Shown one piece after another: positions 1 through 64,000 of a stretch of DNA of 64,000 nt. Below the pieces are notes generated by a model. That model saw nothing but the letters and a program-made list of their open reading frames with translations. It had not been told where the DNA came from and did not search any database. Source of the stretch: Rhizophlyctis rosea (Eukaryota; Chytridiomycota; Chytridiomycetes; Rhizophlyctidales; Rhizophlyctidaceae); assembly GCA_027596075.1 (NCBI GenBank), contig JADGJC010000072.1, positions 8,834-72,833 of the forward strand. The letters are read 5' to 3'. Every line of letters starts with the position of its first letter. Position 1 is the first letter of the stretch. A program made the position numbers and the translations under genes.

Positions 1-117
1 ACCCAACCCAACCCAACCCGAATCAACCCAACCCAACCCGACCCAACCCAAACCCTCTCCCCTTTCCTGTCCCCTACCCACCGCACCAACTCAACCCAAC
101 CCAACCCAGCCCAAACC
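1..117. repeat. CCCAA/TTGGG pentamer repeat in an intron
   Basis: Imperfect runs of ACCCA/ACCCG pentamers fill the first ~50 bases and recur at about 90-117. On the minus strand, which is the sense strand of the transporter gene here, this reads as repeated GGGTT. It lies inside the first intron of that gene, whose donor is at 163/162. It is not a TTAGGG-type telomere. The tight GGG tracts could form a G-quadruplex in the pre-mRNA or DNA; that is inference. Confidence 0.6.
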
Positions 118-163
118 CCCCAATCACACCAAAACACAACGATTCACAAGCAAAAACACAAAC

Positions 164-625
164 CTGAGGAACAACAACAATCCCGACCGTCATCCCGGCA
201 ATAAGATCCCCCCAAAACCAATCCCAATTATAATTCGGCAACCAATGCGCAATGGGGAACAGACTCCGTGCATAATCTTTCGCATGGTTGGGGAACTCCT
301 TCACAAACTGTGTGGCACCTATCCGGAACTCGTCGTACTGGCTTAACGGCTCGTAATCTGCCGACTCTGACGATGAAGCGTTATGATAGGGATGCGGGTA
401 TGGGTATGTTGGTGATGACGGTGAGTCGCCGGGGAAGGAAGGGAGTTTTTGGAGGGAGGGAGTGTGGGGTGGGGAGGAGAGGGTTGAGTTGTAGGATGTT
501 GGTTGGAGGGTTGTATCTGAGTCTGAGGGGATGAGGGCAGTTGTTGGTGTTGGGGGGCGGGGGGAGGAGCGCATGTCGGTCATTTCGCGGGGGGTTAGGG
601 GTTGGGAGCGTTCTGGGGGTTGCAT
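164..625 (-). CDS. SulP-family sulfate permease, first exon only
   Basis: This is the 5' exon (154 codons) of an anion transporter that continues past the left edge. The first ~100 residues are Pro/Ser/Thr-rich and look disordered. Next comes the conserved SulP entry region: a basic/aromatic stretch ending LFPIAHWLPNYNW, then a D-L-I-A-G-M-T-V-G-I-V-V-V-P-Q segment that starts transmembrane helix 1. Proteins of this family move sulfate or related anions across the plasma membrane by H+ symport or exchange. The exon ends after the PQ codons at a GTTTGT donor (163/162). Reading on into the intron gives a Cys/Gly-rich tail, which supports splicing. The substrate cannot be told from this fragment. 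The ATG at 625 is the only upstream start in frame. Confidence 0.8.
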
Positions 626-1854
626 TTTTTTTGTTTACTTATTCACTTTGTAGCGCTAATCGGATGCGTAGAGGTAGGAACACGGTAGCGCTGTCAAAAC
701 TATCACCGAACCCTCCACACGAAGGAATGGTATTTACAGTAAAGAGAGTCGACGTCAACTATGCCGACAGGTATATGATATGAAGTGGAAGGAAAGTAGG
801 AACGGAGTGGGGGGGCGTTGAGGCATAGGATTATTTTTAACAGTATGCTCCTCCCACCATTGCAACACACACCATCCCCATCCAAATTTCAAATGCCCGC
901 AAGTCCCGCACGCGGCATAAAATTCCATCTTCCCGGACCTTCCCCCACCGAACTACACGTCCCGAATACCCGGATCAGTGGTTTCAATAGGACCCCACTC
1001 TCGCCATGCTCCAAATGTTCCACAAATGAACACATGCGCCACACTACAAACGCCACACACCGCTGGCATCTACGTGATCCGCCCCACCGGGCCATGGACC
1101 CACCACCGAGAGTGATCGCGCAATCGTGGCTTTGCGGTCGCGACATTGCATTTGACATCCAGAGAAGAAGGTTGTTCGGACTTCGGAGGTGCGAAACACG
1201 AACTTTTCTGATTCGCCGGGTATTCGCAAGAGCGCGTTTGGGTGGGTTATGTAAGAAGCGGGTGTTGGCTGACGTGAGCAGATCCAGGTTCTCGTCTTCG
1301 AAAAGAGGGCTTTTGCATTGGACCCTGAGATTCGTCATGCACTCACAGCCTACCGTCTCTTGGCTGTTGGAACCTGAAAGAGTTCGAAAGTTCTTCCGCA
1401 AATTCTGCCGTTCAAAGTGCACAGGCTTCTGAGTTTCAAGAATCAACCTGTCAGCAAGGGAAATGGTAACGGGTTGGGCATGAAACTGGACGGGGTGTCG
1501 TCCGTCAACAGAAAGCTTTTCAACAGCACACACCCACTCACGCTCAAGTCTCACGTATTGTTTCGTTGACGGACGTGAAGGAATGAGCACTTGGTAAGAG
1601 GCGCAAGAAATGAACATGTTTAGTTTTCATTACACATCGCACAAAGAACACTTCTACTGTGCCGTACGTCCCTCAGCCCCATAGGCTGGAAACCGAACAA
1701 CTATGCAAGCTGTAGCATATATGTACCCATGCTTCATTTCCATACTTAATGACCGAAAGATACTCCTCCAATTGCTTTCGATCGAAAGGACGGAGCCTAC
1801 CGGATACCTATGTCAATCCTCATCCACGTCGCCCACCATCATTCAAACAATGTC
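626..1854. other. Intergenic stretch, no supported gene
   Basis: Two overlapping open frames of 200-240 codons lie on opposite strands at about 818-1617. Neither shows a recognisable motif, a signal peptide or plausible splice sites. The stretch lies between the 5' end of the transporter gene and the 3' end of the oxygenase gene, so it should carry the transporter promoter. No clear element stands out. Confidence 0.4.
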
Positions 1855-3635
1855 TTACCAATTGATCGGATCCACAACAAACCGGCTCTCCATCGCCTCT
1901 TTCAACTTATCATTAGCTTCCATCGCCTGCCTCAACCTAGCATCAACCGCCTCCTGCTGCTCTGCCCTCAACTTATCATCCACCTCCTCCCCCTGCTTCT
2001 CCGCCCCCCGTTCCTTCTGCAACCTCTCCACCCGCCTCTCATACGAACTCCACATCTTTTGACTTTCCCTCAAACTCCTATTCTCCAACCGCCGCATAAC
2101 ATACTCCGTCAACTTCTCCTCAATCTGAGCCTGCCGGAAAATCTTCACAACTTCACTCTGCTTATCCCACGCATCCTTCAGGATCAAGACCTCCAAATAT
2201 CGCATGTCGGGAACGGGGATGGTGTCGTTTTCGTCGAATACGGGGACCACGATGACGTATGGGCTTTGGTAGCATCCGCCGCTGTAGTTTGACATGTATC
2301 TTTCGAGTTGGGGACGGGCGTCTTCGGAAACGACGCGGTGGAGAGTGACGGGGTGGTTGAGGTGGCGGAAGGCGGTGAAGATTAGACTGTTGATGCCTTT
2401 AAGGGCAGTCGAGTCCAGGGGCGTTGTATCGTCGACCGCTTGCACGTATGTGTGGGTACAGGGAAATCCAATCACCCCACCATCGGGGATGAACGCCCCG
2501 CTCTGCAACGCCTTTTCGAAAACGGACGTGAAAGATCCCATGGACGCTAACTGCGTGACTGATTCGACGCCTTCCATATCTTCAGATGACGAACCGTCCG
2601 CTGCTTCGCCCATTCTCTCCAGCAACTCTTTCACTTGGTGGCAATTCTCTCTCATCACGGTCCAACAGAGCGCTTACCAAACGCGCTTGCACAAGTTCTA
2701 CTTGACTGGGAGTTTGCAGGAGGTTGTACGTCAATGTAATGCGGTACCCAGAAGTGAGGGGAAGGATCTCGTGCTCGCAATCGGAGCAGAATGCTACCCA
2801 TTGGATTGACTGAAGAGTATTATGGCACGATCATCAGTCTCTTCGCATCATTAATGTAACAGACAATAATGAAAAGTGAACCTTATCAGCCTTTGATCCC
2901 CATCCCATAGTAACCTCCCCCGCCTTGTTCGTACCCCGAATAACCAATTCACCTCCTTCAAACGGAACTGGCAAACACACGACCAAAGACCCAAACATCC
3001 AGCTCGAACGGGGTGTATCGACGTGAGACTTGAAATGACCACCAGGGCCTTGGGGAAAAGTACGGTCACTAATCATTTATGTGTTGCCCGAATTTTGCTG
3101 CATAATCCCACAAACCTCCGTCTCCTCCTCACGCAATCGCCACATCGTACCGGCCAATGCAAATGCTTTGCGGGCTTCGGAGTCTTCGAACCGTCGCGGA
3201 TCCCTGTCAAAAACTGGCCTCGGACATCGAGTTGACGAGGTGTGATATGGCTTGTTGTGCGCTCAAGGCATCATCTGCGATTGGGAAAGTGATTTGTCCC
3301 GCGGTGTTGTGTGGTGTCGTGTAGAAAAGAGTGTAAAGGGTGGGGACTGGAATTTGAGGCACGTCGGGAAATATCGGCATTAGCCAAGTGAAAAAAAGAA
3401 TCCAAAAGAGCCATCCTCGCAAACCCAATCACACAGAGCATGAGAGTTGTGCGACAAAAACAAACGAACTCACGCTAATCCACCCATCAACACAAAAAGG
3501 CATATGCAAAACGTTTGTCGCATCCTCCAACGCAGCACCAGTTACGCTGTCAACACCCTCCGCCCACCTTCTGTGCCGTACGAGTGGAGATGGACGCAGT
3601 TTTTTCTTTTTGTGACCGAAGGGGCGGGAACTCAT
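1855..3635 (-). CDS. 2-oxoglutarate/Fe(II)-dependent dioxygenase (prolyl 4-hydroxylase-like)
   Basis: The catalytic core is clear. One exon (to 2882) carries GPGGHFKSHVDTPR, with the first two iron ligands in H-V-D. The next exon (2678-2809) carries FCSDCEHEILPLTSGYRITL, with the third iron ligand His and the Arg that binds 2-oxoglutarate. The last exon (1855-2625) continues through F-V-x-V-x-L-K-G-type family sequence and a Lys/Glu-rich coiled coil to the stop. Introns at 2626-2677 and 2810-2881 keep frame. The 5' exons are not resolved. An ATG at 3635 opens a plausible first exon, and family-like sequence (ITFPIADDALSAQQAISHL) lies at 3240-3310. The frame then shifts by one base at a run of five T (3209-3213), so the upstream splicing is uncertain or a base is missing. 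The substrate is unknown; large fungal members of this type are largely uncharacterised. Confidence 0.75.
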
Positions 3636-3783
3636 GTTTGCGTTATGTTCTCTACTTTTTCGTTGTAAGGAGTCAACTTAGACGGCGGTGGCAAGGACCG
3701 GATGGAGGAGGTTTTGATAAATAGAGGATGGTGCTGGGGGTGATTGGAAAGGTATGCGCAGTCACCGAGGCAACTCAATGTTT

Positions 3784-4110
3784 TCACTCCTCTCCTGTCA
3801 AAACTTGGACTTGCTCGAAGACCGCAGCAATTCGAATACATAATCCATTTTCTGAGTGGGTCGGAAGTTCTATGTCCATCGGGGAGTCCGGTGCAGATGC
3901 ATATTCTTCTATTCTCACTTTGACTGGATTTATGTTCTCCGCTTACACGCGATACAGATGGAAGCCTTTTTCTTTTTTGGTCCGATCTTCCGTTTCGTTT
4001 ACGCCATCCTCAAGCCGTTCAATCTCCATGCGGCTTTCTTGGACTCTGAATTGGTTGACCGCTTGGGCCATATCGTTGGGCCGCGTGTCCCATGCGGCGT
4101 TGATCTTCAT
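3784..4110 (-). pseudogene. Short hydrophilic ORF interrupted by one in-frame TAA
   Basis: An ATG at 4110 opens a 108-codon frame that ends at TGA (3786-3784). A single TAA interrupts it at codon 56 (3945-3943). Both halves look protein-like: the first is charged and helical (QESRMEIERLEDGVNETEDR), and the second is acidic, with Pro and Ser. The TAA sits inside GTGTAAGC, which resembles a donor, but I found no acceptor that restores the second half's frame with an intron of normal length. It may be a decayed gene, a readthrough product or two misjudged exons. The family is not recognised. Confidence 0.3.
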
Positions 4111-5015
4111 AATCAATTACTCCAATTGAGGGCTTTCGTTTTGCCTTCTCTCAAGGCTTGATGGCGATCGGTAACTCTCTAGGCAGCTGCGGTCAGTCAT
4201 ATATGATGCAGTTTGCAAAGCTCTTTACTGTAGTAGTGCAACCATATCGTAGATAACATAGTAAATACTATAGACATTTGCATATATCCATGATCGTGTT
4301 TCATCTTTAAAGCAAACCAATACAATCCAAATTCTGTTTTGCACTTGCTAAATTTTGGTCGCCGCATGCGAATCCGTAAGCTCCTCGTACGACGTTGTAC
4401 TGAGCAGAATACGAGGCGCATGCGAGGATAAAATGTAACGGTCCGTTGAAGCGCATGATTGGCGGTGTAATGATTTCTTTTGTGACGGTGGTCTCGGACG
4501 TTTATTTACTAATTTGTTTACGATTGCCCTGTTAGCCCGGCAGCTTTCGTCAGCCCCCGGACAAGTGTGATATGTAATATCAAAATACGTGAAGATGGGA
4601 TCCATCATCATTAGATTCGCCCTAATGGCTGAGTGGCCATCCATAACTTGCTGCTCTGGATAATTCATGATCGCAAACCAATGCGAACTTGACCGCTGAT
4701 TTTCCACCAGAAGTCCGGGTGGTGGGGGTAAAATGTGTGTGGCGCACGCGACGCGTTCAACTTCGCATCGTTCGCAGAGGGAATGACGAAGCTGCTAGCG
4801 GTCCTCTCCGATCCATATTCCTACCTACATGGGACGGTTGGACAACTTCCTCACAACACTCTGGATGGCGTTGACCCCTCGAAACCTATAAGAAGGGAAC
4901 GCCTTTGGGCTTCGTCATTCAAACCTAGTAATAGCATCCATTGCAATTGACTTTTCGACAAACACCAAAAAGACCCTTAGCACTTGACTCATTCACAAAT
5001 CGACAAAAACTCACC

Positions 5016-5492
5016 ATGTCCGCCAACCTAACAACCGAAGACTTCCTCGACCTCGCTCCAAACTCCCAACTCCGCTACTCCAACGACATCGAAAACACCA
5101 AGGAAGACACAACCTCAGCCCCTCAATCCTCCAACCTCCACAACCGCACCCACGCCCAATCAGACGAAGCACCTTCCAAAATCCCCAGCAACGACCCCGC
5201 CACACCCGCCAACACCCACTCCGAATCCCAGCGCCCCAACACCTTCGTTGACTCCGCCGCTTCTCCGCTCCTCTCACAAGCCCTTAACGACGGTCTCGGC
5301 GAGCAGAGGGAGCATAAACCTCACTACACTTGGGAGAAGAGTCGTCGTGCTGGTGGTGGGCATGGAGCGGATGTGGAAAGTGAGAGGGGAAAGTTGCAAG
5401 TCGATACCTTTGGGATGGCTGATACGTTGAATGATGGGGAGGCGGCGGAGGAGGAATTACGAGAAATCACGGGGAGGTCTAGATGTCATTAG
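5016..5492 (+). CDS. Small hydrophilic, probably disordered protein
   Basis: This is a single open frame of 158 residues. The chosen start, CACCATGTCC at 5016, has a strong eukaryotic context; an in-frame ATG lies 25 codons upstream. The product is rich in Ser, Asn, Thr, Pro and Glu. It has no transmembrane segment or signal peptide, and a more charged C-terminal third with GGGHGADVESERGKLQVD. I do not recognise a family. A CTATAAG sequence near 4887 could serve as a core promoter element. Codon choice shifts from C-ending to G-ending codons along the gene, as in its neighbours. Confidence 0.6.
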   Translation: MSANLTTEDFLDLAPNSQLRYSNDIENTKEDTTSAPQSSNLHNRTHAQSDEAPSKIPSNDPATPANTHSESQRPNTFVDSAASPLLSQALNDGLGEQREHKPHYTWEKSRRAGGGHGADVESERGKLQVDTFGMADTLNDGEAAEEELREITGRSRCH

Positions 5493-5845
5493 ATAGGGGC
5501 TTGAAAACTTTCTTCGCCTAATGCATGTATAGGATAGGCATGGACTACCGTCTGCCAGAATATACAATGCTCTGTACATCATCTACGGAAAATGTGAATT
5601 GGAACTATTGCGTTGCATGTATTACGTTCTCGGACAAAACTGTCCAAACGATCATTTATATCAAATATTAAGCAGTCTCACGATGGATGTACAAGAGTAA
5701 GTTACAACTTGAAATACTGGAACATATGTACAAAAAAAAACGTTTTACAGAGGGAAAAGGTCCTTATGCATAATGAACTTTCGCCGTCTGGAATACTATG
5801 ATAAACTATTGCTGACTCTCCCGAAACGTACGCAACTCACGAACC
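5493..5845. other. Intergenic, between convergent 3' ends
   Basis: This AT-richer stretch lies between the 3' ends of the small hydrophilic gene and the GPI-type gene. It contains an A8 run near 5735 and nothing recognisable as a gene. It probably holds both 3' untranslated regions. Confidence 0.4.
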
Positions 5846-6418
5846 TTACACCTTTCTGGCTGCGAACGCAACCAAGAGGACTAACGGAGCTAAAACAGAC
5901 GGCACAACCGACATCCTATCCGCCGCCCCACTCTTAGTCCCAGACGCCCCCGCCGGCACAGCCAAATCACAATCCAACCGTTCCATAGGATGCGTAATCA
6001 AAATATCCGCCGGCCAAGGCGCAGGAGCACCATTCAACGTCATATTCCCCGTATGATTCCGAAAGTAAATATAATCCTTCGGCACCGTCAAATTCGCATT
6101 CGAATAAACCGGGGTCCCCTGACACGAATCAGTATTATTGAAAATCTGAATGGACGAGGCATTGGCCATGATGACGGACATGTTATATGTTGCGGCCGGG
6201 ATGAGTTGCCCGCTGTTGGTTACGTTAGGTGTCGGGCAGGCCATTGATTCGCGGGGACGGTGGGTTACGCATTGTCCGAAGGAGTCGCGGCGGATGTAGA
6301 AGTAGGTTTGGATGGGGACACCGCCGCATTGTGCGATTTGCGGGTGTTCGTAGAGTTCGACAGAGATGCGGTCGCATTCGGGGCCGTTGTAGTCGGGCAT
6401 GTTCAGGTTGAGGTTTGT
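5846..6418 (-). CDS. Extracellular, probably GPI-anchored Cys/Asn-rich protein (main exon)
   Basis: The exon encodes a Cys-containing ectodomain with several N-x-S/T sites (NVTNS, NMSVIM, NNTDS, NHTGN, NMTLN). A small-residue stretch (AGASGTKSGAADR) follows, then a hydrophobic tail (VVPSVLAPLVLLVAFAA) ending in a few basic residues. That tail is the classic GPI-attachment layout. The frame is open upstream of the first ATG (6400). A CTCCAG acceptor at 6420/6419 suggests that an upstream exon carries the signal peptide, but I could not identify it. I recognise no family; a cell-wall or surface protein is the likely role. Confidence 0.6.
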   Translation of the reverse strand, partial: TNLNLNMPDYNGPECDRISVELYEHPQIAQCGGVPIQTYFYIRRDSFGQCVTHRPRESMACPTPNVTNSGQLIPAATYNMSVIMANASSIQIFNNTDSCQGTPVYSNANLTVPKDYIYFRNHTGNMTLNGAPAPWPADILITHPMERLDCDLAVPAGASGTKSGAADRMSVVPSVLAPLVLLVAFAARKV

Positions 6419-8775
6419 CTGGAGGGGAGTGGGGGGTCGGAGATAAGGTGGTTCCTGGCTGAAGGGTCAAGTGGGTTTTGAAATTCAAACTACTTTTTTC
6501 AAGAGGAAGTGGGAAACGGGGATGGAGGGTTGCTCGGCTTTATGGCAAAAAGCAGACAAAAGCATAACGGGCTGTAGCTTTTACAGTTTTGACAGTTGCA
6601 CGGGTGTGTCCTTTTCATGGTGACACAGAATCCGTCCTGCCATCTAAAACGGGGAAGCAAATTCGTTCCAATAATTCGATTTTAGGCAGCATCACTGCTG
6701 CGGAGCAGGTCATGGTGGTACAGCAAAGTGGAAGCCAACCGGGCGGTGAGCCATATAGTCCGATTAGGCAGCATTTATTCAGCCTCATTCGGAAGTTATG
6801 ATTTGTGGAATGCGGACTTCACGTTAGACCACAGCCATCAGACGTTTGCAGTTGAGACGTTCATGTATTGAATGATCATCTCCCCTATTACAACGAACCC
6901 CCAAGCTATTTCAAACATGCGTTAGACCTGCATCGCTCCACCAGCTCGAACATAATTGTCCCCACCTCCCAACCCTTCCGCCTGTGCCCTATAGACTACA
7001 ATCTCTGCAATATAGCTATCAGTATATTGAAGGTACGCAACCAAATAAGATGTTCATACACACACCTCCTAGCAATTCATCTGCCCACGTAGAACGTATC
7101 CTCCCATCCCCTCCCCCCAATCTCGAAGGAAACCTGAACGCTATGAGCTTGCACTTGGCAATTTTTGCTTCCGCTAACAATGTGATGTTGATTAGTAAGT
7201 TACCACCAGTGGCCCTCGAATCAACAATTCCACTCACCCCAGGTGTATGTAGGTGGCATCACTTAACGGCATGCTCCAAAGCTCGAAATGCGTTCTACAG
7301 GATTGACAAAGATAAGTAGTAACATGATTCTAACAGATTGCACTGAAAGCAGTAGTCATCCACGAGATGGTTCAACCCCGCCTCAAAAGCTGAGCCCAAC
7401 GACAAAGGATTGCTCCACGTAACTCAACAAAGAAGCTGAGATTTCCGTTAAGTGCGCCTCAAAGGTAACCAAGGGCATGGTGTTCCAGATAGACGCCTTT
7501 GTATGAACAAGGGGGATCTTCTGCCGAAGCATAACGAATCCCTTGGTAATTCCGTGGAACTTGGCAATGTCATATCAAATTGAGAGGAATTGTTGTCGGC
7601 AAGCTTTTGATACACCTGAATCAGACAATGGAACAGAACGTTAGGGTGATTTGGTAGGCAATGTGTGAAAATCGACGGTGACCTTACGTCATTGCATGAA
7701 ATGTGTCGTCTTGTACCAAAGAGCTTGCCGATGATCCCCATCCGTTTCCGATCACTTTACCTGATGACACCCTCTTCAACCCTTCCTCCATGTTGTTCCG
7801 GGGTTACGGTATTGATTAATAGTTGTGGGAATGCACGCTATTCTGCAAAACAAAGGCTTGCTGGTCAATACACTGCGTCAAGCGAAACACAACCGGCATC
7901 TCAGCATTGCAGAAGGGACGGCGGAACTGAGAAAGTGGAGGAGTACATACCGCATGGTAATTCATCTCCAAATATCGATATACGCAAGTTCCCCAACGTT
8001 CAGTGCCTTCTTGGGTAACGGTAAAATCTGGGGAGATATATTAGACCTGTGTACCAATGATGGCTAGAAGTACGAAAGAGGATCAAATGCACGCGCAGCT
8101 TACCTTCTGGCACGTCCATACCCCGCTTCGAACATGAACAGAATGACGGAATCAACCGAGAAGCTCATGCGTAGAGTCTGCAGCTTCCTTCCACCATCCT
8201 CCTCTCACATCATACAATCGACAATCCACTCTCCACATTCGTCTCCTCTTCCTTAGCTTGAGCATGTTCATTTAAGATGAAGTAGCGCTAATGCCCAAAA
8301 AAGGACAATCACAGAAGGCCATCATGAGCCGGAACCAAGCCTATCTGTCGGCCCAGCCCCGGTTCAAGCGGCAACGACTGCGGCTCTTGCTCTTGTCAAG
8401 GACGTGTTGCAGTCGATGTCGATCAGCCTGAGTGCTCCAAATGCAAAGCAAATGGAGTGTCCAAAAAGGACAAACGTAGCCAGCACTCCCAGGCGGCTAA
8501 GGACCTATACGACGATCCAAAGCCGCCATGGGTACTGGAACTGCGGCACCCGGGACTGCTTCCAACCCATATGGTGAGCGTCAGCGTACGTCGGAAGACA
8601 GCTGCGACACCCGCACGTGGGGTGGCTGTCAACCTTCGACACATGTGCTGACGCCCACCCTTGTGCGGGGTTGGGCACCGTCAAGTATGTATCGCCGAGG
8701 AGAAGAAGTTCACTGTGTCCTCTGCCGTCTGCTGGGACAGGCAACCATGAACGCGCGGACGTCGGCGAGGGAGAT

Positions 8776-9030
8776 TTGAATGAGGGAGTCTTGAATGAGT
8801 GAATCTTGCCGAGGGAGTCTTGAAGGAGGGAGTCTTGCTGAGGGAGTCTTGAAGGAGGGAGTCTTGCCGAGGGAGTCTTGAAGGATGGAGTCTTGCCGGG
8901 GGAGTCTTAAAGGAGGGAGTCTCGAGTGGAAGGAATCTTGAGTCGAGAGAGTTGTTTGAGGGGATAGAATCTCGAGCGGAGGAATCTTGAGAGGAAGGAG
9001 AGGAACGCTTGACGACGTGAGCTTGAATGG
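8776..9030. repeat. Minisatellite, ~14-16 bp unit (GAGGGAGTCTTGAAG type)
   Basis: Imperfect copies of GAGGGAGTCTTG followed by AAG or CCGA alternate from about 8776, giving a ~29-bp dimer. They decay after about 8934 into GAATCTTGAG-like variants. On the minus strand the repeat reads as a roughly pentapeptide periodic frame (KTPSF, RLPPS, QDSL). That frame lacks an ATG and I do not count it as a gene. Confidence 0.75.
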
Positions 9031-9126
9031 AGGAAGTCTTGAATTGGGGAAGTGTTTGGTTGGGGATGATGGATGATGAGACGAGTGGACTTGAACGGTA
9101 TTTATCCGGCGCCGGTAGGCGGTATT

Positions 9127-9172
9127 GGTTCGCCCAGGGCTCGAACCTGGTGATGGGCAGACCCAGTGAACC
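9127..9172 (-). other. tRNA-like T-arm fragment
   Basis: On the minus strand a CCAGG/CCTGG stem closes a TTCGAGC loop. This matches a tRNA T-arm and the Pol III B box. Outer segments GGTTCAC and GCGAACC can pair partly as an acceptor-like stem, but only ~15 nt lie between the 5' segment and the T-arm. There is no room for D and anticodon arms. It is probably a degenerate tRNA or chance. Confidence 0.3.
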
Positions 9173-9953
9173 GTGGTTGGAAGATATTTGGGTGAGATAT
9201 TTGAAGCAGAGGTGTTAGAATGTCCGCGCAGAGAATGGGTATCCGACTGAAACTTGCCCGGACAGAACTCGACACTCCAGTCAGGCAAGCACTTGTAGCG
9301 ATGCAGGTGATGTTGATGACAGACTGCGTTTTCGCACGAGGTGGTTGAAGTGCAAATCCTGCAAGCTGGAATCTAGTTGTGCAGACCGGAAACCGATTTG
9401 CACAACAGGATTAGGTCCTTCGTGAAGAACCCGCACGTCCACGCAGGGACCACCAACTGGCTGCGGGGCGCGCGGCACTGGCGTGAGTCAAAAAGCCTCA
9501 GCGCTGAGGTGCCCTACGTACCCATGACCCCCCCACCCGAAGGTGAGGAGCGCCCAGGGCACCTTGATTCGGATACTCGCGCAGCAGCAATGGGAGTAGA
9601 ATCCCACGCGGACACTCGCACACCGTCTTCAAGAATATACCTGGACTGCCCCGCCGGTCGCAGTTGAGAATGATTTATCTAGGAGTGCACCAGCAAACAA
9701 GGACGACAAGACCCATTCCGAAGATCGGAAATGGAGTAGAGGGAAAAGAGCAACGAAAGGGGAAGGACAAAGCGAGAGCAACAATTCATTCCCTCAGGCC
9801 AGATTGAGAATCATCAGCCATTCAATCACGAGGTTGACCAGCCACAAGCCACAATCATGCTTTGCCATCGGCCCGCAGTCATCTTTCCTCCCTCAATTTC
9901 TCCACTTTCTCCGCCCAAAATACCTAAACTTACTCTATAGTGTTGGAGCGATA

Positions 9954-12590
9954 ATGGAAGGAAGGAAGCGAAGCAGAGTCATCCTTCACGTAGACTTGGA
10001 CGCCTTCTACTGTCAGGTGAGGACTGACTAGTTTGAAATGTCTCAAATTCACGTCGTAGACGGTGCTGACCGGTGGCTCGCCTTCTGGCTTGTCAAATAT
10101 CCAGGTCGAACACGTGCGCCTAGGCATTCCTACTTCAGTCGCTTTGTGCGTGCAACAATGGAACGGTCTGATAGCAGTGAACTACGTAGCGCGAGCAGCT
10201 GGCATAAAACGGTCGGTTCTCATGTAAACACCTTCGCTTCCTGGCGCTGTGCTAAGACTGTCATCTTGTGCGGTGGTTAGGCACTGCACGACTGAGGAAG
10301 CACTGATAAAGTGTCCTGGTATGTTTCGACGGTTTTCAGAGTACTTCATCGGCGACATGTCGATTCGCGATGCTAAATCATGTGTCCCTCCAATCAGAAT
10401 TGAAATTAGTCCACGGTATGATCAAAGCGCCTGCTGATGGATGTATCTTACTCATCTGACGCTTGCAATCGAATTAGTCGCGACATATGCAAATGGAGAA
10501 ACGGAGCCAAAGTATCACGAGAAGGGGGTCAGTGCTTTGACTCATAAGGTAATGAACTGAATGAATATCTTCGATTGAATGTGTTTGACTGACGGTGTAA
10601 GTTCACCAGGTATCCCTTGAGCCATATCGCCGAGCCAGCGCAAAGATCATGAAAATCTTCCAAAGCTACTGCCAAAAGTTCCAGCGGGCGTCTATTGGTG
10701 AGAAGCACAGTTCGTCAAAGCCACCACTTGTATGCTGAATGCAATCAACAGATGAAGCATATCTGGACGTAACGGAAGAAGTCAACCGCCGAATCTCACG
10801 CATGAACCTCACAGACGAAGCCGAATCCGGCGATGAGTCAGATGAGCCATTAGTAACGTGGTCTGGAGCCGGACACATGGTAGGAGAAGAAGTTACGGAA
10901 AGTCGGGGATGGGGGTGAGCATCACTGAAACGTGCACATCATACTCTGTGTTTCCAAACTCATCCCCTCATTCAGCGACTTGGAGCTTCGCATCGGAGCC
11001 GAGATCAGCCAAGAGATCCGCGACACCGTCTTTCGTGAGCTCGGATACACGTGCTCCACCGGCATTGCGCATAACAAGACGCTTGCAAAGTTGTGTTCGG
11101 CGCTAAACAAGCCCAATAAACAGGTATGGTGTCGGTCTCCCGTTCGGTTGAGCGATGTCTGAAGTAAAGTGTGCTAAATGGAATGCAGACAGTGTTGCGG
11201 GAATCTCAGGTGTTGCAGTTCATGGGCAAGCTGCCCATGTCGAAGATCCGTAATCTTGGAGGTGTGGAACTGGTTTTATTTTGAACATCTGAATCGCGTG
11301 GTGTGCTAACGGAACATCCTTCACAGGCAAACTGGGCGCAGAAGTTGAGGCCGAACTGCAGGTCGAAACGGCGGGAGATTTATGGTCAGTGCAACAGATG
11401 GATATGGCATCATATTTACCATCTCTGGCTCAGACAAAATTGATCAGGTTTTTCTGTTAAACAGGAAATACTCCCTAGATACGCTCAAAACCAAATTCGG
11501 CGATTCAACTGGAGTTTGGCTGTACAACATATGTCGAGGGATATGTTTTGAAGATGGTAAGAAGCTTCGTCCTAATCGTCAACTACTTGATCAATCCTCA
11601 ACGCCATCCACTCTAGTGACAGTCCGAGACATGCAAAAATCCATGGCAGCCTGTAAAAGTCTCCGGCCCTCCATCACAAAAGACGACCAAGCCCGTCACT
11701 GGCTAGGCATACTCTCATCAGAACTCTTTACCCGAATATTTGACGACTATGATTTACATCGACGGTGGCCTAGGACTTTGGTGGTAAGTTGCCGAAACAA
11801 TCATACACAGCCAACATCCTTCTTCCCTCAATGCCCAACCACCCACCACCTCACCACAATTCAACAGCTCCACTACAAAGTAACAAACCTCCCCGCCGAA
11901 CGATCCAAATCCTGTCCCTTCCCTCCACGCTCCCACGTCCTCTCACCCGATGTCATATCCGCTAAAGCGTGGGGGTTGTTCGCGAGTGATAGGATGTATC
12001 CTTGTTCTAGGATGGCGTTGACGGTGTTGGGGTTTGTGAAGGAGGAGAGTGGTGGGGATGTGTTGGCTAAGTGGCTTGTGAAGGGAGCGGTGGGTGGGGA
12101 AGGGGAGAAGGTTGGGGATGTGGAGGGTGGCGGTGAGGGGGTGGGGAGTGGTGGTGGGGTTGAGGGAGGGGAGGGGGTACCTATGACGGGAACACCGTCC
12201 ACACCACATCCGCCTCCACGGCCCTCCAAACCCTCCATATCGAATTTCTTCACCACCTCGAATACCCATAAAGACGAGACAGTTTCCGAGGAAGCGGACG
12301 ATCACGCAATTTGTGAAGAGTGTCATCAACGGATTGCGAAGGATGACAAGGCGCAGGCGGAGCATCGGGATTTCCATTTTGCGATGGCTCTGTCGAAGGA
12401 GGAGCGGAGTAGTGGTGGGGGTGGGGGTGGGAGTGGGTCGCCTGGTGCGGGTGTGAAGCGGAAAGGAAGTGGAGGCACCGAAGGACAGGGGAAGAAGCGG
12501 AAGGGAAAGGGTGGTGTTGGAGGTAGTAGTGATGTGGGTGGAGGAGGAGGAGGGACGAAGCTCACGGCATTCTTTAGTAGGCAGAGCTAA
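9954..12590 (+). CDS. RAD30: DNA polymerase eta (Y-family translesion polymerase)
   Basis: Thirteen exons give 602 residues: 9954-10016, 10105-10211, 10281-10318, 10398-10415, 10478-10548, 10610-10697, 10752-10914, 10976-11123, 11189-11261, 11327-11384, 11465-11556, 11617-11783 and 11868-12590. The enzyme copies past lesions such as UV dimers in the nucleus. The first metal site is HVDLDAFY (Asp14). VQQWNGLIAVNYVARAAGIK is diagnostic of eta. The catalytic Asp-Glu pair lies in DEAYLDVT (129-130). The little-finger region (KLGAEVEAEL, FGDSTGVWLYNICRGI) follows. Near the end a C-x2-C...H-x3-H ubiquitin-binding zinc finger (CEECHQ...EHRDFHF) is followed by a PIP-like KLTAFF just before the stop. 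A second PIP-like motif (SISNFF) precedes the finger. The start at 9954 fits family length; an in-frame ATG at 9804 would add 50 residues. The 18-nt exon restores the conserved ELKLVHV. Confidence 0.95.
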
Positions 12591-12808
12591 GATGTTGGAA
12601 GCTTGAAATTTCTGGATAGATGTTTTCGCTCGTTCTTTTTGCTCCATATTGGTAGATTTTGTAGCATAGTTTTTTGTCCACTAGTATTACCCCTTTATCC
12701 ATTGTAAATAGGTGTAAATAAACAACACAAGTCCCGAATATGGTGGTATGTGATCATCATGGACTTTTTCAATAAAGATACCTAGTGCAAGTCGCAAGGT
12801 TGTCTTCA

Positions 12809-14346
<1,538 letters not shown>

Positions 14347-14777
14347 TGTTATGTTCCGGGTGGGTTGGTCCCTATGTATGTTTCTTGGTCACTACAGCGA
14401 GCGCACAAGATGCAGGCGAGAAGGTCAGCAGGCAGGAGCCGAGGAGAAGGCAAGGAGAAGGTTGGGATTGTTTACACGCAAGTGGCGCAGCATCCATTGT
14501 TTGTGGCGGAGCGTGCCAAGGGTCCCTGTACAGTGTAAACAGTCGCGTGAGAGAAAAGGGGCAATTCTAGAAATGCAAACTCTCAAACTTTCGCGTGTGA
14601 CCCTATGAGATGCCCTCTTCCAATGAATAGCCACCAACCTCCGGTTCACGGAACATTTTGTTGATCACCGAAACTTTCCAAAAATTGTCGAAGGCACGAC
14701 GAAGTGTATATAATGCTTGTCCAGATGTTACGATCCCAGGTCCCCCAAGGGATATTCATTCCCTGCAACTCGTCAAC
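14347..14777. other. Divergent promoter region
   Basis: This is the gap between the starts of the divergently transcribed JmjC gene and the membrane-protein gene. Short open frames here have no support. A TATATAAT sequence near 14707 lies ~70 bp before the membrane-protein start and could be its core promoter. Confidence 0.4.
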
Positions 14778-16475
14778 ATGTTCAACCTGTTGTCGCCGTT
14801 CAAGACCCTGAGCAAAAAGATCAGCAACTTCCTCACCTTCATCTGCTGTCTCGGACCTGTACTGGTGATCGTCGGTATCGTCTTTCTAGTATCGGCTTCC
14901 ACCCATAGTAGAGAGAAGAAGATCGCGCAGTACAATGATGCAGTTCAGGTACATTCAGTATCCAATCAACGCGCACCATTCTATCAATCAGTCATGACTG
15001 ACATGCATGTCCTCACCGATAGCAATGGACAACTTCCATCCGCACCCCATTTTCGCAAGCCACATTTGGCATGACCTATCCAACTCCGGCCCAACCGATG
15101 GTACCGCAAACCTCTCCATCAAAAGGCATGATGACCGTGACGGACTCGGACACATCCCAAATACAAGATTACACCCCACTGTTCTTCGGTGCCGGCAGCG
15201 CAGTTCCCTTCAGTCCCAATGGATCATATGTGATCACAACAGTCAACGCAAATGGTGTCGCTGGGTGGTTCAAGTTTGGTAAGCCTTCGAAGCTCGTAGA
15301 TGGTTGGGGTTAGAAAAATATGCTGAATTGTGGTCTTTCGACAAACAGATGTCCCACCTGAGATCACCAAAACGGTCAGCCAAACCACCATGCGCTGCAG
15401 AACAAGCTACGACTGCAACGCCCGCACGCAAAAGACTACCGATTACAACAATTGCATTGCTAAGCCGTACTGCTCGACCGTATGCTCAGGCACATATGGT
15501 GGCTGGTTGGATAACTCTGAGACATTATGTTCTTACTACTCCACTCTGCGATCTATCTGCTTACAAGTTGCGGATGGAGGCGCTGGAGTCGGTTACAAAC
15601 TTGCCACTGCGACATCCCTTACCAACAACAAGTTGGGCTGCGACTACAGCAACGGCTTTGAACCCGCGACCTACGTGCCGTCCATTTCAGCCGGAAACCC
15701 CAGCTCCTTGAGCTCCTTCGTCCTGCGCCAAGCCGGTGACCCATACATCACGTTGCAGGCCGTCACCTCCGGAACAGGAGCGTTTGGTCTGTCCACTGGT
15801 CAAAAAGCCGGCATGGGTGCCGGGCTTCTCATTGCCGGCATTGTATGGATGATCCTCCTGTGCGTCGTCCTCTTCTTAATTGTCAGATGTTTCAAGCGCA
15901 CCGTGGAGACTGCCACTGGGAAAGTCAGCAACGCTGTGGTGGTACCAGTTGTCAACACTGTACCAATGCAGGAATATCAACCGAACCCATACGTCCAGCA
16001 GCAAACGCCACAACCTCAACCGTATCCTCATCAACAACAGCCATACGCTCAGCAGGAACAACAATCATACCCCCAACAGCAACAACCATACGCTCAGCAA
16101 CAACAACAGCCATACCCACAGCAGCAACAGCAACCGTACGCTCAACAGCAACAACAACCATACGCTCGAACAAACAAATACGCCCAACCGTACCCACCAA
16201 CTCCCACAAACCCCTACTATCAACAGCCCGCCACCTCATGCCAGCAACCATACCAACCATCGGCGCCATCGTTTGCACCTGCTCCCAATTCCTACCAGCA
16301 AAATCCGTACATGCAAGCGCAACCTGTTGACGGGTGGCCAGCGCCGACGGGCGGTGCCTACCCCTCAGCGCAAGGGTATGTTGGGCGAGAATTGGAGGAG
16401 CAGAATAGTCAAGATCGGAAGGATGTTGATCCTGCTCTACCTGTTTACACAACTCTTCCGAGGGACACGCAATGA
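14778..16475 (+). CDS. Two-helix membrane protein with Gln/Pro/Tyr-rich tail
   Basis: Three exons (14778-14948, 15023-15278, 15349-16475) give 517 residues. A short N-terminal segment precedes a first helix (FLTFICCLGPVLVIVGIVFL). A ~280-residue loop rich in Thr and Ser contains a Cys cluster (CRTSYDC, CIAKPYC, CSGTYGG), which suggests disulfides and a lumenal or extracellular position. A Gly-rich second helix follows (AGLLIAGIVWMILLCVVLFLIV), with basic residues after it that mark the cytoplasmic side. The tail then has repeated QQQQPYAQ-type units and a Pro/Tyr/Gln-rich region. I do not recognise the family. A role as a plasma-membrane sensor or scaffold is only a guess. The start was chosen at AACATGTTC because it precedes the helix directly; an in-frame ATG lies 40 codons upstream. 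Confidence 0.75.
15992..16170 (+). repeat. CAA/CAG/CCA-rich codon repeat encoding (Q)nPYxQ
   Basis: Imperfect tandem units of 18-30 nt encode QQQQPYAQ, QPYPQQ and similar. CAA and CAG alternate, so the repeat is not a pure trinucleotide tract and selection on the protein sequence is plausible. The encoded segment resembles prion-like or condensate-forming low-complexity tails. Confidence 0.7.
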
Positions 16476-17030
16476 TGTAATTGTGGGATTGTGTTGATAT
16501 GTATTTATAATATGATACCCTTGAGCAATTCTTGATCAGTCTTGATATTATCCAGTGCAAAAATTGTTTGATCTTTCAAAAATGATAGGTGGGCGCAGTC
16601 AAGTCTTTGAGGCAGTCTCTGCTGGCCTTGGAATTTTGTCCGAAAGCCTGGATTGTCGCCCATACCGCGTCAGAGGTGGCTTGTAACCAGAGAGGTACTC
16701 ACCAGAGATCCGACAAGGTGGGTTTGTCAGCTTGTGAAGGCAAGGCCCAGAGAGCGCGTCTCTCGGACCGCGGGAAACCCTGACAAACACGAAGATGACG
16801 AATCATGCCACTGTTGTTGGCGAATGGTGCACCAAGGGAGGAAGGGGGCAGAGTAAATATCACCATTCGTCAATAACAAAAGCCCTCTCCAAAAAGGCTA
16901 TTTATACAATCCCCTCCCACTCCACTCCTTGTCCCATTTTCAATAACAATTCTAACGTCTGCACATCCATCTTTTCACCAATACGCCTCACTCTCTCAAT
17001 TTTACCCACTCTTGCCCAACACATCACAAA
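16476..17030. other. Intergenic, 3' flank and reductase promoter
   Basis: No supported gene lies here. The first ~100 bp is AT-rich 3' flank of the membrane-protein gene. The remainder leads into the reductase promoter, which has the TATA-like element listed separately. Confidence 0.4.
16898..16906 (+). promoter_or_regulatory. TATA-like element upstream of the aldo-keto reductase
   Basis: GCTATTTATAC lies ~125 bp before the reductase ATG, followed by a pyrimidine-rich leader (ACTCCACTCCTTGTCCC) that would suit a transcription start region. The assignment rests on sequence and position only. Confidence 0.35.
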
Positions 17031-18116
17031 ATGACTAAAGCACCCCTCATCGTCTTCGGCGGCGGCGCCTTCTGGGACGGAAACGAAGAAACCGGCAAGA
17101 CCTGGCTTCAAACCCTTGAGCGACTAGGTATCACGCACATCGACACTGCTCGCATCTACGGTGAGAGCGAGACTGTGCTGGGTAATTTAGGGGCGCCCAA
17201 GAAGTTCAACATTGACACCAAAGTTCCCGTGAGTATGAGCCATGTGTACTTTGTTATGCTTCTATTCAAGATGTTAACGGAGTTTCCTTTTTGTGTAGTT
17301 CGGACCCAAGGCCCAAACCAAGGAAGCTGTCTTTGCGGCTCAGAAGGCCTCGTTCAGCAACCTCAAAGTAGACAAGGTCAGATTCCTCATCGTGAGCATT
17401 CAATGTGAACAAACGCCTGAACATCATCATCACCTTCACTCAACCAGGTGGACATCTACTACCTCCACGGCCCCGACTCTGAAACCCCCATCGAAGAAAC
17501 CCTGGACGCAGTCCAACAAATCTACACCGCAGGTCACTTCAAACGTTTCGGCCTCTCAAACTTCAAACCAGATGCCGTCGAAAAAATCCACGCATACAAC
17601 TCTCAAAAAGGTTACGTCCTCCCTACCGTCTTCCAAGGCAACTACAACCCCGTCTCCCGCCACATCGAAGAAGACCTCTTTCCCGTTCTCCGCCGTCTAA
17701 ATATCAGCTTCTACGTCTACTCCGCCATCGCCGGCGGCTTCCTCTCCAAAACCGTCGAGCAGATCAAAGCGGGCGGTGAGGGGCGGTGGGACCCAAACAC
17801 TCCGCTTGGGCAGATGTACCATAAGCTCTATAATCGTGGGAAGGTTGTTGAGGGGTTGGAAGAGTGGGCCAAGATTGCGGAGGATGCAAGTGTATCGCGG
17901 TCGGAGCTTGCATATCGGTTTATTGCGTTCCATTCGGCTGTGAAAGCGGATAAGCGTGATGCTATTATTGTTGGGGCGTCAAAGCCGGAGCAGTTGGAGG
18001 AGACGGTTAAGGGTTTGGGGAAGGGGCCCTTGCCCCAAAGTATCGTGGTACGGATTGACAAAGTTTGGGAGTTGGTGAAGGAGGACGCACCGTACAATAA
18101 TGCGGAGCAATTTTAG
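17031..18116 (+). CDS. Aldo-keto reductase, AKR7 (aflatoxin aldehyde reductase)-like
   Basis: Three exons (17031-17228, 17299-17376, 17448-18116) give 314 residues. The catalytic tetrad is visible: Asp38 and Tyr43 in HIDTARIYGESE, Lys64 in TKVP, and His99 in YYLHGPD. QGNYNPVSRHIEEDLFP and a C-terminal S/K-x-x-Q-LEE stretch (SKPEQLEETVKGL) match the AKR7 pattern of NADPH binding. Such enzymes reduce aldehydes and ketones in the cytosol, including toxic dialdehydes and succinic semialdehyde; the substrate here is not known. The ATG follows a pyrimidine-rich leader (CATCACAAAATG). The gene is single and not in a cluster. Confidence 0.92.
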
Positions 18117-18482
18117 AGTATGTTAGCCTTCCTTACAGGAGGATATAGCCTACCTTACAGAAGGATAGGATGGTTGCTTTTACCTGTATATTATTTTGGG
18201 TTTCTGCTTACACAATAGCGACGCACATATTGTTCCCATGAAACTTTCTCAGAAACGATGTGTCACTCGTTACATCGTTATTCTCGTCTCTGAACGCTAC
18301 ATCCGCCGGCCACATCACGTGTGCGCATTCGCCACCATATGGGACCAGATGGCCGCAAGCTCATCGGTAAATACTGTGATATTGAACTTACAGCTCCACA
18401 ATCCAATCATATATTACAAGAAGTATCACCAACAAACCTGCCTCACGCGAATTCAGAACCAAACTTCGCGAAGTATCGCTCT
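18117..18482. other. Short convergent intergenic region
   Basis: Between the 3' ends of the reductase and the secreted-protein gene. A direct repeat (CCTTACAG-AGGATA, twice near 18130-18170) is the only notable feature. No gene is supported. Confidence 0.4.
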
Positions 18483-19743
18483 TCAAACATACCCCACACC
18501 CCCAACCCGCCTCAACGTCACCGCCCTCTGCCTCATCGTAACCGTCTTCCTCCCCGTCCTCCGCCAATCCCTCGCCGTACGTACTGTCAGATTCGCCTTC
18601 GGATCGGTAAATACCCCTCCCAACGCGTTTGTCTGCGGGGGAAATGCGAGCTGGAAGTATAGCCGGAATGGCCAGTCGGGCTTGGTGTTTCTGGTGATGA
18701 AGTCGAGGAGGGATTGGGGTACTTTGAAGATGTATTTGCCTTGATGGAAGTGGGTGAAATGTTAGCTGTCCGGTAACTGGCAAAGACATTGCCATGGAAT
18801 GCCACGAGCTTACCGGGTGCAGCAGGAACATCGCCAATGATATATTGTGGGTATTCTTCGTAGTAGTTGCTGGCAAAGGATACAGATAGGAGAACTGGAG
18901 TGGATGGGTAACACACATTTAGTATGTACGATTTGCGCCTCCTCCCCTTGCAAAATCAGCGGCCTTCACTGCAGTTCCCAGTACAAATACATACCAGTAT
19001 TGGGGAAGTTGGTCCCATTCTGATAGTTCCAACTAATAGTGAGGTTGCTCCCAACATTGACCGACCGTGGCGTGAACGAGAGGTTGGAGAAGTACGCAAA
19101 CTCTTGAACGGGCTCAACGATCGTGCAAGCGAGTGGACAAACGGTTTGGTCCGCGTAGCCTTCGGGGTTTCCTAGGGCGTCAATGTCCTTCCCGTATGGC
19201 ATAGAGGATCGGATGCTGTTTTTGGTACAATTTTGTAGATTCGATGAGTATAACGGTTAACAAGAAAAAACAGGACTTAGAGGCATACCAAAGCGGCTGA
19301 TCCGTATAATTAACAATCCCATACGGCCCAAACCTATACCAATCAAACTCAACATCCATCTCCCCCGTCGACAAATCAACCACATTCTGCACCCTCGTCG
19401 TCGGATCATTACTCGCATCCGAATCCGCCATCGGCTCCGGTGGCGGCGGGATATCAATATCACTCGTCGATGTTGCTGTCGGTGCTGCGGTTGACGTCGC
19501 CTCCGTTGCTGTTTGCGTGGACTCGACTAAGGCATTTTGGGCAAAGACCTGGAGATTCGCGACGCCCCGGGCGGGTTTTTTGGGGTCATCGCGGAGTTTG
19601 AAGGTGAGTTTGAAGGTAGTGCCGAGGGGGATGCTGCGGGGTGTGCAGGCGATGTTTTCGAGGGTTGGGACGGATGTGGTGGGTGTGGGGAGGAGGAGGG
19701 GGATGATGGATATGCTTGTAAGGAGGGAATGTAATAGCTTCAT
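18483..19743 (-). CDS. Secreted protein with two similar domains
   Basis: Four exons (19743-19289, 19215-18995, 18894-18814, 18739-18483) give 337 residues. Residues 1-24 (MKLLHSLLTSISIIPLLL...) are a signal peptide. Two stretches look alike: TPRSIPLGTTFKLTFKLRDD near residue 34, and TPRSVNVGSNLTISWNYQNG near residue 200. Each is followed by a beta-rich region, which suggests a duplicated immunoglobulin-like or beta-sandwich fold. A Thr/Ala/Pro linker (ATEATSTAAPTATSTSDIDIPPPP) separates them. Several N-x-S/T sites occur. KYIFKVPQSLLDFIT in the last exon suggests a further beta strand and helix. The family is not recognised; an extracellular or wall-associated role is inferred. The last ~30 codons are basic, with no GPI signal. 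Confidence 0.7.
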
Positions 19744-20150
19744 GGTTGGTGGTTGCGGCTGCGAGCCGGTTAGGAAGAAGTCGGAGTTGGTCTAGTGAGA
19801 TGATGTCGGATCCAACCCAGGGGATTGTCGGTATGTAGAAGTAAAAGGCGGACCGCTGTTGTGATATGCGATGCTTGTCAACGGGAGTTGCGGACCATCC
19901 CAAACGGTCGACGCGCGGGGCCTCCAATACGGGGTCCCAGCAAATGTCATGCACTGGCCCGGATGGGCCCTGACTGCGTAAGCGCGCGGCACTGCATCGG
20001 AGCCGGAGTTGGTTCTTTCCCTCTTTCCCTCTCTGAGCTTACTGATGTCATTACCTGCGGCCGCACCTGTTTCGCATATTGACATGCTAGTGTCAATGAA
20101 AATCATGTGCGGCAGATGCCACGACAACAAAAAGATGCAGCAGAATAAAC
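19744..20150. other. Intergenic, 5' flank of secreted-protein gene
   Basis: This stretch should carry the promoter of the secreted-protein gene, which is transcribed leftward, and the 3' flank of the tRNA. I see no gene. Confidence 0.35.
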
Positions 20151-20155
20151 AAAAA
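20151..20155 (-). terminator. Pol III terminator of tRNA-Asn
   Basis: A T5 run on the sense strand begins two bases after the tRNA 3' end, as expected for RNA polymerase III termination. Confidence 0.75.
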
Positions 20156-20156
20156 T

Positions 20157-20230
20157 CGCTCCTAGGTGGGCTCGAACCACCAACCTTCCGGTTAACAGCC
20201 GAACGCGCTAGCCAATTGCGCCATAAGAGC
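20157..20230 (-). tRNA. tRNA-Asn (GTT anticodon)
   Basis: A complete cloverleaf can be folded. The acceptor stem is GCTCTTA/TAGGAGC with one G-T pair and a G discriminator. The D-arm contains GGCGCAATTGGCTAGCGC. The anticodon stem TTCGG/CCGGA closes the loop CTGTTAA with anticodon GTT. The T-arm is GTGGG-TTCGAGC-CCACC type. It is 74 nt with no intron and no encoded CCA. A and B boxes match Pol III internal promoters. Confidence 0.95.
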
Positions 20231-21623
20231 GTATGTTACTTTGTCAAAAGTCGGTCTTTTATATTGCTATTTGTGCGGTTTTGCACTGGATGCTGGGCTT
20301 GCTGGCTTTCTTTCGACGCTGACATTATCCAGCTTGCTCATTTCTTTCATCACTAACATTCTCCAGTTTCGTCATTTCCAGATCATCGAGATTCCAGTCA
20401 TCCAGTCTCGCCTTCGCTCATCCTCATCCATCCATCCATCCATCCATTCATCAATCTACATACACACGCACGGTTCTCGACGGGTTCGATTGCCGAGTGA
20501 ATCATATTCAACATCCGCCTGATCGCCACTCAAGACTTCAAGAGTATTTGGCTTTTTGCCAAATGACCTATGCGACTTAGTACTGCAAATTGGGTGCGAG
20601 CGGAACGCCGCCAGATCGAGGGGTGGGCGGCCGCCTGCTTACCACCAAGACCCGCCGTCGGAACACTGATAGGAGGCCGCTTTGAACTCGGGGTAGAGTT
20701 TCAAGCATACTTCGTTGACTCAGTGCACTCCACGCCCGGTTACCGTCGTTGGCCCAGCTTCGTTCCCAGAAAGTAGTCCGAACCCCGTGGTTAGGGTTCA
20801 TCCATACTTTCGAAGTGATCGACTCAAGTCGCAATTGCTCGCCACGACGAGGTTGGTCGGGTTGTGTTTTACATCTGACTGCATTTTTGTTGGGGTATCT
20901 GAGGGATAACTACTGTTGACTTGTGGTAGAGACAACAATACTCGACATACACTTTCTTGTCGTGGCAGTCCACAATTCGTTGGACCTGTATATCCCGGGC
21001 ATTATACTTGGGCACTCTGTGACCAATATCAGTGCTCGTGATATACCAGGTCCTAAACCTGTGTTTAAGACATCGGCGCATGTCTCTACCACCGCAAGCT
21101 TCTCCGCGACTGGTCACGATTGAAGAAGCCCAATGGCTCAAGTCCTTCTACAAGACTAACCTTCTCTCCTTGCTTGAGTGTGGAAGCCACGGGGCCGAAA
21201 CACTGCTTGCACCCGAGACCCTTCTGGGGTCCTAAAAGGCACCTACTCTTCCCAGGGGTGCGGTCTGCTTGGGGCCATAACGCTGATCCATAGGTCAAAC
21301 TGCAACTGTCATATCCATATGACATCTCCACCTACTTCTACCTCGTGCATCCAACGCCACAAGACCTCGATCATGAAACAAATTTGTAATATATATAGAT
21401 AGAGATAAAAGATTTGGCCTGAAAATATACTTCCGTCACATCAGAATTCACCATGACCATTCCGTCGGCACAGAAACAATCGTAGAGATGGAATTCATAG
21501 AACAAGTCCCGCAGCTTTACATTCGATTGCAACTGAGTATTATCAGGAGTAAGCCAGACCAACAGCGCATGGTGGACAACTGCCCACAGCTGCTTCCACA
21601 ATCATATAGAACAATACATCCCT
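20231..21623. other. Intergenic, no supported gene
   Basis: Only short overlapping frames occur in this ~1.4 kb between the tRNA and the 3' end of REV3. It includes a small (TCCA)n microsatellite at about 20425-20446. The last 100-200 bp is probably REV3 3' UTR. Confidence 0.4.
20425..20446. repeat. (CATC)n microsatellite
   Basis: Five tandem CATC units run here, continuing into CATTCATC. It is short and non-coding. Confidence 0.8.
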
Positions 21624-24600
21624 TCACCAATTCACATCATATCCCACCTCCACTCCACCTTCACCCCCCTCCCTAACCGCCTCATCCAAAGCCTCCATCC
21701 CCCTCCACAACCTCCTCTCTAACCTCGCCTCACCCCGACTCTTAACTCTCGCAAATAACACCGGACAATCCAACGACTCGCACGCCACCTCCGCATCCAG
21801 TGCCGTCGAATGTCCCGTACATGACCGACATATTCGTTGCAAACTATTATGTTTCCGCTGTGTCTCGTTCAACCTTTGTACAAGGCGGAGCGACGTTGAT
21901 TGAGGCGTTGAGAGACACTTGTTGCAGATTTCTGAAGTGCATAATTGAGAATGAGACTTGGTTTGCGGATGATCATTTCAGATGCTGAGAAGATCCCCAC
22001 CTTTATGTGTCAACTCATGACACACCAGACAATGTTGCGATACATAGTATTGATCGATCGTTCGACCTCCTCCAATGCGTACGGCTCTCTCTCCTTCGGG
22101 TTGAAATCCTGGATCCCGTTGCGAGGTTGTAAACTGGATGGCCCGATGGACTTTGGGCATCTCTTCGAACCAACGTTCCAGGTCTATTCACAATGTGGGC
22201 GATGTACGTGTCATCAACAAGTTGCATGCCTCAAGCACACCTGGTAGAATTCATACCTGCGCCCACAAGATTGAAAATACGAGATAGCGCCGGAATAATC
22301 TGCTTTGTTATGTAATATGTCCCGTGTAGTCGCAAAGTCCTGTTGCCCAAAGTGAGATCTTACCCAACTCTCAAACCTCTATCATTGCAAATGCAATGCC
22401 CACTTACCGATTATTTAGCAACTCCTCAGGCGGAACAACAGAGTCAATCAAGCGATACCCTGGCCCTCCGTGCACTACGACGTACGGTACTCGCCATCCA
22501 TATTGCGGTTCAGCACGCGGATCATCTGCCATTTTCTTAGTGCTGATCAACGCACCCGGTTGCGGTGCGCCCTTATCACTAAATAACAATCATTAGATCA
22601 CTTCTCGTACCAGATCAATGCATGTTGACTTACCTGTATGTTCCCAACTTGATCTCCTTCGCAATAATGAAGTCATGTATTGAAATTCGGCCCGCCAAGA
22701 TCTTAGTCCATAGACGCTGCAAGTAATCCTTGACTTCCGAAAGGTCTTGCGTCCTGAAGAGGATCCTTGTTGCCCAAACTACATCAGCTTGCATCTTTTG
22801 AAATGCTTATGATCGCGGTCATCCTTACTTGAGACATTTCTCCATAGCCTTGGCAACAGCAACGCATCCATCCCTTCGCACCGTCTCAATTCCCTTTGCG
22901 TCAAATGTCGGTTCCTTATCCTCCATAATCTCATACTTGAACCCGACGTATCGTTTTTTGGCCAGTAGCACAGAGGGGTGATATACCTACAAGAAGCGAA
23001 ATAAGGAAACATGTCCCCCATTCATTCAGCCTGAACAGCACACGCACCTTCTCAAACTTCAACTTCACTGGCACAGGATTCTCAAACGTAATCTTATCCA
23101 CAATCTCCTTGCCCAACTCAAATGCCCGCTCTTTGCTTACGCCAGGAAGATAAACAAACAGCGAATCGGTATCTCCGTATACTACTTTTGCACCCCACTC
23201 TTTTGTGCGCTGTATCAAGTCGATCGCCTGTGGTCGCAAACATAATCAGTTCTTCTAATAGCCGAAAATGACATAGAGCGCCGAACGCATACTCTTTCCA
23301 ATGTAGCACGCCCCGTCTGCACAATGGCATCAGCAATATCCACGCATGGCATGCGACCAGAAAAGCTAGCTCCAGCATATCCGTACGTAACGTTTGCAAT
23401 GAATTTCAAACCCAGTTGTCGTGCGTCCAAAACTCGGAGTAGAGCCTAAACAAAGATGTATAGCACACAAACGTCAACCATCCGTTTTACAAACACTTTA
23501 ATGAACTGATCAATCACCTTGTCTCCTTTGTAGCGTTTCATAGATTGTTTCACCATTACTCGAGTGTCCAAAATCTCGCTCAGCATCCGTCTGATAACGC
23601 CTTCTCGAATATGTGGTTTGACAAAGACAACTCCGTTGGGCGAAACTGCATTGATTTATAAGTCAAGGATGATTGTGCCTCGCCTAAATCAATGTCAAGA
23701 CCCACCATTGACGTGATCTTTCAGACGTTCCACCACTTCAGCTGGTATGTAATAGTCGTCCATCACACCCAGTTTCTGCGGCTTGCCGGGTGATTGTACG
23801 CGACCAAGGCATGTGGAGTAACTGTATATGCCCGTCAGTATTCATTGAGTTGTCCAATGCCCGGCAATACTAAAAGTCATTTCGCTGACCAGTAGTTGTA
23901 AGCAATCATGACGGATGGGTACAAAGACTGGAAGTCCAAAACCAACAACGGGCTGTTGTAAAACCGGGACTGAGGTTCCATGACTAGTGGAAGGCACTCG
24001 CATGCCCGCATGGCGGCAACCTAGCGTTTCGCCCGACCCCGTCAGTCTATGAAAGTCTCAGCAATGGATTGATGTCTGAGAAGACAAACCTGATTCCGAC
24101 TGGGCGAAAACATGATGAAGTTCTCCGGTCTTGCAACTCGTGCCATGATCGACTCCACTTTGAATTGTGATCCCCTAGTGAGCACAGAGAAAAAATCGAT
24201 CCCAAAAACTTTGGCGAATTCGCTATGGGGGGTTGCAACAGAAGCCGTCAGTATCAGGCCTTTTTGGAAATAAGTAGCGGAATTCAATCCTCACCTCGTC
24301 CGACTAATCATTTCCGTCGTATGCAGCAACTCCAAATTATACTGAACGCGCTTCAAATAATACTTGACCGTCCGCCACCGATGCAGCATGCTATGATCGT
24401 ACCATTCCGAACATGACGCATGACTAAAGTAGGGTATCCTGCAAAGAAATTGGTCAGTTCCCATGCACATGAAACGCTCCTTCACCTCAACATCATCCCC
24501 ACCTCTGATGCAAAACATGAAACACAGTGCTCTCCATAGTATAACTCGTCAAATTCATCTCCGACCTCATCAAACGCCACACATTCAAAAATATCCTCCC

Positions 24601-27600
24601 CGTTGCTCCCAACGCCGATTGCTTCTTGAAACCCCACTCGTCCTCTTCTCGGCCAACCTTAGTCTTGGCCTTGTCTGGTTTTACCCGCGCTAGTTCCGCG
24701 CACAGTTCGATTTCTTGATGGGGAAGTCATGATGTAAGACAATGATATAATGAGATGCAGCATTTTCGATTTGTCATTTGTTGACTATTTACCGTACGCC
24801 AAACCCGCTCTTTCAATGAGATAACCCCACGACGAAGTATGAATCTCATACCCAACCAGAATATCAGGGTCGAACGTTCGCACTTTGTCAACAAGTGCTT
24901 GGAAGAGATCCTTTTCAGTCGGCACCATGTCGACAGGATACCCTATATGCAGATTCATATGCTTGAGAACTGCAATCTCGTAGTGTCACTGCTCTCAAGA
25001 ACCTCATTAGCACTGACCACAAACAGCCGTTTTGGGCATCCCCTTTCCATCGTCAACCATAATCATCCCCACATGAAATCTAGCAGACGGAAATTCACGC
25101 GCTTCAGAAATTCTCCAGCCGGTCCGAATCCGGAATGATGCACGCTCTTACCCAGCTAGATGGCCATTACTTCTGTATCGGCCCTCATAATCGGTTTGTA
25201 AACAGTAGAAAATCGCACACACAGCATCCTTTCTCGGATCCGGTAAGAGTTTACCGCGAGATCGCGCTATGTCGAACAGAAGAAGGTGTAAACTTAAAAA
25301 GGGCTTGGACAGCTGAACGGATATAGGATACATACCATGTACCTCTACACTGAGTATGTTCAAAAAGTCCTTCTCAACCGACAAGGCAGCTTTCGGAACC
25401 TGTGTGAACTTGAAGCCGTGCGGATTCCTGGGGGTTGGTGCTTCCACCTGATATCAACATTTCGCATGTCAGCTTCTGCAGTTCTGGACCTCGACAAAGT
25501 GGAAGTACCGCCTCTACCTGTGAAACATCTTGCGTGCGTGCGCGTTTGGTACCTGCCATGCCATGGAATGACCAACGCCATTCATTACCAAAACACGTTG
25601 GGGAAATGTTGCAACTTACCAGCGTGTGGCCCGGCACCCCCTGCTTCCTCATGAAGCGGATTCCTCTTCAACCATTCCTCAACCTGCTTCCGAGTAGAGG
25701 GCAGTTGGGCCAGCGTCCAATTCTTGATCTTGGAAGGCTGCACATTTCTGGGGAAATTGCCGAAAAGGTCACAACTCCACACACAGTAGTTGCCCGTTGC
25801 CCATCACCAAAACCCGCACACTAACCTCCCATTCTCTCTCACAACCTCCTTCCCTTTCCCCTTGGCCCTCCTCCTCCCCTCACCTTCAACTTCATCACCC
25901 AATTTCCCCGTCCAAAACTCCTCCAAGCTCTCCGACCCCGGCACCTCAAACCTAAACTGCCTCTCAGCATACACCCTCGTTTTCTTCGGCACATCAACCG
26001 CCTTACTGAAATGCGGCTCCGTGTACACCACTTCCGGGACTTTGAGCTCCTGCAGCGTGGCGAGGAGGTGCGCTTTTGTTGGTGGTGGATGGGCTGGGCG
26101 GAATATACGGAGAGGGGGCTTCGGCGTTTGTGGAGTTGTGGTGTTGGAGTGTTGCGATGCGGGTGGTTGGGATGAGGTGATGCAGGAGGATTGAGAGGGT
26201 GGGTGGGTAATGGCGTTGGGTTGGGAAGGTGGGTGTGGGTGAGGAATGTCGACACCTTCTTTCGATTGCTGAGATTGCGCTGATGTATCTGCATGCGATG
26301 AAGCAGGCAAGTCCGCTTGACTGTTAGTTATAACCCCATCGGCATCATGCCCAACTACTTCTGGTCGACCTTGTACCGGCAGAATAAACGTCTCCTCATG
26401 GCTCTCCTCCTGCCCGATTTCCCCATCACCCTCATCCATGCGCACGCCCGCTTCCAATCCAACATCAGACGACCCCAGCCCCTCATCATCATCATCCGCC
26501 CTCCTCCCACCCAACCCTCCACCCCAACTTCTCCACTCCTTCACATTCCCCGCCAAGCTCCTCGCTAACCTATCCAACCCCGGAGACCGCCCACCAGCTC
26601 CCGGCACCGTCCCATCCGTCGGACTTCCAATCCTCGGCGGACTAATCCACTGTGACGGCCAACTAGTCTGTGCCGTCGGAGACCACTTCACCCGCTCAGC
26701 CATCGCCTGCGACGGCCGTGGCGCTTGTGTGAGAGATTCATCGGTGTAATCTGTTGACTCTATATCCATATCCTCTCCGTGATCAGCGTCGTCCGCATGC
26801 ACTTGTACAAGACTGTTTGCAGTCGTCTCATCACCAAGCAAATTTTCATCGCTGAGGTCCTCATCGTCATAACCCTCCTCTTCGACCTCATCCATCATCT
26901 GCACCAACGCTTCATCCTCAACCTCCAACCCCATATCATCCTCATACCCACCGTGCCAATCATTGTCGCCCCACCCCGGTGATACGTCTTCGACAGGTGC
27001 CGACATCGCATTCGGAGGCGACAGCGGGATCACCTCGTCGTCCTCACCGAAACCGTCAATATCAAGTTTATTACCAAGCGTATCATTGTGTGCAAACGAA
27101 TCCCGGCCACCACCATGAGAAGGTCCCCGATCCTGGACCCCCTCCACCCCCCTCCCCCGTCCCGGAAGTACAAACTTCGGAAACACAAAAGGCTTTCTCC
27201 GCACCGGCGACGGAGGCGGCGGCGGCGTTGGCGCCCTCAGCGTGGGAATCGCCATCGGTTGTGGTTGCATACGCTGTGGATCCTCATCCCCGACAACATC
27301 ATCCTCTCTCCGACCAGAAGATCCAAAAGATATCTCCTCAGATGCTTCACTCATCCTCATGAAATCCCGTAAACTTCTCACAGCACTTCCCGCACTGCTT
27401 CTTCCACCACTCACCCCTCCTTCCTGACCCCTCGCCTCCCCCTCCTCCCCCGCCTCCCCCCCTCTCCGCCTCTCAAAATACTCCACAGTCCTCTCCCACC
27501 CCCTCCGCCTCGGACTCCCCTCCACACCAACACCCCTCGCCGATCCCAACCCAACAATCCGAAACCCCTGACTCTTACTCGGCGTCGCGACATTAATCCT

Positions 27601-30600
27601 AATCCGGTGCCGCCGCGATGAAATCTCCACCGCCTCAAACGTATTCCGCGGTTTATGTTTTTGGATTCCTGAGTTGCGCGTCCTATGAAGGGGCAAGGAT
27701 GGGCGGGTTGGAGATAGGGAAGGAGAAATGGAAGGAGAGACGGTTTGTTTACGGTGTTGTTGTCGTTGCCGAGCGGCTTCTCGTGCTCGACGGTAGACTG
27801 CTAGAGCGGCGTCGATGGAGGCGCGGGAACGGTGTGGGGAGGATGGGTTTGATGTGGAGTTGCGAGTTTGGGGACGTCGAGTTTGCGGTGATGGAGAAAT
27901 ATATTCTTCACTCGTTTCGTCAGCAGGTTCAAAACTTTCGCTCGTCCCTGGCGAATTGTCTGACCAAAACCACTCTTTCTGCCTCCTCAGTTGGGATTTC
28001 CCATCTTCTGTCCTTCCAGTATGCCCCTTCCCCCTACCCGACTCGTCTTCAAAATCCCACAACGACCCTCCGTCCTCTCTTCCGCCCTGCCCGTCCCGCC
28101 CATTCGTCAGCTTCCGCCGCTTAGCTGGTGGCGTTTCAGGCGGCGGAGTATCAAACGTGCCGTCCACTTGAGGGATCCTCCGCACCGGTCGAGACGGCGT
28201 TGGTGAACTGGGTGCATCACTATCAGAAGCGTCGTCCTCGCCAACGTCTGATAACGAATCCTCGTCTTCAAAAACTAATGGTGAGCGTATGGCGCGTGCG
28301 GAGGAGGGGGCCACGATACTAGTCTGTGACGCTGAAGAACATAATGCATATCAACATCCGGCCATACCCTCAGGAGCAATACCCCAAAATCAACTAATTT
28401 AGATCATACCAAGAGGTGTACCCAAACGTCGCGTCGGAGAAGTCGGCTCAGACCTTGGTGACGACGTGGGCAGATGAAAAAGCGCAACTCGCGGAGTGGC
28501 GGTTCGGCTAACTCCCTGCGGTCTATCAGGAGGAGTGCTTCTAGTAGGCGTTTGAGGAAGGATCCATCGTGTTCGCTGGCTCAAAATGGGTGTGATCTCT
28601 CTCTGTGTGCCATTGCTATGGAATGCATTAGGTTCGTATCCATGGGAGCGATTTATTTTCAACGTAGCTCACATTTTTGCCGGAGACGATGCGTCTGACA
28701 ATGCAGGTTCATCCACTGCATTATTGGTACTCCTTGGCGTCACATCACGAGGGGTGTGCGGAGTACCTGGTAGTATCCACCGCCTTTGGGTAAATATGCT
28801 CCGTGGTGTGCCGAGACTGAAAATGGAACGAGTGAGTCCAACTGCATTCCATATGACAGACAATACAAAATGAACCAGCATCCGTACTTTTCAGCACGCG
28901 ACGACCCCTGTTCTCCACCACGTCCATCAACCCTATCAGGCGTTTGCGGAACACCATCATTCCGCCGACCATCCCCTTTCTCAGGACTAGGTCCATACGG
29001 ACTACTCGACCGATCATCATACACAATCGACAAATCACCGAAATCCTCCTCCTCTTCCGGTTCTGCATCTTCTTCGTCGCCTGTAGCCGGCTCTCCATGA
29101 ATAGCATTAATCTCGGCATCTTCGTCGACAGTCATCAGACCGTATTGACGTTCCATGTCCTGGTTGCTTTCTTCATCAGCCATGTAGTCCAGAAGGCCGA
29201 CTACTTCCGCATCGGACTGTGTATGAATGACATCAAGTTCGCCATTAGGCTGGCTTCAAGCTTGGATGCTATGTGAAAACTCACCCTCTGCGTTGCATTC
29301 TGCGAAGCTCTCTGCGACGGAAATCTCTGGGTAACAGCCCTCATGATATCCTCATCCACCACAACTTCCACATCACGAGGTGTCATGGGAAAATCCACCC
29401 GCTCGTCCACGCCCTCTCCACCATCCGAAACTTGCGACGGCAATGACCCTTCAGGTTCCTCCCCATCGAACGTCCACCCTTGGTCAAAGATCCCGATTGC
29501 CTGAAACGCTGTCGGAATTTGATCGTCTTCCCATCCTGGGAACTCGTACTGCGATGAGGGCATCCCCTTTCTTTTAGCATCAGCTTCCTCCAACGCCTTC
29601 TGCAGAATGGTTCTCAGCCTCTCCTCGTTTGTCCACGGAATGTAAGCGGAGCGTAGTGCTCCCGGTGTGGATGGGAATAACTCTTGGGTGAGTCCGCGAG
29701 CTAGACGTCGTTGTTCTTCGTCCTGTTGTTTTGGTAAGTGGTTCCACCCCTCATCTGCTGCCGCGGAGTATGAATGGTACCTTCCAAATGGTAGCCAACG
29801 AAGGTACAAGCTTCGTATCACCAAAAGACTGCGTTCCATTTATTATATCAATCAAGGCTTTTTGCGGACGTTCTGCAATCAGAAACCGGTTCGTGATATC
29901 TGATATGGTGGTATCCAGTTCGAGTTCGCAAAAGCTCTGACGATGAAAGCCGCTTTCCCGGGACCACCGTTTGTTGGGAGGGACTGTCTGATTGGTGTAC
30001 AGCTTGACATCGCTTTCGAGAACCTCATTTTCGTTTCGTCTCATGTCTAATGCACAAGTGATCATTTGAGCGATGAGAGGGAAAATGAGAGCAAGACAGG
30101 CCATCTTACCATGAATGGGCATACGGAAGCGTCCATCCGCCAAGTGAATATAGTCCATCCCATACAAATTATGGTCGATAAAAAACTGGTGCAAATAAGG
30201 GATGTGCGAGTCATATGTTTGAAACTTCCGGTCCATGATAGCGCCTGATTCAAGTATGGAGATCACCCTAGATACTAATCTGGGGTCCAATGTGTTAAAG
30301 GGAAAGCAAATGGAGTCAAGGATATAGTGGCAGGGATATGACATGAGCTTTTGAAAACGCAAAGAGGGGTTCATGAAAAGGATATAGATAAAGCTTCAGG
30401 AAGTAACGATAAGACGCGTGGAAGCCGTAGTATGGGATACCTTTCACCATTACGATGGACGCCACGTACTGGTTTTTGCCAGTGTCTTCCGGCGCCCGAC
30501 CTAGCGCCAAAGCGACAGCATGATTCAAGCTGCGCGTGAGTTTATGGATGTAATGCAGAGCTGTAGCAAAGGGTTAGGTTATATGTTGGAAGGCGTTCGT

Positions 30601-31019
30601 CACTGTTGAAGAACTACCTTGTGGCCGATTGTTGGGCCCATCATACGGGATGTACATATATGGGTACACCTACAAGGCCAAAAGCTATCAATTACCATAT
30701 ACGATACATACACCTTCAACAAGCACGATTCAAGCTTTATAGCGGCCAACATGCAATTGTCATATATTGTTTGATAAGCCTGGTCTAGCACACCGACGCT
30801 AACCTGATGTACGTGCAAACAAGCCTTCTGCCCAGCACTCGTAACCCCAAATATACGAATGATCGGAACAGTGAAACCTCTGGCTCTGGGCGCGCCAAAT
30901 TGGGTGCCATCCTTATCTGCCAAAGGGTTTGGGAGTGCCTGATAGTGGTCGATTGTGATTATGCGGAGGGATATCAGTGACGGCTGGAGACCGTCCCGAG
31001 CGGCTGTTGGAGCGGACAT
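21624..31019 (-). CDS. REV3: REV3, catalytic subunit of DNA polymerase zeta
   Basis: This is a large multi-exon B-family polymerase for translesion synthesis and mutagenesis in the nucleus. The first exon (31019-30804) reads SLRIITIDHYQALP and VPIIRIFGVTSAGQKACLHVH, typical of REV3 N-termini. GIPYYGFHASYRYFLKLYL and a long Ser/Pro/acid-rich exon (about 25830-28340) follow. Then come the inactive exonuclease-like domain (FDPDILVGYEIHTSSWGYL, near 24800-24900), polymerase motif A DFQSLYPS (near 23930), ANVTYGYAGASFSGRMP (near 23390) and motif C VVYGDTDSLF (near 23170), with the catalytic acidic residues intact. The last exons carry all eight metal-binding cysteines: CLVC and CNKC (CysA zinc site), then CRSC and CESLDC (CysB, the iron-sulphur site that binds Pol31). 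The last exon is 21931-21624. I did not resolve every middle splice site. The start is the first ATG before the conserved block. Confidence 0.93.
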
Positions 31020-31811
31020 CCTTCGAATACAAGTCCACTGCCGGCTGCAGGCGCGTATATGTTCGTCAGAAGCGTCGTAGTCTATGCAAGCCCATGGGTG
31101 AGAGACTTTCAGTCGCCCGTCGTTCCTCGTCAGTCGCGAATAAAATCTCGATGACAATTTCGAAGGTGGGAAATGAGCTAAAAGTATCACAGATCACTGC
31201 GGAAAATCTGGGCCATAACGCGTGGGTGCAACCAGCTGGATCCAATCGGCTTTGCTGACTAATATGGCTGTCAGCAGGCTGTCAAGTGACTCATGATGAC
31301 ACACCTCCACCCCCTCATCTCATGGATGCAATTGCACGATGGAATGGACAAGTTTCGGATTTGCATTGTGTTGAGGGGACTTCTTCAGGCCGTGTGCGTG
31401 GGAAACCCTTTCCGTCGGTGCCTCTTTGCAATCCCATCGGCCTTTAATTAGTTTGATCTCGTTTGGAGCGGTCCCACACCCACGCTCACTCCACTGCAGA
31501 CAGTAAATATAAGGACAAGTGCGGTCAATCCCTAAATACTCTCGGACGGTGGTTTTATTGCAGTTGATCTCCTGTGGACGAGCTCCGGTCGGAATTCGGT
31601 ATCTGTAGCAGAAACGCCTAGTAACGAAGCCGGCCGCGGAATTATTTGAGCAGCCTTCGCCCCTTCCCTATTCGATTGAAGTTTGCGACTCGCTAGTCTC
31701 TTTCACTCTATCTTTTCTCCCGTAAGCAAACGGGCTTGAAAATGCAAGGGTCTCGCTGAAAGAGACGACCGCCTTGTCTCGTCCATTTTTGAACTTAACA
31801 AACCTCTCAAA
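31020..31811. promoter_or_regulatory. Divergent promoter region of REV3 and the deubiquitinase
   Basis: This ~790-bp gap separates two genes transcribed away from each other, so it must hold both promoters. AAATATAAGG at about 31505 could be a TATA element for the rightward gene. Minus-strand reading frames continue ~170 bp upstream of the REV3 ATG but lack family similarity. Confidence 0.4.
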
Positions 31812-34492
31812 ATGAGCACCGAACAGGTCAGGGAAACTATTGCAATACGCAACTTTGCTGTTTGAAGATAGTGCTGACTGTGCGCCTTGGACATTTGACA
31901 GAAGACTTCCGTGGATCTGTTTGGCGAATTAACATTTGGGAATCTCTCGAGGGGTGAGACGGAGCAAGTACTGTTTGACGTGCCCATCGGTGCTTATCAG
32001 GTAGTTTTAACACGTTGCACCCATCGCCGTATATTTGAAGTTTACAAAGGGTCCCCGGCAGGTCCCTTGGTCGACGCCGGAGAGGAGGAGACGGTCAATA
32101 TCTGAGAAAGGGATCGTGTTTGGGAGCATCGTGTCGACTGCTTCTGGCCGCTTGCCTATCTCGACGTCGCTACCGACACCAGAAGGGATCAGCAGAATCC
32201 AGCCTGTATCGCTGCTAGGATCGCCCACTTCCAAAAGCCGAACTCTCTGGAGTTCGGGAAAACGCAGATCGATTGATAAAGGGCAGTTTGAAGACTCTCG
32301 CGTGGAAAGGCAAACGGTTACGCAGTTCGGCTCTTTCATTAATGGCGTTTTTATGGGCGAGGAGGAGGCTGCATTGAGAGAATCGGACTTGTCGAGCCGG
32401 GAAGATAGTCATAATGAGGGTGATATGAAGGCTGATGCGTCTGCACCGGTGCATCTCACCAATGGGATACCGCCCTCATACACTGGTGAGAAAGCACCGG
32501 TCGATAACGGCTTAGCGGTTCCGAAGGAGGCGGCGCATGCAACTCAGCGCAATGGTCAGCACTCCTCAACCTTCCCCAATGACGTATCCGCGTCATCATC
32601 TAAAGCCGCTTCTCAAGCTCAAGAGAAGTCCGAAGAGTCTCTTACGGACGCGAGCGATTCCGCCGTTGCCCTTACACCATCCAGAGTCGCTTCGCCCTCC
32701 TCGTCGCCCGTCAAAACGGCGGAGCCCGCTCATCCGCTGTCCATATCTACTGGCACACCGATTGACGAATTGAAGTTGACTTCTCCAATCTCTACTGTAT
32801 CCGAGGCATCCACTTCGCCTTCAAAAGCTGCACCGAAATCCTGGGCCGCATTGGTGAAAGCCAAGAGCCCGGCCACACCGAACGGTATATCCAAGTCTCC
32901 CGCCAAATCGTCGCCATCCAAAGCGGATCCAAAAGGTTTGCCATTGTTGCAGAATGTCCAAACTTGCGGTCTTTGATACTGACCTTGCTCGGTGCCCTAT
33001 AGATATACTAGGTGGCAAATTCAGCCCTAGATATAACGGGAAACTCATTCGCCCGCGCGGGCTCATCAACAACGGCAACATGTGTTATTTCAATGCGATC
33101 TTGCAGCCGCTTGTGTATTGCCCGCCTTTCTACAATTTCTTCCGGCAGTTTGGGGTTGAGAATAAGCATACTTTCAAGAGTCAAACACCATTGATTGATT
33201 CCATGTGAGTTGCGCTCGTATGTGATATGAGTCTGATGCAGAGACTGATTGCCGTATGGTCGCGTGTCATATAGTTTGCTTTTTTTGAACGAGTTCAGCG
33301 AAGAGGAGCCGGGACAGAAGTTGGATCTTGGTATGTGACGGGACTCTCATGTCGTTGAGTGCGCTGGTGTTGACGGTTTTGCCTGGATACGCAGCGAAAG
33401 ATAGCGCAGATGCATTCGCTCCGGAGTATATATATAATGCATTGAGGAAGTGGAAGAAGCTGGATGCGAAGGTGGGACATTGCCATAGCTCAAGCTGAGG
33501 TGTCAGATTTCTGACATGGATCAACAGGGTCGGCAGGAGGACGCGGAGGAGTTTTTGGGCTTTTTGCTTGATGGGTTGCACGAAGAACTTCTTGCTGTCA
33601 AGAAGAAACGGGAGACGACATCACCATCGCCATCAGCGCAGGACGACCAATGGTTAGAGGTTGGGAAGAAGAACAAGACGTTGGTGACACGTCGGGTGAG
33701 TCTCGTAGCCGGAAGTTGTTAGACTATACGCCGTGGCTGTGGTATAACTAATGGATCTTTCGCACGCAGATGGAAGCCGAACCATCACCAATATCAGGCA
33801 TTTTCTCTGGAACCGTAAGATCGGTACTACGGCGGCCGGGGCAGAGGGATTCTGCAAATACGGAGCCGTTCCAAACCTTGCAGCTGGACATATCCGTAAG
33901 TCACTTGCTTAACTCGTATCCAATTCACAATTCGCTCACGTTCCCAAATCTTCTCCCATGCAGCCACCAACCGTACACTCACTGCAAAACGCACTAACGA
34001 ACCTCACGCAACCCGAAGTCCTCGAAGGATACCACCCAACCTCAAAAGCCATCAAACAAAACCTACTCGAAACCCTCCCACCCATCCTCATACTCCACCT
34101 CAAACGCTTCGTGTACGATACTGAAACCAGCTCCATCCGCAAACTCCATAAGCATGTAGAATACCCTATCACTCTTAACATTCGACCCGGTAAGATCAAA
34201 TGAGGTCACACATCGCCTCCCTACCTCATCAATCTCATTACACCTCGTTACAGACCTCCTCTCCCCCGCCGCCCGCCAAACAATAGGCTCGAACCTCACC
34301 TACCGGCTCTTCGCCGTCGTGTATCATCATGGTAAACTGGCCGCAGGAGGCCACTACACGTGCGACGTTTGGAGAGCGTCGGACGAGTGGATGCATTTTG
34401 ATGACGATGTTGTGACGGTTGCGAGGGAGGAGGATGTGTTGAGGGAGGCGGAGGGGAGGCAGCCGTATATGCTATTTTATTGCAAAAATTAG
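31812..34492 (+). CDS. Ubiquitin-specific protease, USP10/Ubp3-like
   Basis: Ten exons give 700 residues: 31812-31826, 31902-32000, 32041-32935, 33003-33204, 33275-33330, 33395-33471, 33528-33695, 33770-33895, 33964-34189 and 34254-34492. The first ~330 residues are low-complexity Ser/Pro/Lys sequence. The peptidase C19 domain begins at PRGLINNGNMCYFNAILQ with the nucleophile Cys364. GRQEDAEEFLGFLLDGLHEELL follows, then WLEVGKKNKTLVTR, which is typical of the USP10/Ubp3 branch. The His box (GGHYTCDVW, His655) and Asp (FDDDVV) complete the triad. The enzyme removes ubiquitin from substrates; Ubp3 homologues act in COPII transport, stress granules and selective autophagy. The first coding exon has only five codons, which a shorter search would miss. 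Confidence 0.93.
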
Positions 34493-35069
34493 TTATGTTT
34501 TTATTTATATTGTTTATTTGGTTTTGGTGTGGGGAGGGGGACGCGGAGAGGGGAGGCAAAATGGTTGAAGTGGAAGCGAAGGGCGAGTTCCTTTTGCGTC
34601 GGTCCTTTAGGGGTGGGGGGAGTGGGGCTGATACCGCTTGTTCTTTTTTTCTTTGTTCAATTGTTGTATGTTTAGATAGGAGAGTTTTTGGCTCGTGATT
34701 TTTTGATTGTGTTTTCTTTTTCCTTCACCGTTTCCTCTTCACTTTGCTTCGATTGTTCCATTCTTCTTGTGTTTCTTCTTTTGGCCTGCTTGTTGTTCCT
34801 GCCGAAAATCGTAAATAGACAAAGTTTTCCTACCTTTTTTGGGTTTCGGGATGTGTGGTGGGGTGGACTTCAGATGACGGGACATTTGTTTAAGTGGATG
34901 CCAGCCATCCGAGCATAGAGAGGATCTTCCTTAACCGCATCCGCATGCAGTGAACCGGCAACATGAGCGGATCGTGTTCAATTAATGGTCGTATATGCAA
35001 AGGACCTTGAAGATCATGGTGTGACAAGGAGCTGCTCTATGGATCACTGGATAGGCGTGACTAATCATA
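34493..35069. other. Convergent intergenic region
   Basis: T-rich 3' flank of the deubiquitinase (runs of TTTTT near 34640-34760), followed by the 3' flank of the OHCU decarboxylase gene. No gene is supported. Confidence 0.4.
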
Positions 35070-35609
35070 TCATTCCTGACCCAACTTCCTCAACCGATCC
35101 GCCGCAATATCCGTCATCTCCCTCAACCCCGTCTCCAACTCCCCCTCCCTCGTGCCATTCTCCAACCTATCCCTCAACACCGGAACAATATCCTTCCTCG
35201 GCCGACCATTAACAAACACCACGAACCGGAACCCGTATTTCTCTTCATACTGCTTATTCAGCTCCCGGAGCTCAGCATTCACCTCGGCGTCGGGGTCTTC
35301 TGTTGTTGTTTGTGTGGTTGAGGTGTATCCTTGTTCAGCGTAGGAGAGGGCGGAGAGGGTGGTTTTGGGCGCGCCTATTGCTGGGTGGGCGTTTATGATT
35401 TCTAGGCGGATGGGGGTGGGGAAGGAGGAGATTAGGAGGTGGGTTTTGGAGAGGAGGGCGGAATAGGAGGGGTAGGGTCTGGACGCGTAGAGGGCTTGTG
35501 CTAGGGGTGGGGCGGGTTCGAAGAGGAGGTTTAAGGAGGAGGTGAAGGAGGGTTCGGGGAGGGTGTTGAGGGTTTCTATTGGGGGGAGGGTTGGTGGGGC
35601 GGGGGACAT
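35070..35609 (-). CDS. 2-oxo-4-hydroxy-4-carboxy-5-ureidoimidazoline (OHCU) decarboxylase
   Basis: An intronless gene of 179 residues. OHCU decarboxylase performs the last step from urate to (S)-allantoin after uricase and HIU hydrolase, letting the cell use purines as nitrogen. The catalytic motif INAHPAIGAP is present (His75), as is the C-terminal block LNKQYEEKYGFRFVVFVNGR, which lines the active site. Length fits the family (about 160-190). The C-terminus (RLRKLGQE) is not a clear peroxisomal PTS1, so location is uncertain. No other urate gene is in this window. The 5' half uses G-rich codons on the minus strand, producing long antisense frames that are shadows. Confidence 0.92.
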   Translation of the reverse strand: MSPAPPTLPPIETLNTLPEPSFTSSLNLLFEPAPPLAQALYASRPYPSYSALLSKTHLLISSFPTPIRLEIINAHPAIGAPKTTLSALSYAEQGYTSTTQTTTEDPDAEVNAELRELNKQYEEKYGFRFVVFVNGRPRKDIVPVLRDRLENGTREGELETGLREMTDIAADRLRKLGQE

Positions 35610-36444
35610 TGTGGTGAAGTGTTAGTGGTTGTTGGTTCACGATAGTGGTCTGTGACGTGTGGTTGAGAAATAGCAGAGAGTTCTACCGCCTCTGGAAAGG
35701 GAGCGACTACGTTGTGAATAAGGAAAGTTGATGGCGAGTGTTAGTTCTGAGAAAGGTTTGGGCGACGAGAAGACGCGAGCGATAGCCAAAAGCATGAGAT
35801 TACGTGTGGCTTGCTGCGCATCGGCTGTGCCGTCAGGGTCCAGGCAGGTTGCCTCAGCACCATGGCACAACATCGTCTGTTCTCACGATTACTGGGATCA
35901 CTGGACCTGCACGAACACTTTTGCCCCTCGCATGAGATGCATAGAATGACAGTGCGTGAGCATGTCTGCAATCCTGCGGACCCGCCTGCGGCAGGCTAAC
36001 TGGAAAACAATTGGTGCACCTCAAGCAACTTCACGTTTGGATGTGTGGGCAACCAACATGGTTTTTTACCAATACTGCCGCCCAAAAACACATTTGCCCC
36101 AAGCGAGAACAACCTTGATCGACAAAACGTGAGCAGCGGGACAGCATTGATGGGATTTCTTTGCCGGGGCAACCGGACCACAATAGGTACCTGTACGGAC
36201 ACCGTCTTTTCAACACTTCTATTGCTGGGATCAAAGGCGCAGCACCCATTTTGTCACTGTGCCGCCGGTAAAGAATCCAGCACGATTCTGACATGTGCAC
36301 TCAAACATCCAAAATGAGACAACGGCAGCATGACTGACATTCAGGCTATCAAACTCCCACCCGCTACTCACAGCCGTCTCAAGTTCTACATGGTTTATGA
36401 ACTGTGCTCGGTATTATGTACTTGACTATGCGGAAAAATTACGT
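35610..36444. other. Intergenic, no supported gene
   Basis: Between the OHCU decarboxylase start and the 3' flank of the KH-protein gene. It should hold the decarboxylase promoter. Short frames on both strands show no motif. Confidence 0.4.
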
Positions 36445-36452
36445 GTATAAAG

Positions 36453-36642
36453 AGAAATAGAAACACATTACATTAAGGTTGTAACAAGAAATAGCAAAAC
36501 AAAAGTGTACATGAAAAAAGAAATAGAACACACAAAAAGAAATATAAGGGAGTAACCGATCTAACAGAAATAGGAAGCACGGAAAGAAATAGAAGTCTAA
36601 CAGTAGCGGTCCAGAAATAGCCATCAAGCTCAAGAGAAATAG
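36453..36642 (-). promoter_or_regulatory. 3' flank cluster of CTATTTCT octamers
   Basis: On the mRNA strand of the KH-protein gene, CTATTTCT occurs exactly seven times in 190 nt just after the stop codon. On the + strand the copies lie at 36453, 36487, 36519, 36566, 36585, 36613 and 36635, with one variant (ATATTTCT) at 36538. Spacing is 19-34 nt. A random 8-mer would be expected about 0.003 times in this length. Together with the exon-2 cluster this suggests an RNA-level element; function is inferred. Confidence 0.6.
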
Positions 36643-36644
36643 GT

Positions 36645-38200
36645 CTACGACCGGTCCTGGAGCCAACCCAATCGCTTAGCCTCCGCAGCCGACACCGGAG
36701 TGAACTTGTCCTTCGGCAACTGCTCGTAAAAGTCATGAAGGGCCCAATGAACCTTGTCCGGCCGTCCCGTAACGATCAACAGGCGGTCATTGTTCCCATC
36801 GGGGTCGGTGGTGATGACCTCGACTTTCCTCTGCACAGCGATCCGCTGACTGATGCGGTTTCCGGTAGGGCCAATAATCTTGTCATCCTACATGGAGTGA
36901 ACAGAGGAGTCAATCAGTACTTGTTGACTGAAACTGTCTGTAGCCGGCGAACGGAGTCACATGATCAGGAAGTGATCAAAGATACTCACATTGGACTTGT
37001 GGAAGCGGACGATGACGCGGCTCGGAAGGAACATGGACGAGGCGACGATCTCGCGGGCAAGAGAGACGGATGTGCGGAAGCCACTCAAGTGGACGGTACG
37101 GGTGTGCTGAAAGCCGTTGGGGACGATCATGGTCGCGCCGGTTTCGTTTTGTATGGAGGTGAGGTAAGAGCGGTCCTTACCCCCGACGAAATGCGGCACT
37201 GCAGGAGGAAAGCGCGAATGTACGTTAGAATTCTGAATGCTAACATCTTTTCTTCAATGTCCGAATGCTTGATCTTACCAGCATCATTTGGTACGTGGAC
37301 AATCTCCGTCCGTTCCTTCTCCAATTGCTCCACCTCCTGGTCCAAGGTGGCTTCCATTGTGTGGACGGTTCGCTCAAGACCGGCGTAGGAGAGCTCGATC
37401 TGATGAACTTGCGCCGTCAAACTGGATTCGACGGTTTTCAAGGTACGGATTTGGGCGTGGGCTTCGGCGAGGTGGGTTGCCTGATGCTGGAGCTCGTCAC
37501 GAGCCACTCCAAGCTTCCTCCTCTCATCCCTCAGCTCCGCCGACACCATCGCCTGCTTGTCCTTCCACCAATGAGCGTCGGCCCTTGCCTCCGCCCCTCT
37601 CTTCTTCAACTCTGCAATCTCCCCACCCCTCTCAAGCTGCACCACATGAAGCTTTTCAATAATTGTCCCCATTCTCTCAACCATTTTCTTCAACGCCAGA
37701 TTCTCCACACGCAACGTCTCGTTCTGGAGATTCGTGCGCTCCACCTGGGAGGTTTTGGCTGCGAGCTCGGTGGTCAATGAGTCGATGTCTGAACAGCCTA
37801 TATCAGACTCTGTGCTGGCAGTGCGCGCGGCCCCTATTGCAAAACATTCAGTGAGTCAGGAGATGTGTTGAACCACGCATGGAATATCAATGAGTATATA
37901 CCATTGCCACTCTTTGCACCGGCCACGGTGGCCCTTTTGAGGTTCCCGATGCACCGGGTGACCCGCCGGGGAACCGCGATGACGTAAGAAATAGGGAAAA
38001 TGACGAGAGAAGCAAGGTAGGACGGAGAAATAGTGGATTCGGGTGAAGAAATAGATTTCGAGTCGTGGTGAGAAATAGTATGCGACGGATTGCCAGTCGG
38101 TTGAGAGATAGCGGTCCTGTTATGTCAAAGTATGCAGAGTCAGTATGCTATCAAACAATCTGGACCCGCTGTCTGTTCAAGTGAGATATACTTACTCCAT
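36645..38200 (-). CDS. Coiled-coil KH-domain RNA-binding protein
   Basis: Five exons (38200-38196, 38116-37902, 37833-37279, 37198-36990, 36887-36645) give 408 residues. The first coding exon is only ATGGA, in an excellent start context (GACCATGG). Residues ~2-75 are Ser/Thr/Ile-rich; a long coiled coil follows (~90-255; LAAKTSQVERTNLQNETLRV, QLERGGEIAELKKR). Two KH-like modules come next: one with VGGKDRSYLTSIQNETGATM, and one spanning the last intron with the classic GxxG loop in DDKIIGPTGNRISQRIA. KH domains bind single-stranded RNA or DNA at 4-nt cores. The coiled coil suggests dimerisation. I do not recognise the orthologue. The gene carries repeated octamers in exon 2 and just 3' of the stop. 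Confidence 0.85.
37987..38111 (-). repeat. Exon-2 cluster of CTATTTCT octamers (encode Ile-Ser)
   Basis: Four exact copies at + strand positions 37987, 38026, 38047 and 38071, plus the variant CTATCTCT at 38104, lie in the first long exon of the KH-protein gene. All sit in the same codon phase (NCT-ATT-TCT), so each encodes T/S/P-Ile-Ser. The same octamer also fills the 3' flank, where it cannot be kept for coding reasons. Confidence 0.6.
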
Positions 38201-38778
38201 GGTCTGCTTCAGTATCGTTGTGTGATTGGAAGTTTTTTTGAACAAGAATATCAAGCGAAATCGTTGTTCAATAAGGTTGAGTATGTAGAGAAGAGATAGG
38301 GAGAAAGAAAGAGGGGAAGTTTGCTGTTTCCGCCTGTTTTATATTTGAATTTGACTGTTTCACTTCGTGAGATCGGCACGTGCTGACACGTCGATCGATG
38401 CGCAGTTCCGGTATCAAGCACGTTGGCCATGGCGATGACATGCGATGGATGACGTTTGTGTTGATCACATCAATTTGAATTTGGGCCTCGGGTGATGCCC
38501 GCTAGTCCCGCTGCGCTGCACGTCCTACTGATACCCCGGTCCCTCCATCGCATGTAAATAAAACCCGTGGCGCATGCCACTTCTCGCCACATGAACAGTG
38601 CCACCAATGGGTCCACCACGCACCATGTCATGGTTGTCATCCCGGTTTATTTTTGGCCTCACCCTCAATGGTAAGTAGATCTCCACCTCATGGTCGCACT
38701 CAACAATTCTCCCTCGAAAGAGAATTCAGCGGATCCCCCTCCATCTGCGATTGGCGCCAATATTTGCATTGTCGCAGG
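38201..38778. promoter_or_regulatory. Divergent promoter region, KH gene and metallophosphoesterase
   Basis: The two neighbouring genes are transcribed away from each other, so this ~580 bp holds both promoters. No TATA box is certain. A short plus-strand frame from 38653 runs into the phosphoesterase start in frame and might extend its N-terminus, but the ATG at 38779 fits the domain better. Confidence 0.4.
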
Positions 38779-40471
38779 ATGGCTACCTCAACAAAGGCGC
38801 ATCTCCTCCTGGTAGGCGATATTCACTCCAAGGTGGATAAAATCCACAGGATGGCATCGTGGTTGGCTCGGAAACCCTTGAAGTGCGTCATACCAATTCG
38901 CGAGTGTCAGAGCGTCAGACTATTCCTGATACTGACCTCTAGTCATTCCTTCATACCAGACTAGACCTGACTATCCTCTGCGGCGACCTCACCAACGTTG
39001 AACATCCCAACCCAAAGTACACCGCCCAGAGTCCTGCCCCCTCACCACCCACCAGCACCGCTAAGCGGCGCCATATCGACCCGGTTCCTGAAAACCCACA
39101 GCGAGAAGTTACAAAAGTACTTCTAAATTCAATTCATAAATTCGCGGAAGACGCGGCTCAAAAGCGTAAAGCTCAGGAAGAGTCTGAGTTCATGGCCGTC
39201 TTGGAGGCTCTCCATACGATATCAAAGAACGTACTATACATACCTGGTACGTGTTCATTTGCAGCTGGCGTACTATTCTCCTTGAATCGCCTCGAATTCA
39301 ATGGGAAGAATCCGTGGAGCATGCACCAATCGTTAGTCATTGACGTGGTAATTCTGTAGGCAATCACGATCCAACGGATGCATTCCCAGATCAATACCTT
39401 CGTCGAATCCGTTCATCTCCTCCGTCAACACTCAACCGACCGGTTCTAGTAGGGAGCACCGCCAAAGACATGACGACAAAGGATACAGATTTGCCGCTAT
39501 GGCAACGGGCGGAGAAAAAGTTTGGAACGCTAAATTTTCACCAGAGGATGGTTAGGGTAGGTGGGGAATCTTTGAAGCAATTTCCCGATGAGTTGGCATA
39601 TCATTCGCTAATTGACTGCATCGCTATTATATGCATACTCTCAATAGCTCCAAATTTGATAATGGCTGGGTATGGCGGCGCAATAGGCCCGAGAATAAAA
39701 GCTGATCCTGAAATAGATCTGTATGCCGGTATGCTTTATCCAATGTATTTTGCATGTGCCTGGATAGATCGCTCACATCTTAATCACAGGATACCCGTAC
39801 ACGGAGGAAATGATTGTCCGCGGTGTTAAGAAGCTCTTTACAGGCGAACGCAACTTTATTTCTGCTCCCAACGACATGATTCGGCTGAAGGGTCGGTTAC
39901 CCGGTAATGCAGTTGAGGACCCAGATAAGTGCATTTTGGTAACGCATTGTGGACCTGGTGGTGTGGGTAAGTTGACAGCTCAGCGTGGAAGTCCTATTTA
40001 ATTACCAGTCCCTTTGATTGTAGCGGGTGGAAAGAAATGCCGAACCAACATGGCGCTGAAGTACACATCAAATCCATCGATTTTACAGGAACGACAGATG
40101 ACAACAAAACTCCCCACCAAGCTGCAACAACACGTCTCGAAACCGGCAGCGCACAACTAACCGATCTTCTCTCTTCACCGGAATTCCAAGGCGTTACCGA
40201 CGAAAATGCCAAATCACCCAACTCCCCATTGCAACGATCGCCCTTCTCACCTAAACCGGGATCACCTAAACAACAATCACCCAACATCCTCTTCCACCTG
40301 CACGGGCATTCTCATTCCGCGTGGGGCATATCGCATATAGGAAACATCCCGGTGATCAATGCGGGGGCGTTGAAGGATGGACGGTTTGCGATTGCGACGG
40401 TGGAGTATGGGTTGGGGTTGGGGATGGTGAAGAGGTGGGAGTTGAAGGGGGTTGAGTTTGGGTGGGTTTAG
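38779..40471 (+). CDS. Calcineurin-like metallophosphoesterase
   Basis: Six exons (38779-38882, 38960-39246, 39360-39560, 39648-39728, 39790-39966, 40035-40471) give 428 residues. All five metal-binding blocks of the superfamily are present in order: GDIHS near residue 14, ILCGDLTN near 40, GNHD near 131, VTHCGPGG near 276 and HGHSHSAWG near 385. Such enzymes use two metal ions to cleave phosphomono- or diesters. Two low-complexity inserts interrupt the fold: after the second block (Ser/Pro, then a Lys/Glu helix) and before the last (SPNSPLQRSPFSPKPGSPKQ). No signal peptide or membrane helix is seen, so a cytosolic enzyme is likely. The substrate is unknown. Confidence 0.88.
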
Positions 40472-40756
40472 GGAGGTGGGTTTTCGTTGGGTGGTGTTGG
40501 TTTGTAGTTTGAATAGATGCCGTGGGACGACGAGCACAGATTGAAGAGTATTATTTGCGAGAAGGGGTAATGTTGGATGTTTATTAGTGTATGCCTTTTC
40601 TGATGATTGAGCGACGGTTTAATTGGGCATGACAACAATACTTCGACTACGCATGCATGGCATTCGCTGTCATTGGCCTCGACTTCTCCCAAGTGAAATT
40701 AGTGTGCATCTAACATAATCGGAAATGCTTCCATCCGCAAGTGACGCTACCAACAA

Positions 40757-42673
40757 TTACTTCTTCCCCTTCTTCCCCACCTCCTTAGCACTCTTGGCCC
40801 CCTCCCTACTCTTCGGCTTCCCCTCCTTCTCCTTCCCACCCTTTTCCTTTTCCTTCTCCTTCCGCCTCTCCTCCACCACGCCCTGCACTTTGACCAGCCG
40901 CGCCTGCATTTCGGTAAATTGGTGATCGAGCTGGGCTTGGAGGTGGGCGGTGAGGGTTGTTAGGTGTTGTGTGGTGGCTGTGAGCAGAGTCTGAGATATT
41001 GTTGGCGGGTTGAGGGGTGTTGATGCGGTCGGTGCAGTTGGGCATGGGAAGAGGGTGTCGAGGGTGGGGAGGGGTGGAGGTGGGGTGGGGAAGGATTTGA
41101 AGGGGGGGAGGGTTAGAGTTGGGTGGTGGGGTTGCGGGGGTGGTGGGGATGGTGCTGGTGGAGTGTACGGTGAAAGAGAAATGTAAGGGGCGGTATGAAC
41201 ATCCATAATAGGAGACTCACAAAAAGCCCGACAGAGAATGTGTTTTCAATGTATAGCAAACTTACCAGTCGGCTCCGCAACCTCTCCTCTCTCCTTCCTC
41301 AACTTCTCCTCCTCTTCAGCACGAACCCGCTCTTCCTCCAGTCGGATAGCTTCTTGTCGTGCCTGCATATGGGTTGTTGGCCATCAACATTCGATTCATT
41401 ACAAAAACCATCACAACGGTTCTGTACACGTACCCGTTCCGCCTCCTCAACCTGCTTCAAATACTCTTCCCAATTCTCCTCAGGTATAGCCACCGCCAAC
41501 GGTTGGACCGACGGCCGTTCCTCCACCATTTGCACAGCGCGCGTGAAGGCAACATCTTGTGGGTGGGTAAAGACGAATGTAATAAGGCGGATGTGTTGGA
41601 TGTAGCTGTTCGGGGTAATATGTTTGATTTAGCGGCTCCTCCAATTCATTATCTAAAATGTTTTTTCGGGGGCAATCTTTTGTCTACCTTTTGAAGAAAT
41701 ATCTTGCCAGCTCCACCACTTGACCGGGCACCCATGATTCCAATTTTGTGGTGTCGTCTGACTGATGAGTTACTGCTGGCGTAGCAAGTGACGTGAACTG
41801 AGAATCTCCAACCAAACCACCCGGTCGAGTGCTCGAAGACTGATGATGCTGTTGTTGCAATGCTTTTGTCATGTGAGATTGGAAGGATCGAACACAGTCT
41901 TGTGGGTCTGGGCGTTGATGAGATCTACAGCGTGCTGGTCAGAGGGAAAGATTCATACGTCAATGTTTAATTTTGGTGGGCTTCTGAGGTTGCACCCGTC
42001 AATTCCCAACACTTACATATCCATTCCTCATGCACATTCCGAAAAACAGTACACCAAAGCGCACACTGCCAAGGTGTCAATCCGATCTCGTACCCCTGCT
42101 TCAGCGCATCAACAAGCATACGTGCTAGAATGGTGCCGCGTGCTGCGTTGTCTTCTCTGTCTGGATCGTATGGATCGGGAAGCACATTTTCAGGTGGGTG
42201 CGCGGGGTTAACGAAGACTTCTGATTGGGGAGGTGGAGGTGGTGGGAGGTGAAGGATGTCACGTATTAGGGTACTGCAATGGTATGGGCAATATTGTGAG
42301 CATTGCATCCAGCATTATGCTTGTTCAATGTCAAATGCAAAGGATACCATGCCTCCTCCACTCGCCCATCAGATATCAACTTCAACAAAGCATCCGTATC
42401 TTTCATACTCAAAATCAGACCATCATATCGGCGTTCTTCAATTTGGAGTGCAGTTTGCTGAACGGCAGTAAGAGGTCGGGACCGCGCTTTCGGCGTTGCG
42501 GGCGTCGCGTCGGGTTGAGCTGTTGAATCCAGTTGCGCTCCATCGCCAGCGAACGAAACATCACGTGGGAAGTCTGTGGCTTTAGATACGGATGGACCTT
42601 TCTTTAGGCGTGCGGAGGAGGGCTTTTTGTTAAGTGAGCCTTTGGATGGTGATGCTGTTATTGCTGGAGTCAT
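40757..42673 (-). CDS. Uncharacterised coiled-coil protein with Lys-rich C-terminus
   Basis: Six exons (42673-42348, 42273-42017, 41934-41688, 41605-41434, 41362-41266, 41154-40757) give 498 residues. The N-terminus is Ser/Lys/Pro-rich. A helical block follows (YDGLILSMKDTDALLKLISD), then a Pro/Asp segment and an aromatic region (YEIGLTPWQCALWCTVFRNV). A strongly charged coiled coil comes next (WEEYLKQVEEAERARQEAI, then LEEERVRAEEEEKLRKE). A Pro-rich stretch, another amphipathic helix (LTTLTAHLQAQLDHQFTEMQ) and a lysine-rich tail ending KKGKK close the protein. All joins keep frame, including one where the apparent stop at the end of the first reading frame lies inside an intron (42347-42274). 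The family is not recognised. Confidence 0.75.
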
Positions 42674-43095
42674 CGTGCTAATAGAAAGAAAAAACGATGT
42701 GCAGAAGCAACTTCAATGGATGTTTGGGGAAACAGATGCATCGGCTGATAGATAGCCAAGTTGATTGCGTAATCAAGTTTATGATCGTCCATGTGATCGA
42801 GACCCCAATGAGTTTCCATGATCGCCGAACCCCTAAACCGCTGCCTCCCATGACTCGCCATTCAAGTCCAAGTATAAACTCACAACATGACGTCGGCCGG
42901 GTCTCCAAATCCCCCTTAAAAGCCCCGGGGAAAGGATATAAATGACTAGGGAAGCTTGCAGGAGCTTGTGATCCACCATATTCACAGCCAAATCGAGTTT
43001 TGTAGCACAGAAGTTCTCACACCAGAAGCTTATATCACTTAAACCTATCGACCCATATCCAAAATACTTACATTACATCCATCCTTACTCAAACA
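42674..43095. promoter_or_regulatory. Divergent promoter region
   Basis: Between the start of the coiled-coil gene and the small charged-protein gene. It contains CCGGGGAAAGGATATAAATGACT near 42930, a likely TATA element (ATATAAAT) for the rightward gene, ~160 bp before its ATG. Confidence 0.45.
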
Positions 43096-43627
43096 ATGTC
43101 CACCCGCACCGAACAAGTCCTGAACCGCAAGGCCGAGATCGACAAAAAGAAGCACGATGCTGCCATTGCGGATCTTGAGAAGAAGGAGCGGGCTGGAAGG
43201 GAGATACATGAGGCGCACATGCATGTATGCAAATTCACTGTATTCTTTGAAACGGAGATGGGCTCGACGACGAACCCTTTTCATAAATAGTAGCTGAATG
43301 CATGACAAACATACAGGAAGTTGCAGAGCACGCGCACGAAACGCTGAGCCGGTTCGAGACGGGCGAGAACGTGAGGCGGAAGTCGGACGCTGATGAGAAG
43401 AAGCGGGTTGAGACTGAAGCTGAGATTCGGAGGAAGATGGCGGAGGGATCGGTGAGTTTCTACCTATGCCTTCAATGCCTCGCATGCTCGGAAACTCTCA
43501 TGTGGGTATGGGGAAACATTATGAGCACCAGCTTAACTGTATTGTTATTTGTGTTCGACAGGCAAGACGACAAGCCGCCATTGAGGCTGTCGCTGACAGG
43601 GCGCGGGCTTTCGATGCGCCTTTGTAA
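43096..43627 (+). CDS. Small, highly charged helical protein
   Basis: Three exons (43096-43224, 43317-43451, 43562-43627) give 109 residues. The start AACAATGTCC has good context and follows a C/T-rich leader. Nearly the whole chain is Lys/Glu/Arg/Ala with heptad-like spacing (LNRKAEIDKKKHDAAIADLE, then ETEAEIRRKMAEG), and there are no hydrophobic segments. It could be a hydrophilin-like stress protein or a small coiled-coil partner; no family is recognised. The TAA stop lies in TTTGTAAGTT, which also resembles a splice donor, so a further 3' exon cannot be excluded. Confidence 0.65.
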
Positions 43628-44392
43628 GTTCGATCCCAATATAGGATGGCATATAAGGGGAACCGGTCCGGGAGGCCACATCATGATTTATAAAGTATGT
43701 CTGTATTGAACTCAACATTGATATATTTTCTGAGGGAATCTCAGCGGGTGCAACATTCAGCCAAAGTGGTGGAGGCTATTGCAAAACTGCGACGAATCTT
43801 TCATCGTTCTGCGAATACAACCAACGGTCCAGCACAATACTGTATGAACAGAATGAAGCGCAATATTGGGGCGTGCATGATGGCTCTTTATGAATTGAGA
43901 GTGGTGATCTTCGATTTTTTGAAGACTAATGTATACATGTATGGCCGCGAAACTTAATAGGGAGAGCAACGGCAATCAGGCAATTGCTAAACAACATAAA
44001 TGTGTTGAGGCTCCAGAGTTTCAAGTGACCGAGTTCAGTTCGAGAAACAAAGGCGTGGACCCTTTTGCGGCACAGCCAAGTGGCACCCACACTTGCACCA
44101 ATGGGAAACCTCCACATAATGGCACAGCGGTGTTCCCGCAATTTATGACTGTGCCCCTTCATGACGAGAACGACGCGTTGGCACCCAGAAACGTGTCCAA
44201 CAGGGTCCTCCTGGCCCGAGACCGGAGTGTAAAAGAACTCATACTACTCATTGTAAAAATAACCTTTTCCACGGATTGCATGCATCTCATATATATATGT
44301 GGAGACCATCATACCCGCAGCAGAAGTAGCAGAACTCCCATAGCAAATCTATTGCATAAGTCCTTGGCCTTAACACACCTCAGCATCCTCGC
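43628..44392. other. Intergenic, 5' flank of the bZIP gene
   Basis: No supported gene. Promoter elements for the bZIP gene should lie here. CATATATATATGTGG at about 44290 is a short AT-rich palindromic stretch ~100 bp before the start. Confidence 0.4.
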
Positions 44393-45908
44393 ATGAAACA
44401 CAAAAACACACCGTCAACTCTACCCACCGACAGCTGCCTCCTCCTGAACGCAAGCGCAATACCCACGCTCCTGTACATGCCATATATCACACCAGTCATT
44501 CCAATAACCATTGCTCCTCCATCAGACACCTCTTCTCTAACACTACATGCACCTGAATCCTCACCGACGGCTTATGCACAATCCGATAACATGATGGACA
44601 CAATACACATAACGTCGCCGGCCTTGAGGGAAGTCAAGAGGGAGGATGAGGACATAATGATGACGGAGGTGAAGACGCCGGTGAAGTTTTTGTTGCCGGC
44701 TCCGGCGGATAATGCTGGGCGGAAGAAGAGGGGGAGGGATTTTACGGATGAGGAGAGGGCGATTAAGAAGGCTGTTAGGTTTGTTATCAAGTCATCTTGC
44801 ATTGTGGTTCAAAGTTGGAGAAGACTAACGATTTGGCTGTAAACAGGGAACAAAAGAACCGCGAAGCCGCATCTCGCTCCCGCCAACTGCGGAAGAACCA
44901 GCAAAATCAGCTGGAAACCATCAATGCAACGTTATTGCAGGAGGGCGACCAGTTGCGGAAACGGCTGTGCACGCAGGAGGATGTCAACAAGCGGTTGATA
45001 GAGAGACTTGATGCGTTGACAAAGGAGATCGACACTCTAAAGAACGCAATGAGCGGAGCGGGTACCCCAGCCGATATCCTCCCGCCGCCCTATGCCCCAC
45101 CAACCCCCATCTCCGCCCACTCCTCCTCCCCAATCCTCATCGACGACGACACCGACACATCCCCATCAACATTCTTCACCTCCACACCTTCAAGCATCCA
45201 ATCACCCTTCACACCCGCCGAATCCAACAACACCCTAGCTGACTACTTCGCCACCCTCCTCGGTCCCACCACATCAGCAACAACCGACACCCCACCCCCC
45301 TTCACGGACTTCACCCTCCTAACCGACACCGACCCCATCCTCCCCACCACACCCTCCACAACCTCCCTAGACGACATCCTCTTCACAATCCTCACAACCC
45401 CCACAACCCCCACAACTCCCACACTACCCGCCCGAACAACTCACAAAAACCAAAAAGCCAGCCACGCCGAACCAGCAGCGTTCGACACCCAATCCCTGCC
45501 GCGGACCCGGCTGGCTTCCTCCTCTCCCCCTCACCCCTCCTCATCCCCCAACCACCCCACGACGACCCTGACGCACCAACTCCAGATGCAAACCATGGTC
45601 CTCCTAGCGGTGGTAATGATGACGGCACGGATGGTACGGCCGGAAGTATGGAGGGTTCTTGTGAGCGTTTGGTGCGTCTGTGTGTGGGTCGTCAGCGGGA
45701 GGGTGCGGAGTTTGATGGCGGAGTGTCTTTGTCCTCCTCACCAGAAGACGGAGGAGATCCGCTCCGCGTTGTGGAGGACGAGACTTGGGATTGGAGGGCG
45801 TTTATCGTTGCGCCCGAAGAGGGTGGTGACGACGGAGAGAGGAAGGGGGGTTTGGAATGGGGGGACTGCGACCTTACGCAGTTTGCGGAATCGGTTTTGG
45901 AGTCCTAA
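44393..45908 (+). CDS. bZIP transcription factor, HAC1/XBP1-like (spliced form)
   Basis: Exons 44393-44778 and 44847-45475, then 45499-45908 after a proposed 23-nt unconventional intron, give 474 residues. Residues ~100-130 (AGRKKRGRDFTDEERAIKKA) resemble the segment before the XBP1 basic region. The basic region is QKNREAASRSRQLRKNQ, with the bZIP N-x3-A-A-x3-R signature adapted as NREAASRSR. The zipper has leucines at heptad positions (LETINAT, LLQEGDQ, LRKRLCT, one Q, LIERLDA, LTKEIDT). A Thr/Pro/Ser-rich activation-like region follows (~180-335). After the frame switch the tail is acidic (DDPDAP, GGNDDGTDG, VVEDETWDWRAF). The frame change is seen directly. Its cause, Ire1 cleavage in the unfolded protein response, is inferred. 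A conventional intron (45480-45607) would also restore frame, with a weak GTTCGA donor. Confidence 0.8.
45476..45498 (+). other. Candidate 23-nt Ire1-type unconventional intron
   Basis: The 5' site lies in a perfect hairpin: stem CGAAC (45468-45472) pairs with GTTCG (45480-45484) around loop CAGCAGC, cut after 45475. The 3' site lies in loop CTGCCGC (45496-45502) on a short stem TCC/GGA, extended beyond a 3x3 internal loop by CC/GG, cut after 45498. Both loops match CNG|CNGN. The excised 23 nt equals 2 modulo 3, as do the 26-nt XBP1 and 20-nt hacA introns, and joins the zipper frame to the acidic frame. The borders are not GT-AG. Confidence 0.7.
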
Positions 45909-46107
45909 AGGTCCGTTTATGATAAATAGTGAGTGCGTAGTAGCACTTGCGGCCGCGTTACTCATCATGCAAATGGCGCGGGGTTGGCAGATGTGGGGTT
46001 GGAGGTTTGATCGCATGGGTGCAAGAGATATGGATGATCTGAGCAAGCTTACGTTTGGGCATAGCTTTAGTTTGAGGAGGAAGAATATGAAGGGGTGGAT
46101 GATGTAA
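45499..46107 (+). other. Alternative C-terminal frame of unspliced bZIP mRNA
   Basis: If the 23 nt stay in the mRNA, translation continues in the original frame to TAA at 46107, giving 548 residues. This frame overlaps the spliced frame for ~410 nt without a stop and runs 200 nt beyond it. It encodes a strongly hydrophobic stretch (VWRVLVSVWCVCVWVVSG, about 45647-45700) and a weaker one (CVVALAAALLIMQMA). In XBP1u a hydrophobic segment in the unspliced frame takes the nascent chain and its mRNA to the ER membrane. A similar role here is inference; the openness could also be an accident of GC-rich codons. Confidence 0.5.
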
Positions 46108-46232
46108 AACTATGCATAGTTCAACTTCAATTGCAGTCATTCGCACATGGTATCTTGCAATCAATACATAGTATATATACATCGATAGATCAGCTCCGGC
46201 CGAGTCTCCTCCCCTCTTCCCTCTTGTTAGGA

Positions 46233-46505
46233 CTATTCCGTTCGCATCAGGCACTGAAAACAAGAAACAGTAAATAGAATCACAACCACCACAACAACAG
46301 GAAGCGGGTAAATTGGCGTTCGGATCCCAGTCGTGCTTATCCACTTTTCCACGGCGGTAAGTGCTCGCGTTGCTATCTTAAAAAGAGATGTTCTTCCTAA
46401 GACCCAATCACGGGGACGTGACCTCATTGTCGTCCACTTTGTATTGAACAACGGCGAGCAGGCCATTTCCGTGAAATATGTCTCCCACCTAGCATCTGCA
46501 GCCAA
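46233..46505 (-). CDS. Possible tail-anchored small protein exon
   Basis: An open frame of 90 codons without an ATG at its 5' end. It ends in a hydrophobic helix (PLPVVVVVVILFTVSCF) and a short polar tail, the layout of a tail-anchored membrane protein. Upstream on the same strand a further hydrophobic frame (PLLSTVILVYAIGAGVEGG, ~46600-46650) ends at a good donor (CAG|GTATGT), but I could not join it in frame. Treat it as a weak candidate. Confidence 0.25.
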   Translation of the reverse strand: MAADARWETYFTEMACSPLFNTKWTTMRSRPRDWVLGRTSLFKIATRALTAVEKWISTTGIRTPIYPLPVVVVVVILFTVSCFQCLMRTE

Positions 46506-46688
46506 TACGCAAAGGCCTTGAGGATATAGTCAGTATGTGTTGTTCGGTGTCAAGCAGTGAGCGAAGGGACACATACCTGATAGCTCCCTCCTTCGACCCC
46601 CGCGCCGATAGCGTAAACGAGGATGACAGTGGATAGCAAGGGATCATCAACCTGAAGCGAAAACCTGATGTCGATTATTCAATCCCCA

Positions 46689-46945
46689 GAGGATGGTAAG
46701 AGTAGCAAAAGGACAACTCAAGTATGGCTGCCGGCTACTCAATGCTCGCAACCTACACCATGAGGATGGTAGATGGATAGCAAAAGGACGGTTCAGGTGT
46801 GGCTGCCGGCTATCCCAATTCTCTCACCTACGCCATGAGGATGGTATGAGTAGCAAAAGGACAGTCCACATGTGACTGCACGGCTGCTCAATCCTCTCGC
46901 CCATTGAGGATGGTAATGGTGGCGAAAGCAACCTCACAGGTCGGG
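46689..46945. repeat. Tandem repeat, ~72-bp unit, 3.5 copies
   Basis: Four copies of GAGGATGGTA start at 46689, 46762, 46837 and 46906, giving units of 73, 75 and 69 bp. Each unit continues with a TAGCAAAAGGACA-like core and GGCTGCCGGCTA/TCTC. The last copy is partial and more diverged. Confidence 0.8.
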
Positions 46946-47923
46946 GCACACCAATCCTCTGATACTTGTGTTTGGCTCTCGGCTTGTCGTGACTGAGTAG
47001 GAGCCGGGACTGCAGTTCATGCTGTTGGGGTGGGCGGGACATGGCTCTGTCTTTACAGGGGCTTGCCACCCTCATAACGATGAGGTCATGGCGACATTAC
47101 AGTCCCCGCCTAGACTTGTCCCCGGGCGGATCCCAGGGTCGGGTAGACTTGCGGGATTGATGGTCGATGACTTGAATGGCCGATGGAGGAACCGACGAAG
47201 GTTCGGGATGCGGGATTAGAGATGGATGGGGATGGATGCGAGACTCGCGATGGGAGGCGGCAACGTTGTCGATGCGGGGACATAAAGTGGAGAATAGAAA
47301 TGGGCCGAAAATATTAGTAAGGTGTTCAGAGAATGTGTGAGTTCAGTTCGCTCCGTTACCCAAGATGTACGCCTTAAATTATTGTAAGATCTGTGCATTC
47401 AAACGGTCGGCTCTTTCTGCCGCGAGCAACACGATACAACATGGGCCCGTAAACTCCGCAGGGACTCTGCAGTGGACGCGAACCAATGCCAACATGAAGC
47501 TGACGACAATTCGATATGCGCTATCCCATGGGATACCCCGCTAAGGGAGATGAATGCATGCCAGCGTAACAGCTTGTCCTCTCCCAGCCCCATCCAGGTA
47601 ATAACACCCTCCCCGCCATCCGGTTACAGGTCCAAGTGCGGGTCCAAGTCCCACGTGAGCAGGTCCTGGGGTCCCTCCCTTAGTCCCGCTGCCTTTCCTA
47701 ACTCGGGTGCACTACCCTTCAGGAGACGACCTTCCATGGCACCTTGACATTTCCTCCAAGCATGCCCAGAGTTCCTGCCAAGACGTTGCTCCACTTCTAT
47801 GTAGGGAGGCTTCCAAATATTTCTGTTTTACGATACTTACATTCTTAGTTTCCGCTGCATGTATGTTGACATGCTCGACGTAGACAACGACCTTGCGATG
47901 ACGGCAAGGATGGAGGATGAAAC

Positions 47924-47949
47924 GGATGGTTGGATGGATGGATGGATGG
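47924..47949. repeat. (GGAT)n microsatellite
   Basis: GGATGGTT followed by four GGAT units. It is short and non-coding. Confidence 0.8.
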
Positions 47950-48311
47950 CAAGCAATAGAAAACTTGATGAAGAACCAGATCAAGAAAGACGCGAAGAAG
48001 TATTGTGTTGAGCATGCAGATGGAAGAATACTGTGAGGGGAAGAAGGAAAACAGGGCAGGGTGGATTTGTGTGTGGGTGATGACTCAGCTGATGGGCGCA
48101 ATTTGCAGCCGGATGATTAACATTGGCTCGAGTGTGAGTATTCCGGATCGATTTTACCAGCTAAGCCACATCCTAATGGGACGCGTTCGTAAACAGCACA
48201 TCCTTCACAAACCTTCACTTTCCATTCCTACCTAGGTACCTATTTTCTTTTCTCACGGGCCATCTTCAACTTCATCATCCCTTGTGCTATCTGTCAGTCT
48301 CTCTATACCCA

Positions 48312-50056
48312 ATGGCTCAGCCCCGTAAACGTGCCGCATCGACAGACCCAGCTACTACTCTTACTTCGTCGTCTCAGTTGCAAGGACAAAACGAAGAAAC
48401 AACCCTCTGGTCGCAAATATGCAGCGACCTCAACGCTCTCGACCAAACCCGTCACAGCGCAGAATCACGAGTTGCGAAATGCAACAGCTTCAACGTGAAG
48501 TTGATTGATAAGCCGGAAAGTGAGTTTCGCACACGCCTCTGACTGTCAAGTGGGTGGGGTCGGAGCGTTCTTTCCTGTCAAAATTTGACGTATTTTGAGT
48601 ATATGCTGGGAAACTTGCACTGTTGGGGCATGCTTTGGAAAGTAATGTATTGGGCTTCAATTTTCGAGCGAGTTGCCTGTCATTGCGTCTCAAGACTTGT
48701 TGGAGTGTCATGGATTGTGAGCCCATTCTTTGATGAGTTGACGATTTTCATTTTTTTAGTCGCCTTCGGGACGCTGAAAATAGTGTCTAATGTACAATTC
48801 TTTATTTGACAGAGGTCACTAACAAAGTCATAGGGAAGCTCATGGGGAAATATCAAGACTGCATTGATGATGCCCAACAAGAAGGAAGGTGATAGGACAT
48901 GCCGGTCATCGGTTTGTTTACCGTCTCCGCAATTGTGTAGCTCAACCAGTTTGAACGACACAGGATCTTGGACCAAATCGTGGAACGCCTCCAACTTCTC
49001 ATTGCCCTACGAACGGCAACTGAGACAGGTCAGCATTGAATCTGCTTGCGTGTGGCATGTAGACAGCAAACTCATTGGTGGCATGTCATCTGTTCAGGTC
49101 TAGACACCAAGCGCAAGAAGCGAGAGAAGCCAAAACCGGCTGGGAGCCCCATGATCAAAAGACAAAAAACGTTAGTTACGCTGCGCTTCATCACCCTAAA
49201 CAGATCTGATTGACTCGGTTGTTTGCCTCATCAGCGACGATGCCGACACATCCGACATCCTCAGACCGGGCGATCAGGTACGAACCAATGATCATGCAGC
49301 TTTGAAATATATCGTGCGCAATTTGTCAACTGACTACCTATCAGGTGGCCGTTAAACCCATGAACTCCGATTGGCTTCTTGCCATAGTCTTGAAATTCAT
49401 CGCGGAGAAGAACAAGTAGGAAGATTGTGCTGGCATACTATGATTAAACCCATCGGAACATGAAGCTCAACGTCAATGCTTTCACAGATACGAAGTTGAG
49501 GACGCAGAGGACGATGAAGAAAAGCCTGGGACGAGAAAGTACGTCTAGCACATTTTTCATACAAAGTTGCTCCTCGTGTTTGGTTCTTGTGTTACTGACC
49601 TACCATGTTCTTTTCTCACCCAAAGGAAATACATCTTCCCTGCCAAAATGGTTATCCCGATCCCTAAGGAGACCAAACCACGCACCGAGTTCCCTCCCGG
49701 CCATGAAGTGTTAGCACAATACCCGGCGTCGAGCTGTTTCTACAAGGCCACAGTGATTGTGCCGCCGAGTAAGGTGGGTTTTGGTTGGGTTCAGCGGTGC
49801 AAGCTTGACAGATGGCGAAAACTGGGTCGTCGGCTATGAGGATGGAATGAAGACCCATTTGCACTATGACTACCTTAGCATTTGTCATTGCCAACTGACC
49901 CACCTTCACTTCCATCAAATACAGAACCCCCATACGGCAATAGGTTTAGGAGGCAAATACATTGTCAAATTCGAAGATGATGGCGACATTGAACGGACGG
50001 TCGAGCCGCGAATGGTGCTGGACATGCCGAAAATGACCAAATTGACGAAGAGCTAG
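48312..50056 (+). CDS. SGF29: SGF29, SAGA-complex tandem Tudor subunit
   Basis: Nine short exons (48312-48519, 48813-48888, 48964-49028, 49098-49170, 49235-49277, 49345-49415, 49488-49538, 49626-49773, 49925-50056) give 288 residues. The N-terminal half is a helical, Lys-rich region (ILDQIVERLQLLIALRTATE, then KRKKREKPKP). The C-terminal half is the SGF29 tandem Tudor domain: RPGDQVAVKPMNSDWLLAIV, KYEVEDAEDDEEK, GHEVLAQYPASSCFYKATVI and KYIVKFEDDGDIERTV. These blocks carry the aromatic and acidic residues that read H3K4me2/3 and recruit SAGA for histone acetylation at promoters. Length matches fungal SGF29. It is convergent with the lipase gene. Confidence 0.93.
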
Positions 50057-50496
50057 GGGGTTCATGCGATCGCGCACACGACGGGAGTCTCATGGCGACT
50101 TCGGCGTCTATCTGTTTGCTGTTCAACGTTTTCTTCATCTGTGTGTTGTTTTGTTTCTGTTTCTTTGTTCTGTAACGCTTCGTTTTGCCGCCGCAGCGTC
50201 CCCAGATTTTGTACATAAGCTGTATACCTTCATTTTGAAAAAGGAGAATATTAGATACCCACTGTTTGTCTTGTTAGTATACGTACTGTAAGATCTTTTC
50301 AAATGGAAATGGCATAATTGCTGAAGGCGTTTCTGCTATTGGTATATTAGGAGTTTACATGTATATGAGTCTATGATACAATCAGGTGAGCCCTTATCCA
50401 TTAGTCCTTCATTTTATCTCCACACCCGCCAACTAACTCGATCCCCACTCACACCTTCCAAAAAGGCCTAAAACGTTAGCAATGTTTCATGCAAAC
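50057..50496. other. Convergent intergenic region
   Basis: T-rich 3' flank of SGF29 (TTTTGTTTCTGTTTCTTTG) and the 3' flank of the lipase gene. No gene is supported. Confidence 0.4.
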
Positions 50497-53400
50497 TCAC
50501 CCCTCAACATCCCACCCTTCAATCTCCCCAACCCCACAAACCTCTCCCAACCTCCTCGCAATCCTCGCAATAGAATGACACTCAACCCCCCACGCATCCC
50601 TCCCACACGGTAACATCACGCTCGTCCCAACTTGCTGATCCTGCACCGGTACCGGGTCACCTTCTAGATACAGATTCACGACTTGGGTGTAGAATCGTTC
50701 TTGGTCTTCATCTGTGGTGCCGACACCAAAGGCTAGGTAGGATGATCCTAGAGCTGGTGAGGAGAAGACTGCTGAGACGATTGGGGGGAGGGTTGGTGTG
50801 GACGTTGTTGATGATGATGGGGAGGAGGAGGAAGAAGCAGAGACGGCGGAGAGGGCAGCTAGAGCGGCGCCTAGGGAGTGGCCTGTAACGAATATTGGGG
50901 GTGGTGTTGTATAAGTGGAGGTTAGGTTGACGGCTAGGGAGTGGATGTAGTCCTCTACGGCGAAGAAGTACGTTAGGGATGGGTTGGCGGCCAATCGGAA
51001 GATGATTCGCACGACTTCGGCGAGGGTTCGACGAGGCCAGAGAATGAAGAATGTGCCGATATATGAGGAGTAGCGTAGGAGAGCTGGTGTTGCCTATTTG
51101 TTGAGAAGATGTATCGCAAAACATTAGAGCCCAGCCATCATCCAAAAAAGCTCTTGGAGACCCAAGAAAATAGGTGCAAAAAGCAATCACACAGAAATCG
51201 AAAAAAACTCACAAAAAGATACAAATCCTGAAACATATCATCCAAATTCGCCGTCCCCCTAACACTAACAACCTGCACTCCCCCCTCCCCAACACCCCCA
51301 CCCGTCAAATTAAAATGAACCCAATACGCCTCACTCATCCCACTGATCTCCACCTTCCTCGCCGTCAAATTATACCTCCCCAAAGGAGGCGTCACATACC
51401 CAACAGGATCATCTTCGTAACTCGCCACCGCCAATACGGAGAACGCCCACATATCCAATGGCGCGGCGGTGGGGAAGGGGAAGGTTGGGTTGCATATGTG
51501 GGAGGATTTTGAAGGTGAGGGGTGAGAGGAGGTGGTGGAGGAGGTGTGTGTTGTTGCGCGGAGGTTGAGGTATACGCCTAGACAGAGGGAGAGGATTCCC
51601 GCAGCGCAGATAATGTAAAAAAGCGTGACGGCTCGCCGTGTCGCGCGGAGTATGTTTGGTATTCTTGGTTTCTTGTTCTGGTTGTTGATGGATAGGTATA
51701 TATGTGCGTCTCTGAAATCCAGAGATAAGACTGCAACGAGAAGAGCGGTGCCGTAGGTGTAGAGCGGGAAGTACGTTCGCATTGTTACGCTTGCTGTTAT
51801 GCAGGCGAGTGTTGTGAGGGTTTGGATGGTTGCGCGGAGTTTGGGGGATTTGCTGCCGGGGAGGATGAATGTGAGGTCGCGAGTGAGGAAGATTGCTAGC
51901 ATGAGCCAGATGCAGCCTTTGAGGATTGAGGGGGCGACGTTTATTGGTTGGACTACTCCTGCCCACCGCGCCGGAATGTCTGTCTGTAGACTAAGGCGCT
52001 GCGTATCCAACATCACCAGCGCGCCGAACCCCAGAAAATAGTACACGGTCCTTGCGGCACACAAGACATATACTGGCGTCGATGAACTCCCATCATACGG
52101 ACACGGATTATCCAAGATACGATGAAGGTGATGCATACTACCATAACATGGCATAAGGTGCCACCGAAACCGGACCAAGAAAGCGCAAACAAAAACAATC
52201 CCACATGGCACAATGACAATCAACCGAACCCGCATAGAACTCAGCACAATAGAAGCCAAAGCAACAACAAACATCTCCACCATCAAATGATCGCACGCCG
52301 CATCCACCAAGACATACTTCCTCTCCAACCGCTTTTGCTGCCCTTTCGCCGACACCACAACACGGTTTGCGCCTCTGATTTTGTGTACAAAGCCGTAACT
52401 CGCGACATACATCGCCCGTCGTCTTTCCTCTGATATTTGACCATTCCAAAACAGTATGATATATCGGCCGATGCGTATAAGGCGGGCAAGGAGGTTGGTA
52501 AGAACAATCAGGAAGAAGGAAGCGAAGGCAGTCAACGCGGAGAGGATACCGACCGCGGTCCAGAGGTCGATGAAAGAGAGGATGATGGGGATGATGAGGA
52601 GGATCAGAATGATGATAAAACTGAAGATAGCTACTTTGAAGCGTTCCAGGCGGGTATAGAATTTAGTGAGAGGGGACAAAGGGTCCATCTCATCCCAGTT
52701 GATTTTGTTGAAGGTTGGCAGGGAGAGGTGACAGTGGGGTTTATGCTTTGTCCTCGGTTTATCCGTCTCAGCTCCCTTTTCATCTTCAGCATACTCATGA
52801 CAATCACACCTCAACTCATCCGGCACTTCCCTCACCCACAGCACCCAACGAATAGCCCACGGCCTCCACCGTACAACCCACCGATCAATCACCCTCCCCG
52901 CCCACGTATCCCGTTCCCCAGCTCCAAAACTCGCAGTCCAAAACCGGACAGCTAATCTCAAGGCAGTGCGAATAAAGCTTCTAGTGACAGCAAAGAGAGC
53001 ACGGAGGTAGAAGAAGAAACCGACGACAAACGGGAGGGTTTCGATGGCTTTTGGGGAGGAGTAGTCGGAGAGGAGACTGAAGGTGGAGTAGCCCACGTTG
53101 ACTGTGACGCAAAGGGCGAAAGTGAGCCAGAGGGATACTCCGGGGAGGAGGAAGATGATGAGGATTATGCGGAGGAGGTTGACTACTATTGCGTGGCGGT
53201 GGAAGGTTATGCGGAAGGTTATTGGGTTGATTTCGATGTCGTTGTCGCTTTCGTCTTCAATATCGTTTTCGGCGACAGTATCCCGGTTTACTCCAGCATC
53301 TTGTGTACCTTCTGTAACCTCCACACTGGAACCACTTTGACTGAATCTCGAGCCACGTTGAGTTGTTGTCTGCTGTTTGCAGCACGGGCATTCAAGGGAT

Positions 53401-53576
53401 GAGCTTGTTCTGGGGGTGAACGCCTCGCGAGGTATGGAGGTTTCCTCCGGGTAGACGGTCTTCCCCTTGGGAGTTGAGGTTGACGGTACTGGTATGACCG
53501 CTACCCCCATTTGAGACTCTTCATCTTCAGCCACCGACGCGGAGCGAGCCACCTCGCTCCTTCGTCTTGTGGTCAT
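50497..53576 (-). CDS. Multi-spanning membrane protein with class 3 lipase domain
   Basis: Two exons (53576-51213, 51093-50497) give 986 residues. Residues 1-120 are a charged cytosolic region with a CPCC motif. About ten hydrophobic segments follow through residue ~690 (for example NLLRIILIIFLLPGVSLWLT, AIFSFIIILILLIIPIILSF, AVTLFYIICAAGILSLCLGV). The last ~270 residues are a lipase 3 (alpha/beta hydrolase) domain: VVSVRGTANLDDMFQDL carries the oxyanion region, and GHSLGAALAAL the nucleophile Ser861. EGDPVPVQ probably holds the catalytic Asp and ECHSIAR the His. Membrane-tethered lipases of this kind, such as diacylglycerol lipases, act on membrane lipids. The number of helices is larger than in animal DAGL, so exact orthology is open. 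An ATG at 53576 starts the long exon. Confidence 0.88.
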
Positions 53577-54696
53577 TAGCTGTTAAATTCTGGCGAGTTG
53601 CGTTGTGCAAGGAGGATAGCTGGTGGAATGGGTCCAAACTGGGTTGGGGTCCAGTTGAAGTTGAACAGTTGAGCAGTTTCGAGGTTGCCAGTTGGACTGC
53701 TGGTTGCCGCTCAGTGGCTTGGCCCGGAGCTTCCAACTTCCGGCCCGGAGATCGATGGCTTAGCAGTTGAAAGCCACGGGTTCACTGGCTTGGTCTGCAC
53801 ACTCCATCTTCAACCAGGCCTGATAGTATACTTAGTTACTACTATTACACGTCAATTTCTCGTCGTACATAGATCCCCGGTTCAACGGTCAGGCCGTCGT
53901 ACCATCTTTTTGCTTTCTTTTGCTGTTCGCGGCATTCACTTCTGTATCGACATTTCATTCGTGAGATGGTCGGAGGCCTTGCCAAGTTGACCATTCACGT
54001 CGCAGTTATATGTGCCTTGCAAATTTTTGGCCTAAATGGTTTACACTTGTAACGAAGTGGTTCGAGCGATCGTACAAGCATTCGTATGCGATAGCTTCAA
54101 AGGAAATTCCGAATCGATGATAGCTCTTGAAAGTTTGCAGGACGCAATAGAATTTGTAAAGGTCGGCATAGTACGTTTTCCAACAGCAAACATCAGCCAT
54201 CCTTCGACAGGCGTGGGAATGCATCCTCTAACACAGCCGTCGGTCAACCAACGTTATGGCTAGGTCTATGCTTCGTCACCAGCTACCACCATCAAAGCTC
54301 GACCAGACTAGACTGGAACACGGCTGAAGCTGACCCCAAATTCCATTTTCAGAACAGCAACCACAAGTTTTCGTCATCCCACACGGATGCCAAATACTCG
54401 GAAAACATGCGCACCCGAAGTCACAAACGCAAACCCCGCACAGTCATACTACTGTAAGAGCACGCATGTTTTCCGGTCTTTGCGGTTTGTTGATGGCACC
54501 TTTGAACGCACCCCACGATGTGCCGCCGTACGTTTCACATCCCTGTCCCGACCTTTCCAACAGCATAACGAGTTCGGACGAGCAATGATTATGCGCATCA
54601 GCCAGCGATTTGCGCTTGTATGTTATACATGATGGAATTGATTGCCGCTAACAAGCACCGGCTCTACTGTTTTGCCCACTTGATTCCATCCAAGGT
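53577..54696. other. Intergenic, no supported gene
   Basis: Holds the lipase promoter (leftward gene) and the 3' flank of the esterase gene. Short frames on both strands show no motif. Confidence 0.4.
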
Positions 54697-56049
54697 TTAC
54701 AAGCATTGAGAATACCAAGCATTAGAAACTTTGCAAGTCGATACAGACTGACAGCAAGTAGGGCCAGTGAATCCTTGTCCACCGCATTGGCCGTACTATT
54801 GATGTAGTGATAATTAGGAAACTTCCCGAGATGTACAGATGATGCAGAGAAGGTCTTACCTTGGCCGCGCAGTTACCCGCAGTAGATCCGGCGGTGGTGG
54901 TCTTAACAGTAGTGGTAACAGTGGTCTTGGCAGTTGTGCCAGTTGTGGCGGTGGAACGGACAGTAGTGGTTATACCGGTGCTGCCACCTCCAGGGGTGAG
55001 GTTCGTCAAACCGAACCAACGGAGAACTTCGCTAGCGTGCTCAGGAACAGTGTGTCCGACGTTGTGAGCGTAGAAGCCCTCAACTTGCGAGCCATAAACA
55101 TATTTGGTGTAGTTTGGCTCGGGGTTGTTGGACAAGACTTGAGTAGGGGTTTGGGAAAGTCCAAAGACGCCGGTCCATTCTTTGATGGATTCGTCTGGTG
55201 ATTGAAACAAGAGAAGTCAGTGTCTCATGCCAGCACATTGGAACTGAGCACATCTCGCTCTCTTGGCGATAAACACTCACTATAGTTGGCAGGGTAGAGG
55301 GTAGTGTCAATGTCACCGTGCCAAATTTGCATTGGCGGACGTGCTCCAGTATAGCCAGGGTAATAACCCTGCACGAGAGATGCCCATTGAGCGGCAGTCT
55401 TGCTGACCGTGCCAGTTGCGCATTGGGAGTTCCAGTAGGGAGCAGCAGTGTTGGCAGGAGTTGAACCGGAGGGGTCGGCGAAGCAACCATCTGGCACGCC
55501 CGAGAAAGCAGCGGCAGCGCTGAACACATCAGGGTATGCACCGGCAAGGACTGAACCAGAAATGGTCATTAGTAATGTGGATCATCACCAAGTCTCCAAA
55601 CTGCGGAACTCACCGTTGGTCATCATGGCACCGGAAGAGGTACCCGTCACGTAGATTTTGCCACCATTGTACTTCTGCTGCGCGTACTTGGCCATGTTGA
55701 CGATTGCCAAGGAGTCGGAACCACCGTTATGGGTGAGGGAGGCCTTGGAGGACACATCCCAGCAGGCACCGGAGCGTTGAGAGGATGGGTAGACGACAAT
55801 GAAACCATGGGTGTCGGCCAAACTGGCATACTGAGTACCACTGAAGTACGCTTGAGCCGAACCCGTACAGTAGTGGATGGCGACAATGATAGGAGGGTTG
55901 GCGGCGAGCTTGGTAGGGACATAGATGTACATGTTTGAGCCGGAGGGGTTGGTGCCGAAGTTCGTTACTTGCGTCAATGTGGAGGAGAGAGCATTGACGT
56001 TGCTGGTCAAAGCCGCGGCGGCGAGGATGGAGGCAAGTGTGAAGCGCAT
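54697..56049 (-). CDS. Secreted CE1-type esterase (PHB-depolymerase fold) with C-terminal CBM1
   Basis: Four exons (56049-55614, 55550-55281, 55194-54860, 54795-54697) give 379 residues. A signal peptide ([20 protein letters not shown]) is followed by an esterase domain with [10 protein letters not shown] (nucleophile Ser138), [18 protein letters not shown] and the [11 protein letters not shown]is block. This is the acetyl-xylan/feruloyl esterase type related to PHB depolymerases. A Thr-rich linker ([20 protein letters not shown]) follows. The last exon encodes exactly one fungal cellulose-binding module, [20 protein letters not shown], with four cysteines and three aromatic binding residues. 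The enzyme should remove acetyl or feruloyl groups from plant xylan while held on cellulose. The module has its own exon. Confidence 0.94.
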
Positions 56050-59000
56050 AGTTGCAGCCGTTGCTTAGGAAGAGCTTGGGGATGGAAGGATGGTAAGGAC
56101 AAATCCGGAGCAGGGTGGTGCGTTCGACTGCTGCCCAAATATATCTTTTCTCTGAGCCACTGACTGTGTGAATCCCATATTTCCCACCGAAAGTTCGAAC
56201 TTCGACCGCTGAATGCGCGGTTTGGAGGGCCAACGGAGACACGTGTAACGACGCGCAATATCACCATAAGAGACAAGTACTTCCCACAATGTTGTTACAC
56301 GATCCTCCGCGCTTGCCTCAACGGGGGTGGCACCAGTTGCGGAATATTCTTACCGAGAGCGCCTTGGAATGTTCCCGACAGAACGACTTCCCCCACAAAA
56401 TTGACCGACAGCATCTGCCCGAACCATGTTCTTGATTTTTCTTGGCCTCGTGAGTGCTATGAACACTTTGATCAGCAGCGTACAACGGCTGAACTCTCGG
56501 TCAAGAAATGGCTCATTAAAAAACCACATGGCATCATGTTCAGCACCCATAATGTCATGCGCGATTGCCCTCCATCACCGTTAGCCATAAGGTCCTAATG
56601 GCCCTGAGATGAAGTAAACAAACATAACCAAGAGGTGAGGTGAATAAGAAACCTACCTGCTGTGCAACAACGAGTAAATACTTATGAAGCGCTCATCCGC
56701 AACATTCAAAAATTGTGATCCCGTCTGGCAAGGACATAGCTCGAAATCACTCATTTTATATTTGGTGGAATGTTGACGATATGTCACTGTTATCGCGCAG
56801 AACCTACTCCCTCCATAGCTGCTGCACAATGACCGGTGGACACCTCAGACCAACCCTACCGGAAGTTATGATTGAGAACTTGGGCAGCACAGGTGCTCTT
56901 TGAAGTCGGGGTGACTTCAGGCAACATACTGTTCGATCCCTCGAATAGGCGGTGGCGAAAGCAGCACTCACTGCACTCTACTGGCCACTTTTCGTACACC
57001 AATTCTTTTTGCTTCGTATTTCATCCGAGAACAAACAAATATATCCTTTTGGAAGTTGTATCTCGCGTTATCATGATGGCCCGTCCTCAGCTGCCTCTCT
57101 GTGCCCGTCTCACAACCTCCTGAGTCTGATGACACTTCCATCTAGAATTGTTCACTTTTATGTTATCACAGATACTTACCAATGAGGGATGCAGATTTTG
57201 AGGAAAACGTTGCCTCGGACCTGTATCCCACACGTGGGTGAGCATCCTCCTGCTCTGCCGCCGCCGGTTTCCCCTGATGTGACGGTGCGATCTTACTTCT
57301 TATTCTGCTATGCTAGATTCGTAACGACGATGCACGATACCGCCGATACTTCATCACAATATCTGTTGCTACCAGCGGGATAAAGCTGTCAACACCAATG
57401 TTCACAACATGGCAGGAGTTGAGCTCTGTTGCTTTGCTATCTCACTCTGCATCTTTCTCAGATTCTCGGCGCACATTTCCCAATATCACCACCTCCTCAA
57501 CAAACTTATACAATGCCCACTCACAAGAGGGGGAATTCGCGGCCTCCCCCCTCACCACGTGTTCTCCGCTCTTATGATGAATCTTCAGCTTGCTCACTAT
57601 CCACAATTCAAAACCACTCCAGGTCATGTATTGCCCTTCCTTCGAGCAATACCTGGCTTCTCAGAAATTTCAGACACGAAGGCGGTGTCGGCTTGACCAC
57701 AAAGACATGAGGAGAATGAGGAGGTGGTTGCGCGGGTGTTGAACGAGAAGTGGAGGTAGAGGCGGGAAAGGCGGGGGGGTGGGGGATGTTATGGAATAGT
57801 ACAGTGTGTGGGACATGGGGCAGTGGACTAGTGGAGACAAGGAAGGAGATTGAGAGTCTAATGAGGTATCAACCGTTCCCCGTCCAAAGCATGAACAGCA
57901 TCTATTCGCTAAGGTGTAGTGGGAAATATGGTAGCGGTTTTCAGCCCGTCACCGGTGGTAGGATATCCTACTTCTGCTCTATACCGTACTACAGCTGCTC
58001 CAAAATGTAACAAACGAAACTACAGTCAAACCACCTTGGAGTCGGGGCCGTGACATATATGGTCAATGAAAGTTGCGCATGATCATTGATACAATTGGCT
58101 TGAACATAAGACGCACTCGCGAAGGCAACGCTCACTGGGTCGTTTGCCGGACACTTCGGAAGGTGAATAGATACGACGTACAGCTCTGCGATCAAGTCAC
58201 ACGTATATGATCGACAAGTATCTTTTGCCATTGATGGAGTTGGACAGCTAGGAACGAGATGTGCAGCTGAAAAGCTATTGCGGTTCGCCTTTTTGACATC
58301 AGACGCAAACTTAGATGTGACATATTTGAACGCTTGGCAATCGAGCTTATGATTATTGCCCCGGGAGTGCTCCTCAACGAGTACTACATACTTTGTAGTG
58401 ACAAACATGCAGTATGTGCACATCATCGACATCCCCCAAAATCGAAAGACCAAAAAATTCGCTTTCAAGGTTGCGAAGAATGTTGCTCCGGTTTTAAGCA
58501 TTGATGTTTGTCATTGAACTTCTTTATTCCACTGCAACTGCACTCAACCGAGGAGTAAAACAGGTTTTGATTGTGCCAGATTGCCGTTTTGCCAAAACTT
58601 GATGAACAACGCACCACGTTGAACCGCCGTATCCTGGTCAAAGACTTGTGCGAAGTTCGAAGTGACAGATCACTTATCTCCCCTGCCAATAAAGGGGAAA
58701 ACTATAGCTGTTGTGAATTTGTCGACGCTTTCAGCATTGGCAATGAGATATGTAGTGCATTCCTGCGTTAGACCAGAAGTCTTTTTGTACTCGCGTGCGC
58801 CGTGCATTGTGTCTTGGCCATATCAGGGCGCAGTTTGAAAAGACTGTGATGCTCGGATCCCCACTCATGAAGGGCAGAACGTCTCCTTCCTTCCAGGTTG
58901 GCCCAGGTGTGCAAGATCAGTCCTACACCGAGCTCACCGAGCGGCCTTGGGAACAAACATTGTTAGATTTCAAGATGGCGGACGGACCTCCGAAACGGCA

Positions 59001-59311
59001 AAATCGGAGGAATTCGGCCTCATTTTGCTCCGGCGCTCCGACCTCTTTGGCCACAAGATGGCTTTCAACGTGTTCCGAGAAGGAAACTCCTTCAGAAAAA
59101 GCCTCAAAGTGTTGAACACAATGGTTTGCGGCATTTGTGCCTTTCGTTCAGCCGCATTGGCCTTGAACACAATGTTGACGAGGCCTGTTTTAGGTTGGGG
59201 GGAGCGGCAGATTTTCGAACGGTTCTGGTTTCGCCAGAAATAAAAGGCGGACGGTTTGAAGTGTTCCCTTCTTACTGCTCACGGATTTCTCCTTACAAGA
59301 TCACATCTGCC
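56050..59311. other. Long region with no clear gene
   Basis: More than 3 kb without a recognisable family. It contains the esterase promoter at its left end and the tyrosinase promoter at its right end. A 65-codon ATG frame at 57513-57710 and a longer Cys-containing frame at 57989-58501 were seen; only the latter is listed. Confidence 0.4.
57989..58501 (-). CDS. Hypothetical Cys-rich ORF
   Basis: An uninterrupted 170-codon frame that starts at ATG, with about ten cysteines and no internal stop. A hydrophobic patch lies near residues 15-45, but there is no clean signal peptide. The codon choice is less GC3-biased than in neighbouring genes. I recognise no family. It may be a lineage-specific secreted protein or a chance frame. 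Confidence 0.3.
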   Translation of the reverse strand: MLKTGATFFATLKANFLVFRFWGMSMMCTYCMFVTTKYVVLVEEHSRGNNHKLDCQAFKYVTSKFASDVKKANRNSFSAAHLVPSCPTPSMAKDTCRSYTCDLIAELYVVSIHLPKCPANDPVSVAFASASYVQANCINDHAQLSLTIYVTAPTPRWFDCSFVCYILEQL

Positions 59312-60707
59312 ATGACGGGTCTTCAGTCCAGCTGTATCGTGTTCCTTGCGCTCACAACTCTTGGCAGCCTCAACGTCGCCAATGGCGTTGAAGCGGCCCC
59401 GACAACCACATCGCGCATCGCTGCCCGGGAAAGTGGATATGAGAAACCGAGTGCGTGCCAGAAGCCTTTGATCCGGAAAGAATGGTATGCTCTCCCTTGC
59501 CACCCGACCCAACTACCTGACAGATGAGGGAAACAACTCACTAGCCATTGCCGCCTCCAAACAGGCGTAAACTCAAGAAGAGCGAGCAAAAGTCCTACCT
59601 CGATGCCGTTCTGTGTCTGGGTAAAAAGCCCGCCATTGCAAAGAAAAGTGCACCAGGAGCCATCTCTCGGTACGACGACTTTGTCGGCGTCCATGCCAAG
59701 CAAACTGGGGAGATCCATTTTGTGGGCTACTTCCTGCACTGGCACCGATACTACGTGCACGCGTTTGAACAGGCTTTGAGGAAAGAGTGCGGATACAAAG
59801 GTGCTCAACCGTATTGGGACTATACATATGATGTTACGAAGGGCGGTAACATGACTTCCTGGCCTGTGTTCGATAAGACTTATGGTAATACTGGATCTTG
59901 TCGCTTTACACTTATCATGGCTATTGCTTGACATGATTTACAGGTTTCGGCGGTAACGGACCGTACGTCGAATACGTCTCCTTCATTCCGGGCCGCACTG
60001 GAGGCGGCTGTGTTCAAGATGGTCCTTTCACCTACCCCCAATTCTCTCTATCAATCGGTCCCGCTCCCCTCCCTCCAAGGTTTGACATTCCCCCGCCCGC
60101 CGCCAATGCCACAACAACGACCACTGCAACCACGGCGACGACCACGACAACTGCAACCGTAGCACCCTCACCAGTTACACCCTCCCTCCCCAAAATGTCC
60201 GACTTCTTCCCCCCAACCAACCTCACCATCTCCAACCCCCACTGCCTAAAACGCGATTTCGCCCAGCAATACCTCTCCGATCAAGTCAACAAAACCAACT
60301 ACGACTATGTCCTCTCCCAAAAGACTTTTGCCGATTTCACCTGGTACCTCGAAGGTGGACCCTCCGTCACCAACGTCGGCACCCTCCATGCCGGCGGCCA
60401 CTTTGGCGTCGGCGGCTCACTCGGCGGAATGGCGGATCCGTACCTGTCTCCTTCCGACCCGATGTTCTACATGCATCACACGAACTTGGATAGGGTTTGG
60501 TGGAAGTGGCAGAAGGCGGATAGGAGTGGGAAGAGGTATAGGGAGTATGCGGGGCCTATTGTGGCGTTTGATTATCAGAATACTGTTAAGGGAAATGTTA
60601 CGGCGGAATATGTGACAGGGTTGGATGAGTTGGGGAAGGGGGTTCAGTTGAAGCAGTTGATGGATACGAAGGGTGGGTTTTTGTGTTATGATTATGAGGA
60701 GCTGTAG
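59312..60707 (+). CDS. Tyrosinase, secreted, with Thr-rich insert
   Basis: Three exons (59312-59484, 59565-59884, 59944-60707) give 418 residues. A signal peptide (MTGLQSSCIVFLALTTLGSL) precedes EWRKLKKSEQKSYLDAVLCL. The CuA site has His101 and His109 in VHAKQTGEIHF, and His118 in FLHWHRYYVH. The CuB site has HAGGHFGVGG and DPMFYMHHTNLDRVWWKWQ. AQPYWDYTYD is also conserved. The enzyme oxidises phenols to quinones for melanin or cross-linking. A low-complexity insert (TTTTTATTATTTTTATVAPS) sits between CuA and CuB, unusual for fungal tyrosinases. Several N-glycosylation sites fit secretion. There is no C-terminal blocking domain, so it may be a short, constitutively active form. Confidence 0.93.
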
Positions 60708-61125
60708 AAGGGTCTCCCTGCTACGTTGCAACTTCTGTTTATAGACGGCCTTTGACTTGTGCTTCAATGATACGCCAGCATGACTTATACTGACTGAAAG
60801 GTCCAAGAAGGGATGGAATATGAAAGGTGCATCGCCAAATAGAGCAGAAGAATTTCAGCGATTGCACTTATTGGAGTTTTGATCGGACTGATTTCTCAAA
60901 GTGTTCTTCGTCGCGCGATGATTGCATTACCGTGGGACGTCAGTTCACTTCGCCAATCACCTCATCACACTTACAATCTTCATGCTATATAGAACCGCAC
61001 TTCCCGAATGCATGCTGATTCACTAACACACTACGAGCTATTTCATTTGACACTGCTATACAAAACTGCTATTCCGAATTGCCGCCAACTGATGCCACCC
61101 CCCACTTCAAACGCAACAACATTGC
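60708..61125. other. Convergent intergenic region
   Basis: Between the 3' ends of tyrosinase and the Hsp70-like gene. No gene is supported. Confidence 0.4.
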
Positions 61126-63535
61126 TCACAACACCCCAGCAGGATGCATCCTCACTTCATGACTCCCATCCCTAGAACGAAGCAAAACCATCAACTCCGC
61201 AAGATGAAATCTCAACGCCAAATCCATATTCTTCTCCCCCCTCCAATCACTCCTAAACTCAACATCATAGTAAATCGCCTCATCAATCTTCTGCGGGTCA
61301 AGTTTGCTATACGCAATTTGCCCAGGCACCGCCTCCGTGGTAGTCAACAAGTACACCTCCACCCCGTAATCTCCCTGATCCTGCGGGAAAATGCTGTCCC
61401 TCAACTGATACAAGAAGTTTTCCTCGACTTTCTGCCCGATTTGGACGATGGGGAGGAATCTTTTCTCGTACCATCCGCTGTGGAAGCGCTTGTAGTTTGG
61501 CCAGTCTTCTACGCGGGTGATTTCCTGTTCGTCGGGAGTTGAGCGGTCGGTTTCGGGAAGGGCGTCTGGTGGTGGAGTTTTGATAGGCATGTAGACGACG
61601 ACTCCGATGGTCTTTTTGACGATGCGGGAGGCGACGAATTCCGAGCCTAGGCCGCAAAGGTATGCTCCTTTGACTTCATATAAATGTATGGTCAATTTGC
61701 TTGCTTTCACCACCGTACTCTGAGATGCGTGACACCTACCGACGTAAAGATCACGAGGCGACCAACTCCCAAGTCGTAATGCAGGAGTTGCTCCTGCTGG
61801 GATACAGATGAAGCGCATGGCGTTTAAACCTGGTGCCTGAGAAGTGCCTACCTGTCTGAGGAAACTTTGATCGTAATTTTTGGGTGAAATACGGCATCTT
61901 GCTCATCCCTCCAACCGGAATGATGTCGTCAACATTGTGCTTTGCATTGATGTCGCAGAGACGTTCCAGAATAGGGTCGATGACGCTATCGAAGATCGTT
62001 TTGACGTGCTGTTCAGGCATTTCAAGACGCTCATTCCGATTGCCTTGTGCCGCCAAGAGCGTCTGGTAGGTGTTGTGTTTTTTGGCGGCCGCTCTTAGGG
62101 CGGGGTAGAAGGTGAACGAAGCGTTTCCGTCCACGTATGCGGCCTTGATTTTGTCCCACGCGTCTTCAACTATGAGATTGAAAACATAGAAATGGTCTGA
62201 TTACTTGTACTATAGACCACGGGCGCATTGGCTCCAAACTCACATTCAAAATACTCGCTGGAAGAGGTTCGCTCGAACTCTTGCCAAGCATCGCTTCCCA
62301 CAATCTTCTTGAAATAATCTCTTGCCGCCAGATCCATCTTTTCGCCTGCCCCAACAAGGCTGTCGGACTTTTCGATCTCCCCGACCTTCCACGGACGATG
62401 CGCTCGGATGATTTGATAAACACCGATATCGATGGTTCCACCACCGGCATCTACGACTGCTACCGTTGAACCACTCTTGTACGGTTGTCCCAACGTTGCC
62501 GCGTCGTCCAAGATGGTATACAAGGCGGCCTCTTGTTCCGGAAGAATGGCGATGTTGGGTAGTCCAGCACGGGTGGCGGCTTCTCTCAGTTTGTAAAGAG
62601 CGCTTGGTTCCGCTTTGGCTGCGAGTTGAGCAATGGATGAATGAGAAAGGGACCATACGTGGGATCGTACAATGGGGAAATACCTGGCGTTGTAAGAACC
62701 GTCAATGCATTACTGAGATCAATTCGTTCCTGGATCAAGGGGATGTAGTTCTACATAGTGTACATTCAGAAGTCTGTCTGGCATATGTGCTGAGAACGGC
62801 ATTTTGACGACACCTTACCTCAATGTAATCTTGGAGGACCTCGCTGGCCGGTTTTCCCATGGCGTTCCAATCATCCTCAAAGCGATCATATAAATGCAAC
62901 TTGAAGCTCTTCACCGCTCTTGTGCGAAAGTCCGGCTCATGTGAGTACTTCTTGATGGCTTCGAATCTAACCAAAGTGATCAGTATATCCCGCTAGTGTT
63001 GCAAATAAACTTGCACATGTTGCACAATGTCCGTAAGGGCTTACCCAACAGCAACACGTTTTGCTGCGGCATTTGCGGCATCGTACAACACCACACTGGC
63101 TTCTTTGCATCGTTCCGATGGGTGATATTGTGTTTTTGGTAGCTCAAACCAGTCAGCTCGGCCCTTCTCGCCTGACAATGAAAAAACCATGTCATTGATG
63201 ATGCTCTCAAGTGAACAGTTACCGCGTTTGCCGCAACTCCACTCACCGAGATAGAACATGCTGCCTCGGATTCCAAAATCCCAAGCAATGATTGCGCTTT
63301 TGTCAATGTACTCAGTTTGAAAAAGTGAAAGCACGTCGATGATGCGGACCAGATGTGGGTATGGGTTGGCCGGCCGCTGGTTTGTGATTTGACGCCAGGG
63401 TGCAGTTGCTCCAGTCCGTTGCGATGTAAGGTCATGTAAGTTTGCTGTTGCAGTTCTACCAGCGGTACCAGTCTTTTTTGACTTCTTGCTGGTGGAGCCG
63501 CTGGCCGGTCCGCCTTTCCGCTTGTGTTCCTCCAT
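61126..63535 (-). CDS. Hsp70-like ATPase of the HSPA12 type
   Basis: Eight exons: 63535-63247, 63171-63045, 62966-62819, 62750-62684, 62618-62244, 62169-61852, then 61796-61740 (or 61829-61740) and 61667-61126. This gives 640 (or 651) residues. The N-terminus is Lys/Ser-rich with a possible nuclear signal (KKSKK). AIIAWDFGIRGS is the phosphate-1 loop of the actin/Hsp70 fold. PEQEAALYTILDD and VAVVDAGGGTIDIG are the connect and phosphate-2 motifs, and DDIIPVGGMSKMPYF is the adenosine motif. There is no canonical substrate-binding domain; a short beta-rich C-terminus with GDYGVEVYLL replaces it, as in HSPA12 proteins, which are expanded in fungi. Clients are unknown. The join before the seventh exon is ambiguous: AGATPALRLG follows either a 55-nt or a 22-nt GT-AG gap. 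Confidence 0.85.
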
Positions 63536-64000
63536 GTTATCAGTACTGCAAGTAGGAGTCAGCGTGTAAAGCTCCGGGCTACGCACAAAGGGTCGGAAGT
63601 GCTGATGAAAAGACAACTATTACATTGAACAAAGCCATTACTTCTGTAATGCGCACATATCGGCTATTTGGTGAAACATCGATGTGGTGGCGCGGCTGTA
63701 CAGCAGGGAAAGTGGAAAACGCGTCTTCTGAGCCACGTTTGCAAAATCTCACACCAAATTTCGGCAGGTGTTCGTATGTAAAACTTCTTGGTCACCACGG
63801 TCATCGAACGTCAAGTGACGTCGGATGTTTCGAATCTTCAGCTAATTTCAGTGCAGAGCACCAGTGGTGTACAGGTTTTGCCTCCAATCGAATAATGTGT
63901 GGACGGCTCTGAGACATGGGCTGTTGTTCGCAGAAGTTGGTGGCACGGATCTGTCTCACATGCACATCTCTTTCATAGGACCCGAGCAGCTGCCTCCACG
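63536..64000. other. 5' flank of the Hsp70-like gene
   Basis: Promoter side of the leftward gene. A 95-codon plus-strand frame (63625-63912) has no motif and is not supported. I see no clear heat-shock element. Confidence 0.35.

Follow-up and report, generated by a model that had tools for sequence, protein, structure and literature searches.

A probable HAC1/XBP1-type bZIP gene of Rhizophlyctis rosea whose predicted Ire1 splicing would exchange a hydrophobic tail for an acidic one

We analysed a stretch of 64,000 nucleotides of Rhizophlyctis rosea DNA (hereafter the window) and found in it what is very probably a HAC1/XBP1-type bZIP gene with a 23-nt Ire1-type intron, the predicted stress splicing of which would swap a hydrophobic tail for an acidic one. 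We infer splicing by Ire1 as well as ER targeting; the cutting step appears well supported by the anatomy of the element, and tethering to the ER is suggested by conservation and hydropathy. A paralog found in the same genome (44.1 Mb in 634 contigs were searched) would act as another such switch, its intron being 17 nt long. The initial annotation had called the window gene the unfolded-protein-response switch of this organism; the Ire1-type element was found again, but the gene is one of two such genes.

The features discussed here are collected in Table 1. Within the window gene, the basic-region intron is followed by the bZIP, a Pro/Ser/Thr-rich stretch and then the twin-hairpin element, so that the predicted Ire1 element is located after the zipper. 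The predicted spliced protein matched PF00170 with 33.3 bits, over the cut-off. The deposited R. rosea protein P0001 (HDV00_011301), which begins at the ATG at 44591, corresponds letter for letter to this bZIP gene with a different exon join. Other features were seen in the window: pieces of an aldo/keto reductase gene (17421-18113, plus strand, PF00248, 128.2 bits) and of a tyrosinase domain gene (59937-60704, plus strand, PF00264, 84.3 bits). Tandem copies of about 80 bases (GGATGGTA ... TAGCAAAAGGAC ...) were noticed by eye 3' of the bZIP gene at 46680-46950. A match to the Twister-P1 ribozyme RF03160 lies on the minus strand at 47039-47103, with 51.2 bits, below the curated 67.2, an E value of 1.7e-8 over the window and most of the consensus core letters in place.

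Table 1. Coordinates of the bZIP gene, its predicted Ire1 element and related loci (positions in the window unless a contig or locus is named)
Feature	Coordinates	Strand	Remarks
First exon of the bZIP gene	44393..44778	+	start codon uncertain
Conventional intron, basic region	44779..44846	+	68 nt, GTTTGT...AAACAG
Second exon to the predicted 5' Ire1 cut	44847..45475	+	carries the remainder of the bZIP
Outer exon-exon helix, 5' strand	45455..45463	+	9 bp
5' splice hairpin	45468..45484	+	loop CAG|CAGC, 5-bp stem
Predicted Ire1 intron	45476..45498	+	23 nt, 2 mod 3; cuts after 45475 and 45498
3' splice hairpin	45493..45505	+	loop CTG|CCGC, 3-bp stem
Outer exon-exon helix, 3' strand	45509..45517	+	9 bp
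Predicted spliced-frame tail	45499..45908	+	acidic; stop TAA 45906-45908
Unspliced-frame tail (frame 0)	45476..46107	+	TAA at 46105-46107
Conserved hydrophobic region, frame 0	45583..45717	+	likely ER-targeting; 31/45 identical in P0002
Second frame-0 hydrophobic peak	45913..45969	+	mean hydropathy 1.88; past the spliced stop, near the frame end
Paralog element, second bZIP gene	L005:1803-1863 (contig C587)		Ire1-type element, predicted 17-nt intron
RtcB-like gene	C279:166835-168095		three pieces, one TGA inside a matched stretch
Trl1-type ligase	C152:63993-64229		

The two hairpins reported in the initial annotation were found where it had placed them: the loop CAGCAGC (45473-45479) is presented on the perfect stem CGAAC/GTTCG (45468-45472/45480-45484) and, 23 nt further on, CTGCCGC (45496-45502) sits on the shorter stem TCC/GGA (45493-45495/45503-45505). 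Both loops fit the motif CNG|CNGN, as it is given in a passage of PMC6037481. The initial annotation had missed the perfect 9-bp outer helix that surrounds both hairpins, and it is this helix that makes the element a Hac1/Xbp1-type structure. When both strands of the 64 kb were scanned for pairs of CNGCNGN loops, each on a stem of 3 bp or more and both enclosed by an outer helix of 6 bp or more, the element was the sole place found. In 100 first-order Markov simulations (2-kb blocks), arrangements with stems 3/3 and an outer helix of 7 averaged 0.04 per 64 kb, and those with stems 5/3 and the same outer helix 0.00.

The Rfam model of the Hac1/Xbp1 intron, RF04247, matched 45456-45516 over its full length and with all three helices at 30.6 bits (E 0.0028 over 1.9 kb, 0.093 over the window), and the paralog was matched in the same full-length manner at 30.3 bits; both values lie under the curated gathering score of 41 bits. 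A genome-wide search with the model, in which 73 of 2117 candidates were scored, returned nothing at E up to 10, which we take as the limit of a first look, because cmscan finds the element on the same bases. The claim therefore does not rest on Rfam alone: at a score below the curated one, the element is not filed as a member of RF04247, and its other features carry the claim.

Folding speaks in part against the element: on their own, both RNAs favour another inner fold, by 2.3 kcal/mol for the window element and by 0.7 kcal/mol for the paralog. The stability of the paralog element was ordinary (z -0.79; 39 of 200 shuffles as good), and that of the window element had a z of -2.88 (1 of 200). 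The cut exon ends are predicted to re-pair with -21.1 kcal/mol in the window gene and -14.4 kcal/mol in the paralog, values that carry no shuffle control; such re-pairing of exon ends is needed by the zipper described for XBP1 in a passage of PMC6037481.

An ordinary intron at 45480-45607 would also join the frames: its 128 nt are 2 mod 3, it has GT...AG ends, and position 45568 holds a CTGAC-like site. Its donor GTTCGA, however, is unlike those of the two conventional introns here (GTTTGT and GTGTGT), its GC content is 0.65, and it accounts neither for the loops and the outer helix nor for the paralog; we regard it as barely credible. As for the Ire1 intron itself, the initial annotation had also offered a 26-nt version using CCG|CGGA. 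This variant has a stem of 1 bp and loses one residue from the PAAD junction common with the paralog, while the 23-nt join gives the junction peptide (E/D)PAAD predicted in both genes, and the shorter intron is retained.

A second gene with such an element came from a search of the genome with a related protein, P0002 (described below), which gave five places: two are exons of the window gene, one is the paralog on contig C587, and the remaining two are weak and bZIP-like. The bZIP of the paralog aligned to that of the window gene with a score of 163, reached by 0 of 500 shuffles, PF00170 was over its cut-off, and its conventional intron, of 68 nt, has the place and phase of that of the window gene. 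Both of its loops are CAGCAGC, 17 nt apart (2 mod 3), on hairpins separated by one base and enclosed by an outer helix of 10 bp. Each element finds the other: a model built on the paralog only had its sole match in the window at 45457-45515 (23.7 bits, E 0.00032), and for a model built on the window element only the paralog was the sole match among the 6 loci searched (31.6 bits, E 1.6e-6). Of 17 comparable base pairs, 11 were unchanged and 6 were changed on both sides, with 0 one-sided changes and 0 broken pairs; the count was made on a hand alignment, MAFFT having put the 3' hairpin wrongly. A chance origin of the element is disfavoured by the geometry scan, the cross-finding models and the two-sided pair changes.

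The predicted spliced proteins have 474 aa (window) and 427 aa (paralog). If spliced as predicted, the 17 nt of the paralog would undercut the 19 nt that a passage of PMC6222058 gives as the lower limit. A loose twin-loop pattern occurred at 5 places in the 44 Mb genome, and all three helices were found in only the window gene and the paralog; the other three places, with stems of 1/1, 1/4 and 3/5 and outer helices of 6, 4 and 4 bp, were set aside as missing the full helix set. Protein searches for a third such gene returned, besides the window gene and its paralog, the two weak bZIP-like places, where RF04247 was not found at E up to 2. Downstream of the paralog, a 5S rRNA match was seen at L005:2816-2934.

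We then looked at the enzymes. An Ire1 RNase domain was found at one place in the genome, in two exons with adjoining kinase pieces, and the best solved relatives of the RNase and kinase pieces are IRE1; a signal-like start and a membrane-like stretch lie upstream of them, by eye only. The genome also has a Trl1-type tRNA ligase and an RtcB-like gene, and the two ligase types by which XBP1 or HAC1 is sealed elsewhere may therefore coexist in it. Together with the end-to-end RF04247 match, below the curated score, and the paralog with its two-sided changes, these genes support the initial assignment of the element to the HAC1/XBP1 type.

Removing the 23 nt (2 mod 3, as first proposed) fuses the bZIP frame to an open frame that ends at 45908. 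The spliced tail of the window gene has 30 D/E and 8 K/R in 136 residues, and that of the paralog has 27 acidic to 7 basic; such an acidic tail is probably gene-activating. In the unspliced tails the charge is opposite, with acidic to basic residues of 11 to 30 (window) and 5 to 16 (paralog). The predicted spliced proteins are without the frame-0 hydrophobic segments, and that of the window gene retains an N-terminal hydropathy peak of 1.42 if translation starts at the upstream ATG. Codon-position GC was ambiguous: the third position is highest in frame 0, and the excess of first over second favours the spliced frame.

According to the initial annotation, the frame that continues past the element loses its protein-like character. 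We found the contrary: frame 0 remains open as far as 46107, and P0002 conserves its hydrophobic stretch 45583-45717. This protein (HK097_001027), also named R. rosea and deposited unspliced, is 44% identical to the window gene over 336 aligned columns; its PF00170 match is just under the cut-off (26.9 against 27.6 bits). Protein searches, of which the first scored the best 7995 word-sharing candidates, gave no relatives beyond P0001 and P0002. In an alignment set by hand, which agrees with BLASTP over the hydrophobic region, the window gene and P0002 share 54 of 86 residues in the bZIP, 3 of 19 in the linker and 31 of 45 in the frame-0 hydrophobic region. Of the 14 differences in the last, 11 are hydrophobic or Arg/Lys exchanges and 9 have BLOSUM62 values of at least zero. 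The last 58 residues of P0002 resemble the two window tails no more than expected by chance (317 and 63 of 500 shuffles), and no counterpart of the second hydrophobic peak at 45913-45969 was seen in it.

P0002 was seen as protein only. Around the element it retains 15 of 20 residues (ASHxEPAAF ... SLPRxxLAS) with one residue fewer, which implies a predicted 20-nt intron. Random back-translation of this peptide gave a full element in 10 of 20000 sequences, each with 20 nt, compared with 10 of 20000 for the window's own peptide (9 with 23 nt, 1 with 26) and 47 of 20000 for that of the paralog (17 nt); the controls gave 0 of 20000 for the shuffled P0002 peptide and 0 of 14850 for other P0002 stretches. 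The P0002 peptide allows a 20-nt element, and this speaks for the Ire1 reading.

Two further explanations were weighed. One is that no splicing occurs here, frame 0 being the protein and the second open frame chance. Frame 0 is indeed open to its end and conserved in P0002, and its third-position GC remains the highest (0.76 and 0.67), but this explanation accounts neither for the element with its covariation and the statistics of its geometry nor for an acidic second frame in each of the two genes, and we consider it highly improbable. The other, to which we give slightly more weight while still holding it very unlikely, is that an ordinary spliceosomal intron at 45634-45695 (62 nt) joins the frames and the Ire1-like element has no part in it. 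P0001 is the exact translation with this intron, which has GT...AG ends. It would, however, delete half of the conserved hydrophobic region, which is coding in the model of P0002, and at the corresponding codons P0002 has Ala-Cys, where the second codon begins with TG, not GT. The intron is also without a CTRAY branch-like site, has a GC content of 0.58 against 0.38 in the basic-region intron, and leaves the element and the two-sided pair changes unaccounted for.

Between the 5' cut and the stop of the spliced frame, frame 0 is open over 143 codons in the window gene and 142 in the paralog, and it continues past that stop for 199 and 184 nt. After synonymous recoding of the spliced tail, it stayed open in 111 (window) and 784 (paralog) of 5000 sequences, and in 2 and 18 of 5000 it was both open and as hydrophobic. 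Codon shuffles gave a weaker result, leaving it open in 1534 and 957 of 5000 and as hydrophobic in 229 and 10. When the bases past the spliced stop were shuffled, it was still open in 57 and 129 of 5000. The hydropathy of the conserved segment is moderate in the window gene (1.56), compared with 1.36 in P0002 and 1.77 for the paralog's own segment, and shuffled unspliced tails often attain the peak values (109 and 76 of 2000 for window and paralog). Hydropathy alone is weak evidence; the argument is carried by conservation, and for the window gene only, the tail of the paralog having shown no relative. Between the two genes, neither the spliced tails (68 of 500 shuffles) nor the unspliced tails (258 of 500) gave an alignment beyond chance, and homology of the two hydrophobic segments is therefore not shown. 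With these limits, the hydrophobic tail of the window gene is likely a membrane-targeting anchor.

What the anchor would do can be read in two ways. The unspliced protein may be a stored membrane-bound factor like bZIP60U, made from an mRNA with a real Ire1 intron, and not an XBP1u-like mRNA tether. The intron has the 23 nt of bZIP60, as stated in a passage of PMC4891664, and the frame-0 hydrophobic segment is lost on splicing, but a hydropathy of 1.56 seems to fit a weak targeting segment better than a strong membrane span. Nothing in the present data separates a stored factor from a transient tether, and we hold storage to be somewhat unlikely. In the tether reading, which we prefer, the unspliced frame would be translated in the absence of stress and its hydrophobic tail would bring ribosome and mRNA to the ER, like the HR2 of XBP1u. 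Upon ER stress, both loops would be cleaved by active Ire1; with the ends kept together by the exon-exon helix as the intron departs, the Trl1-type ligase would then join them. The new frame would then yield a soluble activator with an acidic tail.

Taken at its widest, this would mean that the fungus runs its unfolded protein response in the animal way and does so twice, from HAC1/XBP1 duplicates with 23- and 17-nt introns in which hydrophobic ER-targeting and acidic tails overlap, a proposal that we make tentatively and hold to be possible. If it is true, XBP1u-style nascent-chain tethering would already have existed in the ancestor that animals and fungi share, and targeting through the 3' UTR, as in yeast HAC1, would be a derived state. 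Which of peptide and 3' UTR targeting came first is a question that early fungal branches can test, and a chytrid with conserved, overlapping animal-type frames would be direct evidence on it. A pair of predicted Ire1 targets in the same genome, one with a 17-nt intron and hairpins one base apart, would also be a natural test of the minimum for Ire1 and ligation. In the titles and abstracts listed by searches of an openly licensed library, we found no report of two Ire1-spliced bZIP genes in one fungus, nor of an HR2-like segment in fungal Hac1, although Hooks and Griffiths-Jones 2011 may cover chytrids; the "two HAC1" in passages of PMC8071499 and PMC6222058 are splice variants and deletion strains.

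Among known systems, plant bZIP60 is alike in its 23-nt intron and in that splicing removes the transmembrane segment of the unspliced protein (PMC4891664, in part), a likeness by description, not by sequence, only the bZIP being in common at the level tested. The initial annotation had spoken of a metazoan-sized intron; 23 nt was right as a length, but it is that given for plant bZIP60 and not the metazoan 26. Fungal HAC1/hacA (yeast, Candida, Verticillium) likewise has an Ire1 twin-hairpin intron in a bZIP gene. According to passages of PMC8071499, V. dahliae combines a conventional with a 20-nt unconventional intron and has a longer potential unspliced protein, of 526 against 417 aa. Because of this Verticillium protein, a long unspliced frame as such is not new, and the conserved hydrophobic segment is the new point. 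Unlike in R. rosea as proposed here, in yeast the HAC1 mRNA reaches Ire1 through an element of its 3' UTR and not through a peptide (PMC9217131, in part), and the exchange of a hydrophobic for an acidic tail has so far been described for animals rather than yeast. In animals, XBP1 mRNA finds Ire1 via a nascent hydrophobic peptide, as a passage of PMC9217131 has it, and the HR2 of XBP1u draws ribosome and mRNA to the ER (PMC9217131 and PMC4138184, in part). The likeness to the XBP1u tether lies in a conserved hydrophobic frame-0 segment that is absent from the predicted spliced protein. Metazoan XBP1, in the same passages, is further alike in its bZIP, its twin 7-base loops and its short intron of 2 mod 3, as well as in a hydrophobic segment after the splice site in the unspliced form and another tail in the spliced frame. 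It differs in its intron of 26 nt (PMC9217131, in part), against 23 and 17 nt in R. rosea, which moreover has two genes, and a Trl1-type ligase beside an RtcB-like gene.
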